In this document: positions 1-64,000 of the stretch, in pieces | How the letters are laid out: each line of letters begins with the position of its first letter | How positions within the stretch are numbered: the first letter of the stretch is position 1 | NCBI GenBank assembly: GCA_001557505.1 | Contig: LSAX01000002.1 | Location: 4,030,001 to 4,094,000, forward strand | Length of the DNA: 64,000 nt | Direction: 5' to 3' | Source: Reticulascus tulasneorum | Lineage: Eukaryota; Ascomycota; Sordariomycetes; Glomerellales; Reticulascaceae | The notes under the pieces: generated by a model | Seen by the model: the letters and a program-made list of their open reading frames with translations, nothing else | Told to the model about the DNA's origin: nothing | The model's database searches: none | Translations under genes and position numbers: made by a program

Positions 1-152
1 AATCTGGCTCACGCCTGAAAGCACATCGACTGCAATTGTAGCTGGAGCAGAGAGTTGTTGCAAATATAATGTTGAGAGGCACAAACACGCGGTCTATAAA
101 TTTAAAGATCTATCGTCCTAGGAAACCAAATCCATCGCCGATGTTGCTATAG

Positions 153-1256
153 CTATCCCACCACAATACAAGGCCCATACTCCAACACTCCTATGTTACT
201 CCCCGAGCCACTGTACGGTTGACCAGTTCCTTGGATCTGGCCCGCCGGACATGTGAGTGGGTCCGGATTGGGATTCACAGTTGGGAGCCCGCTCGAGGTT
301 GGTGTGAGATCTAGTTGACAAATATTGCCCGGACCAATGCCTGCAAAGAACTCAAATGCAACACAGTTGGTCGTGCTGTAGCAAGCGTTGCAGCAGCCAA
401 TTTTGTCGAGGTTATAATTGTTGAGTGTGACTTGTTGAAGATTGAAGTTGTTATAGTTATTAAGGTTATTGAAGTTGTTAAAGTAAGCAGAGGAGCAAGT
501 GGATATTGTGGGGACTGCAGCTGTGCTTGTAACCGTGGACACTGTTGAGGTGAAGGTTGCAACAGTCGTCGTGACTAGTGCCGTGATTGTCTGGATCGGT
601 GTTAGTATTTCGGTAATCAGAGCTAGACGGCGAGGCGAGGGAGCGGGAGAGTATAGTGATAGGCCGAATATTCTTACCGAAGCAGGGGCGGTCACAACGC
701 TGATTGACCGGACGGTGGTTGCGGAGGGCTTGATCGACAGACATGAGCAGGCAGCGGAGATCTGTGCCGAAGCAAAAGCTACGAGATAAGGTGGAATTTT
801 CTTGGCAGCGCGCTCCTCAACCAGGTCGCGCTCTTCAATCAGATCACGCTCTTCCCTTCGAGGAACTCCATGAGGCGCATTGTAGATGTATGTGTAGGCT
901 GGCGGTGTGACTGTGGTAGTAGCCGTGACTAAGGTAGTAACCGTTACTGGATTTGGTACAGATGTCGTTCCCGGTGGTGGAATAACAGTAGACGTCTACA
1001 ATTCGTTAGCAATCGAAACTCGATGTTCACGGACTGCAAAATCTCATACGTCAAAGACCACAGATGTCTGGACAGGAATGGATATAAACGAGCTGCAAAA
1101 CGACGTTGCTGCAGCGTTGTAGACTTTCAGAACCTTGACAATGACGTCGACTGCTGAGCAAACATTAACAGCACGATCTTCGAGTTCAAGCGTTGGTGCT
1201 GCGAAGACAGAGCTGAGCAATATCAGCCATATGGCTGCGAAAGAAGAGTGTCTCAT
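153..1256 (-). CDS. Secreted Apple/PAN-like cysteine-rich protein, Thr/Ser-rich, 320 aa
   Basis: Three exons read on the minus strand (1256-1050, 995-678, 590-153); both introns have good GT..CTAAC..AG signals and every phase closes. The start ATG opens a signal peptide (MRHSSFAAIWLILLSSVFA). A valine/threonine-rich stretch follows, then an acidic/basic segment containing EERDL twice and ending in EERAAKK, which looks like Kex2-type processing sites. Next comes a C-S-C-L motif common in fungal secreted proteins. The last exon has an Asn-rich run of NNF/NNL/NNY triplets, and then a GCCNACYSTTNCVAFEFF block whose spacing resembles an Apple/PAN fold. Such modules usually bind protein or carbohydrate at the cell surface. 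I cannot name a ligand. The secreted location is well supported; the domain name is by pattern only. Confidence 0.75.
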
Positions 1257-3518
1257 GGTTATTTCGAAAGCTTTGACAAGGTGAGATGGTCTGGATAGGG
1301 AGGTAGTTGAGGTATGAGCAGATTTTACAAACAATCAAACAAGAAATGAGGTTCTCCTGTCTCTAGATATAGGGCAAACGATGCAGAAAGATTTTCGCAG
1401 ATAGTATGCAATGCCAACTCTCATGTTTGGATCATTCGTATGAGATCCTCTACATCGTGTCAAGGTCGACCGAATAGGAGACGCCACATGCGTGTTGTCA
1501 ATTCTCACCTGGGTCTATGTGGCTTGACGGGCAAGTCCGTAGCTCCCTTTCAGTGCTGCTGGGGAACAAGCCACAGGCGCGTTAACTTATTTAGAAGTAA
1601 CACAAAGCTGAAAGCTGAGGCGACAGAAATGAACGAATTAGTCTGTATTGGGCTTCAGTCGCCACCCACGTGGCTTGCAACTTAAGAATCCCATCGTATT
1701 TATTGCACAGTCGCATCAAAATCATGCCACCAAATCGTACCACGAACTCAAGCCACGCTACGCAGACAGAATCTTAGGATACCTAATTATGTAACATCCG
1801 CGGGCGGCCGCTCGTATTGACTTTTCTCTTGAAGCCCCATTGGATTCCCAACGTCCCTGACGCGATTTCGCCCAATTCCCAAACCAATTTTTAACTTCAC
1901 GCTAATATAATTCGTATGGCTTGTCCGGGCTGGTTAGCTTGCTATCTCATCTTCATGGATATCTCATTCCGAACCCTGTCTTCAATTTGAGGGTGTCCCA
2001 ACAGTAGTCGTGAAGCTGAAGGGGATAACAACCCAATAGACAAACTGCCTACGAGTCTTTCCAATGAACGAAGTAGCTCGGTCGATACTAGAGCCTGGCC
2101 CTCTTTCAGAGCCATGGCAAGAACTATCACGGCCATTACAGGCAATTCGTGGCGACCGCCTACGATACTCATGGCTAACGGTATGCTCTTAGCTTGTGGC
2201 TGCGACGCCAGCCCGCCTGTGCTTGCCCAGTCGGAATGGGAGCACATATTCGTCTGCGTGCGCAAAGCCGCTAAGGCGCACGGCGAAAGCGAAGCTAATA
2301 TGAAGTACCTCAAAGAACCTCCGGCCCTCGGAATCAAACATCCTGCGCGCCCGACAGTTGGTATATATGCTGCGTGCAGCTCTATGCCGTGTGGGAGAGC
2401 TCGATGTCGGAATGCATCCGGATTTAAGTTGTGTTTTATGGCACTTGGGGCATTGATAGAAAATGGTCCTTAGCATGGAACCCAAAGCGTTGGTGCGGAC
2501 TGTGAGAAGTACGCTGCCGGCGAGTGATGCAACGCGAATCCGTCCAGCCATTGGACTAACCCAAGTTCATCAGGCCCTGACTACTGCATCACGATCCATG
2601 AATGATAGATTAACAGTCAAATGGAGTAAACCTTTCAATTCAATAAACACAAGAGGCTTCCTAGGAGCCGCGTCACGTTCAGCGAATCCCTATAATTCGG
2701 TCGAAGTCACTGCGCACAGCCGTGACTTTGTTTTATGCACTTCCCGGCGCTAGGTGTTTTGCCTCCAGCCTCAATTGTGAGGTTGGCAGTGGATGGTTAG
2801 TAATGTTAGACCACATGCAAGATGAAGGCGGAAGAACGAACATATGTATGGACGTTACACTACCTGAAGAGTTGTCGACAGAATCATGGATAAGGACGCC
2901 CGTGGTCTCAAGGGAAAGGCAGGGTTGGTTCCAGGGCGGCTGGCTCGGAGTCCGGCACTAAACAGCACACCTTCTACAGCAGCGTGCCGCTCCCGCGTGG
3001 GGCAATAGGGATGCAGTGACGTAGAAGGCAGCCGAGGGTTGAGAATTAACTTAACATAGCTAGCTTGGTACCGACGGACTTCTATAAATAGGTAGTGAAC
3101 TTGTAATATTGGTTGGACTCTCAAGAACCTTAGAGCCCTACCTGGGGTAGGAAATAATTGTTCATTGCATTGGGCTGAGCCTGCACTAATCAACAGTGCG
3201 GTGAAGGTTCTGCAGTCACTAAGCAGATAAAATTCACAGTGAAGATGAACACCCTACGGCATTGCGGCATTGCAATATCAGGCATACTGATAAGCTCGGT
3301 CTAACTTTCAGGTTCAATCGTCTCGGCGGCGGGCGCTTGTGCTCCCAACGACCTACCTAGGCAGCAAGCTCTTGGCGAGGCACTTGGGATATTTAATCTG
3401 AACGCCTATTTCTCAATAGACCGCGAACGAGAAATTGCCAACTTGTAATGATTGAATCACTCTGATTCCAATTTTGCGAACCCGATTAACGGAAATATCT
3501 ACGCACCCCTTCTCCACC
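1257..3518. other. Intergenic, no supportable gene
   Basis: About 2.3 kb separates two divergently oriented genes. The longest minus-strand frame (1942-2337) has a leucine-rich C-terminal part faintly reminiscent of the tail of fungal transcription factors. It has no supporting domain, no upstream exons and no recognisable start context, so it could be a relic at best. I see no transposase, tRNA or clear repeat. Confidence 0.4.
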
Positions 3519-5057
3519 ATGGTGGACGCCAGAAATGTGTACGCCACGTTCTCTGTGACCTCTGGGGCCCTCTGCTTCGGGGCCTTGCACAACATCTGGA
3601 GCGGGGCGGCTTCTGTCCCTGTCCAGGGGCTTCCTGACGTTCGGCCCAATCCGCATGGGACCGTCATATCCCACACTCTAGACCATAATGTTCCCGCGGA
3701 GAATGGGACCTGGATTGTATTCCATCTCGTCGACGTCGAGACGACAAAGGTCTGTGGCTGGTTTATCTCCCACGTTGACGTTGACCCGGGCCACGAAATT
3801 GACAAGCTCATCCGCGTTTCTGGCTCCCCCTATGAGAATGACAGCGGGAGCAGCATGAATAATAATGATACTAAGGCGAACGGCGTGTTTGTTATCAACC
3901 GCTACGACTGGGGCTACTACGATCAGCGATGTAGAGAGGAGATTGGTGAGGGGATCCCGGAGGGCGAAGGTGTCGAGGATGGCCCATATGACATGTTGGC
4001 CAACTCAAACTCTGTCGGTCTTGTCGACTATGCGCAGGCGAGGGACCAGGCCCGAGAGTGGGAAAATCGACGCCCGAGCGAGAGAGGCCCATCGGAAGGC
4101 GGCGTCTGGTTGTATATCCCTTACGGCGAGTACTTGTTCGGCCGCTTCGGCTTCAACGACGCCCACATGGCCGCCCGCTCGTTCCTGTTCTTCTCGGCCA
4201 GTACCACGTTTACCTCTGCGACATTTTCAGGGCTTAACCAGACCCTGCGCAAGAAGGAGACCCATGAGGAAAGGTTCGAGCGCATGCTGCACGACGGTAC
4301 CGACTTTTCTGGCATAAGCGCCCTACACCGGATGTCATCGCCGCCGGAGTTCTTTCCCCATATAGTAGTAGCTCAGCCGCCGCCCCCGGAATCCGAGTGC
4401 TTGGGGCCGTATGACCAGGCTGAGCACATTTTCCGGGGTCAAGATCTCGACGCCTTACGGCTCCTGATGCGAGAGATCAAGCCAGCGATGGTAAAGTACC
4501 TCCAATCCCGAAACTACGACGTCGACACTTACCAGCGTGGCCAAAAATTTTGTGAATTCGTCGATCCGTGGAAAGACCCGGTGTACGATCTCCTCAACGA
4601 GTTAGCTTTGAGCCACATAGAACGCTTCGCCATCACCCACGCCCATACTCCTTTCCCGGCCGCCGAAGATCTCTTTCCTCATTATGCGGACATCAAGAAC
4701 TTGGACTATCACCTCTATCCCTACTTCACTCAGCCACACGCCAAGCCAGTCCCGGGTTTTGACGCAGATCTCGTTGGACGCCGCATCAAGCTCTTCCTGA
4801 GCCTCCGCACGGGAGACACGCCCATAACATTAAGTGACAACAATATCGCTGGACTTTGCCGAGTCGTAGCGTTTCTCATTTCTGAGATTCTGGAGGTCGC
4901 CAACATGTCGGCAGTTGATAACTATCGCACTGGGATTGTTCCTTGTGATATCCGTATTGCACTCTACAACGATGACCAGCTATATAACCTCTTGCAGTAC
5001 TCTGTCGTACTGTGGAAGGGAAGGGGGGCATCAATAGAAACGGAAAAGACGGCCTAG
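3519..5057 (+). CDS. 512-aa protein with C-terminal histone H2A-like fold
   Basis: This is an intronless frame. I chose the ATG at 3519 because it sits in a perfect CCACCATGG context; the frame upstream of it has only a TTG. Residues 1-410 match no family I recognise; they are rich in aromatic and acidic residues and have no signal peptide or membrane span. Residues about 416-502 (bases 4764-5024) follow the H2A core. They contain VGRR near the start, SEILEVAN where H2A has AEILELAG, then DNYRTGIVP for DNKKTRIIP and ALYNDDQLYNLL for AIRNDDELNKLL. Equivalents of acidic-patch residues E61, E64, D90 and E91 (as Asp) are present; E56 and E92 are not. There is no basic H2A N-tail and no H2A C-tail. 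Function is unknown. A nucleosome- or H2B-binding role is inference from the fold only. Confidence 0.8.
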   Translation: MVDARNVYATFSVTSGALCFGALHNIWSGAASVPVQGLPDVRPNPHGTVISHTLDHNVPAENGTWIVFHLVDVETTKVCGWFISHVDVDPGHEIDKLIRVSGSPYENDSGSSMNNNDTKANGVFVINRYDWGYYDQRCREEIGEGIPEGEGVEDGPYDMLANSNSVGLVDYAQARDQAREWENRRPSERGPSEGGVWLYIPYGEYLFGRFGFNDAHMAARSFLFFSASTTFTSATFSGLNQTLRKKETHEERFERMLHDGTDFSGISALHRMSSPPEFFPHIVVAQPPPPESECLGPYDQAEHIFRGQDLDALRLLMREIKPAMVKYLQSRNYDVDTYQRGQKFCEFVDPWKDPVYDLLNELALSHIERFAITHAHTPFPAAEDLFPHYADIKNLDYHLYPYFTQPHAKPVPGFDADLVGRRIKLFLSLRTGDTPITLSDNNIAGLCRVVAFLISEILEVANMSAVDNYRTGIVPCDIRIALYNDDQLYNLLQYSVVLWKGRGASIETEKTA

Positions 5058-5312
5058 AATTTGGAGGCAGAAGCTGCTCTGTAATCAAGGCGTTCTAGCT
5101 ATGGCGATGGGCCACATACAGTGCTCGTAGTTTCCACGGTCCTTCTACCATCTTAGCACACTCTTTAGTAAGACATACAGTAGAATGGAGCACGAAAACT
5201 GAGAAGCGAAGTTGTCCGGCAGATTGTGATGTTCAGAGTCCTGTGGCAGCATTTTGAAGACAATATTCATTTCGCGAGCGTAACCGAATATCAAGCTGTT
5301 CATCTACCGCGT

Positions 5313-5717
5313 CTACCAAAAGCCCCGATTAACATTCTCTCCATTTCTTCCTGCTGCCGCCATAGCTCGCAGACCATTCGCCGTCGCTGATAACGTGCCG
5401 CGCAAGTCTGCCCACTGGCTCTCCAGTCGCCATTGCATGTTTCCTAGCGACTCACTCGCACGACCTCCCATCGCCTGCCGAAGATTGTTGAGATCATTCA
5501 CCGCGGTGTTAAGGCGGCCTTGGCATACGTCACGCGCGGCGAAGACATTGCCAGCTGCGTTGTCGATTTGAGAGCCTTGCTGACGGATTTCAAGGAAGCT
5601 GTCGAGTGCATCCGCAATCTTTTCAATATCAGCAGCCGCTCGGGGTGCCGGGGCCGGGCTTGCTATTGCCAGAGTAGGAGCTATCACTACCAAGAAAAGA
5701 AGGGAAGTTAGTTGCGT
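5313..5717 (-). CDS. Small secreted protein frame with ACG in place of the start ATG
   Basis: The frame is open from 5717 to the stop at 5313. From the ACG it reads (T)QLTSLLF followed by LVVIAPTLAIASPAPAPR, which is a convincing signal peptide with a pro-segment after it. The mature part is about 105 residues, alanine/asparagine-rich and probably helical, with one cysteine. There is no ATG between the upstream TATA box (5838-5846) and an internal Met, and no splice acceptor would create one. The codon exactly where Met would be expected is ACG, and the base at -3 is a pyrimidine, which is poor for non-AUG initiation. It is therefore either a recently disabled gene, a true non-AUG start or a sequencing error. 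I do not recognise the family. Confidence 0.5.
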   Translation of the reverse strand, partial: TQLTSLLFLVVIAPTLAIASPAPAPRAAADIEKIADALDSFLEIRQQGSQIDNAAGNVFAARDVCQGRLNTAVNDLNNLRQAMGGRASESLGNMQWRLESQWADLRGTLSATANGLRAMAAAGRNGENVNRGFW

Positions 5718-5837
5718 GAAGGACTCGACTCTGGTAAATATCTTTGAGAAAGATACAAGTCGTCACTGCTAACAATTTAAAACGCGTTGTGGGTGTTTGC
5801 GCGTTTTCAAAAAAGGAAAACAGTCCCTGGTTTTCTA

Positions 5838-5846
5838 CTTTATATA
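5838..5846 (-). promoter_or_regulatory. Probable TATA box for the 5313-5717 frame
   Basis: TATATAAAG on the minus strand lies about 120 bp before the expected start codon, normal spacing for a fungal gene. It supports the idea that the downstream frame is or was a transcribed gene. Confidence 0.45.
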
Positions 5847-6736
5847 TTCCAGTATTCCAGGCACTTACATACGTAGCCAGCGCAGAATTGTATGATCAAT
5901 CTAGACGCAAGAGCCCAGCCGAGTCGTCGAGAAGCTGACTCAGATTGCTGGTGGCGCATGGAGCATCACATTTTGGCGGCTATGACATTAAGGGATAAGC
6001 TCAGATTGCCAACTTGCCTTGGCCAGGATCACTCACATCCACACTTGCATTTTCCAAAAATGGCCGTGAACTGTTATTGGGGGAGTCTATTTTTGATCTC
6101 GTGTTTACTTTGCTGAAAGCTAACGGGGTGGGGAAGAACAGCGGTGCGCAGTCAGCGTCGCCAGTCCGCAAATTTAGCCAGAAAGATGCGCAGCCGAGAA
6201 ACACCATGCATGCTTCTTTTTCAAATCGTGCTATTCCGGGTGAAGCGCTAGGATCTATCCCGCGAACCTATCCGATTCTTCGCTGCCGTTTGTAGAGGCT
6301 TGCTTCCGACCATCACCGAATGGATGATGAGACTTCCGAATGTGCGCTCGCTTACAGGTTAGTCTGAGGTATGGGTGTTGTGGAACGAGCTCCTATTATC
6401 TTATGGAGAATGTGGTGTTGAACCGCCGCCCATGTTAGGCGCCGTTTTTGTAGGGCTGAAACGTTGATAAATCCGCCTTGCCTCTCAAATAACCTCAGTT
6501 AGCTAACGCCTCGTCTGACGTTACTGGTTATGAGCGAAGTGCTATTCTGGAAAGTGGGGTATATCACGTCTTGGAGCAGTTCCGTCAGCCTCGGAATATA
6601 TTTTCCCCAACTCAACCATGTCAAATAACCTACCAGGTCCATTATATCCTGGTCGCCTGTATTAGACCGCGTTTCCACGATCCTCCACACCGTGAGACCT
6701 GTTTAGCTACTACATCACTGCTCAGATCTAAATGCC
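5847..6736. other. Intergenic, no gene seen
   Basis: This is the shared upstream region of the small secreted frame (minus) and the HET gene (plus). Only short frames without domains are present, and I see no RNA gene or repeat. Confidence 0.5.
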
Positions 6737-8653
6737 ATGGGAGATTCAAGCAGTAACGTGGTGGTGTCTGATATCAGGCTACCTCCTTTCACCTTTCGCA
6801 GTAGGTTATGCCAACCAGGCTGCCGCGATATACGCCTCATGGAGCTCGTATGCTGCGATCCCCAGTTTGACGAAGAAAATTTCGAAATCAAACTTTCAGA
6901 GTTTAATATCGACCATGCTCCCGCATATCACGCTCTTTCATATTGTTGGGGCGGGCAACAGCCGAGCATAGGGGTCAAATGCAACGGCACCCTCCTAGAT
7001 ATCACTGAAAACCTCGCACAGGCGATTTGGATCCTGAGACAGAGTATTTCCGAGCCAATTTGGCTATGGGCCGATGCTGTATGTATAAATCAGTCCGACG
7101 ATGACGAGAAGGAGATCCAGGTTGGGTTGATGCGAGATATCTACGCAACGGCGCGCAGAGTACATGTGTGGCTTGGTCTGGATTTGCCTGCAGGGCATGT
7201 TAAGGAAGCGATGTCTTTTCTTAAGCTCATATACGATGTGGTGAAGAACACTAACTACGCTTTCGATGAAGTGGAGGAGGACCGTGAAGCTATAGGACAA
7301 TTACTTCCATGGACTCTTGTTGGAAATGCGGAACATTACCGTCATCTATGTCATCTGCTCGATCTTCCCTGGTTCTCAAGGCTATGGATTATCCAAGAGG
7401 TCGCACTTTGCCAGGATGCCATCGTCTATTGCGGCGTCTCTGAAATCCCATGGAGCAATCTTTTACTAGCGCTACGAGTTCTTTATCGTCTCGAACTCTT
7501 GGCACGGGTAACCATACACACCCCGGAGGATCCTGAAGGAAATAAAATCATTTATCTTGGCCAATTTCTCCGCACGTGTTCTTCCTTTGCCGATCAAGGG
7601 CCGAAACCTGGTCTCTTCGAGATGCTCGTCCGGCACAGAGGGGCATCAGCCACTGATCCAAGAGATAAAATCTATGGCCTACTTGGATTGGTTGGTGAGG
7701 ACTTGAACCTAGGTATAAAACCTGATTACAGCCTCAGTACAGCTGATCTATACATGAATGTTGCCACGTCGATTCTCATAGACTCTCACTACCTCGATTT
7801 ATTGAGCGTTCCGAATCATCCACATTCAAAATTAGGTCTTCCCTCCTGGGTCCCAGACTGGTCAAACGGGCCGTCGAGTTTTCTTTTACAACGGCTCATG
7901 TCTCCGAGGAGAGAATTTCGTTTTCTATACACTTCATCTGGCACTACAATCTCCAAAGGCGCATTCGAAATTCATGGGTATCTCCTTCATGTCCAAGGTT
8001 GGACTTTCGATACCATTGAAGAAATCGGCCCGAAAATCACGCAAAACCCTAGACGTCTAGAAGACGGGTTAATACACATCTTTGCCAGGACGTTTCTAAA
8101 CTATCACACATATCTGAAGACGATCTTTGAATGGTATAGGATTTCCCATTGCGAAGAAGATTACGCATATCCGAACGGAAAAGGACGTCTGGACACTTTT
8201 CTTCAAGCTTTATTTCAGCATGATGTAGAAGAAAAGCACAGCTTGGGCTGGCTTCGGATGCATTTTCGGTTTTTGAAAGCAACCAAATGGTGGGCTTCCT
8301 GGCTTCAGCAAATTCACCTCCAGCACTATCCTAGATTGTACGAGGCTCTCTTATGCATTGGGACCATCATCATTTGGTTCTTTCGATTATTGTATCATCG
8401 ACAGTTATTCGAATCTAGCTCTGGTTATTTTGAGAGTAACTGCTTCTGTAGGACTGAAAGGTCTTACATTGCTTCTGTACCTCCTGGCACGGTGGTTGGA
8501 GATTCACTTATGCTTATTAGGGGCTCGCGAGTGCCTCTCGTTCTACGAAGAGAAGGTTCACATTGGTCTTTGATAGGCCATGCTTACGTGCCAGGACTAA
8601 TGGAAGGAGAACAGTGGGATGAAGGGAAATGCGGACTAGTCAGAATTAGATGA
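6737..8653 (+). CDS. Heterokaryon incompatibility (HET) domain protein, 638 aa
   Basis: Single exon; the ATG at 6737 has a GCCATGG context. The HET domain begins near residue 65 with the typical YHALSYCWGG block. It continues with the LWADAVCINQ and EIQVGLMRDIYATARRVHVWLG blocks (about residues 110-150), and further on RLWIIQEVAL and ATDPRDKIYGLLGL. These are the conserved HET blocks in the normal order. The C-terminal third (LPSWVPDWS onward) is the usual variable part, with no NACHT or WD repeats. HET proteins trigger growth arrest or cell death when genetically different hyphae fuse. The predicted location is intracellular. The neighbours are unusual: an H2A-fold protein 1.7 kb upstream and a SesA/HeLo-like protein downstream. 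HET genes are numerous in such genomes and most have no known partner, so a specific incompatibility role is not established. Confidence 0.92.
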   Translation: MGDSSSNVVVSDIRLPPFTFRSRLCQPGCRDIRLMELVCCDPQFDEENFEIKLSEFNIDHAPAYHALSYCWGGQQPSIGVKCNGTLLDITENLAQAIWILRQSISEPIWLWADAVCINQSDDDEKEIQVGLMRDIYATARRVHVWLGLDLPAGHVKEAMSFLKLIYDVVKNTNYAFDEVEEDREAIGQLLPWTLVGNAEHYRHLCHLLDLPWFSRLWIIQEVALCQDAIVYCGVSEIPWSNLLLALRVLYRLELLARVTIHTPEDPEGNKIIYLGQFLRTCSSFADQGPKPGLFEMLVRHRGASATDPRDKIYGLLGLVGEDLNLGIKPDYSLSTADLYMNVATSILIDSHYLDLLSVPNHPHSKLGLPSWVPDWSNGPSSFLLQRLMSPRREFRFLYTSSGTTISKGAFEIHGYLLHVQGWTFDTIEEIGPKITQNPRRLEDGLIHIFARTFLNYHTYLKTIFEWYRISHCEEDYAYPNGKGRLDTFLQALFQHDVEEKHSLGWLRMHFRFLKATKWWASWLQQIHLQHYPRLYEALLCIGTIIIWFFRLLYHRQLFESSSGYFESNCFCRTERSYIASVPPGTVVGDSLMLIRGSRVPLVLRREGSHWSLIGHAYVPGLMEGEQWDEGKCGLVRIR

Positions 8654-8751
8654 GCCAGCATTTATAATTGAACATGTAAAGGACGTCTAAAAACACATTG
8701 CATTATGTACATAAGGTTTGGTTGACACGAAATGACCTCCATGTCCCTCTT

Positions 8752-10691
8752 TTACTTTTCCGATGACTCATTATCCATGATCGGAAGCGGATTCGGTGCG
8801 ATCTCTTCCAGAGTCTTGTTATCCAACCTCTGGATTATGCCACGCCAGCCAGGAACTCTTACTCCCCTTCTGTGGTCCTCCAACTCTGAGCTATGTGACG
8901 ACAGGACGTCCGAGGTTACATCGGCACCCTGTTCTCCCCGAGCTTCTTCGGCATCCGGTACTTGCGGGACGTGCTGTACATCTGGCAGCAAGAGTGACAA
9001 AGCCGCTGCAAAGAGCATTAGGGGTATGAAGCCAACAAGTCTCAGGCCAAGTGCCTTCTCGCCATTTTTGGTATGTCCAATGATACCCCGGATGATGATG
9101 GCGCCAATCTTTCCCACAGCAGCTGCTATTCCATAGAAGGTACCACGATAGACGGTGGGAAACATTTCTACGGCCATGATGAGTATCACTGTTTTGGGGC
9201 CGACAGTGAAGAAGAAGTGCATAATGCCGAAAAAGACTGTAGTAACACGATGACTTTGGCCAGCGTTATATGTGCTGATAAGAGTTCCTCCAGTAATCGC
9301 AAAGAGTAAGCTTAGGAGGAGAAAGGCCGTCGTCATGATCCACTTCCTGCGAAAGCGGTTGATCATGCAGATGAGCGCAATATTGCCCAACAGAGACCCA
9401 ATCGACACAACTAGCATAGATCGGACGGCGTTATGCTCGAGAACGCGAGAGATGGTTGCGTTCGCATTATCACGATCGGTCCTCCAATTGTTGAGCTCGG
9501 CACAAGTTTCCTCCAAAGATCTCTTCGTGTCCGACGATACTCCAGGCGCCAATGAAAGAGAAGGGTCATGCCACAGAGTGGCCAGGGCGGAAGGGCTTTC
9601 CATGGAAAGGCCATACCAAGCTACGTCCATGATCAACCAGAGGAGGGAGATAACAGCAAGGTCTCTCCCAGCTCTTGTCTTACGGAGGTAGGTCGCAGCA
9701 CATTTGTACCAGGCGATTTGTTTCCTGGCTTTCGAACGCTTAGGCTCGCTCGCTTGGTAGCTGATTTGCTGCGGATATATCTTCAAGGCTTTCTCGATCG
9801 CTTTGTCGATATCTTCTAGAATATCTGCAAAGTACCTTGGAGTTTCGGGGATAGTGAGCCGGAGAACAACGGCAAATGCCGCCGGGACAATTGCAATACC
9901 GGTAACTGTCCTCCAGACTTGGTCGACGACCATCTTCGTATTGTCGTCATCTGGCGTGTCCGGCGAGAGACCATTTCTCGCGCTTGCAATTCGCAATGCC
10001 GCAAAACCTATCAGAGGAGCAAGTAGTCTAGCAACGGCCTGCATGGCAAATACAGATGCCAACATCCTGCCCCTTGACTTGGTAGATGCCCATTCAGCTG
10101 TAATCACTGCTGTTAATGGGTACTAAAAGGAGGAGTTAGTATATCCTCGTGAGAGGACAAGTCATGGCTACTTACCTCCGCTCCTATTCCAATTCCTAGA
10201 ACAAATCGCCACCAAGTGATCCATGCGTAGAAACTCATAGAGTGGCGATAAGAGCCATCCGGGTTGTTCACCATAAATCCTTCTGAGGACTGCATTACAC
10301 CCAATGTGGCAACTATTAGAATGGCCAGCTCAAATCCGTACAGCTTCTTTCGTCCCCAGAGGTCGGCAAAATGGCCGGCTAGGAGCATTCCTACCGCTGT
10401 GCCAACAAGCGTGACCTCGTCGATAACCAGTCCTGCATCCGAGTTGAGCCTTCCACAAGGTGGGTAAACATAGTACCAGGCAGGCTTGATGACATTGGTT
10501 GCAAAGAGACTGTACGATGAAGCTAAGAAGCCTGAAAAGGCCACGAAAAACACCCTCTTATTGAACCCCCCACTGTCGATAATCTTTACGAGGCGTCTCG
10601 TTCTCTGTGGTCCGGGCTCCAGGTACTGGGCATGGTTGCCAGGGTCTTCTAAGAATGGCCAGAAGCTTCTCCAGATAGCAGAACTCGGCAT
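8752..10691 (-). CDS. MFS transporter of the phosphate:H+ symporter family, divergent TM1
   Basis: Two exons (10691-10176 and 10122-8752) around a 53-nt intron give 628 aa. The start is the ATG at 10691; the frame upstream of it has only a TTG. Family markers include GRKKLYGFELAI after TM2, GIGIGAEYPLTAVITAEW in TM4 (the GGEYPLSA-type signature) and IMDVAWYGLSMES in TM7, which keeps the TM7 aspartate. TM1 is odd. Where PHO84-type proteins have D-A-Y-D, this protein has S-S-Y-S, so both acidic residues are missing. One of them couples protons in characterised phosphate importers. The long loop between TM6 and TM7 is normal. It sits in the plasma membrane; transport of phosphate itself is uncertain because of the TM1 change. 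Confidence 0.88.
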
Positions 10692-11382
10692 CTCGACTGA
10701 AATGTTCAGATCAGGTAGTAAGCTCTTCAAGCAGGATTAAAAAGCGCTGACTGGATGTAGATGAAGGCATGTATGTTACCTGTAGATGGGAGATAATACC
10801 GTATTATACTTCTTGTCGCAGACAAGGCTCTGAGTACCGTGCTTGAATTCAGCTCCAAGCCACAATTGCTGTGCAGGTCGTTGTCAATGCGCTATTTTAT
10901 CTTGACTGCAGCCACAACCACGTCTCGGCGCTCAAATAGCCTACGCGGTATGATCCCATTCGCTCTATATAAATTTAGCACGGCCATTTCGTTGCCGGCG
11001 TTTAGGCAACATGCCGAAGTCGAAAAACTAGGTGAAATACAGATTATATGCCCACCTCATTGCACGGTCTCGCCAATTGCCTTGGTTGCCTTGCATACAT
11101 TGTGTCACGGTTGCCACCCGCCTAGCATAGAGCCTCGTCGGGAATGATATCGGAGGCCAACCATTGGACGCCGAGGCAGTCTGGGCTCCGGCCAGGGTAG
11201 TTCAAATGGAATTTAAGCACCCAGAGGGAGCCTCTCACACCACGGACCACCCCAAGCCTTCCTGTCTTTTACTTCTCGGTTTCTCTCCACCGAGTGCTTA
11301 TTTCTCATTCGAGTTGCCCGCCGATGCAACCCCCTCCATCGCTTACGCTCCCCGCTGAGAGCGTACTGGGGCCGATTTGAGC
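10692..11382. other. Divergent intergenic region
   Basis: This region lies between the MFS gene (minus) and the SesA/HeLo-like gene (plus). A TATATAAAT string occurs at 10966-10974, but it is about 400 bp from the plus-strand ATG. No gene is visible. Confidence 0.4.
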
Positions 11383-13158
11383 ATGTCCGCTCTTGGAGTG
11401 GGCGAAATCTTAGCAATATCGTCTATAATATTCCAAGTGATAACGTCTGTGCAAAGAGTCGTCGGCTATTTTGATTCGATTCAGAATGCTCCGAAGCAGC
11501 TACGGGCATTCTATAACTCAATAAATCGACTTGACCGAAATTTCAAAGACCTTGGAAGAGCGGCGAATGACACTGGATCTATTATTACTGGCGTAGACCG
11601 CGAAGAAATCACTACAACTTTGAAAGAATACGTAAGGCAGTTCAGTGATTGTGAGATCACGCTCAGGCAAACGCTTGGGGCCGTCATATGGCCTATCCAC
11701 AAAGAGACACAGGTGGAAGAGTCCAGGAAAGAAATTGACCGGATTTACTTGGAAATAGTCCAACCAGCATGGGCACAGCTCATCAGGTAAGCCGGTACAA
11801 GTTACCTGAGGTTCATCACTTCGCAGTTTTACTGAACTACAAAACAGCAAGAAATTAACAGAACTCGGCCGAAATGGACTGCCCCTTCTTCCTGCCCCAC
11901 AAACGGGAACACATAGCAATCGAATTTCTTTGAGTGAAATGGGGTGTGTGGTTGTGCATAGAGATCAAACTTCGATTGCGGGTTCCACGATAATCGCTAC
12001 AGGAGTACCAGTACCGGAAAAGAAACTGCGGGAGGTCGAAGAGAGTACAAGGAGATATCGAACGATTTGCGGCCTGCCAATGGATGACTTACCAGATATT
12101 GCTATTACTGTGGATTGGCCTCCGGCGTTTGACCACCTCCCAACGACGTTGTACGCGCCATCCAAACCCTCATTGAGTCGCATATGATAGACTAATCAAC
12201 GCTTTGACAGAGTTTTAAATTCACCTATCGTTCCAATGGAATACAGAACATTGAAGTTGGTGAAGGTACAGATTATGTCTCGAAATGAAAGGTCTCGTAT
12301 TCTTCACTATCTCAATGAGGATGAGTCGGTGAGAGTGAAGCACGTAGGCATGTGGACTGGGTTTCATGTTGTTGATTATTGCACACTACTAACACGTCGA
12401 TAGTGCCTCTTGAATCCATTCCCTGGACCGAAGACAAAAGCTCGCGCGAAGTAACATTCCTCGAAACGCACTTTGTTACCGTCATTGACCACGGCATGCA
12501 TCATCTATATCCTGTACTGAATCCAAAGTATATCTTTGGCCGCGGAGCTTTGCGAAGACAGTTTCAGTCCGTTTCTCGTGAACGAAGACTTCTCAAAGAG
12601 TTCTACGCAATCAAAATATCATCGAATGCCATCCCAATCACCTTGTGCGAAGTTATCCGGTTCTGGGGCAAAGATGAGCCAAGACAGCTGCCGACTGTGA
12701 CAATGACGTTTCTCGCTAGCAGCATTGGGGATCGCAAATCACATAAGGAGTGGGACATCACAGATTTCTCGCGGGAGCTAAGATTTGTGTATCCAATACT
12801 GAGGGGCTTGACGAAGCCTCAAGGGTCAAAAACATTGAAGTTACAGTCGTTGCGATCGTCCTTTCCAGCGGGGACTATCCATATCGAGTTCCACAGCATG
12901 GGGGGTGAGCTTCCTATTATGAGATGCTGTCAGAGGTCGTGTGCGCTAAGTGTTTTCTCAGATGCTCAAGAGTTCAAAACCTGTTTCGAAAATGTCTACC
13001 CGAGGTATCAAAATACAGGGCCACCTCAAATAGATTGGACGCCGCCGAACTCGATGTCCTCGTCGACTCGTAACTCGGCAACTACTAGCTCGGATCTTCA
13101 AAGGATGAGCAGCGTCTCAAGCCCACCGACTGATTATAGCGACACCTGGGATATGTAG
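11383..13158 (+). CDS. Protein with SesA/HeLo-like helical N-terminal domain, about 515 aa
   Basis: The likely exons are 11383-11786, 11848-12150, 12211-12296 and 12404-13158. The first two introns are clean. The third junction is less sure: the acceptor after CTAACACGTCGATAG is good, but the only phase-compatible donor is a weak GTATTC at 12297. Residues 1-130 form a helical segment (SALGVGEILAISSIIFQVIT and onward, containing QRVVGYFDSIQNAPKQLRAF). It resembles the fungal N-terminal domains found in front of NACHT/NB-ARC receptors. No nucleotide-binding domain follows. The C-terminal 250 residues are unrecognised and end in a Ser/Thr-rich tail. In relatives this domain type acts as a death or regulatory effector. 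Whether this stand-alone version does so is inference. Confidence 0.65.
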
Positions 13159-14206
13159 CTCTCCGACAAGCGAGAGACTTGTGGCAATAGAAAAGTATGT
13201 ACATATATATATAGGTATTTATCGTTCACAGTGAACGTCCGCCTGGATCGGAGTACCACAGAGTCCCATCGATACTGCCTAAGCCAATCCAACCGCATTC
13301 CTTCTTCGACATGTCACAATGAAATTAAATAGTAGCATTGAATGGGTAGGTGTCTACATCAATCGGCTCTCGCATGATGTCATAGCTGTCAAGGACACTG
13401 GCTTGTGGCCAACTGGTAGAGGTCCTGTGATGGAAGCCGGTGGTTAGTAAGCCGACTGCCGAGTTTGACGCCCTCAAAACATTGCAATCAAGCTTTGGTG
13501 ATTGGCCCTATCACGATCCCAACAAAACTGAGAGAAGATAGCGTACATGCAAGCTAATCGACAGTTCAGCCATTGCCGGTGCGATGTCAGAGGATCGGGC
13601 TCATCAATTCACAGCCGCACCGCCGATATCCGGTGTGGCTCATACGTCACACCGGCTGTCGGGAGACGTGATAGTGGGGCTGGTGGGGATCGCGAGATAA
13701 TGGTTCGGGCACCCTAACCTAATCTACGAAGTCGCCTCTAAGACACTCCCTAGACTAGGTGGGCCGCTTGCGGCTTGCGAGCCGCCCGGTCGGTTTTAAA
13801 GATGGTTAACAGTGAGCTTTACTGATTAATTACCCCATAATCAAGATCGTGAACTGCGGAGCAAGAGTTGGGATTCCAAGACGCTGGCACCGATAAATGG
13901 AATGTGCAGTAAATGATGACCATTCCAGTGCCGGCAAAACTTCTTTGCGCCAAGACTTCTTTCTGGAATGTAAGTCATGGAGGTCAGCTTTCTGGGAAAT
14001 CCATGATTGCGCCGAGGCGGCTGGCGGTGCGGCTTGCTGGCGACATCCGACTTCAGTCATCCATATAACCTCGTGAACGCCCACACCCGGATCAGGCGCC
14101 TCATAGTCTTAGATTTGCGCCACCATTACTCTTTGCTTCCAAGATACCAAGAACGTTTATTGAGAGATTCTAAAGAAAAGAAGTCCTTGGATAAGATACC
14201 ACGACC
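13159..14206. other. Intergenic, no gene seen
   Basis: This is about 1 kb upstream of the sulfate permease gene. There are only short frames, and no domain, tRNA or strong repeat. I looked for the CDEI-like and GATA elements typical of sulfur regulation but did not find a convincing cluster. Confidence 0.4.
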
Positions 14207-16751
14207 ATGGCAGCAAGCAAAGTGGGAGCTACCCTTGCCAAGGTTCTCGGGATTGACCTCGACGCTGGCACACGATACCAGCCAAAGGACCTGCATAAGC
14301 GAGCTACAAGAGCAATCGCGCCATACGAACCGTTCTTTGAAGAAGATCCCACAGTGAGGGAGTGGCTCAAAGACCAGATACCGACAAAACAAGGAGCCGT
14401 CAAATACGCCAAGAGTGTCTTCCCTTTCACGAAGTGGATTGGATCATATAACGTAAGGTGGTTAGTCGGCGATGCTATTGCAGGTGAGTTAGACCAGCCA
14501 ATGGTGTGTTTCTAAAGATATCACAGCTAACGATGTGTCAAGGTGTTACCCTTGGTCTCGTGGTGGTCCCACAAGCCATGGCGTATGCACTCCTCGCTCA
14601 ACTGAGTCCTGAATACGGACTGTATACGTCATTCACTGGAGCAGCATTGTATTGGCTATTTGGAACATCGAAAGACATAGCAATTGGCGTAAGCAGCACC
14701 ACCCAGTGATGTGACCACAATGACGTTGGTTCTAACATGCCCTCTAGGCGACTGCAGTCGTGTCATTACTCGTAGGCAAGGTCAGCTCCAAGGTACTTGA
14801 TGAGCACCCCGGAGAGTTTTCACGAGAGGAGGTTTCCAAGTGCCTCGCATTCTTAGCAGGAGCTGTGCTGCTTGTCTTTGGTCTTCTGAGACTAGATTGG
14901 ATTGTTGAATTCATCCCCCACGTGTCCATCTCTGCCTTTGTCACCGCTGCTGCAATCACCATCACTCTCAGCCAAACACCAGCGCTTCTAGGCATCGATG
15001 GAGTCAACTCGAAAGGCGCCGCATACCAAGTCTGCATCGACACATTCAAGGGATTGCCTAGAGTGAAACTGGATGCTGCGGTTGGACTCACGGCTCTGGC
15101 TCTCCTCTCACTGACCAAGTGGTATTGTGATCGAATGTGCGTCAGGCAACCTCAGCGAGCACGGATGTGGAGCATGATATGTTCCCTTAGGATGACATTC
15201 ACCATCCTACTGTACACATTGATTAGCTTTTCGGTAAATCGGACTCTACAGACAGGAGAGCTGAAGTTCCGCATCACGGGTCAACTTCCCACCGGCTTCA
15301 CACATGCCGGTCCACCATCACTAAAGCCGAAGTTAATTACGGCATTGCTACCTGATCTTCCGGCAACTGTTATCATCCTAGTCATTGAACACATTGCCAT
15401 CGGAAAGTCATTCGGCCGCATCAACAACTATACCGTCGTCCCGTCCCAGGAACTGATTGCCATCGGCTGCACAAACCTCTTCGGCCCATTCTTGGGTGCA
15501 TACTCTTCAACAGGGTCTTTCGGCGGTACGGCTATCCTGTCCAAAGCCGGCGTCCGCACACCGATGGCGGGCATATTCAACGGCATCATCCTCCTTCTGG
15601 CTTTATATGCTCTCACATCAGTGCTTTACTATATTCCTATGGCCAGCTTGGCCGCATTGATCATACACGCGGTCATCAACCTCGTCACCTCCCCTGACCA
15701 TGTGTTCAAATCGTGGCTTATGTCGCCACCAGACGTGTTCATCTACTTCATTGGCGTCTTTGTCTCAATCTTCACCAGTCTCGAGAATGGTATCTACTCC
15801 ACGGTCGCCCTATCTGCTGCTGTTCTTTTGTTCCGATTAGCAAGGGCAAAAGGGCGACAGCTTGGTCGGGTTCACGTCCATAGATGCCCAGAGAACAAGG
15901 GATACAGCGATAGCGAGCTTCATTCTATCGGCAGCTCTGACACGATTTCTCAAACTCGATCTGAGTTAGCCTCGCGGGATGTCTTCCTACCGCTGGATCG
16001 ACAGGACGGCACAAATCCAGACATCAAGGTTGAAACTCTTCATCCTGGTGTTTTCGTTTACCGTTTTAGTGAAGGCTTCAACTATTTGAACCAAGCCCAA
16101 TATGTGGATACATTAATCGAGTACGTAACAAGCAAAACTCGGCAGACATCCATCATGGAATATGAACATCCAGGAGATCGTCCCTGGAACGAGCCTTGGC
16201 CTACCAATGAAGCGAAGGATCAGGAACGCTTGGCATGCGAGAAGCCCATTCTCCGCGCCGTAATACTCGATTTCTCAGCTGTCAATAACATAGATTCAGG
16301 AGCAGTTGAGGGCCTGATAGATCTCCGGAACCAGGTTGATCGATGGGCCGCACCGGAGCCAGTCGAATGGCATTTCGCCTGCGTCCGCAATCGATGGACT
16401 CGGCGTGCACTAGCAGCGGCTGGTTTCGGATATCCCACAACCCAACAACTTGTGCAGACAGACAAATGGGAACATCTTTTCAGTCTAGCAGAGCTAGCAA
16501 ATAGAAGATTTAGCTTGGACCCGGGTATGACAAAACTAAAGCCCGTCGCGACGAAGGGGCCGAAAGTTGACGGACTAGCTACCATGGAGGATGGGAAAGT
16601 CGACATTCTCCTGGACACGCAGCATACCCTTGGCTCATTGGATGGAGTTAATCGGCCTTTCTTCCACGTTGACCTAGCTGCGGCGGTGGAAAATGCGACC
16701 AGCAGTGCGATGAGGAAAGATAATAATAATGGGCTACTTGATAGCGTTTAA
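14207..16751 (+). CDS. SulP-family sulfate permease with STAS domain, 808 aa
   Basis: Three exons (14207-14483, 14543-14688, 14748-16751) have exact phases; the ATG sits in GACCATGG. The N-terminal part has the SulP signature around GVTLGLVVVPQAMAYALLAQ (residues 92-112) and SPEYGLYTSFTGAALYWLFG. About ten or more membrane segments follow, with GSFGGTAILSKAGVRTPMAG in the middle. The C-terminal STAS domain contains AVILDFSAVNNIDSGAVEGL, with the usual conserved Asp and Ser. The length matches fungal sulfate permeases such as Neurospora CYS-14. It should import sulfate at the plasma membrane. The adjacent genes give no obvious sulfur pathway link. Confidence 0.95.
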
Positions 16752-18835
16752 TGGTGGTGATGGTCAACTTGGAGGATTTTTATTGCTTATTTGAAGCTTG
16801 CTTTAGAATATAATGTCTACAAGACTAGACTGGATGGCGTTCGGGGTACCTTATAGAATGAGAAGGGTAGAGGCGGTCCCCAGGACATGACAGCGTCGAA
16901 TGGTCCGGGTTCCAGTTTGCATTAGAGCATACATATGATAAATTTAGATAGCCCTCCCCGGGAAGTCCAATGCATGCTTCATCATGTTCTAGAAAGCATT
17001 ATCACAGACTTGAACGAAAAGCAGCGCAAGCAATCGAGTGAGGCTAACTTGAGTGAAGCTGGGCTCGGGGGACATTGCCACGAGTGCTGGATCAATGGCA
17101 ACTCCGCAGAGATACTAACATCGCTGCAGCACGGTGGTAGCTGTGATATGAACCAACTCTAATTCAGTTTGACAGAAGTCAAAGGCTTACGAGATTCGAC
17201 CGCCTACAAGCCGATGCTATCTACGTTATTAGTTAGCATAGTATGGAAGGCTAGCGTTGGGGCTTGGACTCGGACTCGGGTTCGGACTCCGGTTCGGGTT
17301 CGGATTCTGTCCGACTCCCACGTAGTAGCCACCATGGCGAGGCCCCGGCAGCCCTTGTTAGCTTTGCGTGACATGTACATATGAGATCCTCCTCCTGGCA
17401 GCGCGGCTATTGCCTTCCAAGCTAATACGAAAGCGTTTAAAGCATATGTGCACTAGTTGGGGCCAGACCTAGTCTTTCTCGTAGGTTCTTGCTCTGCAGA
17501 TTAGTAAGTGCGAACCGCATGATCGGTAAAGCAATGCAGTAACCCCGGATTCTTCCCCTCACAAACCCCTCAACTCATCTGGGGTTGCAGCCTTGGTATT
17601 AAATATTTCGGGGTATTGGGACACCTTATACAGTGTTCAGTAGCCTAAGCCTACAAGGGCTTACGTTCCCTAAAGTGTACAAGAATCATGGCTGTCATTC
17701 GCCCATTTGATGGACTCCGCTGACCAAATATATGCGTTGTTGATTGTAGCTTTCGTAATTCAACCCGAGTGCCTCGGTGATTGCTATAACGAATCAAGTG
17801 GATAGGTTTCTGTGGCCCCTTGTAGCTCCCTAGTATAAGACCAATATGGAATGACAAGCAGATTTTAGTTGCCGCATGATGGCTTCTGCTCGTCGCACTA
17901 CATCAGGCTGTGAGTTTGATACCAAGGCAAATTAAGGAGGCTACTGGACCTCAGGTGCGGCGGCAGCTTTAGATGGATAGCGACGGCGATATCACTGACC
18001 TTGACCTTTCTCCGTTTGCAGATCCCACAACCTGTTCGGACTTTGGGTGTATCGTCGACGAGCTGCCAGTGCATGGGGATTACTCATGGCAACTACCCCG
18101 CAAGCGCCACCCGTGGATGATGTAAGCACGTATCGAGACAGACGTTCCCCATCCGTTAAAAGTGCGGCTATTTGTACGAGGGCGAAGGATGCAGTCAAGA
18201 GCTGTGGTCGTTGTACGCGGTTATTTTTGAGATGAAGTTAGCCTCAGATTCAGACGCGTTGGGGATGGGCGAGTTTCAAATGTGGAGCTGGATCCACAGC
18301 CTTAAGGTAAGGGTAGGTAAAGTATCTAACTTACCTAGGTAGTAAGCTCCAAGCTTGACAGCGCCGCGCGGGCAGCCCAATGCGTAAATAACCCTGCACC
18401 TCTCCTTCAGGGTCAGAATAAGTCCAGGGCCAGCTCATTGCCAAAGTCTTGTAGCTTGCCATTGCTACGCAGTATACTGGTTCAAGACGCCTCAGATCAT
18501 CAAAATTTATGGCAGGGATGTCCTCGATAGCCAATCCAGAATACAATTGGAGGTTCTCGGAGTTGACGCCCCCTCCAAATATGGCGAAATCGTCTCGGCA
18601 TTTTCCTGGCGCCTCAAAATGCAAGCTTCCCCCTCTAAACCACCGTTTTTCTTCCTCTCACTGTGGCGCAGCGACATAAAATTGCGAATAGCTGTCGTAC
18701 TCACTACATCACCCACAGATGAGCTCCAGGACCGGCCCATTGTTTTGACACTCTTTGCGACCTCCCTGTCGGCACGCCTTCGGACAGCACAGCATCGATC
18801 GATTATCTGTGAGCCCACCAAGTCGTGATACGCAT
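16752..18835. other. Intergenic, no supportable gene
   Basis: About 2.1 kb lies between two same-strand genes. It holds a short hexamer array (17265-17306) and several short frames that start at non-ATG codons. A minus-strand frame at 18331-18624 is open for 97 codons but begins at TTG and has no domain. Confidence 0.4.
17265..17306. repeat. Imperfect 6-bp tandem repeat, seven units
   Basis: Seven hexamers of the form CGGACT/CGGGTT/CGGATT (first unit TGGACT, fifth CCGGTT) run without a gap. Most units differ by one or two bases. It lies in intergenic DNA. Confidence 0.8.
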
Positions 18836-20746
18836 ATGTCTGCCCCTCACGATACCTCTGATCACCAGGCGACGTGGCTCTGTCATCGCTTTTCCGTGGA
18901 AATCCCCTCCAACGCGAGACCATCGGAGCCAACAGAGCCTGGTCCAAGAGGCAAAGTAAAGCTCTCCCGTACGAGCACGCACAAAGTTCGAACAGGCTGC
19001 ATTACCTGCAAAAAGCGGCACATCAAGTGCGACGAGACCAAACCTCACTGTCTGAATTGCGTCGAGACCCAGAGACAATGCGAAGGATGGAAGAAACCTA
19101 CCAGTCCTGTCCGGCCGGAGCGGGATTCGCGACAGCTTCCCTCGGTTGCACCTCCACGGACGCAACTGCAGCTTGATCAAGACTCGTTGGATTTCCCGGA
19201 CGCTCGAGGGGTGCTCTACTTCCAGGAATTCGTGGGCCTAGTACGAGGATCCTGGATCGCCGGGACATCCAACCGTGACTTTTGGGGTGTGGTCATGCCT
19301 CAGCTTGCCCGGACGAACACAACGGTCCGTCATGCGGCAATGGCCATCGGCGCACTGAGCATGCGGCACCGCGAGTCAGGCTACAAGTCTCTTCGAGCAA
19401 CTCCCGGGCCTGCTCCCCCGGCGGTCGACAAAGACTCGCATTCCGTCCACGCCCTGGCTTACTACAGCCGTTCTCTTAGATTGCATAGCCAACGAGCCTC
19501 TCTGCAAGACGCGGTATTTCTTTCTGTTCTGTTGCTGTTCTTCGAAGCGCTTCGGGGCAACAGAAGCGCTGCCTTGGATCATGTCAATCACGGATTGGCT
19601 CTGCTGCTCGCCCTCATGACCGACGGAGATGTAAATCGCCGCATGACCAGCATCGCGCCAAACCCGAAGCCTCTTTGGAGAGAAGTGGCAGCCGTCTTCG
19701 CCAATCTGGGGCAACAAGCCCGCACGGTTCTTCAGGGCAGACTTGGCTGCTCCTCACCCCTTCCAAATTTTGCGAAAGGACTGAGAGCCAAGAGGGAGAC
19801 GATGGAGTCGTTTATTGTCCTCCTGAGCCAGCTGACACCAGCATCCTCGGAATCCGATTGCATTCCGTCCGTCTTTCACGACCTCGACGAGTTCGAGATG
19901 TGTTTAATCACCATTCGACGCAAACAAGCTGCAATAGGTCCGATTTTAGTGGAACTCATACAGGCCTCGGGGGTATATGAGTCTACTGACGAAGAAGTCG
20001 TTAACCAGTTTTATCTCGACATTCTCGGAAACTCTCGTGTTACGGATTTTTGGGACAGCTCACGAAAAGAGATGCAGATGCTAGGTGCTGCATTTTTGCC
20101 CCTCTTCAACGAAATCATGCATTCCGACGCCGATTCACCAGCGTATCTAAGGGCTATCCATCTCCGGCTCCAATACCTGGGTATTTATGTGTTCGAAGAC
20201 ACTTCGCGATACCTCAATATCGAGTCTATGCACGCGCTGACACCTTATTTCCGTGAGTTTGTGTCCCTGGCGCGGATTGCTGTGCGTGCAATGAAGCGCG
20301 AGATGGATAATCCGGCCCACCACCTGTCTTTGCAGTCTAAGCTAGTGTGGCAATTAATGCTCGTGGCATTTTTCTGCAGGGATCCGATAGAGCGGGATGA
20401 AGCCATATGGATTCTGAGAGACTACCCGGGTCAGGACGGGTTGTTGAACACACAGTCTGTCTATGTCTTGGCGCTGAAAACCCGAGTTGTAGAGCGGGAC
20501 AATGCGGTCGAGGGTACGCCTGCAGAGCAGTGGAGGCGTTTGTGGCGTCGAGAATACGTGTTCGAAGATAGTGGCGACCGAATCCTGTTCCGTTTCCTTG
20601 CAAAGGACCCGGAAAACGGAACGTGGGAGCTGGTGGAGGAAACGGCCAAGATTCGGGGAGAGTCTGAAGATGTGCAGTGGAAACGGCAGCCCCTTACAGC
20701 ATCTGGCAAGCTGCTTATTGGCGAGTTGGCCTCGTCTTTGAGCTGA
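18836..20746 (+). CDS. Zn2Cys6 fungal transcription factor, 636 aa
   Basis: Single exon. I chose the ATG at 18836; the longer frame starts at a TTG. The zinc cluster has cysteines at residues 55, 58, 65, 72, 75 and 82 (C-x2-C-x6-C-x6-C-x2-C-x6-C, within GCITCKKRHIKC and HCLNCVETQRQC). A proline-rich linker follows, and then a helical region (about residues 120-560) of the fungal-specific Transcription_factor_2 type, with GVLYFQEFVGLVRGSWI near its start. It is a nuclear DNA-binding regulator. Its 3' end converges on the ABC transporter gene with about 330 bp between. Linked regulator-transporter pairs are common in fungi, but regulation of that transporter is only a suggestion. Confidence 0.92.
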   Translation: MSAPHDTSDHQATWLCHRFSVEIPSNARPSEPTEPGPRGKVKLSRTSTHKVRTGCITCKKRHIKCDETKPHCLNCVETQRQCEGWKKPTSPVRPERDSRQLPSVAPPRTQLQLDQDSLDFPDARGVLYFQEFVGLVRGSWIAGTSNRDFWGVVMPQLARTNTTVRHAAMAIGALSMRHRESGYKSLRATPGPAPPAVDKDSHSVHALAYYSRSLRLHSQRASLQDAVFLSVLLLFFEALRGNRSAALDHVNHGLALLLALMTDGDVNRRMTSIAPNPKPLWREVAAVFANLGQQARTVLQGRLGCSSPLPNFAKGLRAKRETMESFIVLLSQLTPASSESDCIPSVFHDLDEFEMCLITIRRKQAAIGPILVELIQASGVYESTDEEVVNQFYLDILGNSRVTDFWDSSRKEMQMLGAAFLPLFNEIMHSDADSPAYLRAIHLRLQYLGIYVFEDTSRYLNIESMHALTPYFREFVSLARIAVRAMKREMDNPAHHLSLQSKLVWQLMLVAFFCRDPIERDEAIWILRDYPGQDGLLNTQSVYVLALKTRVVERDNAVEGTPAEQWRRLWRREYVFEDSGDRILFRFLAKDPENGTWELVEETAKIRGESEDVQWKRQPLTASGKLLIGELASSLS

Positions 20747-21075
20747 CACAAGAAAGAGCCATGAATCTAATGTTTATGAGAAATGCGCATTCTTGGACCA
20801 TAGTCTGATAGGGGATATGTCTTGTACGTGATAAAAATTGTGTATAAGTGAACTACTACGTCTCAACTGACGGCTTGCGGATAAATTTGCTTAATTAGGT
20901 TCACGTCGAATTCGACGATAATGATGTACCTGCAAATGGGCGCAAGGCGGAAACAGAAACAGAATCTCAACCCACTTAGATGAAAGAAGACAAAAATCAA
21001 AATACCATTTTTTCTAACCATCGCCATTGAATCTATATGACCGGCTGTACTCCCTACTCCTCTCCTGTTGACTAC
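20747..21075. other. Convergent 3' intergenic region
   Basis: AT-rich 3' ends of the regulator (plus) and the ABC transporter (minus) meet here. No gene or repeat is seen. Confidence 0.5.
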
Positions 21076-24000
21076 CTATTGGTCTAGTGCCTGAATTTGA
21101 CACTGGAAACTCGTGTCAGCAAGGATCTCAGGAAAGATTGAAAGATTAGCACTTACCATCCCCCAATAAACACCCTGTTGCTTGAGAAGGTCGTTGTGTG
21201 TACCCCTTTCCACCACCCTACCGTTGTCGAAAACGAAGATCACGTCGGCGTTCTGGATAGTTGATAGTCGATGAGCTACTACTAACATGGTGCGCCCGTT
21301 GCGCGCTTTTTCTAACGCGGCTTGAACGGACTTCTCGGATTCAGAGTCCAGTGCCGACGTGGCTTCATCCAGAAGAAGCATCTTTGGATCTCGAATCAGA
21401 GCACGCGCAATCGCGACACGTTGCTTCTGCCCTCCGGATATCGAGACGCCTCTTTGACCAACGTCTGTGTCATACCCCTCGGGCAAGGAAACAATGAAGT
21501 CGTGTATGGAAGCATCGCGACAAATTTCGTGAATCCTGGCGGCCGTGACAGAACCGGGATCGGCGATGCCGAACAGGATATTGTCGCGGATGGTTCCTTG
21601 AAATAAAGTTGGTTCCTGGGCCACGAGCGAGAGATAACGCCGATAAGAGTAGACGTTTAGATCGTTGATGTTGACACCATTCATCAAAATTGCACCATCA
21701 TCCGGTCCTATGTCGTAGAATCGCTCCAAAAGGGAAATAATGGTTGACTTCCCGCAGCCGGATGGCCCAACGATAGCTGCGTACTGGCCCTTCCTTATGG
21801 TGAGGCTCAGAGCATCAAAAACAGAGACGTCGCGCGTAGGATACTTAAAGCGAACATCCCGAAGCTCTATTTGAATACCATTGTCTGTACCAAGTATATC
21901 TCCGTCGCTTCGATCCTCGCTCCGATCAACATTGGCGGACTTCTGAATATCGAGAATACGACTCGCAGCCGATGAGGCTTGAGCGGCATTGGGCGCGACC
22001 GCAAGGGCTTGGCTTGCTGAATCTGCACCCTGGATGATAGCCATGAAACAAACAAAAAAGGCCTCCATCGTATACTCGCCGCTGGCCAGGAGTCTACCGC
22101 CGTACCAAAAGACCAAGGCTTGGCAACCGAGGCCGACGCTGTCTGCAAATCCGAAAAGTAAGGACGTGACTCTGGCCTTGCGGAAAGCCTCCCGCACATG
22201 ACGATCTAGGAGTTGCTTGTATCGGTCATTGATCGCAGTTTCCATGGTGAGGGCAGAGACCGTTCTGAAAGCACCTATAGCCTCAGTAGCGAACTGCGAG
22301 CTTTCCGTGAAGACGGCCGAGTTCATCTGGTCGAATTGAACTTCATGCCGGTACTTCCAGTAGCCCGAAACCAACATCACAGGCATGGTGACGAACATGG
22401 CAACCAAGGCGAGCTTCCATCCGAACACGAGCGCAATAATCACGCATCCGGCCACCGTAAATATGCCGGAGAGTAGAAACGCCAGGTTCAAGCCGAGAAG
22501 CTCCTCCAGCTGCTTTGCATCGCTGCTGATTCTGGAACTTAATGCACCGTGGGAGTTTTCGTCCTCATCAAAGAACGCAAGCTTCTGATACAGTATATCA
22601 GTGAGGTATGTAGTCTTGTACGCGGCACTGATGAGATATTGGAGACGCAGGCCAATCCAGCCTTCGAGAAAGTATGCCACGCCAACCCAAGTGGCGAGCG
22701 CGAGCCACATCAAGCCCCAAAAACTTGTTTGCTTTCTGAGGTCGTCGCCGTCTAGTAGGAAAACGCCAAGAACTTTCGCAAAAAGCCACGCCTGGATAGG
22801 CGTGCCTGCGGCGACGGCCATCGAGGCGAAAACAATGCCCAGGTAGTATGGCCATTGCTTTCGTTGCATGTACAGAAGCATTAAGAAGCTGCCCATAAGA
22901 CTTCCAGACTGCTCGCTCTTAGTTTCTGGGAGTATACCAGCCAAGGCTGGGCTGACATCTTGGTCTAGATCTGGTATGTTCTTCAACTCTCCAGACACTT
23001 CCCGTGGCAACGTCTCGGGGTCGGTCTCTTCGCCAGGCAGCAAGCGCAGCGACTGGCTCCGGACTAATCCGCTGTATAGGCCAGACGGATTAGACATGAG
23101 ACTCTGGTGCGTGCCTGTTTCAAGCACTTGTCCCGACTGTAGGACAATAATGCGATCAGCCTTTTTGATGGTCGAGAGGCGATGAGCGATGGTAATGGTA
23201 GTTCGATTGGATGTGATTCGGTCAAGGGCGGCCTGGACTACTCTCTCGCCTTTGGCATCAATTGCACTCGTAGCTTCGTCAAGAATAATGATTTGAGGCT
23301 TCTTGATGATGCTTCTCGCGATGGCAATGCGTTGCTTCTGACCTCCTGAAAGCTTCACTCCGCCATCTCCGATTCGCGTATCATAAGCCTGCAGGGAAAA
23401 CGTGTTAAAACGCATTCATACGGGGAGCAGAGGTCCAGCAGTAACAGGCTAACACTTACATTAGGTAGGCGGGTGATGAATTCGTGGGCGTACGCTTCTG
23501 TGCACGCCTCTTCAACCAGCTGCCTTTTCCAAGCTTCCGTCTCGTCTGCCCACCGAGTTCCAATCAGGCCCTTTGAAACATTACTAAAGATGGTGTCATT
23601 GAAAAGAAAGGGTTCTTGCTGGACAAGTCCAATCTGCGTCCTCCACCACGTAAGATCAAGATCTTCCATATTGTGATCGCCCATTGTGATGGAACCAGAA
23701 AGTTGGACCTGGGTAGATGCTGCGATTTCCTCCTTGATTTGATTACTCTTTTCTATATCTGAGTTCTCGATTGGCTTGGATCCAACTACCTGGGCCACAA
23801 CGTGCTGGTCTTTCAAGGAATACCATCTCACCAGAAGGCTCACAATAGTGCTCTTGCCTGAACCAGACGGTCCGACGATCGCAGTATTTACACCTGCCTG
23901 GATGCGAAGACTCAGTGCGTCCAAGACTTTGATACTAGGGCGACTTGGGTAAGCAAAGGTTACGTTGTCGAACACCAGGTCTTCCGAGGCTGATTCGGGT

Positions 24001-25174
24001 TTCAGAGTGCCACCCGTGGGTGGAGGCATGTCGATTACAGAGAAGAACTCGCACGCAGCGACCATGGCCTTGCCGATAGCAACAAGAGGCGTTGAGATGC
24101 GCTCCAAAGAGCTGAGAATTAACATGATAGACATGAGTACGACGACTACGACGCCACCATTGGCGATGGCGTCCGCAGCGAATCGTTGAGCGCCGTACCA
24201 AAAGGCTAGGCCGAACGCCCCAAATACGCCAAAGAACTACTAGCGCATTAGCTTGCGTATGAGAGCGTTGTGAGAAAAACCACACGTACGACTAGACCGA
24301 ACTGAAGTCCTGCAATAGGGGCAATTTTCTGGCCTTGCTTGGAAGCCTCTTGCACCCACCGCTCGTAGCGAGAGAGTACATGGCTGTGAGCACCAGCGGC
24401 CATGACCAGTCGTATCTGGCCAAGTGCTTCGCTGGCAACAGCAGTCCCTTCGGAGTCCGCCTGGATAGTTGAGTTTTGACCCTTGACAATCATCGGCAAG
24501 ACGACCGACAGGACTGCCATGACGTATAAGACCAAGGAAGATGCCACCAAAGTCAGATCCCAACTCCATGTAAATGAAACAATGAGAGCGGCCCAAATAG
24601 TACCATTGAACTCCAAAAACGTCCCCAATCGCTCGGATATGCCGAGTTGCAGGGTATTCGACGTGGTGGTGATGGCAGTCGCGGGAGCCCCAGGAGGCAT
24701 AGAATCGATCACGTGAATCGACTGCGAGAACAACGATTGCAGGTAATGCAGGCGGACCGCCGCCGATAGACGAATGCCTATCATTCTGAAACAAAACTTG
24801 TTGATTGTGTTCAAGCCCCAACGACCAATGAATAAGGCCATGATAAACAGGGCCTGCCGATTCAGTGTCTTCTCGAACTCCTCGCGAGGAATGGTGGAAG
24901 AGTGCCTGAAGTATTCCGTGAACTCGCCTACAAGTTGACCGAAAACAATGTTCATGAGTGGCAGAGTAACTCCAGCCCCCACCGATGCAAAAGATGCAAT
25001 GATGTAGATGTGGAAATCCCATTTTGTTGCGTATTTGAACACCCGCAGGTAATCGCCAACGGCGGGCTTTCGTTCTACCTGTTTGAGGCCCGGTGCTGTC
25101 CCGCGCCCATTTGTCGGGATCGATGAGTGTACTTCATCTCGGCACCCCTCGAGAACGTCGTTAGTAGTCGCCAT
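21076..25174 (-). CDS. Full-length ABCB (MDR-type) ABC transporter, 1306 aa
   Basis: Four exons (25174-24290, 24236-23460, 23388-21157, 21102-21076) close in phase. The tiny last exon adds only CQIQALDQ, the normal ending of this family. The order is TMD1, NBD1, TMD2, NBD2. NBD1 has Walker A GPSGSGKST, an insert of about 45 residues after it, signature LSGGQ and Walker B IIILDEATSA. NBD2 has GPSGCGKST, SGGQKQRVAIARA and LLLDEATSALDSE. Both sites look catalytically complete. These proteins export hydrophobic compounds, peptides or toxins across the plasma or vacuolar membrane using ATP. The substrate cannot be told. The gene converges with a Zn2Cys6 regulator gene. Confidence 0.95.
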
Positions 25175-27440
25175 GCTAGGTGTTATGAGCTGCTCAGTGT
25201 CGTGTACTGACCAGTATTTGTCAGCTTAAAAGTTGCCGAAAGCACGAATTCTCTTGCAAAGAACCTCGAAAATTTCTTCCGAGATTATCGAGGAAACTTC
25301 TTGCAGATACCAACAACAAGTAATGCCTAGCTGATTGATGCAATCCCAAATAGTGTTGCACTCCTGAATGAGGCTAGAAACACCGAACTCTTGGTTTGAT
25401 CTTGGTTCCTAAGGAGCGGCAAACAATAAGAATGATGGGGAGTGAGAAGCAAGAAGACAGCACAAAGGGTGGCCATTTGAGAGACTACAATACAAATGGA
25501 ACTAATGATTCGTCATCTATCTTGTCGCTCTTACCTCTCCTTTTCCTCAAAACTCAAGGGCTCACAACTTGTTTTATATGCAGCAAAATGTGTCCCGAGT
25601 CCTTGGCCGAAGGTTAGGACTTGCTCTCTCGAAGACCGTGCACGGACCGTAAACCGTTGACTTCCCGATTCAGTATTTTACGGGCCGTGCACACCCTGAC
25701 AGATTGATCGGCCACGCTAGTCTACATTTGGCGCGAAGGGTTTCTTGGCCGTCAGACACGTAACCTACCTACTTTGTAGGCTCTAGGTACCTTGCGGGTG
25801 CCGATTGTTTGACTTGTGGCGAGTGTAAATACTTAATCTTGGAGCAATGATAGAGCTTGGGTCAGGGCAATCTCGAAAATACATCTGGTAATGATTAGTT
25901 ATCGCACCATGGACAGCTCAGAAATATCTTCCAGGTTGCTTTGTTGTCCGTTGTACCCAGCAGGCTGACCCATCGGAAGTTCCTTCAAATAATGAACCAG
26001 ACGCAATGTCCAGAGTTTGAAGCAACTGACCGCCACGATATGCGGCAGCCTGATCTTGCCGGATGGTTGCGGTGTCGTAATCTCTTGTAGACGATCTCAG
26101 GCGCGGCGCCAACGAAGCTGGTCATATGTGGTCGGAGTCGCCGGCAATTGGTCGGGGCCGTTCGAACATGAGTCAGCCCGTCTGCAAGGTTCTTCTCCCG
26201 GATTGTAGGGCAACCTCGAGTCCTAGCAGAATTTTTTTATATGCACAATTAATACTTCAGATTGTTTAAATTGAAAGTAGCTTAGACGTGTACCACCGTG
26301 GTAAGACCGCGGAAGGAATAATCTCAGATCTTGCACCCTGGCTGTGTAGGGCTCAGCGGCACCTGATTGCGTCCAAGCCGATCATCTTCAATTATGCGTT
26401 CCTGCCCACTTCTCTTCCATGGACTAATGCGTTCAAAAGACGTCACCATCGCCTCCTACGCCAGATCGTCAGTCAAGTTATCTCTGCCACAAGCATGGTA
26501 AGGGCTACGTTTTTTACGGCCGGCACCACTGAGCTAGAGGGAGAGAACAAGTATGTCAGGTCGCCCCCAACTACGAGCGCAGAGAAGACGGCAAGACAAG
26601 TATGGATCCTGACAGAACTGGCTTTGGTTCTTGCCAATGAGCATGGTATTGAAGCTTGGGTTGGTGCACTCCTCACGAGCACTAGTATCCATGTTGAGAG
26701 TTAACCTGACGAGGCAAGCAGTGGAACTGAGGTAATAGATTTGAGCCTCAACCCAACTCTCAACACACCTATAAACACATCTGTAAACACAACTATAAGT
26801 ACATTTTCCGCCCACTTGAGTTAACCCGTTGAGTCACCTCAAAGAGAGATTCCTTAATATTACACAATTCGCCCTTGGCAATTATTGAAAACAGAGGACG
26901 CACATTCCTGGGGCTATTTTCAATCGTCTTGTTCCATTAAGGATGTGCTGGTTGCTTTGTGACAAATAGTAGAAATTATTGCCTTGAATAAGACACGTTC
27001 AACTCACCTCTGATCATTGCTCAATCAAAAACCATACCATATCTGTATAGATAGCAAGTCTCGCAAAGTTCGCCACTAGACTTCAATGCACACGCCACAT
27101 TGTGCGACCGCCGATTTGACCTTCATGCTAGATACCAGTGTGGCTGCTGCACCGGGACATATACGCGTCCAATGGCAGAATGCAACGACACTCTGGCGTT
27201 ACAAGGCGCAGGACAACATACCTAGGACCCCCGCGGCAAGTGGTAATTTGGGTTACTAAAGATAACTCCAAAAGGTTTGAAGAACCTACTCAGTGATTCG
27301 GCGCCTACCTTTTACCTCTCTCTGCAGGGTTCATGGCTGCAAGATTGAGTGGCCCCTCCTCGACAGATATTTACTCGTCCCCGCTCTTCTAACTTGCATA
27401 GCTCACTTGTATTCTGTGGCCGATCTGCCGACACTAAATC
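25175..27440. other. Intergenic, no supportable gene
   Basis: A 2.3-kb gap. The longest frame (26288-26704, plus) begins with GTG and has no domain. A short 12-bp tandem repeat lies at 26763-26798. There is no transposase or tRNA. Confidence 0.4.
26763..26798. repeat. 12-bp tandem repeat, three units
   Basis: Three consecutive copies of ACACANCTRTAA (ACACACCTATAA, ACACATCTGTAA, ACACAACTATAA) lie in AT-rich intergenic DNA, followed by a partial fourth unit. Confidence 0.75.
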
Positions 27441-29252
27441 ATGGGATTTCTTTTCAACATTCCTTACGCGGATCTGGAGCACCAGAAGCTGCTCCTGCTC
27501 GGGGGTTTCCTGGCGATGTTGCTTTCCGCGGCGACCATCCAGACGGTCCGCCAGTGGTATCGCTTACGCCATATCCCCGGTCCGCCATTGGCGGGCTTCA
27601 CGAGGCTGTGGCTCATCCGCACAATGGGACGTGGTAACACCCACATTGACCTCGGGCAGGTTAGCGATAAGTACGGTACGGACCAAGCTTTTCTTAAAAG
27701 AAGTCTTCGAGTTAGTCTTTGTGGCAGAGCGTTGATTTAATCCACAATCTAGGACCTCTGGCCCGCATTGGGCCTGATGAGCTGCTGACCAGCGATCCGG
27801 CACTCCTTCGTCGCATGCTCGGCGTTCGCACTCGGTATCAGAGATCTGAGTGGTACGATGCCATGAGGTTTGACCCAAATAAGGCGTCCGTCCTGACAAT
27901 GAGGGACGACGAACAACACGGTATCCTTCGAGCCAAGATGGCTTTTGGTGTAAGACCCTTCCCGGCTCGATAGAGCGGTAGTTAACAAATCCGAAGTACT
28001 CGGGCAAGGATGTCGAGGAGTTTGAGAAAAAGGTTGACCGCAATGTGGCGGCCTTGGTGAACCTCATCGAGGAAAAATATCTCTCAACCGACAGCGAGAC
28101 GAAGCCGTTCGACTTCGGTCGCAAGGCGAACTTCTTCACGCTAGACACCATCTCCGACGTTGCTTATAGCGAGCCATTCGGGTGCATGGCCACGGATTCG
28201 GACGTCTTCGAATACATCAAGGCGGTCGACGAGAACCTCCCGGTTATGGTCCTCGTCGCAGCGATTCCCAGCATGACGTGGATAATGAAGTCCAGAATCG
28301 TCAAGAGGTTTCTCCCATCAGATAAGGATCAGCTCGGGTTCGGGCGAGTGTTGGGGTCTGTCCCTATCCCTGAGTTTGATGCTCTCCGCTCGGCAAGAGG
28401 ACTGATTTCTTATCCAAGGAACTGCAAGAAAATGGCCTCCCAGCGATACGGCCCCGACAAAGCCGTACGCAGGGACATGCTTGGCTCATTCGTCCGTAAC
28501 GGTTTGACTCAGTCAGAGGCAGAGTCGGAGACTCTAACCCAAATGCATGGCTTCTTCTTCTCCGACAGTGCCGCCACTCATTAACGATATATAGACTTGC
28601 CGGCTCCGAAACCACTGCTACCGCAATTCGGGCCACCGTCCTCTACCTCATCACCAATCCGCGCGTATATCGCAAGCTGCAGGCCGAGATAGACAGCGCC
28701 ATGGTATCCAGCCCAATCACGGATGCCGAGGCACGGACGCTGCCATACTTGCAGGCCGTGATCAAGGAAGGCCTGCGCATGCTCCCCCCAGTATCCGCTC
28801 TCATGTCCAAGTTGGTCCCCCCAGAAGGTGATACCTGGAATGATATGTACATGCCCGCGAGAACGAAGGTTGGCTTCTCGGCTATGGGAACCATGCGTAA
28901 CAAGGCGGTCTGGGGAGACGATGCGGACATCTTCAAGCCCGAGCGGTGGCTCCACGGCTCCGTCGAGACGATCAGGGAGCAGGAAGTGGCGTTGGAGTTG
29001 GTTTTTGGGTATGGTCGATGGCAGTGTCTAGGAAAGAACTTGGCGCACATGGAGCTGAACAAGGTTTTCTTTGAGGCAAGTCTTAGCTTCGGCGATCAAC
29101 CCCGGCATGACGCCACTAACGATGTGACTTCTTAGATGTTCCGGCGTTTTGATATTGCGCTTGTGGATCCGACCAAGCCATGGAGCTCCAAATCTGCCGG
29201 CATTATCATTTGCCATGAGTATTGGCTCGTGGCCACCAGGCGGGAGACTTGA
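27441..29252 (+). CDS. Cytochrome P450 monooxygenase, 504 aa, six exons
   Basis: Exons 27441-27675, 27753-27949, 27997-28355, 28419-28544, 28595-29075 and 29136-29252 close in phase. The protein has an N-terminal membrane anchor (LLLLGGFLAMLLSAATI), a proline-rich hinge (RHIPGPPLAGF), the I-helix LAGSETTATAIRA, the ExxR motif in IKEGLRM, and the heme loop FGYGRWQCLG with ligand Cys near residue 450. The sequence resembles the fungal pisatin-demethylase / benzoate-hydroxylase type, ER-bound and using a P450 reductase. Two introns (28545-28594 and 29076-29135) start with GC rather than GT. The 63-nt intron 28356-28418 has no stop and a length divisible by three, so its retention would add 21 residues. 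An MFS gene follows on the same strand. Confidence 0.9.
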
Positions 29253-29959
29253 GGGGTGCTAAATCCTGATTTATGTATGCACTTTGCCCGAGAGTGGCCT
29301 TCATCCTCTAACCTAGGAGATCTTACAAACAATGTGGTTGATAGCTCGGCGACTTCAGCTAGCAACTTGAGCTGTCAACCCTTTCTCAATACGGATCATG
29401 CCTAGGGCTGCAACGGAGGGTGTAAAATCATGGATAGTGTACAGAGCGAGAGTTTGAGCCGGCGAATCTTATGTTGGGAAGCCATCGCAACATCACGGCG
29501 TCTGCTGTTCTTCATGAGAATGTGATAAAAACTGATCGTTTCAGGCTATTTCTCGCGTACTCCCCCGTTGAGAATTTTCTCCATATTAACAAATTTCTCT
29601 GCGCGTTTTAGGTCTTATCTGAAAGATACGTCCGTTGTGACTTTCGCGCTTCGCGAATATCTCTGGGCCGGTTTAAACGGCTATCTCGACTAAATCCGGG
29701 GTAGCGCCAGCGTCGAGCCACGATCAATGGCCGATCTAGTCCCGCCCCACTAGGAATCTTGGAAAACGATCTCCGAGTACGGACTACTCAAGTCTCTCTC
29801 TCGATATCCTTGATCCGGGGTATCTGCACTTTACTTTTCTGGTTTAATCTAACTTCTAATTGATATCTCATCATTTTTCAACCGCTGTTTCGTGAAGTAC
29901 TCCCTTAGCCGTACATTCACTCTGCCATTATCGTGGAGTAGACAGGGATTGCTCAAGTT
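29253..29959. other. Intergenic between P450 and MFS genes
   Basis: This is the probable promoter region of the MFS gene, with CT-rich stretches near 29790-29890. No coding frame or repeat is recognised. Confidence 0.4.
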
Positions 29960-31555
29960 ATGGGTTCCGATCGCCAGAGTCAACATGACAAGATCTCAGA
30001 TTTGGAAACCGGAGACTTGCCGGCTAGGAACGACCACAACACCAAGTACGCGGGCAACGAGAAGAGTGAAATCTTCACCCAGGAAGACCAGGTTGGCCAC
30101 GAGTACATAGAACATCCAGTGTCACATCTTGACCAAGAGACAGCTAGTGTGCACTCAAATCAATCTGGCGATGCCATCAGCAGACATTCTACCCGAGCCA
30201 GCCAGAGAACTGTTCCACCACCAGACGGCGGATACCAAGCCTGGTTGATGTGTAAACCTGGACCACTCCCGTCTTCTTCCATCATATTCACTGACGCAAT
30301 CTCAGGTATATGTGCACATGTCGTCATTGCTAACACATGGGGATTGATAAACTCGTTTGGCATCTTCCAAGCATACTACACCGATTACTTGAAACTTGAA
30401 CCGTCGGCCATTTCCTGGATTGGTTCATTACAAATCTTCCTCGCCAACTTTATCGGACTATTCTCTGGGCGTCTTAGTGACAATGGGCACTTTCGCCTCT
30501 GCATTGGCATAGGTAGCTTTTTGCTGATCTTAGGTGCTTTCAGCACGTCATTCTGCACCGAGTACTGGCAGCTCATTCTCGCCCAGGGGATTCTCATTGG
30601 TGCAGCGGGCGGTTTCCTCTGCTGTCCGATGCTCTCGGTGACGGCAACCTACTTTTCCAAAAGGAGATCTCTGGCCATCGGTATTGTCACATGTGGCAAT
30701 GTTACAGGCGGCCTCATATATCCCGCAATGGCGCGGCAACTGCTGCCTTCGGTCGGTTTTGGGTGGGCCCTGAGAGCCATCGCGTTCATGCAACTAGGCA
30801 CCATGATCATTGTCAACCTTCTTGCCAGAGCTCGAATCAAGACGAAGACGCCTGGTCCTATCGTTGACTGGGCAATTATGAAAGAGGCCGACTTCATGCT
30901 ATACGTTTTGGGGTTGTTGTTCGCAAGTCTTCCATGCCATGGCTCATCACGTGCAAGTGTGTTTAAGCTCTTGAAACAGATAATCTAACAAGCGCAGGGA
31001 ATCTCTGGGACATACGTGGTCATATACTACATACCACAGTTCAGCCGCACCGAAGTCAGTCCGGCCTTTTCATACCCGGATTCTCTGAACCTGCTCCTCA
31101 TTTTCAATGGTGTCAGCGTCTTCGGCCGCATCATACCGTCCTTGGTTGCCGACAAGCTAGGAGCCGTCAACATGACAGTCCCATCAGTGCTGCTCGGAGG
31201 AGTTTGTTGTTTTTGCTGGATGGGAGTGACTACATCTGGAGGCATCTACGCATGGACGACGGTGTACGCCCTGATAGGTGGCTCATTGTTGGCGCTCTGG
31301 CCTGCGGGGGTGGTGTCACTTGGCAAAGACCTTCGCAGCACGGGCGCACGAATGGGGATGGCCATGGGAATCAATAGCTTTGCTGTTCTAATCGGACCAC
31401 CTGTTGCTGGAGCAATCATCACGCGGATGGGTGGTAGCTACAAGGGAGCGCAGGCTTTCGGGGGCTGTATGCTGTTTTTTGGCGCTGTGCTGGTATTTGG
31501 ATCGAAGCTCTCGAGAAAGATACAGATGGGCGAGAGATGGAATGCTATTATATAG
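29960..31555 (+). CDS. MFS transporter, monocarboxylate-porter (MCT) type, about 500 aa
   Basis: The likely exons are 29960-30251, 30306-30958 and 30998-31555. A long hydrophilic N-tail ends in VPPPDGGYQAW, the hallmark of the fungal MCT-like group. The spliced product then reads CAHVVIANTWGLINSFGIFQ (TM1). Later blocks include GAAGGFLCCPMLSVTATYF and NGVSVFGRIIPSLVADK. The first intron (54 nt) is in frame and stop-free. The second junction is unsure. A codon frame giving a family-like MPWLI appears one base out of register at 30933-30948, so either the donor differs from my choice or a one-base change is present. It is a plasma-membrane transporter of unknown substrate. The preceding P450 gene is on the same strand. 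Confidence 0.85.
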
Positions 31556-31780
31556 GGAACACATGGTTCTAGACCTTGTGTAACATATCAAATGGCCACT
31601 GGCATAGACATCAAGGGTTAGTCAATCGCAAACTTTATAATGTCATACGGTTGGTATCTATTCCAGTTGGTCTTGGTACCCTGAAACCACCAGACCCAGG
31701 TGCCCCGGCGATCGCCGATATGTTAAAATCATTCCCAAACCGTTACTCCCCCGAAACGCCAGTAAACCAAATCCTCCGAA

Positions 31781-32087
31781 TCACCAGCCCAACACATTGA
31801 AAAAGCTCCTCCTGGGGTCGGCCTTTTCCCCTTCGAAAACTCTTCTTCTCGATGCTTCGCTCTCGGAGCTCTTGTACTTGGCAAAGAAGCGGTCCATAGT
31901 CTGTGAATCGGCTTTGAGGCGCGCCTGCATGTAGCCTCCGACGGCAGAGACCGTTCCGACGAAAACCACAACTGGTAGTATCCTGAGGTTTGTTAATATG
32001 TTTGTCGAGTCGTAGTGGGGCTGAATGTTTTGCAAACCTTGTCGCGCCAAAAGAAGACGCCGAAATTCTAGCTATTTGGCTGGCCAT
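31781..32087 (-). CDS. Small predicted mitochondrial membrane protein, 83 aa
   Basis: Two exons (32087-32038 and 31982-31781) flank a 54-nt intron with a good branch site and exact phase. The first 17 residues (MASQIARISASSFGATR) are basic, hydroxylated and lack acids, like a mitochondrial presequence. A single membrane span follows (ILPVVVFVGTVSAVGGY), then a charged tail ending in FFNVLGW. The size and layout suit a small inner-membrane or respiratory assembly protein. I cannot name the family. Confidence 0.65.
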
Positions 32088-32955
32088 GATGGAAGTTTGA
32101 TATGTGGCGAGAATAAAGTTTGGTGTGGATGGTAAATGTGGTGGTTTGATATGGTAGAGATACGAGCTGGTGAGCTGAATGGAACATAAAACCACTCAAC
32201 AACGGCGAGAACATCATGGATTTATAAATTTGGTGATTTCTGGGTATTCCGAACGTGGTGTGGTGATTGCTTGTGCGTTAGATGTTCGCAGCGCGTTGGT
32301 GGTGTGGTTGTAAGTCGACGGTGGCATGATTTTACTTTTCTGGTCGATGGGTGGCGTGATGTGGCGGCGGTTTCTTTTCTTCTCCGTCCAGGCATGCCGC
32401 AGTGCTCGCCTACGTAAGGTATTTTACATGGGCAGAAAATGGAGGGAAAAGGCTGGAATCTACATTCTAAGTACTCTCTTTGCTTATTTTCACAATCACC
32501 CGATGCTGCAGTGCTATTTCGCCCTTCTCCGAAGGCGATGGCCGTCGCTCTGTTCATATTCAATTGCATCCTGCAATTTTGCGAGGTAATTACGTAGGTA
32601 CCTCGGTCGGCTGCTGACAGCTGGCGGCATCTGACAAGTACTCGCCCGACTGCCGCCGGCTCTTGACGTACCTTACCCACCCATCATTTCTCTGTGTATG
32701 AGGTCCTGTTACATGCACAACGAGTAATGTATCACACCATGGATATAATTTGATGCTTAATGGCTGACCCTTTATTTTGATAAGCTATCTTTAAACGTAA
32801 TGCCAACATCGATAAAGTATTTGGCAAAATACTCTCAGTCAAATCCAACTCCGAAATGCAAAGCCCAATTTTGACCAGACCACCATGCTAACGCCGCCCG
32901 AAACCTTGTCCAATTCCTACCATTTCGTTCATCCGAAGCGTACTTCTGCCCTCCC
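32088..32955. other. Intergenic, no gene seen
   Basis: About 870 bp between two minus-strand genes. Frames on both strands are short, with no domains. Confidence 0.45.
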
Positions 32956-33759
32956 TTACTCATGGCACTGAACAGAGCTGAAAGGGTATCGCTCAATATC
33001 CTCGCATGTGGCGTGGATAGGTTCAGTCCACTCCTCGCCAACAAGCGAGCCCTGGACCTCTGCGTTGGCCAGCACCACATTCTCAAGGATGGAGTCCTGG
33101 ACGAAAGCATCCTCAATACGGCTATCGATGATGTTGGAGAACTGGATATCCACAGCAACGGCGTCGATGTTTATAGCAAGCACGTTGCTGAGGTCAATGT
33201 TCGTGGCTTGAATGTGGTTGATCCAGCTGGTTTGCAAGTCGGCATCATGGTACTCGCCACCGGTGATGCTGGAGGTCTGAACGGAGACATTGGTGGCGAT
33301 GGCGTCACTTAGGAAGCTTTGCTGGACACTGACCTCTGGGCCGAGCGTGTCGTGGAGCAGATCAGACGCTTGAATAATCGTCTTTTCCGCAACGTTGTTC
33401 GACAACACGGCCAGGGTAACAGCAGTGGCAACGAGATGCGAGTGCTCGATTGATCCTAGCGTGGCAATGACTCGGTTGAGCTCCGAGTTGATGACGGTGA
33501 CGTTGACCAAAATGGTATTGTGCAGGACCGACGCCTCAACCACGCCGCCGATGAGCAGGCAGTCCTTGATCTCCTGGTTCACCAGATGCTCGCCAAACTT
33601 GACACAGGGAGCGCCGCCCTCTTCAGGGACGTCAGTGCCTGCGGCATCGTCGACCTGCTTCTTGACTATCTGCCGCGAGCTGGAGCGGACTCCGCGTGGG
33701 ACAGCGGCGAGGGCGCCAAGTGCGAGCGTGCTGGCTATGAAGATAGTGGAGAAATGCAT
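32956..33759 (-). CDS. Secreted protein, 267 aa, hydrophobic short-period pattern
   Basis: Single exon with an ATG at 33759 and a clear signal peptide (MHFSTIFIASTLALGALA). A short basic pro-region ends in IVKKQ, a possible Kex2 site. The rest is an acidic, valine/isoleucine/asparagine-rich chain with only four cysteines. It has frequent short alternations such as NTILVNVTVINSEL and ATNIDLSNVLAINIDAVAVD, which suggest stacked beta strands or a solenoid. No catalytic motif is seen. I do not recognise the family. Its secreted nature is well supported and its function is unknown. Confidence 0.75.
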   Translation of the reverse strand: MHFSTIFIASTLALGALAAVPRGVRSSSRQIVKKQVDDAAGTDVPEEGGAPCVKFGEHLVNQEIKDCLLIGGVVEASVLHNTILVNVTVINSELNRVIATLGSIEHSHLVATAVTLAVLSNNVAEKTIIQASDLLHDTLGPEVSVQQSFLSDAIATNVSVQTSSITGGEYHDADLQTSWINHIQATNIDLSNVLAINIDAVAVDIQFSNIIDSRIEDAFVQDSILENVVLANAEVQGSLVGEEWTEPIHATCEDIERYPFSSVQCHE

Positions 33760-34811
33760 TATTTATGTTTCTTGTTTGTTAGATTTGACCGAGAAGAATG
33801 AAGAATGATAATCCCGGGCAAAGGAAAATGACACAAAGGAAATAGAAGTAAGGAAAAGTGGGAGAGCTGAAGGTTGGGTTTGTTTGAGTTGTTGGATAAG
33901 GAGAAACGAGAATCAGTCTGGAAGTGTTTGGAACCGTCCATTACATACACAAGCAGCCTTCAGTCGACATCCAAAATTCTCGCAATGCTGCTCCCATTCA
34001 GCCCTAATCAGGTAATTGCGTGAGATGAGGCAATCGCCTAGCTCTCCTTGGGTATCTTGCAAGTCCGTCAGCCTAACCAGCCCACCCTGCCAAATGATAT
34101 CCAAGAGCACTGCCAAGCAGGTTCTCACTTGCACATCCTAATGCAAAGGGCAGTGTTTCTTGCGCCAGTTTATAGACTATTCAACGTTCATAGCGTGCAC
34201 TACCTACGATTCACACCACGTCATAACTCTAAATCTCGCAATACCCAGTTTGCGCAGGGAAAAGATAAGCAAACACATCCCCCCGCATTCGAGGCTGAGC
34301 GATCAACTGGTGTGCTTTGGTCAGCGAACATGGCATTCATTGGCCAGCTCTTAAAGGATCTCCAAGTCGCCATCTTTAACAAGTGTCTGTTGGCGGTGAG
34401 GAACTATTGGACTATTCGCATACGTCGTCACGGTTCTGGGGGCGAAGCAAGAGACAAGTTCTGCTCTGGCAAACATGGACTTAATGCTAGATTGAGAATC
34501 TCCGCAAATGCTGCCCAAATATAGCAGACCGATGGAGCGAGCAGGCCCGCTGGTTGGGCAGTTAGCTGATGATAGCCTAATGATCCTGTTGAAAAGACCT
34601 GTATCACTACCGAAAATATCCCCCTCGTACGTTGAGCCTCGCAATCTATATTGTGTGTCCCTCTCTTATCCAGCTAAAGTTACTTTTATTTCGAAGAACC
34701 AAAATGCGTGCCCTTCTAGCTACTGCCTAATACGGAAATTACCCTGCATATCGCTATCCACCTTGACTGCGCCAACTTGGGTAAAGAGCATCGAGAACAG
34801 ACACCCAAGAT
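33760..34811. other. Intergenic, no supportable gene
   Basis: About 1 kb. The 34048-34524 plus-strand frame lacks domain similarity. No RNA gene or clear repeat is seen. Confidence 0.4.
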
Positions 34812-36464
34812 CTAGGATTCAGCTGAGCTCGTGATCGGGTTCGTCACCGAGGTACCGATAACCTCGGTCGGCCCAGGCTTTCGAGCGTAAATGACATGCC
34901 TGCTCTTGTCAGCAACCTCATGCAAGCCGTCGAGCAAGAACTTACATATTCCAATAGCCGTGCATTTTCGTGTTCCGAATATCTTTCCTTACCTGCGCAC
35001 AGAGCGCCAGCACCTCCGGTTGACTCCAGCCCATGACGCGAGTTAGCAGCGCAAGTGAAAATGCCTCCAACCCCATGTCCAAGTTTGCACAGTGCCATCG
35101 GCCGATGTCCTTGAACTTCTTGTCCTTCGGCCAGCTGTTGAACGGCCACTTAAACTGTTCATGGACGAGTTCGACGAAGCCAGCTTTCTCGAGAAGGGGG
35201 ATATGCTTGGCGGCGCTGTCAAGTGGACGACCGATCCTCTTAGAGGCCTCGTACAGACCTTCGTGCCAGCGCCACAACGCCGAAGATTCATCCACTGTGC
35301 CGTCGTCGCAGGCCATAGGAAGCGAGAGGTCTTGCATCTCGAAATACCCGCCGGGCGTCAGATTCCTGCTGACGTGTGAGCGCAGTCCGAGAGCTGGGAA
35401 GCAGGTGGAGAGTTGCTGCTCACTCGAAGACTTTTTCAATGATAGATCCTGTATCCGCGAAAGAGCCAGCCATTGCTCGGCAGAAGATGAAGTCGAACGG
35501 GCGGCTCCATGTCCACTCCTTTTCTAGATCGTCAATCTCAAAGCTGCAATTTGGTGGCACGCTGATCGACGGTTAGTTGCGGCAGTGGCTTCCTGAACGC
35601 AGTACTCACAACTCTGGCTGGATAGGACTGAGATCGACGCCGACAACCTGGAAGTCTCATCAGAATAATCGAGCTTAGCAGATATTCAAGGGGGTAAAAC
35701 CTCGGCAGCCGGATAGGCATCGGCTATTTCCCGAGTCAGTAATTTCCATATCGTCGTGGGGTGGTGTGTGGCTTGATATTACCAAAGTCCATGGCCCAGA
35801 TTCCCGTGCCCGTTCCCATGTCCATGACGCGCTTTGCAGTGCTCAGGCCGGGATTCCGTGCCAGCTGCCCATCAAAAGTGATCATCCAAATGTTGTGTTG
35901 CATGTCTAAGGCCAGTCAGTCAATTGACATGTCCTCACCATGGATTGACGTAGATGGGTACGTACCTAAACGCTCTGCTTCGGACTGGAGGCGGTGAAAA
36001 CATCATATGGTCAGTATCTCTGTCTGTGGGGAGATTGTCATTGCTTGGCGGGATAATTTACATTATCGTTGGGGTAATTGTATTCTGCGAATGTTGTTAG
36101 TGAGTGCTGCTAGCTGCTAAGTCTGGCTGAGGTATTTTCGCACTCCCTTCGCTCATGGAATGGTAGGTTCGGCCATTTTCTTGTTGATACTGGAAGATAC
36201 TCGACCTCAATGAGGACAAGGACTCCAAAGGCTATGATGGACATGGAACATTTAGCAGTGATTCTCCCATCAACGGCTGGACAGCATGTATGTTTGTATG
36301 CCGAATTGATTGCGAAGGTGTGCGTTCGTACCTCTTCAAATGCGGAGTCGTCATCGGCATCCTGAGCCGCTGGTTAGAGGGATTGTGTGGTGACACAGCA
36401 GTTTTGGGGGCTAGCATCTCACAACTCTGGGACCCTGGTCAAGATCCCCAACCGGGCTAGTCAT
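34812..36464 (-). CDS. LaeA-like SAM-dependent methyltransferase, about 342 aa, 11 exons
   Basis: The exons from 5' to 3' are 36464-36434, 36369-36332, 36231-36144, 36084-36062, 35984-35966, 35905-35783, 35723-35701, 35647-35610, 35561-35424, 35365-34946 and 34899-34812. All phases close. The first donor (GTCCCA) is weak; a better-looking donor 11 nt downstream breaks the frame. Markers are ENGRTYHS, MQHNIWMITFDGQLA, SAM motif I VMDMGTGTGIWAMDFA, then VVGVDLSPIQP, PFDFIFCRAMAG and LTPGGYFEMQDL. This is the fungal TAM/LaeA-like group: nuclear or cytosolic methyltransferases, some of which control or take part in secondary metabolism. No backbone synthase is in the window, so its target is open. 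Confidence 0.88.
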
Positions 36465-37384
36465 CTTCAATTGATATGTAACTCAAACAAAAATGGCCTT
36501 GGGATATCAGATCGACGGGGGCAGTGGTAAGCGCGATCGGATGAGCAGATTGAGCAGATGCGGACCAAGACTTTGCTGCTCTGGGTGCTTTTTTGGATGC
36601 GGGGTGGGAGATGGTCTCAACTTTCTGCTCGCGAGAGTAATCCTCCTTCTTTATTTATTTCGTAGTCTTGTCTGGCGCAGATTCACCTTGGCACTAATTG
36701 GGGCCCTGTCAAGGGGGGAACGCCGAGTAGACTGGGCCTGAAGAGGTCTAGTTTGTTTAAGCCCGACGCGGGCACGAGTCCATTACCGGAAACGCCTTGC
36801 TTTGAGCATGGCTAGCGTGTCATCCTACCTTACGTATCACGTCGGACGCTCATTCTTCCAAGTCCTTGCATCGTGGAACGAAGGCCAGGTCACCTGAAGG
36901 AACCACTAGAGTAGTTCATGTATGCCTCCTAAGCTTCAAGGTACTCATTAAAGCAGAAGAGCGGGCTTATCATCTGCGAGATGCTCGAATGAGGACGGAC
37001 CTATTGCTCGCAGGCAAGTATCACGTGACCACTATCGCACAGGGAGACACGAAAAGACCAGGCATCGGAACCCGTTCCTCTAGATTTCCCATCCCAAGCA
37101 GAGAAGCATGACATTTTACATTTACTCCGCAGAGACCTGATACTTATAATCGCACCACCGCAAGCCTGAGTCATCGGCTATTCTGTCACTCGTCATCTAG
37201 AGCTTCGGATGGGACGAGCTATTTGGGAAGAGTAACGAACTCTACCACTTGAAACATGTCCGGACAATTAATCTTCATGGGACAGTTGGTTGCTGCGATC
37301 GATGATACATCGTATCGTAAGACATACATAGACCCAGTGCTATACCGACTTGGGTCTTTGACTCCCTCCCGTGGATCCACACAT
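36465..37384. other. Intergenic, no gene seen
   Basis: About 920 bp between the methyltransferase start and the GH43 stop. Only short frames are present. Confidence 0.45.
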
Positions 37385-38515
37385 CTATTCAAAGAATTTG
37401 AAGCTGTAGCCGGTGTTATCATTGGCCCCCGGGACACCACTACGGCGGTAAGTTGTCTTGCTCCACCAGACGAAACTGCCTGTAAACCAGGCCCGGTTGC
37501 CCCAATTGTACTCGATTCCCTTTTCGACGCCGTGGAATACAAAGGGGATGTGGTTGCCCCCACCAGGGCTGCTGTTGGTGTCGCCGTTGGGCAGTGCGAA
37601 CGTATGATGTCCAGGACCGTCGATGAAAAGGGTTCTATCCCACCCACTCATCATTCTATCTTGGTGCGAGCCAAAGAGACAACCGTTCGACTTGTACCAA
37701 TCCCAAACATAGGTCGGGTCGCCGCCCTTGCGAAGGCGAAGGTCTGCAAGGCAATACTTGTTGTCCCAGCTTCCATTGGCCGAGTACACAATGTGCAGCT
37801 GCCCGTCCGGGTCGATTATGGCCTCGGGCCCTTCGTTAATCTTGGGGTTGTCGCCTAGCTCCCACGATTCGCGCGGCTGGGAAATGATGTACCGGCTTCC
37901 CGTCGGCGTAAGCGGGCCACTCATGCGGCAGATGTATAGATACTGCTCCCCGTTGTCGGCTCCTGCCCAGCCAGACCAGACAAACCAGCGCTGTCCCTGA
38001 AAGTTAAACGCAGCGCCGTCAATAGCCCACTGATCGTCGGGTAGGGCCAACTTTTGCTCTGCCGAGTAGGGCCCTAGGGGTGTCGCAGCGTTGATCACGT
38101 ACATACGATGATTGGCGCTTCTGCCGGCTGTGAAGTATATGTAAGTCCGTCCCCCGTCCGTGGTGATCTCGGGTGCCCAAATATCGCCTCGGCCAGCATT
38201 ATCAGACCAGACCTTGTGGCCTTCAGAAGTACCAAGACCCTCGAGTGACGATGCCGCATGGATCCAAATGGAGGCGCCGTCCGAATCAGCGGAGTAATAC
38301 GTGTCACCGACTTTCATAATCGTTGGATCCGCGCCGCCCCTGATCCTCGTTGTAGCTGCAGAATCAAGAAAGAGGCAGAGTATGACTGCCATGGTCAAAA
38401 GAATAACAGTGACGCCCCGCCGAAACGACATCGCAGGAGTAGGCATCTTCGCGATGCACAGATATATACAGGCACAAGCATATACATACACGGACGAGAA
38501 ACCTGGAGCCTTCAT
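37385..38515 (-). CDS. GH43 glycoside hydrolase, 376 aa, N-terminal hydrophobic segment
   Basis: Single exon. The five-bladed GH43 active site can be placed: base Asp in GGADPTIM (D63), the pKa-setting Asp in WAIDGAAF (D166) and acid Glu in INEGPEAI (E228), with DIWAPEI between the first two. The family cleaves alpha-L-arabinose or beta-xylose linkages in plant wall polysaccharides. Exact specificity cannot be told. The N-terminus has two hydrophobic runs. From the ATG at 38515 the first run (VYVYACACIYLCIA) precedes MPTPAMSFRRGVTVILL; if translation starts at Met24 or Met29 instead, the second run is an ordinary signal peptide or anchor. I favour the later start, though the frame is open from 38515. 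Confidence 0.88.
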   Translation of the reverse strand: MKAPGFSSVYVYACACIYLCIAKMPTPAMSFRRGVTVILLTMAVILCLFLDSAATTRIRGGADPTIMKVGDTYYSADSDGASIWIHAASSLEGLGTSEGHKVWSDNAGRGDIWAPEITTDGGRTYIYFTAGRSANHRMYVINAATPLGPYSAEQKLALPDDQWAIDGAAFNFQGQRWFVWSGWAGADNGEQYLYICRMSGPLTPTGSRYIISQPRESWELGDNPKINEGPEAIIDPDGQLHIVYSANGSWDNKYCLADLRLRKGGDPTYVWDWYKSNGCLFGSHQDRMMSGWDRTLFIDGPGHHTFALPNGDTNSSPGGGNHIPFVFHGVEKGIEYNWGNRAWFTGSFVWWSKTTYRRSGVPGANDNTGYSFKFFE

Positions 38516-40327
38516 AACAATCTGGCGGTCATGGTCTTCTACATATACTCGGTCGCATTGGGGTGGCGCTGGTATGCAGGGGTATATAATTACGGAGGCT
38601 CTGGGGATCCTCAGTCTCGGCCCTGCTCATCCAAATGTGTGGGTGGCTCAGCTTGGTATTTCCTGTCAACTATTACGCTAGGCCTGAGACAACAGAAAGT
38701 CAACCGGATGACGAGCAGAGGGACTGGGGCTCCATTGATCGTCACTGACTGCATATCCCTAGTTGCAACTTGTTTGCCACCTGAATGAGATCAATCGTGG
38801 GTTGGAAACGACTGATCGCAGGATCAATCGTATCCGACCATCCCATAAGGATCCAAACCCGCGCAGCAGCAGTAAACGGGGGATCATCGTAACCTCCCGT
38901 ATTCTTATTTACCCCTGTCTCACCACAGTACATTAATATTGTTCTGCCGCGTATTATCAGAAGTGGCATAGTTTTACGGAGGATTAATGATGGCTACAGC
39001 GGAAATCCGGTACATCCAATCATGAAAATTAGAGTCGTCTCGCCAAGGCCTGAAGGAAGGCTGACGTGTGAAATGACAGTTGTCGCTCTCGAGTATGACG
39101 TTTTCTGACAACTCCAAATCCCGTCACGTGCGACAGCATCGTCCGGACCGCCCCGGGCGCCCAGTGACTGGCCTCTAAGTATATATCCCATACAACAACC
39201 TGTCGATAGTTCTCGATTAATACACTTTATAATCACCTCATCAGGCCCGCTTAACTAGCCCGTGCTCGCCCTTCCATTTCGAAAAGTTCGTATGTCGGTC
39301 AATGATACAATGGCCGCTTCACAGTTGGATTCCCAAATATGAATTTAGCCCGCCAACATCCTGTCTCGGATGAAGTCTTCGTTGGGCCTAATATGGCGGG
39401 GGTGCTACGGATCAGCTCCTTTTTTGACAGTAGCGACGGTGGCACGATCAGCATCCTTGTCAGTGGTAGGTATGTCTACACCCTCGATGGCTGCAGCTGC
39501 GGGCAGTGAATAGACAAAGTCATGCCCTTAACGCCCCTCGTCGGCCCGTTTCAGATGCAACTCGAATACTATGCCGGAGATTCACCTGCCAATATCTGGC
39601 TGGATATAATTTCATACCGGCAGTAAATGTTAAATGCGGGGTGCAGCCTATGGAATGATTGCGACGTGTGGTCAAGCCTATCCATAAATAAATCCTCAAT
39701 GGACCCTGTAAAAGCTCGTTATGTTCGGGATTGGAGCGTACGGGCTATGCTGTAAGACAAAAGATAGAATTCCTTCCCATCAATCTAGCTGCAGTAAATC
39801 TATAGCCTCAGGATATTTTCCCTGTCCTCCGTTCTTTAGCAACTATTACATTGAGCATCATCCTGTGGTGAAGTAGCCAAGCCATGCTTAGGGTCATCAT
39901 GTCTCTTGATGCCGTGCCACGCGAGGCAAGTGATTGATACCACGCGGTCAGAGAGGTGACTAGCCGCCATCTATAGTAACCTACTATCTTAATATACGCT
40001 ACTGAGATAAAGGTCAAAGATCATTAAGGAGGTAAGCCTAGCAATTTAGGTACATGCTAAACGTAACGTGCACGACACTGACAGCTGAATAATAATACCA
40101 AGTCAATCACCAGTCCTTGACAGCAGCGTACGGCGAACGACAAAACAAAGTCAAGAAAAGAAACCACTTAGGATGCACGTCAATATGCTGACCCAGGCTA
40201 ATATTCAAAAGGACCCCGAAAACAAGATTCCGCCATATCAAACATTAGTAGTGCGAATATAAACTCCATACATTAGTCGCCTCTGATGAGCCTCAATGAA
40301 ACCAAATAAGAGACCCCCTTGCTAGGG
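38516..40327. other. Intergenic, no gene seen
   Basis: A 1.8-kb gap with only short frames and no domains. It contains the upstream region of the GH43 gene. I found no transposon features. Confidence 0.45.
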
Positions 40328-41518
40328 CTAAGGCTTCGCGCTTTTCTTCAATGCCATCTTGTACTCTCGGTATTGTGGTCCATCCATAACTTGCAGACTG
40401 CACCAACTCCGCATCAACTGGTCCTCGGCTTCGATTTCGGCAGATGATATCTGCTGAGGTGCGATCCAGTTCAAGAGGCGGAAGGGAACGTTTGTGAACT
40501 TACCCCGGATCTTCTGCTCTCCGTTCACAACAATAGTGTACGTGACAGAGATAGAATGGCCAACGACAGCGCCATTGTACGATGTGAATGTGGTCGGGAT
40601 GTTTGCCGGCACCCGGTATTCAGACCCCAAGTGCGTGTAACCCTGACTCAGCGGAATACTGCCATCCTTGATCTGGATCAAGCTCCACATAGGCTCGATC
40701 CTAGCACGCTTAGTGCCCAGCAGGCCGTTATGTGCGCGGGCCTGGACAGTAAGGCCCATGCGGACCTCGATGTTCTTCAGGATGGCAGTCGCCCCAGCCG
40801 GCAGCCCCTCGACGTTCATATTAATTGGAAGGTTCGTCCCCTGGACCATATCCTGTTGTGTGAGGAGGTTGACGGTGATTGGCCCACTGGGCGCGTTGTG
40901 TGTCTGCGTCTGCTTCGACGTGGCTGTGGTGGGCATCGCCACCGTGCGCGGCACGGTCATCTCCAGAAACTTTATCTCAAAGGGAGCGTCGGCCCAAAAG
41001 CCAGCATCGGGACTCTTCTTGCAAACAACCTGGAGCTTATACTGTATTGTTCCAGTCGAATGTCCAAATACACCACTTTGGGTAAGGTCCATACTCGGCG
41101 GTAGAGGGTGAGGAGCGCTGGTGCGGCCATACCACGGCGACTGCTCAGCTGAGATCTTTCCATCCACAGCAATGTCTGTGAAGGTCGGAATGCGGAACGC
41201 GAAATTGTACGTGTAGGCCTCGCCGGGATTCAGGGTCGTGGTCTCTGACATTAAAACCATGCGTCGCTGAAAGAGCGGGTCATTGCTGAACCAGTTCACT
41301 GACCAGTTGCTGAAAATGAATACTTTGTAAATATAGCCATGGCTAGAACCTTCCAGCCAAACATCTATCCTGCTGATGTTCAATGGCTTTTTCGGTTTGG
41401 GCCGGATGGTCACTGTCCCTCTGATAGCACCGTTAGGGATCAAGTACGTGTCGGATCCGGGGTACTGTGTGATGCTTTCGACCCTGATGTCAATAACCCC
41501 ATCGCTTAGTTGAGCCAT
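40328..41518 (-). CDS. Arrestin-like protein, 396 aa
   Basis: Single exon from the ATG at 41518; the frame continues upstream without a better start. Residues 1-170 fit an Arrestin_N beta-sandwich: a strand around GVIDIRVES, then IPNGAIRGTVTIRPKPKKPL and ISRIDVWLEGSS, and FNFAF-like strands with YTYNFAFRIPTF. The second half has the matching C-terminal sandwich (PINMNVEGLPAGATAILKNI to ISVTYTIVVNGEQKI). There is no obvious PPxY motif of the kind that recruits Rsp5-type ubiquitin ligases in alpha-arrestins. It is probably a cytosolic adaptor in membrane-protein trafficking. The partner is unknown. Confidence 0.72.
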   Translation of the reverse strand: MAQLSDGVIDIRVESITQYPGSDTYLIPNGAIRGTVTIRPKPKKPLNISRIDVWLEGSSHGYIYKVFIFSNWSVNWFSNDPLFQRRMVLMSETTTLNPGEAYTYNFAFRIPTFTDIAVDGKISAEQSPWYGRTSAPHPLPPSMDLTQSGVFGHSTGTIQYKLQVVCKKSPDAGFWADAPFEIKFLEMTVPRTVAMPTTATSKQTQTHNAPSGPITVNLLTQQDMVQGTNLPINMNVEGLPAGATAILKNIEVRMGLTVQARAHNGLLGTKRARIEPMWSLIQIKDGSIPLSQGYTHLGSEYRVPANIPTTFTSYNGAVVGHSISVTYTIVVNGEQKIRGKFTNVPFRLLNWIAPQQISSAEIEAEDQLMRSWCSLQVMDGPQYREYKMALKKSAKP

Positions 41519-42342
41519 TGTCTTCCCTGACACTTCGCTTCGCCTGTGAGATGGAAGCTTCTGCTGCAATGCCCGTATTTTTGACTTTGAAAGAGCAAAG
41601 AAGAGGTGAGAGTTGGGAGGGTCGCGGCGCTTTTTCAATTGCGGATGGGTACTGTAGCCGCGTAGGTTGCATCCTGGGGCTGATTGCCGAGACATTGGGA
41701 GTTTCTATTGATAAAATTCAAGGGCCTGAGATACTGCCATTCTCACAGCTATTAAACTACTGGTGCAAATGCCATTGTTCCCAGATATCCAAGATTGCAC
41801 ATACAGATGCGTTGCATCTTGTAAAACCTCCCATCTGAGAGAGCAAGCTGCGTAGATGCCTAAGAAAGTATCACGTATTTACTAAAGTCTTCTTCAGCAG
41901 CAAACAAGTCAGCAGTTATTCGATACATAAGTTTGCGTTGATGTCTATATACTCCGAATATCCAGATGACCGAAGCGGCACTGTCTTTTTACCCTCCACT
42001 TGAGACCGCTTTTTGCTGTTCGCTGCCTAACTCTTTCGAGACATGACCAAACGGGACACTTCTTGCGCATTGTTCAGCCACATCCAACAAACTCAGCCGC
42101 ACCACCACTCGTCTCACGATGGGAAGTGATCATGTAAAAATTGGGTTATTGGCTCAGCACCTGCGGGACAAATCAGAAGCGCAATCTCCCTTGTCACACA
42201 CCTTATATATATGCAGGCCCCTGGCCACTTGAAACAAATTTTAAGAGGTGGTTTTTATATCCTCACTTCGCGAGCCTTGCCTACTCTTCCACTCTTTTAT
42301 GGACTGCGCCAAATCCCGTTCCACATTCAGTTCACAGTCCAA
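41519..42342. other. Divergent intergenic region
   Basis: About 820 bp between two divergent genes. A TATATATG string at 42206-42213 lies about 130 bp before the 42343 start and may serve it. No gene is visible. Confidence 0.4.
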
Positions 42343-43420
42343 ATGGCTGACAACGCGGAACAAGAGATCCCTCGACGAGATCCGCAAAACGATCCGCCTG
42401 AGGATGGAGATCACAGCCCCTTACGTAGTCAAAAGACATGGGCGAAGGAGACGCACCTCGAGCCGCCAGCAAGAGCCTCGCCTCGATCCAAGGTTATGCA
42501 CTACGGTTTGGATTGTTGTGGCTTCTTTTCGATTTACAGCACGCTTAAAAGTCTAGACTGCCAGCGTGCCGGTGTCGCAAGAACCATTGGCATTAGCGTC
42601 AGTGCGCATGGCATCGAGGCCCCTTACGAGGCCACATCGCATGGCAATGAGACCAGCCATAGGTTGGGATTCAATGTGCAAGCTGACGCTCTAGCGCCTT
42701 CGGTTCCTATCAGTAGCAGCTTGGCTAGAGAAATCACTCAATTGACTGAGTGGGATCAATATTATGTCACTCTGGGCCTCATGAATAAGCGAACTGGTAT
42801 CCCGCGGGAGCGCCTAGTCTTTCTTCATAAAAACACCGTATCGATATCTCCCGAGCCACTATTCGGGAAGATCAGGTCTGGGGCCTGGAAGATCTGGCCC
42901 TTGCACAAGCGCCTCTTTTCGCTGAAGAGCGTTGCCGGATTTGGCTTATACGAGTGTCATGCAGAGATGGGGTATCACTCGCAGTTGAGGCTTGACGACC
43001 AATCAAAGTTGACCCTCGGGGAGCTTTATCAAGACTACCAGCATCTCAAAGAAGATTTCGATGGACGCTGGAGGCTATGGGTGCATAAAACTCTCAACGG
43101 CGACAGTTTTGATCCCAGAATAGGACGCTACACCCTTCAATTGAATTTACGATGGTCCATAGCTAAAATAATCATCTATGGATTGGCTCCGGTAATCCTC
43201 AGTCTTGCCATTGGGTTTTGGTACATGCAGAGCAGCTTGGCAAACGTAGATGGCGGTGACTTGAGCTCGCGCCTGACGGCAATCCAGACGGCTTGGAGCA
43301 TTTCGTCATATATCATTGGTGCAGGGGGAGGTAAGTAAATCTCCATCAAACAAGCACCCACTAATCTTTCAAGTTACTCTTGCTATTCTAGGAGCGATTA
43401 CCCAAATAGCGGATGCTTAA
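42343..43420 (+). CDS. Unknown protein with C-terminal membrane span, 338 aa
   Basis: Two exons (42343-43330 and 43392-43420). The short last exon completes a glycine-rich end reading AGGGAITQIADA. The N-terminal 60 residues are hydrophilic and proline/acid-rich. The middle is a soluble part with WDQYYVTLGLMNKRTGIPRE and HKRLFSLKSVAGFGLYECH. A membrane segment lies at about residues 275-298 (IIIYGLAPVILSLAIGFWYM), and a second weaker hydrophobic stretch lies at the very end. This layout recurs in uncharacterised fungal proteins, but I know no function for it. Confidence 0.68.
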
Positions 43421-45865
43421 TCGGCGGTGTAACCGAAAAGTCCATGCTAGAGATCTTTTGTCTGCCAAGTCCATTCTCATGCTCGCATGGCGAATGCCAA
43501 AAGCACCCTGATGCTAAGATACAGCCATCTGAAGGGCAGGGAGCCGCTATGTTGGCCGTGCGGGAGTCGAGGGTTCATGAGGTTCTTATACTCGCATGGA
43601 GAGTTGAAATGTCTCGAGAGATCCACGGGATCACAAAACGATTGTAGCACTAAAGGACTTTATACAGCAATACCGTGTGTTAGTCTTTTTTTATTACTCC
43701 TGCATGTCTAAACCGAGAAGGGTCAAGCTGTTTGCAGGTCTCTAAAGTAAATTATACTAAATATGATACGTAGTACGGGGTAACAATGGAACCACGTAGA
43801 GAGAGTCAGGGTTACAGCATGTCTCCCACTTTTAGTGTTAGTGCAACGGGATAGTCTCATCTTATGTTAGTCAACCAACTCCCCTTTTCTGTCTTATTAA
43901 ATCTTGGAGAGTTTATCCCTCCGCTGAATCCTTGTACCTTCTATAATGAGTTACTCATCATTACCACATAAGCACACCTCACAGGAGAACTGATTACATT
44001 GTGAAGGTAACAAACTTAGGTTAAGGCAAACTTTACTACGCTTGACTTTATAGGTTAGCCTTACTTAACACCTTAGTATATCCATGGGTAGTCTAGACGA
44101 CAAGCTATAAGAGGCGCAGTAGAGAACAGTAGAAGAGTCTGACGCCAATACGCCCAACAGCCAACTGTATCACCGCAATGCTATCCATAAAAGTCAAGCT
44201 ATTTAAACACGTCTATTCCCGCTTCTCAAATACCATGCTTGACTTGGACTCGCCTAGTGCACCTCCAGAAGATTCGACACAGCGACCGGCAGGTCACATG
44301 CGGAGGCCAGAACTACCGCCCGAACCACCGTTGCCAGGATCAGTGCCAGGACTGCCTCCAGTATCGTCATCGTCGTCATCGTCGTCGCCTAAAACCTTAA
44401 TTTCGTCTATATATCTAATTACACTGCCTAGCTCGAGCGCAACCTATCGTACCTCCCCCGGGCAATTTACATCAGGGTAAGCCTCCTCGAAGAGGTCCAG
44501 GAATCTCCCACACCTTCGATAACCACATTACGCGCCCACTACACTGCCGTGTCCTAGTAGTCTAGGTCGAACTCCTCCCAGATCCTCATGATAAGCGCTA
44601 GTGCTAGGATCAAGTCGGCAAGAATATTGGTCAGGGCACGTAGCTGGTCGTGCACTGTCCGAACGATGTTAGCGGCGTCGTCAATGCGTATAAAAAAGAA
44701 GACTTGAAAGACCTATACTATAAGAAGATTGTTAGCTTTAGCTGTAAGCTGGTTCCTAGATTTTGAAGAGGATATAGGTGTGGGTAAAGACCTATCGCTC
44801 GCGAAAGCCCATATCGGCAAGAGACCGAGTGAGGCGACGCGCAAGTGAATGACTCACTCTTCAGTTGCGAACATAGGATGTAAATTTTATATTTAAATCA
44901 GATTGTGATAGATGGATCAAGCAGACACTTTAGTAGTCGTGGCTGATCTGACCGTATTTAGTGGCTGGAATGGGGTAAGCCAAAAGCAGTTTTCAAACGT
45001 ATCGTGGTGAATGAGAAAAACGCTTCACGGATAAAGAAAGGACACGGAAACTCACGTGTGATTGCTTTGAACGTTAATTCAACAGTAATTTCTTGACAGG
45101 GTAGCGGCACCAGGTGTCATGGGGAACTAGGGCAATTTTGTCTCTGAACTGCAGCTGCGGCTCATCAAGCTCGACAGGATTATGAAGGCTACCGACCCGC
45201 CACCTCGATGAGACTGTTAACAACTTCTTGCCCTCCTCGAGATTGAGTTTCGAAGCCGAATGCACCCGTCAAGCCGACCCCTTTCTCCAGACATTGAAAA
45301 CGGAACCCTTATACCATGCATTTTCATCTATCATATGATCGGCTACCTTATTATGATGAAGGGATAGTCTAGGAGCAAAGGGTCCGGAACTGTTGGTGCC
45401 AGAAGGTCTGTTGAGCTCTAATAAGTGTTCCCCCCAGCTGGCCCAAGTTTAACGTAACGACAAAAGGCAAAGTTGCCGCCACATCATCTTGGGTTATCTC
45501 AGAAAACAAGGGTTACACGGATGTATCCGTAAAAATGGTAGAGCTTGCATAGACATGCAATGCAGAAGACAAGCACAATCACTATAATCGGTGGCTAAAG
45601 TCGCCGGTAACAAATTGAGAAATATTGCACAGACCGCTAGGTTGATGGCTCGACCAACCGAGCTGCAATGTCACGCAGAGCTAGGCTCGCGTATACGGTT
45701 AATATATCAAGACTGAAATTCACATCTAATCATTACAACATCGGCCTAATGGCTGACCCGAAATATATAGAGGCATGACGTGAAGAACTCGTCTGAGTAT
45801 TGAGCGGAAATACCACAAGTGCCTCTTGAGGTATGGGGTCCGATCACAGAGCTCCAATGATGTAT
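43421..45865. other. Gene-poor AT-rich region, possible decayed repeat
   Basis: About 2.4 kb without a supportable gene. The segment 43740-44900 reads differently from its surroundings: TA-rich stretches (44000-44100), a TCG/TCA microsatellite (44366-44386) and broken frames on both strands. On the minus strand a fragment with an alternating hydrophobic/charged pattern (about 44560-44690) is interrupted by stops. That would fit an old, mutated mobile element, but no reverse transcriptase, integrase, transposase or terminal repeat can be shown. Confidence 0.35.
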
Positions 45866-45871
45866 TATAAA
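45866..45871 (+). promoter_or_regulatory. Probable TATA box of the ten-cysteine secreted peptide gene
   Basis: TATAAA lies about 105 bp before the ATG at 45975. A pyrimidine-rich leader (around 45880-45960) follows, typical of strongly expressed fungal genes. Confidence 0.55.
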
Positions 45872-45974
45872 AAGGTCACCACCTTTCTCCCAGACCGAAA
45901 ACTTGTCTCTCAACTTTATCTTCAATACTCCTTCAAGAACCAATCTTTACTCGCTAAACTATCACTCTAACAAA

Positions 45975-46325
45975 ATGCGCTTCATTGCTCCACTTCTCCT
46001 CCTGGCAGCCATCACCTCCGCCACGGTGACTGGCCCAGTCGCCTACGCAGTCGGCGTGCCTGATTCAGTCCAGGCCCGAGATTCGGATTACTCTGCGCCA
46101 CTCAACCGCCGAGCCTGCAAAGACACTGGCTGCAAGTGTAGAAAAGATGGCAAGAACCTGCAACAGGCCCAGTATTGTGGGAACTGCCAGTGGACTTCGA
46201 CAGGCCAGTATATCATTAGCGCAAAGCGATACAGCAATCACATATACGAGTGCAGTCCTAATGGAGATTGCTGCGACTATGGAGTGTCAAGTTGTACGAA
46301 TAAGGCCAACCAGTGTCCGCGTTGA
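45975..46325 (+). CDS. Small secreted cysteine-rich protein, 116 aa, ten cysteines
   Basis: Single exon from the ATG at 45975. The signal peptide is MRFIAPLLLLAAITSATVTG. A pro-segment of about 45 residues ends in NRR, a dibasic Kex2 site. The mature part is about 69 residues with ten cysteines, in an order that includes CKDTGCKC, YCGNCQW, GDCCDYG and a C-terminal NQCPR. The mature peptide is basic and probably knotted by five disulfides. The layout is that of fungal antimicrobial peptides and plant-pathogen effectors, but I do not recognise a named family. No function is claimed beyond secretion. Confidence 0.82.
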   Translation: MRFIAPLLLLAAITSATVTGPVAYAVGVPDSVQARDSDYSAPLNRRACKDTGCKCRKDGKNLQQAQYCGNCQWTSTGQYIISAKRYSNHIYECSPNGDCCDYGVSSCTNKANQCPR

Positions 46326-46726
46326 TTTTAAGGAGATTGAGATCCAACGAAGACGGTAGAAGCACCAACAGACGCGTTGCGACAGAGAGGCCAGGGTCAA
46401 ACACTATAAACCTCTTAGTAGCTTGTTTCGCGCCGCTGGGGTCCTTTTGCTGTAATTGTAGGATTATTCGAAAGCGTGTAGCAATGAGTTGTTGAAGGCA
46501 ACATAGGCTTGGCATACGGCGTGTGTGTAGCATCACTTCCTGGCACTTTAGTTCTATGAAATATAAACGAATCAATTCAAAGCATTCTTTTACACGACTT
46601 CGGTAAAAACGCTGCTTCTTGCATACAATTTGTAAAACCCGTAAATTTGAGTGGTCATCAAACCCAACCACCCAGTCTATGAACAATGTAGAACCTGGCT
46701 TAAGCGAAAGCCGCGGTGTAATAGAC
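46326..46726. other. Convergent 3' intergenic region
   Basis: The 3' ends of the secreted peptide gene (plus) and the GH106-like gene (minus) meet here. No gene is seen. Confidence 0.5.
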
Positions 46727-49700
46727 TCATATCAGAGTTTCTTTGTATGGAGTAATGACCACAGGACCCTTCAGACCATAATCCTGGGGCGGGGGGACTT
46801 TCTTGTAAGCAGTTGTGGTGGAGTACTCCAACAAGTTCCAAATTGGCCGCAGCACATTGACTAATGTTGTTGCGATGACCACTTCCACGACGTTCTCACC
46901 CTCTTTCAGATACTTTCCAATGTCTGCTCTTGCTCTAGTTGTGTCTAGCGCCGGCAGACGGTGCCCGTTAACGGATGCTGTTAAGGTGTGGAAGATCCGG
47001 CCCAAGTCAATAAATGCGCCGTCCGCTCCTCCTTCCGGTGGCCAGGTGAACTTGGTTGTGTAGTAGCCTCTTCCACTTACGTTCTTTAGGTTATCAATAT
47101 CCTGCCAGCTGACAAGAGAGCCTAACTCGTGTGTTGTGTTTGTCTTGATTGCTATTGTTCTGGCGTCGTATAGATCATCTGGCGGGTCCCAATGCTCCAC
47201 CGTCAAGTGCCATGACTGGAGATCAAAAGGCTCAGCATCAACGGATGCAATTTTATGGACGCGGCCATCTGATGTCTTTATCTCTATCGGACCGCCTGAG
47301 CTACCAGCCTTCACACTCAGAGATGTTTCCAAGGTCGAAATTGAAAGGAGCTCTCTTGATACTGATGTCGCATGGTACAACGGAACAGGGCTAAGTGGCT
47401 TTGGGAGAAAGGCAACTATTTTTGATTGATTTCCAGAGAAGGTGAGGGGTATAATGGTTGTTGAGTCTGTTTGTTCGTAGAGTGTAATTGGTGTTTCTTC
47501 TCCTGTCCAGGCGTCGAACCAGTATGGAATCTTGGTTGACGCAAACTCTACTGTTCCGGTGGTTGTATTTCCAATGGAGTTGTACACGTACACATAGTCG
47601 ACGTCGTGAACAGTGTCCTCGCGCCAAACTGTGTACCAAGTGCCATTGCTGGAGATTCTGGTCAGGGGCTCAATACCGAGTGACGCCAGATTATCGGCCA
47701 GATTTCTAGGCTCCTCGATCACATGCACATTGTCCAACGTGGCCAGATCATGCATGATACGGCCAACCGTTTGCGCCTCACACTTATGGTAGCTCCACAT
47801 TCTGGTGGGAACACCACCATCAAATATGATAGAAAGTCCAGCGTGAGCATACTCTGCCAGCCGCTCGACTCCCGGGAGAGTCAAAAAGTCGTATATTCGA
47901 ACAACAAGAACCTTGAAAGCCTGTCGTGTAGGGGCAAACACACCATTACTCACCTCCGCAGCCGGCAGGGCAAAGTTGTTTGGACTAACATACTCATAAG
48001 TATATCCTGAGCAGGGTATAATATTAGCTACTTTTCTGTCAAAGGATCAAGGGGAGAGGCAGGCATGGACATACCCTGCTCCAAAAGATCTGTTTCCGGA
48101 TAGCTAGTATTGCCTGGGAACCAGAATCTCTTCTCCCAAAATACGACATCGCGACGAGGAATGCCGAGCTGGAAGATGTACTGGTTGCGCGCCATGAAGT
48201 TGAGAGTCTCCGAGTAGTCATCCCAGGCTGGCTGGTGGCGATTGTGACAGTCCGCAAACTGATAACCGAATGTCATCATACCGGGCCATGTGGTGTTTGG
48301 GTAGTTACCCGAATAAGGCGTTCCATGGATGACTACTTGGTTGACACCACCAGCAATGGCATGCTTGAACAGGTATAATAGTTGTGGTAGTGTTTGCTGG
48401 AAGGCTTGGTAGATTTGGGCTCCAAGTTCGTTTGAGATGACCCTTTTACCTGCAAGGTTTGCTGGTCCGGCGTACTGTCGATACCGGTCAATCTCGTTTG
48501 CAAACGCAAGACTTTCGCATTCCGGTGCGTTGACTTTGGGGATATTCTCAAGCTCATCCAGTGACATGCCATAGGATACCTGGCAAGAGTATTGAACGTT
48601 GAGATAGCTGTTTGCCCAATTGGTAAACTCCTCGAGGAACTCCCCGTAGCCCCTAGCAAGCTACTCCCGGAACCGTTCGTCAGCAATAAAATAGTGCAAC
48701 GTAGGCAGCAGAGATTTACGTACCGTGGATCTGTAGTCCATTGTGTAAGTCATACCTTCGTCCCACTGATCCGTTTTGAACCCAAAGATGACAGGTAGAT
48801 ACTTCTGGAGATCATAGTGGTGCTCCTTCTTGAACCGCTGCAAATATCCTTTCGTCCAGCGATACTTTTGTCTGAGCTCCACACTATCTTCCCAAGCGTA
48901 GTTGCCAACTTCCTGGATTAGTTCGCGGATTCCATCGACGAGGAGATGTTCTTCCCAGAACCTGATTGCGGTTTGTGCCCCACGGGCTGAGAAGTGATCT
49001 ACGGCCCATGAACCATTCTGAACCCAAGATTCCGGGACTGTCTGTGGGCCCTCCATCAGCATAGGACTATCCTGTGCCTGCCAATGCGAATGAACGAGGT
49101 AGACTGAAAAGAGGATGTAGTTATATTCAGGAGATAGTGGCACAGTGAGATTAAGTTGTCCGTCTTCTGTCACATCGCCAGTTAGATCTTTTAAAGTCGA
49201 AATAGCTACAACCTTCTTGTCGCCTCCAACAAGAGAACCGGCGAGAACGACTGCTTCTAAAGGTCCAGTTCCCCATCCTGGAATGATGCCATGGAAACTC
49301 GTGGTTGCGTTGAGGCTGGTTTGAATCACTGATAAATCCCACGCTTTGCCCTCGTCATCGTAGGGAGCCGGGACTCCTTGCCCCTGACTGGGACCCATGG
49401 CGAAGTTCATGTTGAGCCCATTGTCTTTGGTTGCCTGGGCAAACACTTTGAGGAGATTTCCTGTAGATTCAAGCTATCAGTACTCGAACTCTGAGGGGCC
49501 TTCATTTAGGAGGCCGTAAGACCACATACGCCAAGCAAGGGTACCCCATCCATACACAGACCAATCCACAGGCGCATAGGTGCCGAAGCCTGCAGGCGGC
49601 CCTCCGTACAAGAAGAAACCAAGGAGCTCAAACCCCGAAGCGCCGACGCGGCCTATTTCCTTGATATCATCGATAATCGTGTCAAGGTCAGCTGAGGCAT

Positions 49701-49941
49701 CAGGTATCCAATACCGAAATCGAGGTCGGACGTTGACTGATGGGTCTTGGAACGTTCCGGCATCGATGGCAGCCTCAACTTGATCATCCGTGTGATTACG
49801 AGGTAGTGCCCATCCTAGACCAATAAACCGGGACAGCAAGCCCCAACAAACAGCCTATGTTTGCCCGACTGTTAGTTGCGATAATTACTATGAATGTGCA
49901 GAATGTCACTGAATGGGCGCTCTGACCTTGCAAACCCTCAT
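46727..49941 (-). CDS. Secreted GH106-like hydrolase (alpha-L-rhamnosidase-related), 980 aa
   Basis: Exons 49941-49927, 49854-49530, 49460-48724, 48660-48075 and 48006-46727 close in phase. The first exon has just five codons and joins to form the signal peptide MRVCKAVCWGLLSRFIGLGW. Family-like blocks are VRPRFRYWIPDASAD, GASGFELLGFFLYGGPPAGF, NMNFAMGPSQGQGVPAPYDDEG and, further on, GVNQVVIHGTPYSGNYPNTTWPG. A C-terminal beta-sandwich follows with FIDLGRIFHTLTASVNGHRL and ADIGKYLKEGENVVEVVIAT. This is the group annotated in fungi as secreted GH106-like proteins; characterised GH106 enzymes release L-rhamnose from pectic or glycoside substrates. Several N-glycosylation sequons agree with secretion. 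Specificity is not known. Confidence 0.85.
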
Positions 49942-50013
49942 TGCGGATTGAGCATTCAACTATAGTGATGATAAGAAAACCAGCCACACAGCTGATAGAT
50001 CATTCCAGCTTGA

Positions 50014-50022
50014 CCTTATATA
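50014..50022 (-). promoter_or_regulatory. Probable TATA box of the GH106-like gene
   Basis: TATATAAGG on the minus strand, about 75 bp before the ATG at 49941. The position and sequence support the short first exon chosen for that gene. Confidence 0.5.
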
Positions 50023-51093
50023 ACTAATGACTTTACATGACGAAAGAACGTTGAAGCTGGAAATGTCAGACCTACTAGCAATCGGGTTATTTGGAGGCGA
50101 ACATTACCTTGGCGGAATACAACAGGACAGAGCATACGCAATATCGGGGGGGTTTAGGGAGCAATCCATAATCAGCCTTTGCGAACCCCAGACCCAGATC
50201 TTTCATGGCTGAAAGTCTCGTCAGCTGTTGGGAAGAATGGTCTACTACAGTATGGTCGTTCATCCGTCCCCCGCTCTGCGGCAGCACTTCTCCCGGAAGA
50301 TCGGCCGGGGTTACGTGTGAATAACCAAAACTAGCATGAGGTTCGCACTCCTTCAGACCCATTTCACAAATCGTTGGAAAGTTTTTAGGTCTGCTACTAC
50401 AGTAGCGCATCATTGGTGGAAGAGATTCAAGATCATCCTCTAAAGAGAAGATGGCAGGTCTAATAAAAGAATCCTGGGGAAGATGCGGGGGAAATAATCA
50501 TCCCTGCAACTTCTCGTATAGAAACATAGAGCATCCCGTTCGACGGCTTCCCGCCCGAGGAGCCCGAGGTACCATCGCACGACAGGGTCCAGTCTCAGCT
50601 CGGGGAAATGTGAGACGAGATCATCACGGTAGCAAGCTTTTCTGCCATCGGATAGACCAGGGGCTTCCGAGCCACATTAAATGTGTGGAGACGGCTACGA
50701 TGCTACGGCAAGCGTTCAGTAGTTTACTTGCGATGATCCGGCCTTCCCGGCCATCGGCATGAGGCTACGTGAATATGCAAACAGTAGCGGATCGCTACCA
50801 GCGTTACATTAGCAGGGGTGACTTATAAAGACTTGGAAATCTAGTACGTCTCCGGGACTTCTGGGTTTGCGACTAGACGAACGACTACCAGCTCTCAGCG
50901 GCGACTTCATAAAAATGGTAATCATAATATTTGGCTTTTCCCTTGCTTTTCCTTGTCATAAAATTCACTCACATGCCTTGACATCTCTGAGACATCCCTG
51001 ACTCCCCACTTGGGTTGATATGAAGATCCATTCTGCGGCCGTGAAAGATGTACAATTTGCTTCTTTTAACACAAGCTCATTCTCCGATGTGTC
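50023..51093. other. Intergenic, no gene seen
   Basis: About 1.1 kb upstream of the GH106-like gene and downstream of the flavoprotein gene. Only short frames are present. Confidence 0.45.
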
Positions 51094-52453
51094 TCATTGA
51101 TCAAACTCCCCAGCATACAAGATGTCTTCAGGTGGGCCGTTCATTATGTCCCATACGGACCGTTCATCAACATGAGGATCTCTTTTCGTCGCGGCAACAG
51201 CTCCAGCAGCAGCCAGCTCTTTCTCCGCGTTCTCGCGTTCCAGTCCCACTTTCCATAGGTCAGCATAGATTCCGAGAATTAGCAAGGTAGTGAGGTGATC
51301 TCCACCCTCAAGAGAACATACCATGTAAAAACACAGCGGTACGTTTGCCACTGAAAAGCGCATGCGGGACATTTGTGACGTTATCCGAATTTGCATCACC
51401 GATCGCAAAGACACCAGGGATGTTCGTCATCAGTCCCTGGGATGCATTCGCCGCTAGGCGTCCACCATATAGTATGACACCCATCTCCTGCCCTACCTTC
51501 GAGGCCTGCTCGTCTTTGAAGCTGGACAGAAACGCAGCCCGCTCTACGGATGGTCCTCCACCAACGAAATCAACGCGGAAAAGGTCTAGTTCTGGAGCAG
51601 TCGGTAGTTTTGGGTCCGCGACGTGGTCAGATCCGTTCTTGAGACGTGTGATGCTGGCGATGGTGCGATTCTCGACGGTGACGTTGTGGAGTTGGATGTA
51701 CGCCCGCCACTTGGGACTCTTGGTCTCCGTGACGGCCTGGAATTCGGGAGTATCGGTCCCATTAACGAACGCGACAATGTCTTTGTTCAACGTCAACATC
51801 TCCCGGACTGAACCAGGAACGTTGTCGAGACTACCAAGCAGACCAAGGGGCTGATCTGCGTGCTCGTGGCCATCGCACCACGGGCACCAGAAGATGCCTT
51901 TGCCCCAATTCTCCCGGATACCCGGAGTGTTGGGCAAGATATCCCTCAAGCCAGTTGCGAGGACAATCCTCCGGGCGTTTAGTATTTTAGTCGTGTTAGA
52001 AGATAAGTCAACTGAGACGGCGAAGGAGGTGCCGTTCGTGGCGGACATTATCTTAGTGACGGTTCCATTTGTCATGGAAACGGTTGAGTAGTGGGAGATC
52101 TGATTCCGGGCAGCCCAGCGATAATACGCTGGCGTGACGCCTTGTGGGTGTCAGACAGGAAAGGGGAGAGAGAGTTTGCAGAGTAACCCACCATCGAAAC
52201 CAAGGACATCGTGCATATGCCTTGTCGGATCGTTACGATACTCGCCAGAGTCGATCAATAAGACATTCCGACGCACACGGGCGAGGCCGCTCAACGCAGC
52301 CAAGCCAGCTGGACCTCCGCCAATAATGATGGCATCATACAAGGCGGATTCGTTAACCGGGGCCAGTGGGTTAGCCGGTGTCGTTGTGACAGCAGGCAGA
52401 GTGGCTGCCCAGCAAAGAGGAACGATCGTTAGGAAGGCCTGGAGAAGCATCAT
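51094..52453 (-). CDS. Secreted thioredoxin-reductase-like FAD oxidoreductase, 411 aa
   Basis: Three exons (52453-52192, 52140-51322, 51248-51094) close in phase. A signal peptide ([16 protein letters not shown]) precedes the FAD site IIIGGGPAG (residues 45-50). The redox pair is in FWCPWCDGH (C173, C176), in the central domain as in low-molecular-weight thioredoxin reductases. GVFAIGDAN near the C-terminus is the second FAD-contact motif. The NADPH site is degenerate: GLLGSLDN stands where GGGxSA is expected. Numerous N-glycosylation sequons fit an extracellular or secretory-pathway location. Relatives include the gliotoxin-type dithiol oxidases (GliT/HlpT), which use molecular oxygen and lack NADPH use. 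An oxidase role is therefore an attractive inference. Confidence 0.85.
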
Positions 52454-54697
52454 GATGGAGCGTAGGGCGTGAGGTGTGTCTAGGATAGCACTGCGGAGTG
52501 AATCTAGTTTCTAACGTTATCCAGCAAGCCGCAAGCTAGGCTTAATATACCTGGCAACAGGACTCCTCTGCTCGATCACCATGCCGAAACTGTAAGCACG
52601 AGATCGCGTTAGAGAAGGTCGCGTCGCACGGCGTTATGCCGTGAGACATGTTTAGCTCCCCGATTCATATGAGAACAATAATCGTGCGGAATGTCGAGGG
52701 CGACCGATTGGATACCCACTCTCACCGGCCGAGCATTCCCAAGCGACGGTCAATTGCTAATAAGTTCCACGCACCAGATTTAACCGCTTCTCAATTGCAG
52801 ATCGAATTCCACATTTCTATTTGGTCACAGAAACTCGAGGAGACAACGGCTCATCGCGGAACTTCCCTCTCACCGTGCATGCCTACTATATCTCTACTAT
52901 ATTTCTGCAAGTCGTATGTTCCAACATCAATTTACTCTTCGTCGTGTAGTTCACAAAGGAGGCGATGTTTGCGAGCTATCCAATGGGGCGGCGTCACACT
53001 AATAGGACTACATAGCACCGCTAGCTGTCAAATACAAAGCTACGGTACGTAGTGACTATTGTCCTGGGTGGCTCCTCAAAGAGGCGTGGCGTCGATCATT
53101 GAGTTCGCGGCCCGAGGGCGGGTAAGTTCCGAACAACGGGTCGTGTAATGAACTGCCATTCTTTCGCAGTAGTGCGCATTTCCAGCAGACAGCCAGGTCT
53201 TCCGCATACCATGGCTGGTCGTGCACGTGCCGGGTTGCCCGATATTCCTGTGGAACTTGCACTTAAGTTGCCAAAATGGCACATATGGCTTCCAAGCCTC
53301 GGGGTATTACGGCTAGGGACGGCCACCCATCCCAAGTGTAAGTTGCGTATGCAGTTCCCTCTTCTTCATGTACTTGCATTGCCTATTATGAATTATCTTG
53401 TGACATCCCTCGATAGAGCCGCAATTGTTTTTGCCTCGCTTGCGTGATGATGTTCCATATGGTGCTGAGGTCCTTGTCGTAAACGTTTTAAGCATCGGTA
53501 TCCCTAAGCTACCGCAAGTGCCAAGGGCGCTACTCCGAAACACATGTATCCTCAGCCACTAGTAACAATCAAATCTGAGGTCAGCCGGAAACCAAGCACC
53601 CCGTTGAAAATCGACTAGACATCGTATCCGTGGAGCTAGACTTCAACGAGATAACTGGTCAAAATCTCTCCAGGACATTGAAGTTCGTTGTCGCTGGTCC
53701 AGCAGCTTCAATATATCATAATGGCAAATCAATTAAGACAAGATAGACCCACCCACTTGCTATGTAGAAAAGCTCGAAAGACCTCAATCAGCAACCTTCT
53801 AATTTTAGGCGGGCATGTGATATTCTGGGATATGCACTTCCCGCCTTGGACTCAGACGAAAATAGAAGAATGTGAATTGTTCGACAAAGGAGACTTACTC
53901 GAACCAGATACACCAAAACTCGATAGAGGCTATCTTGCCTGCGTTGCTCATTGCCCGAGGGCTACGAAGTCTACGAAGCCAGCGAGTTGCTCCGATCAGC
54001 TGCCATTACTTTCCAGTCACGCAACTGGATTCGACGCGCTTGCCCGGCTGTATGTCCTGCTTTGGGCCTCGTTGCACTACTACGTAGTATACGTAGTGCA
54101 GGCGGTTGCCCCCATTGGCCATTCGGATATCTTAGCAAGATGGGCAGGCGTTTCACTTCTTGCAGCACGGAAGTGGGGAAACTCGGATCCGTGCTCGCAG
54201 AACATGGAGAAATAACGGCTCGGGCGTATTGTACATAATTTAGGCCGCGGCAATGCCGATGAACCATTTGTCGCATGGTTGCCAATCCTCAAATCCTACC
54301 CCCTACACACCAAAAACCACCCTTCTAACCAGGCCAAGTTAGGTTATGGGGCTTGTTACCTTCTGTGTATGTGATTAATTGCCTTCGGTATCGAAGTGCG
54401 GTACGCAGAGGTAGATGCTTGCACGTGGTGTGCCAACCTTAGTAGGACCGACAATTGAATTGGTTAGGGCTGGCGGGTTCACCGTACTGGTCGCCAAGAA
54501 GTCCGTTGCCACTTTAGACTGCCCCGCGTGGCGCAATGCGTAGTTAATTGAGATCCTGATGGTTGCAGAGCCTTGCAATCGAATACCCCCTGTTACCTCG
54601 TGCAAGATGATATATACTGTCACCAAGACGCTCCCTCCAGCTCATGATATTTTTTTTTTACCTTTGTTGGACTTTGTGCAACGAAACAAATCCCATC
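52454..54697. other. Intergenic, no supportable gene
   Basis: A 2.2-kb gap upstream of two divergent genes. The longest frame (53688-54215, plus) has no domain and no good start context. No tRNA, transposon or array is seen. Confidence 0.4.
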
Positions 54698-56151
54698 ATG
54701 CTGTCTAGATATATTCTAGCTGCGTTGGCAGCGTATGCATCTCTCGCCGCGGCCTGGATGCCCACTGATGGCACTAAAGAGCTCCTTGACCGAAGCGGCA
54801 CAAATCTCTTCCGCCGAAACGTTACAATAACTGGTCGTGACGGTAAAAAGCGGTGGAGACCAGCATCTGGCAAGATACGAGGCGTTAACTTGGGCAGTCA
54901 GTTCGTTGTCGAGCCTTGGCTGAGTAGAGACGAGTGGAATAGTATGGGATGCGGCGCCTATGAGTCCGAGTTCGACTGTGTGTCAAAGATTGGACAGGTT
55001 GCCGCAGATGCTGCCTTTCAAAAGCACTGGAATAACTGGATCACGAAGCAGGACATTGATGAGATGGCCAGTTACGGCATCAACACCATTCGAATCCCCG
55101 TTGGATACTGGATGCTGGAGTCTCTGGTGTATAAGGGCTCTGAATACTTCCCAAGGGTTAGACCTCATCCGTCCCCCAGTCCCTAGAAGAACTTACTAAG
55201 AAATACGCAGGGAGCTGTCAACGCTCTTAAAAAAATCTGCGGATGGGCAAGTGACAAGGGCTTTTACATCATTATTGACCTGCACGGCGCCCCAGGCGCA
55301 CAGCAGCCTAGAAATTCTTTCACTGGCCAGGTAACAAATTTCTCAGCCCCAGGACTTGGCTGAATTTATTCTAACCCGGCTTACAGTATGCTGGAAATGC
55401 CGGCTTCTACGTCTGGTGGCAGTACGCTCGAGCATATGAGTTCCTTTCGTGGATGACAAAACTAATTCACAATACCCACGAGATGCGCAACGTTGGCATG
55501 TTGGAGGTGGTCAACGAGCCCCTTCAAGGCGACCAAACTCCGCAATCCCTCCGTTCTGAGTTCTATCCTGGAGCCTACAAGGCTATTCGCGACGCAGAAC
55601 GCTCCATTGCCGGCCTGGGTGCAGGCGACTGGTTGCACATCCAGATGATGGGCCAGCTCTGGTGGTCCGGCGACCCGAAGCAGTATCTGACAGATTTGTA
55701 CTTCATGTCTTACGACGATCATCGATACTTGAAGTGGGCAGGCACCAATGAGGTACCGAATGTTTCGCACGATACCTACCTGCGCGTGTCCTGCCACGAT
55801 AATCGTGCTGCGGACTGGCCGACTATCGTCGCGGAGTTCAGCATCTCAGTCCCAGACAACGTGCAATGGGATGGCAACTGGCATCCCAATTCCCAACAGG
55901 CGTTTTATAAGAGATGGTTTGCAGCACAGGTCATGAGTTACGAGAGATGGACTGAAGGTTGGGTCTTCTGGACCTGGAAGACTCAGCTCGGCGATTATCG
56001 TTGGGACTATAGAGGTACAGCAATATCCATCTCACTATGCAGCACCCTTCTAGTCCTCGAATGCTAACATCCAGTAGCTGCCGTTGCTGCCGGCGTCATT
56101 CCAAGAGATCTTAACAGTATCGCCACTTCTGGCGCATGTAATGGTTATTGA
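54698..56151 (+). CDS. GH5 glucan endo-1,6-beta-glucosidase type enzyme, 426 aa
   Basis: Four exons (54698-55156, 55211-55330, 55387-56014, 56078-56151) close in phase. The signal peptide is [22 protein letters not shown]5 landmarks are [39 protein letters not shown], the acid/base in VVNEP (E237) and the nucleophile in IVAEFS (E343). The tail, with [16 protein letters not shown] and [13 protein letters not shown], matches fungal glucan endo-1,6-beta-glucosidase B (ExgB-like) proteins. The nucleophile motif is usually GEWS; here the flanking residues are A and F. The enzyme should act on beta-1,6-glucan outside the cell. The adjacent GH30 gene is predicted to have the same target. Confidence 0.92.
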
Positions 56152-57411
56152 GCTGGAACATGGGATTTTTCATTGTAAAGCTTTATAACAGTGGCTTTAG
56201 TCATTATAACTGTTAACAAATGTAGTTAAATGTTGCGTAATTATTCAATGACCTCCGAAATCGGCATGATCTCTAAGTTGCAAGTTCGGGGTTGGAACCC
56301 GGACCTCAAACGTGCTTCAGCGTATACGAGATAGCCATTGTTTTCGATCTTTCGAACCTGTATTGCATGCTGGATCTAGTTTGATCGCATTGTCTGGGCC
56401 GAATGCAGTGTGGTCTCATAACTTCCTGCGAGTTCCTGGATATGCATTGTCGATGGGCACATTTAACCGGCGATCAACTGGGTGCGCTGGATTCGGCATA
56501 AAAGCGAGGCCTCTAATATCTTATCATACATCTATTTCAAGCGATGACCCTCAAGTCGGTAGCATTCTCGAAGATTGGTAACGGTCGACAAACTTTGGGC
56601 CAATATTGGCACTCTGCTTGTTCCGGCCTCCGACGCATCTGCTCAAGAAACATACGTAGCAGATAAGACCGATCTACCCAATCTTGAATTCTGAATCTAT
56701 TCGAATACTTGGCCTGGAGCAGGAGTCTTTCGAATCGAGTCCGCTGACAGACCCGACGTCCAAATATCGCGTGCCTGATGCTGGGCTAGGCGCGTATGAA
56801 CCATGGGAATTGAATGGGGCACTGCTGCGCTAAAACACGCCTGCCTACATTGCTACATTGTCATCAACCTCAGCAGGGCGTTCGAGAGCTAGAAGATTGC
56901 GACGAAATCTGCATCGAAGCCAGATCGAGCATGTTTTCCTTTTTATGGACAGACTCTATTACCAAGCTACTTTATGAGACGCTTCTATGATTTGGGGGCT
57001 CGTACCAGCACCACTCTAACTAAGATTCTTTCGGGCCTGCACAGCCGCAAAAAAAAGGCGCGACCCCCGTTTCACCCAGGATCTTCATTCATCTCCGTTC
57101 CTGGCTAGGCGTTCCCTGCCAAAACTGCATTGGAGATAGGCATTATGCCTGACAAAGCCAGCTAAGCTTTATTTTTAAACCCACAGTCATGAACCAGGTA
57201 TGGTGGTAGTTAAGATGGGGCGAGGCCTAGGGCTTATGTCATTTTAAGATGAACGGGAACCTTTTTCTGATGTCATGGACCCATGCCAATCGGGGGCGGC
57301 ACCGACTGGTAGGAAAATGCACAGCTTGTGAGAGACTACAAGAATAACATGACTACGCCTGATATTTACTGATCCGGTTGTGCTTCTCTTCACGAGTATC
57401 CATTCGACAAT
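56152..57411. other. Intergenic between GH5 and GH30 genes
   Basis: About 1.26 kb, presumably the GH30 promoter. Only short frames are present. Confidence 0.45.
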
Positions 57412-58916
57412 ATGCTGCACTCATCAGTACTTGTCCTCCTTGCCGCGGAGGCGGTTGCCGGCCTTCAGATTCCAGGACGACTCGGGAAACGAGCAGACGC
57501 CCAGGCTTTTGCCACTTCGTCCGACAATGTCTACCAGCTCAGCTCGTTTGAAGCGCCAGTCCGAGGCGGTGGCCAACCGGGGGACATGTCAACATGGGAC
57601 TTGTCAATTGATGACACTCGCTCGGGATACAAGCAGAAAATCAATGGGTTCGGGGCCGCGGTGACGGAGGCGACCGTGCAAGTTTTCGACACCTTGCCAG
57701 CGAAGACCCGCGCACGGCTGTTGCGGGAGATCATGACTTCCGACGGTGTCGATTTCAGCCTGCTTCGAAACACCATCGCCGCGTCTGATCTTTCGCCGGA
57801 CCCTGCCACATCGTACGATGATAATAGAGGTGTCCCTGATCTCAAGTTGGCCAGCTTCAATCTCGGAGTGCGAGGAACGGCAATGGCGAAGCTGCTCCGA
57901 GATATGAAGGCGGTGAAAGATTCGCTCTACCTCGTCAGCTCGCCCTGGAGCCCGCCCGGCTGGATGAAGTTGAACAAGGTGATGATGGGTACGACACTGG
58001 ACAATAACTTGGATCATACCTACGCCAGCCAGTTTGCCCAGTACTTTGTCAAGACCATCCAGGCCTTTGAGAGCTTCGGTGTCCCAGTTCAGGCCATCAC
58101 CATCCAGAATGAGCCGTTGAACAGCAGGGCCGGCTTTCCGACCATGTATGTGTTCGAAGATGAGTCTGGCGACCTGATCGCGCAGCATATCGGCCCGGCT
58201 TTGAGAGCAGCTGGGTTGAACACCACGTAAGTTTATTTCCCCCGGTTAGGCTTTGTTACCTTCTAAAGCTTTGCAGTGTATGGGCGTACGATCACAACAC
58301 AGATGTTCCAAGTTATCCCCAGACAGTCTTAGATAAGGCTCGCGAGTATGTCAGCGGTGTCGCATGGCATTGCTACGCGCCCAACCTCAACTGGGGCGTC
58401 CTGACCGACTTCCACAACGCCAACCCCACCGCCGAACAGTACATGACCGAATGCTGGACTTCCCAAACCTATACTGGTTGGGACCAAGTCGCCTGGTTCA
58501 CCATGGGCCCCCTCCAGAACTGGGCTTCGGGCTCCATCGCCTGGACACTCGGCACCGACACCAATGACGGCCCGCACATCACCGGCAGCGGGGACCCGTG
58601 CGCGACATGCACCGGGCTGGTGACTATCAACGACAACGGAACGTACAACAAGCGCATCGACTACTACGTCATGGGCCAGTTCAGCAAGTTCATCCCACGA
58701 GGCGCGACCGTGCTGAGCGGAAGCGGCAGCTGGACGTTCGAGGGCGGCGGCGGGATCCAGTCGGTAGCGAGCTTGAACCCCGATGGGACGAGGACTGTGG
58801 TGATTTGGAACACATTCGAAAACGATGTGTATATAACCCTGAAGACCACGAGTGGGCAGACCTGGAGTGGGAGGATACTGGAGAAGTCGGTCGTGACATG
58901 GATATTACCAGCGTAG
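57412..58916 (+). CDS. GH30 endo-beta-1,6-glucanase, 484 aa
   Basis: Two exons (57412-58226, 58277-58916) surround a 50-nt intron. The signal peptide is MLHSSVLVLLAAEAVAG, followed by a GKR processing site. The catalytic domain has INGFGAAVTEATV, FSLLRNTIAASDLSPDP, SSPWSPPGWMKLN, the acid/base in TIQNEP (E234) and the nucleophile in YMTECW (E330). The C-terminal beta-domain includes GQFSKFIPRGATVLS. This matches fungal GH30 enzymes such as Neurospora Neg1 that cut beta-1,6-glucan. It is secreted. Together with the GH5 gene 1.3 kb upstream on the same strand it could remodel the cell's own wall or attack other fungi. Confidence 0.93.
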
Positions 58917-59536
58917 GTCAAGTGATGCCGAAATGAAGAAATGATGTTGACGTTTTCTTATCATTAGGCTCTCTTCATGCCAAATAGAGAAATGAAGTTA
59001 GGCCGTATTCGTGGCGTGTCTCCGATTTAGCTTGAGCTTCGATTCTCCGCGTTCACAACAGCCCATCGCAACGGCCAGGCCTGGTTAGCGCCAGGCACAA
59101 GGCCTCTCATACCAGAGGTTAAAATACTGTAATCTAAAGTTATTGGGGCTTCAGCTCTCCAATTTTCCCCTTTTTCGTTTCCTTTCTCCACTGTAAACGC
59201 CGCTCCCGTCCCCATCGGGGTCGCTTGGCACTTTTCAGCGCCTCCAAAGCCACTAGCTCCCTCAGCTGATAGCTAAGCTGAGCCGTTCGGGAATAGCCTC
59301 AGCGTTACTTCTGGACATGGGATTTTCAATAGTGTCGAGTAGTCTAAGCGTCAGTGTGCTTTTTGTAACTAAAAGGGAAGTTTCACTGCATGTCGAAGCT
59401 CGGCAACAGGACTTAAGGGAACCGGTTGTCCCACGAGGACGTTGACAACATAATTCTCTACCTGTCTCTAGCTTTGCCTTTCTCAATATCGAACGCGCCT
59501 TTGTTCTGGCAGTTCGACTTTCCGAGCATTTCCATC
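58917..59536. other. Intergenic, no gene seen
   Basis: About 620 bp between two plus-strand genes. Short frames only. Confidence 0.45.
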
Positions 59537-60406
59537 ATGGCGTCTCTCCGAAGCCTCGTCGTATTGGCTCTATCCTCTATCCATATTCCAAGCGTCGTGG
59601 CGCAAGGCGAGCCATGCCACACAAACAACTGCCTACGCGCACTGCGAGGAAAATCAGCATCTGCAGTGGAATTCTGCAGCCAGTACACTGTAGGGCCATA
59701 TACCAGTGTACTCCCAACGTACGTCGCAGCATGCAGCATGACCGGCATTGCGAGCGCTTGCTCATGTCTTTCCCCGGCGACTTCCACCACGCCGACAACC
59801 ACATCCACAACAACCTCCACAGCGCAGAGTGAGGCATGCACGCCTTCGACTGTTTACGTTACCCTCGCTTCCGACCCCGTAACAGTGACCGAATACCCCC
59901 CTGAGCCAACATGCGATGTTGGCCCGTACTGTCAGCCCGTGAATAGCGGGTTTGAAGACGGCATGTGCGGCTGGAACCCGACCGTTCCTGATGGGTCAAT
60001 CGGCACTACTGTCCACTTCTCCAATGACCGTTCTTTCGCTCCCCTCATGGGGGAGAGCATGTGGAGGAGCGCAGGCAGCACGGGAGTCCAGCAAAATGTC
60101 AGGTTCTGCGACACAAATGGCTATTGCGTCAGCGAAGGCCGATTCCGCACTCTGGACGAGTCTTGCAGTGTATCGGTGTGTTGGTGGAAGGACTTTGATG
60201 ATCCTTATGGGTTCATTTGCGAGCGTGGATATAAACCAGACGACATGATGGTGATTACTGCTGAGGAAGGCTGGGGTTACTGGGATTTCCAGCTGAAGAG
60301 GCCAGAAGGCGGTCCCGATCCAGTAGGAGAGCTGTGGACTTTTAGCATATTTACGAGCTGTCAGGACTTGTACGTCGACCGAATAGGAGGAGGGTGTCAG
60401 AAGTAA
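59537..60406 (+). CDS. Secreted cysteine-rich protein with Thr/Ser linker, 289 aa
   Basis: Single exon. I chose the ATG at 59537 (MASLRSLVVLALSSIHIPSV) because it starts a good signal peptide; the longer frame has no such start. The N-terminal part reads CHTNNCLRAL, VEFCSQYT and ACSMTGIASACSCL, a cysteine arrangement common in fungal secreted proteins. A threonine/serine linker (TTPTTTSTTTSTAQ) follows. The C-terminal part from NSGFEDGMCGWNP resembles a galactose-binding or CBM-type beta-sandwich. It ends in DLYVDRIGGGCQK. The role is probably carbohydrate binding at the surface. The ACSCL element is also in the 153-1256 protein at the other end of the window. Confidence 0.75.
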   Translation: MASLRSLVVLALSSIHIPSVVAQGEPCHTNNCLRALRGKSASAVEFCSQYTVGPYTSVLPTYVAACSMTGIASACSCLSPATSTTPTTTSTTTSTAQSEACTPSTVYVTLASDPVTVTEYPPEPTCDVGPYCQPVNSGFEDGMCGWNPTVPDGSIGTTVHFSNDRSFAPLMGESMWRSAGSTGVQQNVRFCDTNGYCVSEGRFRTLDESCSVSVCWWKDFDDPYGFICERGYKPDDMMVITAEEGWGYWDFQLKRPEGGPDPVGELWTFSIFTSCQDLYVDRIGGGCQK

Positions 60407-60528
60407 AACTGACCCGGCTGAGCAACGATGGTGGAAATGTCTTGTTAACAGATACGTTCTGGGTGTTTGTACATACTTGAGACTGGAACGTGGCAGGGCC
60501 TTAGTGCTGCTCTAATTATTAATACCAA

Positions 60529-61280
60529 CTAAATGCCTCCAAAAATTGCTGGCAGCTTGCCATTCCATTTCATATCCTCGGCCTCGCCCACCACCCAAGC
60601 TGCAAGGTCCTCCCTTGACGTCGACATCTTCCAATTGCCATCCCCAACATATCCCGCTCGGCCACCCTCGCCAACCAATGGCCCATCCGCAAGATAGGTG
60701 ACTCTAGGCATCGTCCAGTTCAGCCCCTTGGCTTCTTCTAGCCAAAGGTTTGCTCGCTCAATAACACCTTGGTAAATGGTTGCGCTGGCGAGTTTGACAG
60801 CCTGGACGACCAGGAACGCGGAGAGCTGAAAGCGATCTTGAGGCTGGGGACAAGAAATCGTGCTGAGAATTATGAAGGACGGCGACTTGGGGACGGCATG
60901 GCAGTGTTGGATTAGGAGGCGATAGAATTCGAGGTATACCAAAGGATCTTGACGAAGACCGGTTGGTCCCAGGTACGATATGACGGTGTCGATCGTTGGA
61001 AGAATGGGGAAGAGCTTGGTCTTTGTGTCATCTGGCGTGATCTCGCCTGCTATTATCTATCACGGATGATGTCAGCGAACAAGAAGCCAGCATGGGAACG
61101 GGACGTTAATCTCCTCACTTTCACACTGGGATTGCTGGTGAGATCCTCAGGCAGTTTGGTTGGATTTCTAGCGTAGATAACAACAGAATGTCCGCGATCC
61201 AGAGCATGCCGAATACTGGGGATGCCAGTTGGCCCAGTGGCCCCAAGGAATAGCAGTGTTTGGGGAGAGTCTGCCTTCAT
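60529..61280 (-). CDS. NAD(P)-binding NmrA-like reductase, 229 aa
   Basis: Two exons (61280-61119, 61056-60529) with a 62-nt intron. The Rossmann motif LLFLGATGPTGIPSIRHALD begins at residue 9. VVIYARNPTKLP is the expected strand-loop carrying the NADP-binding Arg. The C-terminal half has TMPRVTYLADGPLVGE and STSREDLAAWVV, as in short NmrA-type or atypical SDR proteins. No YxxxK catalytic pair is evident, so it may be a regulator or redox sensor rather than an enzyme. It is cytosolic. Confidence 0.85.
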
Positions 61281-61826
61281 TGTCGCGAGCTTGGAAGTTG
61301 GAGGCTCGGAAAGGCGTGGGTGTGCGGCTGATTTAAGCTTTAATAGAGTTTCAGTTGTTCATTAAACGATGGCAGCACAGGCACGATCCGGTCCTGGTCT
61401 TGGGGGTGTCCTGCATTTATACCGCACCGATTTCTTCTTGGTCCAACCTTGATGAGGTGTAGGAGTCCGTCTAACTGCCAAGCCAACTGCAACCTCTACG
61501 GTCTATCTCCTTCTCAGCTACTTAAAACCTCCAGTAATTATCCTCCTGATGCACTTCAAACCTCGTGCAGTTGGCTAGCCGCACGCTAGACTCTCCCCTC
61601 CGTCGACCAAATGTGGGGTTCTAACGCACTCTGCTCTCAACTCCGCACTTGCATGCCAAGAGCCCGCACCTGCATGCCGCATCGGAGTCCGCAATCCGAT
61701 CCATCTTTGCGAGTGCTTAAATGCCTGAGCCCGCAAACCCGACCTTCTCGTTCCCGCCTGCAGATCCTGTCCTTCAAGTAGCAAGACGCCCCAATACATT
61801 TCAGTTGCGGCAGACGAACAACGAGT
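61281..61826. other. Divergent intergenic region
   Basis: About 550 bp shared by the NmrA-like gene (minus) and the second Zn2Cys6 regulator (plus). No gene is seen. Confidence 0.45.
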
Positions 61827-63914
61827 ATGCCGCCGCAGCAAGAAAGCCTCTCGAAAAAGAGGGCATGTGCACGGTGTAGAAGTCAGAAGCGAAAATGTGA
61901 CAGGCGGTTGCCCAAATGCGGGCTCTGCACACGGTTAGTGCGACCCGGTCCGAGCAGATGTCCCAGATGTTCTCCTGTATGGTCTCTCTGGTAGTCTTCT
62001 TCTCTTTCTTTGTGGCATTCCTTGGTGTTTTCCTTTCCGCCTGTAAATCTGTCACACATCTGGACGGGGCCCCCGGTCTGTCCCTCGGAGCCTGCATGGG
62101 GATGCCCGGTAGCATCCGCTCGACCACCTTGAGCCGGCATGGAGCTGTCACCTGATGAGTGGTGGATTATACCAAGGGGACAGCGTTTGGTCCAAAACAC
62201 CCGTAGATGTTTCTGGCGGCATTGATAAACACGTGGTTGAAGGCAGCCTTGCTACCAGAGCCGAAATTCAAGCCTGCCCTAGTAAAGCTGACACATTTGC
62301 TTGCAGACTTCGCCAAAGCTGTACCTACGAGAATGTTATTTCAACCCCATCAAGCTCGACCGATTCAGCGCCCCCATTGGAGCATCTGGAGCTGCTTGTC
62401 CCAGGATTACCGCAAAGCGGGATCCTGTCGGAAGCTAGTATCAAGCTCGCCATGAGGGAGACACTACTCGGTCCCGACATGGATCCGAAAGCCATAATGA
62501 CATACTACCGTCGCGCAATAGAGCCTTGGTTCCCCATTATCTCTGTCCCGGAGAAAAGACTCCACCTCCTTCCTAGCACGTGGGATGAAGCCACGATTGA
62601 CTTTACCCTGCTCTCCATTGCGATAATGCTCTTAAGCACTAGTCCAGAGACAGTGCGGACAGACCTTGACGCCTCCATAGATCTCAAGTTGCTGTATCTA
62701 TCCACCAAGAGCTGGATAGCTCTATTGGAAGGCGGGGCAAAAGCCTCTCTTGATCTAGTGCAGGCAAGGCTGTTGGTCACACTATTTGAGTTAGGCCATG
62801 GGTTTCACCATTCGGCTTGTGTTTCGTTGGCCGGCACAGTTCGAGCTGCTGAGGCTCTTTTTATGAATGGCTCTGGTGCAACCGGAGAGTTGAGAGAAAC
62901 GCAAGAAGAATGCAGGATGACGTGGTGGGGTGTACTAGTTCTTGACAGGTTCGTCCAATCCTCTAGTAGATGCGACGAGTAAAGCATGTGCTACGCTTGA
63001 ACAATCCTCTTGGAGGCTGTCCAAGTTTGGCTGCAACCAAGCCTCCGATCTTGCGAGACTAATGCCGTACCCAGATACGTTGCTGTCGAGAGCGGCTCAT
63101 TTTACTCCATTACCAGAGACCGCCCATTCCCCGGGATACTACTGAGCGGCCAAGGAGACCTCGCAGTACCTAGCCATGCCACTCCGGCCGGCGTCTCTTT
63201 CTCGAGCTTGTGCGAAGCATCAGGCCTCCTTGACGAGGCACACGACCTTCTCCGCCACTTCGTTACATCGCCTACCTATACCGACATTCAGAAAGATCTG
63301 TGCATCGTGAAAGCTCTGACCGTCCTCGAGACCACATTGCATCAGGAAATCCCAGACAGCGTAAAAGTATACGCTAGCGGACTAGCAGCGTGTACCACGT
63401 AAGATTTTCGGTACTTATGTGTGACATTGGCTAATTTCGATGGTTTAGGGCACTGCTCATGATTTTCGAACACGGCCTGAAGTCAAGCCAGCACGACCAG
63501 GCAATGTGGCAGTGCAGTCTTGTGGGTGCCAACTCCCTGGACGCAATTTTCGAAGTCATATACAGGATGCTTGAGCCATTCACCACAGGCAGAGATGATC
63601 TCGAGATACACTTGCTTTCCCCATTCATTGCATATCTTGTCTACAAGGCCGCAACTATCATCACAGAATACATGAGAAAGGAGGTCAATCACACACAGTT
63701 GAAAGAAGGACCACGAAAACTAAAAGTCTTCAGGGATTTCTTGCAGCTCATCGGCAACAGATGGCTAGTTGCTAGTATGTCACATCCCCCTTGTCTTCGG
63801 TGGGACTACTAGCTGACTGCAGGGCTTCGCAGAGCAGTACCTGGCACTTTTGAACGAGGATACCACGCCTCGGATGATGAGGGCAATGGAGGCTTGCTCA
63901 ACTTTCTGAACTAA
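61827..63914 (+). CDS. Zn2Cys6 fungal transcription factor, 496 aa, five exons
   Basis: Exons 61827-61933, 62307-62948, 63075-63398, 63449-63774 and 63823-63914 close in phase. The zinc cluster has cysteines at residues 14, 17, 24, 31, 34 and 41 (C-x2-C-x6-C-x6-C-x2-C-x6-C). The first intron splits it between the fifth and sixth cysteines. That intron is 373 nt, much longer than any other here, and has a pyrimidine-rich stretch around 61970-62040. The middle domain includes YYRRAIEPWFPIISVPEKRL and WWGVLVLDRYVAVESG, typical of the fungal-specific TF domain. It is a nuclear regulator whose target is unknown. The NmrA-like gene diverges from the same upstream region. Confidence 0.9.
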
Positions 63915-64000
63915 TCGCATGTGACCTGGCTCGTATGCGTGGCCGTGAAAGCTGTGAGGTACCAGGGCCGTGCTCATATGCGCTAGACACAATGGAGACG

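What the first reader, a model, noticed from the sequence alone, without database searches (positions are those of the whole stretch)
4764..5024. Histone H2A-like fold at the C-terminus of a 512-aa intronless protein
Residues about 416-502 align with the H2A core without gaps over the best part. SEILEVAN matches AEILELAG, DNYRTGIVP matches DNKKTRIIP, and NDDQLYNLL matches NDDELNKLL. In the last 30 aligned residues I count about 13 identities. Equivalents of four acidic-patch residues (E61, E64, D90, E91 as Asp) are kept. The other ~410 residues are unlike any histone and there is no basic tail. A large cytosolic-looking module joined to an H2A-type fold would be a new architecture. It could pair with H2B, mimic a nucleosome surface or be a histone-derived effector. 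Sitting beside a HET gene and a SesA/HeLo-like gene, it may belong to a self/non-self or genome-defence locus.
Basis: partly seen in the sequence, partly recalled or inferred. Interest (0 to 1): 0.87.

Follow-up and report, generated by a model that had tools for sequence, protein, structure and literature searches.

The report
Fungal protein with built-in histone pair
A fungal gene encodes a protein whose tail is predicted to fold like a complete H2B-H2A histone pair in one chain, joined to a conserved front part of unknown fold, much as an animal Ras activator (SOS) carries a histone-like module outside chromatin.

Summary
The H2A-like segment is real. It matches yeast H2A in the PDB (E 3.8e-6) and is 35% identical to the genome's own H2A (28 of 80 aligned residues). 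A profile of 60 family sequences reaches H2A at E 6.7e-9.

The front ~245 residues form a conserved domain with no PDB match found. N + HF1 + HF2 is in 154 of 216 relatives held, nearly all named ones Pezizomycotina, plus one from the green alga Cymbomonas.

The doublet is acidic and tail-less and lacks the H2A Arg42 contact. I read it as an SOS-like non-nucleosomal regulatory module; that function is inferred. A 2026 review's table of cellular double histone folds lists no such family. HF1 rests on the structure model alone.

The parts
3519..5057 (+). Whole ORF without introns, 512 aa: N-domain + double histone fold (H2B-position fold, then H2A-like fold)
   Evidence: best full-length homologue 59% identical, 173 homologues at E <= 0.01 (120 listed); AF2 model pLDDT 91.8, pTM 0.88
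3519..4253 (+). N-terminal alpha/beta domain, residues 1 to about 245; the most conserved part (median pairwise identity 51% over 1-240); no PDB match found
   Evidence: 14 of 22 N-only homologues end at the equivalent of residues 245-250
4263..4337 (+). Two helices (residues 249-258 and 266-273) and start of the linker between N-domain and histone doublet
   Evidence: DSSP of the models
4413..4748 (+). HF1: first histone fold, residues about 299-410, in the H2B position; central helix 352-373 (4572-4637). Structure model only, no sequence match
   Evidence: negative sequence tests
4749..5024 (+). HF2: H2A-like histone fold, residues 411-502; helices 416-431, 440-467 (4836-4919), 475-484, 486-492
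4884..4976 (+). Stretch holding the acidic-patch equivalents E456 (H2A E61), E459 (E64), D485 (D90), D486 (E91)
6737..8653 (+). Neighbouring HET-domain gene, 638 aa; context only, not claimed as a part of the system
   Evidence: PF06985 E 1.7e-29; at least 150 HET matches in the genome

Best explanation
The gene encodes a member of a eukaryotic protein family that I found described nowhere: a conserved N-terminal alpha/beta domain of unknown fold followed by an intramolecular double histone fold (DHF) in the order H2B-position fold, then H2A-like fold. The two folds shake hands within the chain, so the module is a self-contained pseudodimer and not a partner for free H2B. SHOWN by computation: the H2A homology of the second fold, the confident model of the doublet, the conserved architecture, and its acidic, tail-less, non-nucleosomal chemistry. 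[quoted passage not shown] It would dock on the N-domain and gate it or bring it to a protein or membrane partner, while the N-domain carries the core (ligand-binding or catalytic) activity. My confidence is about 0.93 for the double-histone-fold identity and about 0.37 for the SOS-like role (lowered from 0.4 after one search showed that the search for stand-alone doublets was insensitive); the figure below is for the whole statement.
Confidence: 0.58

Rival explanations
1. Nuclear chromatin-regulatory DHF (ABTB2-like): the doublet binds DNA or nucleosomes transiently, or offers its H2A-type acidic patch to arginine-anchor proteins as a nucleosome-surface mimic, and the N-domain acts on chromatin or transcription.
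For: Three H2A acidic-patch positions are acidic in 51 to 54 of 60 family sequences and a fourth in 41 of 60; R35, K75 and R32 positions are basic in 45, 41 and 38 of 60. ABTB2-type DHF proteins are described as DNA-binding and regulatory (review).
Against: Net charge -8 for the doublet; Arg42 position basic in 0 of 60, Arg29 in 6 of 60; no K/R cluster. E56 and E91 of the patch are not conserved (1 and 11 of 60 acidic). No ankyrin or BTB match in any of 60 members at E <= 0.1.
Confidence: 0.26
2. Only the H2A-like fold is a true histone fold; residues 299-410 are an unrelated helical segment, and the protein pairs with free H2B (or another histone-fold protein) through HF2.
For: HF1 shows no sequence similarity to any histone.
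Confidence: 0.06
3. Component of a heterokaryon-incompatibility or fungal immune locus: the N-domain is an effector or sensor and the doublet a partner-recognition module, working with the adjacent HET gene.
For: HET gene 1.7 kb downstream and another HET match about 10 kb upstream on contig C2.
Against: HET genes are very numerous here (at least 150 matches). Other neighbours are transporters and a zinc-cluster regulator. In 12 Fusarium records the recurrent neighbour is instead an NAD(P)-binding-like gene merged into the gene model. No conserved linkage could be tested; no PADLOC match.
Confidence: 0.08
4. Structural relic: the doublet is a degenerate histone pair kept only as a folding scaffold for the N-domain, without a binding role of its own.
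For: HF1 and HF2 evolve faster than the N-domain (33% and 37% against 51% median identity); N-only homologues exist in the records.
Against: Particular positions stay conserved over 60 divergent sequences: E456 in 52, E459 in 45, D485 in 48, R479 in 58, and in the C-terminal motif S495 in 55, W499 in 59, G501 in 58.
Confidence: 0.16

Closest known systems
Histone (H) domain of Son of Sevenless (SOS1; PDB 1q9c, 3ksy)
   Different: SOS carries it at the N-terminus before DH-PH-REM-Cdc25 (passage); here it is C-terminal, with none of those domains (Pfam, 60 members). No sequence similarity of the first folds. SOS H domains are listed for animals and Capsaspora
Giant-virus H2B-H2A histone doublets (Melbournevirus, Marseillevirus)
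   Different: Those serve viral nucleosomes (abstract of PMC12297534 in the listing); this one is acidic, tail-less and fused to an N-domain. No relative in IMG/VR contigs by the pattern scan
Canonical core histone H2A
   Same: 35% identity over 80 residues to the own-genome H2A; part of the acidic patch
   Different: No tails, C-terminal docking segment not recognisable (a Y/F-S-x-V-x-W-x-G motif stands there), R42 lost, net charge negative, fused to a partner fold
ABTB2/Cca3-type DHF proteins
   Same: Multidomain eukaryotic DHF of H2B-H2A type, low histone identity (review)
   Different: ABTB2 has ankyrin and BTB domains and is listed for animals only; none found here. No ABTB2 sequence was compared
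SPT3 (SAGA subunit), the DHF protein listed for fungi
   Different: Much weaker structural match than to H2A-H2B dimers or SOS; described as a single-domain SAGA component (review)

Membership tests
Double histone fold (DHF) proteins | Two histone folds encoded consecutively in one chain | tested here: met
   HF2 also by sequence, HF1 by structure model only
[quoted passage not shown]
   155-166 residues of both halves align at once to single-chain H2A-H2B dimers and SOS; computational model, not an experiment
SOS histone domain | H2B-like then H2A-like order, loss of histone-like positive charge | tested here: met
SOS histone domain | N-terminal position followed by DH, PH, REM and Cdc25 domains | tested here: not met
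   Doublet is C-terminal; Histone is the only Pfam family matched at E <= 0.1 among 60 members
SOS histone domain | Sequence homology of the first histone fold | tested here: not met
   SOS HF1 scores 1.3 bits with the HF1 profile; 85 of 1000 shuffles score as high
SOS histone domain | Binding to PIP2/phosphatidic acid and autoinhibitory docking | not testable with these tools
   Needs biochemistry; for SOS seen as passages
Core histone H2A | Basic tails and positively charged DNA-binding surface incl. R42 and R77 | tested here: not met
   Net charge -1 for HF2, -8 for the doublet; R42 position basic 0 of 60, R77 30 of 60
Core histone H2A | Pairs with a separate H2B | not testable with these tools
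   Disfavoured: the partner position is filled by HF1 in the model; no co-fold was run
HSIH-DHF (high sequence identity with histones) | 60% or more identity to nucleosomal histones, single-domain | tested here: not met
   35% over the H2A half and a large N-domain; definition from the review
[quoted passage not shown]
   None in 60 members at E <= 0.1
SPT3 | SPT3-type DHF fold and SAGA membership | tested here: inconclusive
HET / self-non-self system | Conserved linkage or incompatibility phenotype | not testable with these tools
   Only the window's own neighbourhood is readable

The most novel reading that the evidence does not exclude
An old eukaryotic signalling family, present in fungi, a green alga and further protist records, in which a complete single-chain H2B-H2A pseudodimer that keeps part of the nucleosome acidic patch gates a new-fold N-terminal sensor or enzyme. 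It would be a second, independent case beside SOS of a histone pair turned into a regulatory switch outside chromatin, and it may let arginine-anchor (nucleosome-reading) proteins control a cytosolic activity.
Probability: 0.17. Interest if true: 0.85.

Novelty: new variant of a known kind. Interest (0 to 1): 0.68.

Why it matters
Few kinds of double histone fold are known. [quoted passage not shown] A large, conserved fungal family of H2B-H2A type, fused to a domain without a PDB match and reaching a green alga, would widen that list. It also gives genetically tractable moulds in which an SOS-like use of a histone pair can be tested. It shows as well that records named 'Histone H2A' or 'histone-fold protein' (P0033, P0162) can hide a non-nucleosomal pseudodimer.

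Tried and rejected
Free H2B partner: disfavoured once the model put a second histone fold before the H2A-like one.

Sequence proof for HF1: searched as a profile in the PDB (best E 0.97, thioredoxin), in Pfam, against SOS and own-genome frames and with shuffles. All negative. One HF1 hit of 6.2 bits in L011 (3 of 1000 shuffles as high) looked to be an unrelated reading frame, not H2B, and was dropped. A look-alike 'FPH' stretch in SOS HF1 was seen by eye and is not supported.

Stand-alone doublets: the doublet-only search gave 4 proteins, all with part of the N-domain. I first took this as evidence that the doublet never stands alone; on checking, that search returned only 2 of 13 held doublet carriers of 119-378 aa and 4 of 21 up to 420 aa, so it says little. 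The SOS-like role went from 0.4 to 0.37 and the whole statement from 0.6 to 0.58 for this reason; two rivals rose by 0.01 each. Viral and prokaryotic relatives: none by pattern scans; these need exact peptide patterns and can miss divergent kin. A paralogue in the own genome: only a 30% match of E 0.517 (L003), not supported by the N-domain profile. PADLOC: none. Novelty searches of the paper library, listings only. Miyake et al. 2026 (the HSIH-DHF survey) and the primary SOS papers of 2003-2010 were not read; the survey could hold this family. An attempt to open one SOS paper failed (not held).

Full report
WHAT IS THERE. The ORF at 3519-5057 (+) encodes 512 aa without an intron. The window lies in a 42.8 Mb, 35-contig genome; the protein search there finds this gene, then the canonical H2A gene at E 1.3e-4 and one stray match at E 0.517. 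The flagged residues 416-502 (4764-5024) do carry an H2A-type sequence: phmmer against the PDB gives yeast H2A at E 3.8e-6 for residues 429-494, without gaps. The identity to the genome's own H2A is 28 of 80 aligned residues. A profile of 60 sequences (window plus 59 homologues) raises the match to E 6.7e-9, and 10 of those 60 match Pfam Histone at E <= 0.1, best 3.8e-5. The window protein alone does not reach Pfam Histone.

THE FAMILY. The first search found 173 proteins at E <= 0.01 (120 listed; only 7,998 candidates were scored). The named ones listed are, by my own knowledge of the genera, Pezizomycotina (Aspergillus, Fusarium, Orbilia, Chaetomium, lichens and others). Of the 216 proteins gathered in three searches, 154 match N, HF1 and HF2 at over 10 bits, 46 N only, 12 N+HF1, 4 N+HF2, and none has a histone part without an N match. 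Many of the incomplete ones are fragments. The last figure is weak: two searches select for the N-domain, and the doublet-only search (4 proteins) returned only 2 of 13 held doublet carriers of 119-378 aa. Beyond fungi there is Cymbomonas tetramitiformis, a green alga (P0187, N+HF1+HF2), and EukProt records P0143, P0169 and P0202 whose organisms I cannot name. In a 63-row N-domain tree P0187, P0169, P0202, P0204 and P0194 fall together opposite the rest (SH-aLRT 89, below the 95 mark; midpoint root only), while P0143 falls among fungi. Old descent, transfer and contamination are all open. No relative was found in viral contigs or prokaryote genomes by pattern scans.

N-ONLY PROTEINS. Of 147 proteins with a near-complete N-domain (the window's included), 22 have no doublet match; in the 63-row tree (all 22 plus 41 chosen from the 125 others) they are scattered, with 17 changes, at least 9 of them forced by well-supported branches, no more clustered than shuffled labels. 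Of the 22, 14 end at profile positions 238-243, which is residues 245-250 of the window protein, after the last strand of the domain (234-236) and about where the next helix starts (249). That suits repeated loss of an accessory doublet, but truncated gene models cannot be excluded without the genomes.

HOW IT MOST LIKELY WORKS. The doublet's net charge is -8 in the window, median -8 (range -14 to -2) over 60 sequences, against +5 for the own H2A core and -4 for SOS. The H2A Arg42 position is basic in 0 of 60, Arg29 in 6, Arg77 in 30; but R35, K75 and R32 positions stay basic in 45, 41 and 38. There is no stretch with 4 or more K/R in 6. H2A acidic-patch positions E61, E64, D90 and E92 are acidic in 54, 53, 51 and 41 of 60; E91 in 11 and E56 in 1. 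This is not the chemistry of a DNA packager. In SOS the same kind of module lost its DNA-binding charge and serves autoinhibition (review section), and it binds PIP2 or phosphatidic acid (passages). I therefore commit to an SOS-like regulatory or targeting module on an N-domain that carries the core activity (about 0.37), ahead of a chromatin-regulatory, acidic-patch-mimic role (0.26).

CONTEXT. The next gene is a HET gene, followed further along by a sugar-transporter-like gene, a sulfate permease, a zinc-cluster regulator and ABC transporters. At least 150 HET matches (of 347 candidates, 150 scored) occur in the genome, one of them about 10 kb upstream of this gene. Linkage to incompatibility is unproven. 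In 12 records, all named Fusarium, the gene model runs on for 191-267 residues into an NAD(P)-binding-like protein (sub-cut-off Pfam match in two of the three scanned); 5 of the 12 keep an internal MKLI-VGATGY-G start, which points to a conserved neighbour rather than a fusion.

NOVELTY. The double histone fold is a known kind. The 2026 review PMC13088155 (abstract, introduction, sections 2.3, 3.4 and 4, and passages read) lists no family of this sort among cellular DHFs, and seven searches of the open paper library showed none in their listings. The underlying survey (Miyake et al. 2026) was not read. I rate it a new variant of a known kind: a fungal, C-terminal H2B-H2A-type DHF on a domain without a PDB match.

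Noticed in passing
P0039, P0040, P0048, P0050, P0053, P0061, P0067, P0071, P0074, P0083, P0092, P0110: Twelve Fusarium homologues have 191-267 extra C-terminal residues resembling an NAD(P)-binding protein, 5 of them with an internal MKLI-VGATGY-G start: probably a conserved downstream gene merged by gene prediction, possibly a real fusion.
   Followed up: partly
P0212 (Arachnomyces): A Rho-type GTPase gene model joined to part of the family's N-domain (residues 233-356); gene-model merger or a hint of small-GTPase linkage.
   Followed up: no
P0187, P0143, P0169, P0202: Family members outside fungi by record: the green alga Cymbomonas tetramitiformis and three EukProt records whose organisms are not named here.
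   Followed up: partly
G000 contig C2, around 4022762-4037399: The gene is flanked by two HET-domain matches within about 15 kb; the genome has at least 150 HET matches over the cut-off.
   Followed up: partly
It may be one exon of a longer gene.
   Followed up: no
window 18836-20746 and 21076-25174: Zn(2)-Cys(6) transcription factor gene (+) next to ABC-transporter matches split over several ORFs on the minus strand, introns likely.
   Followed up: no
window 8752-10691 (-): Sugar-transporter/MFS gene in two ORFs, consistent with an intron near 10066-10112.
   Followed up: no
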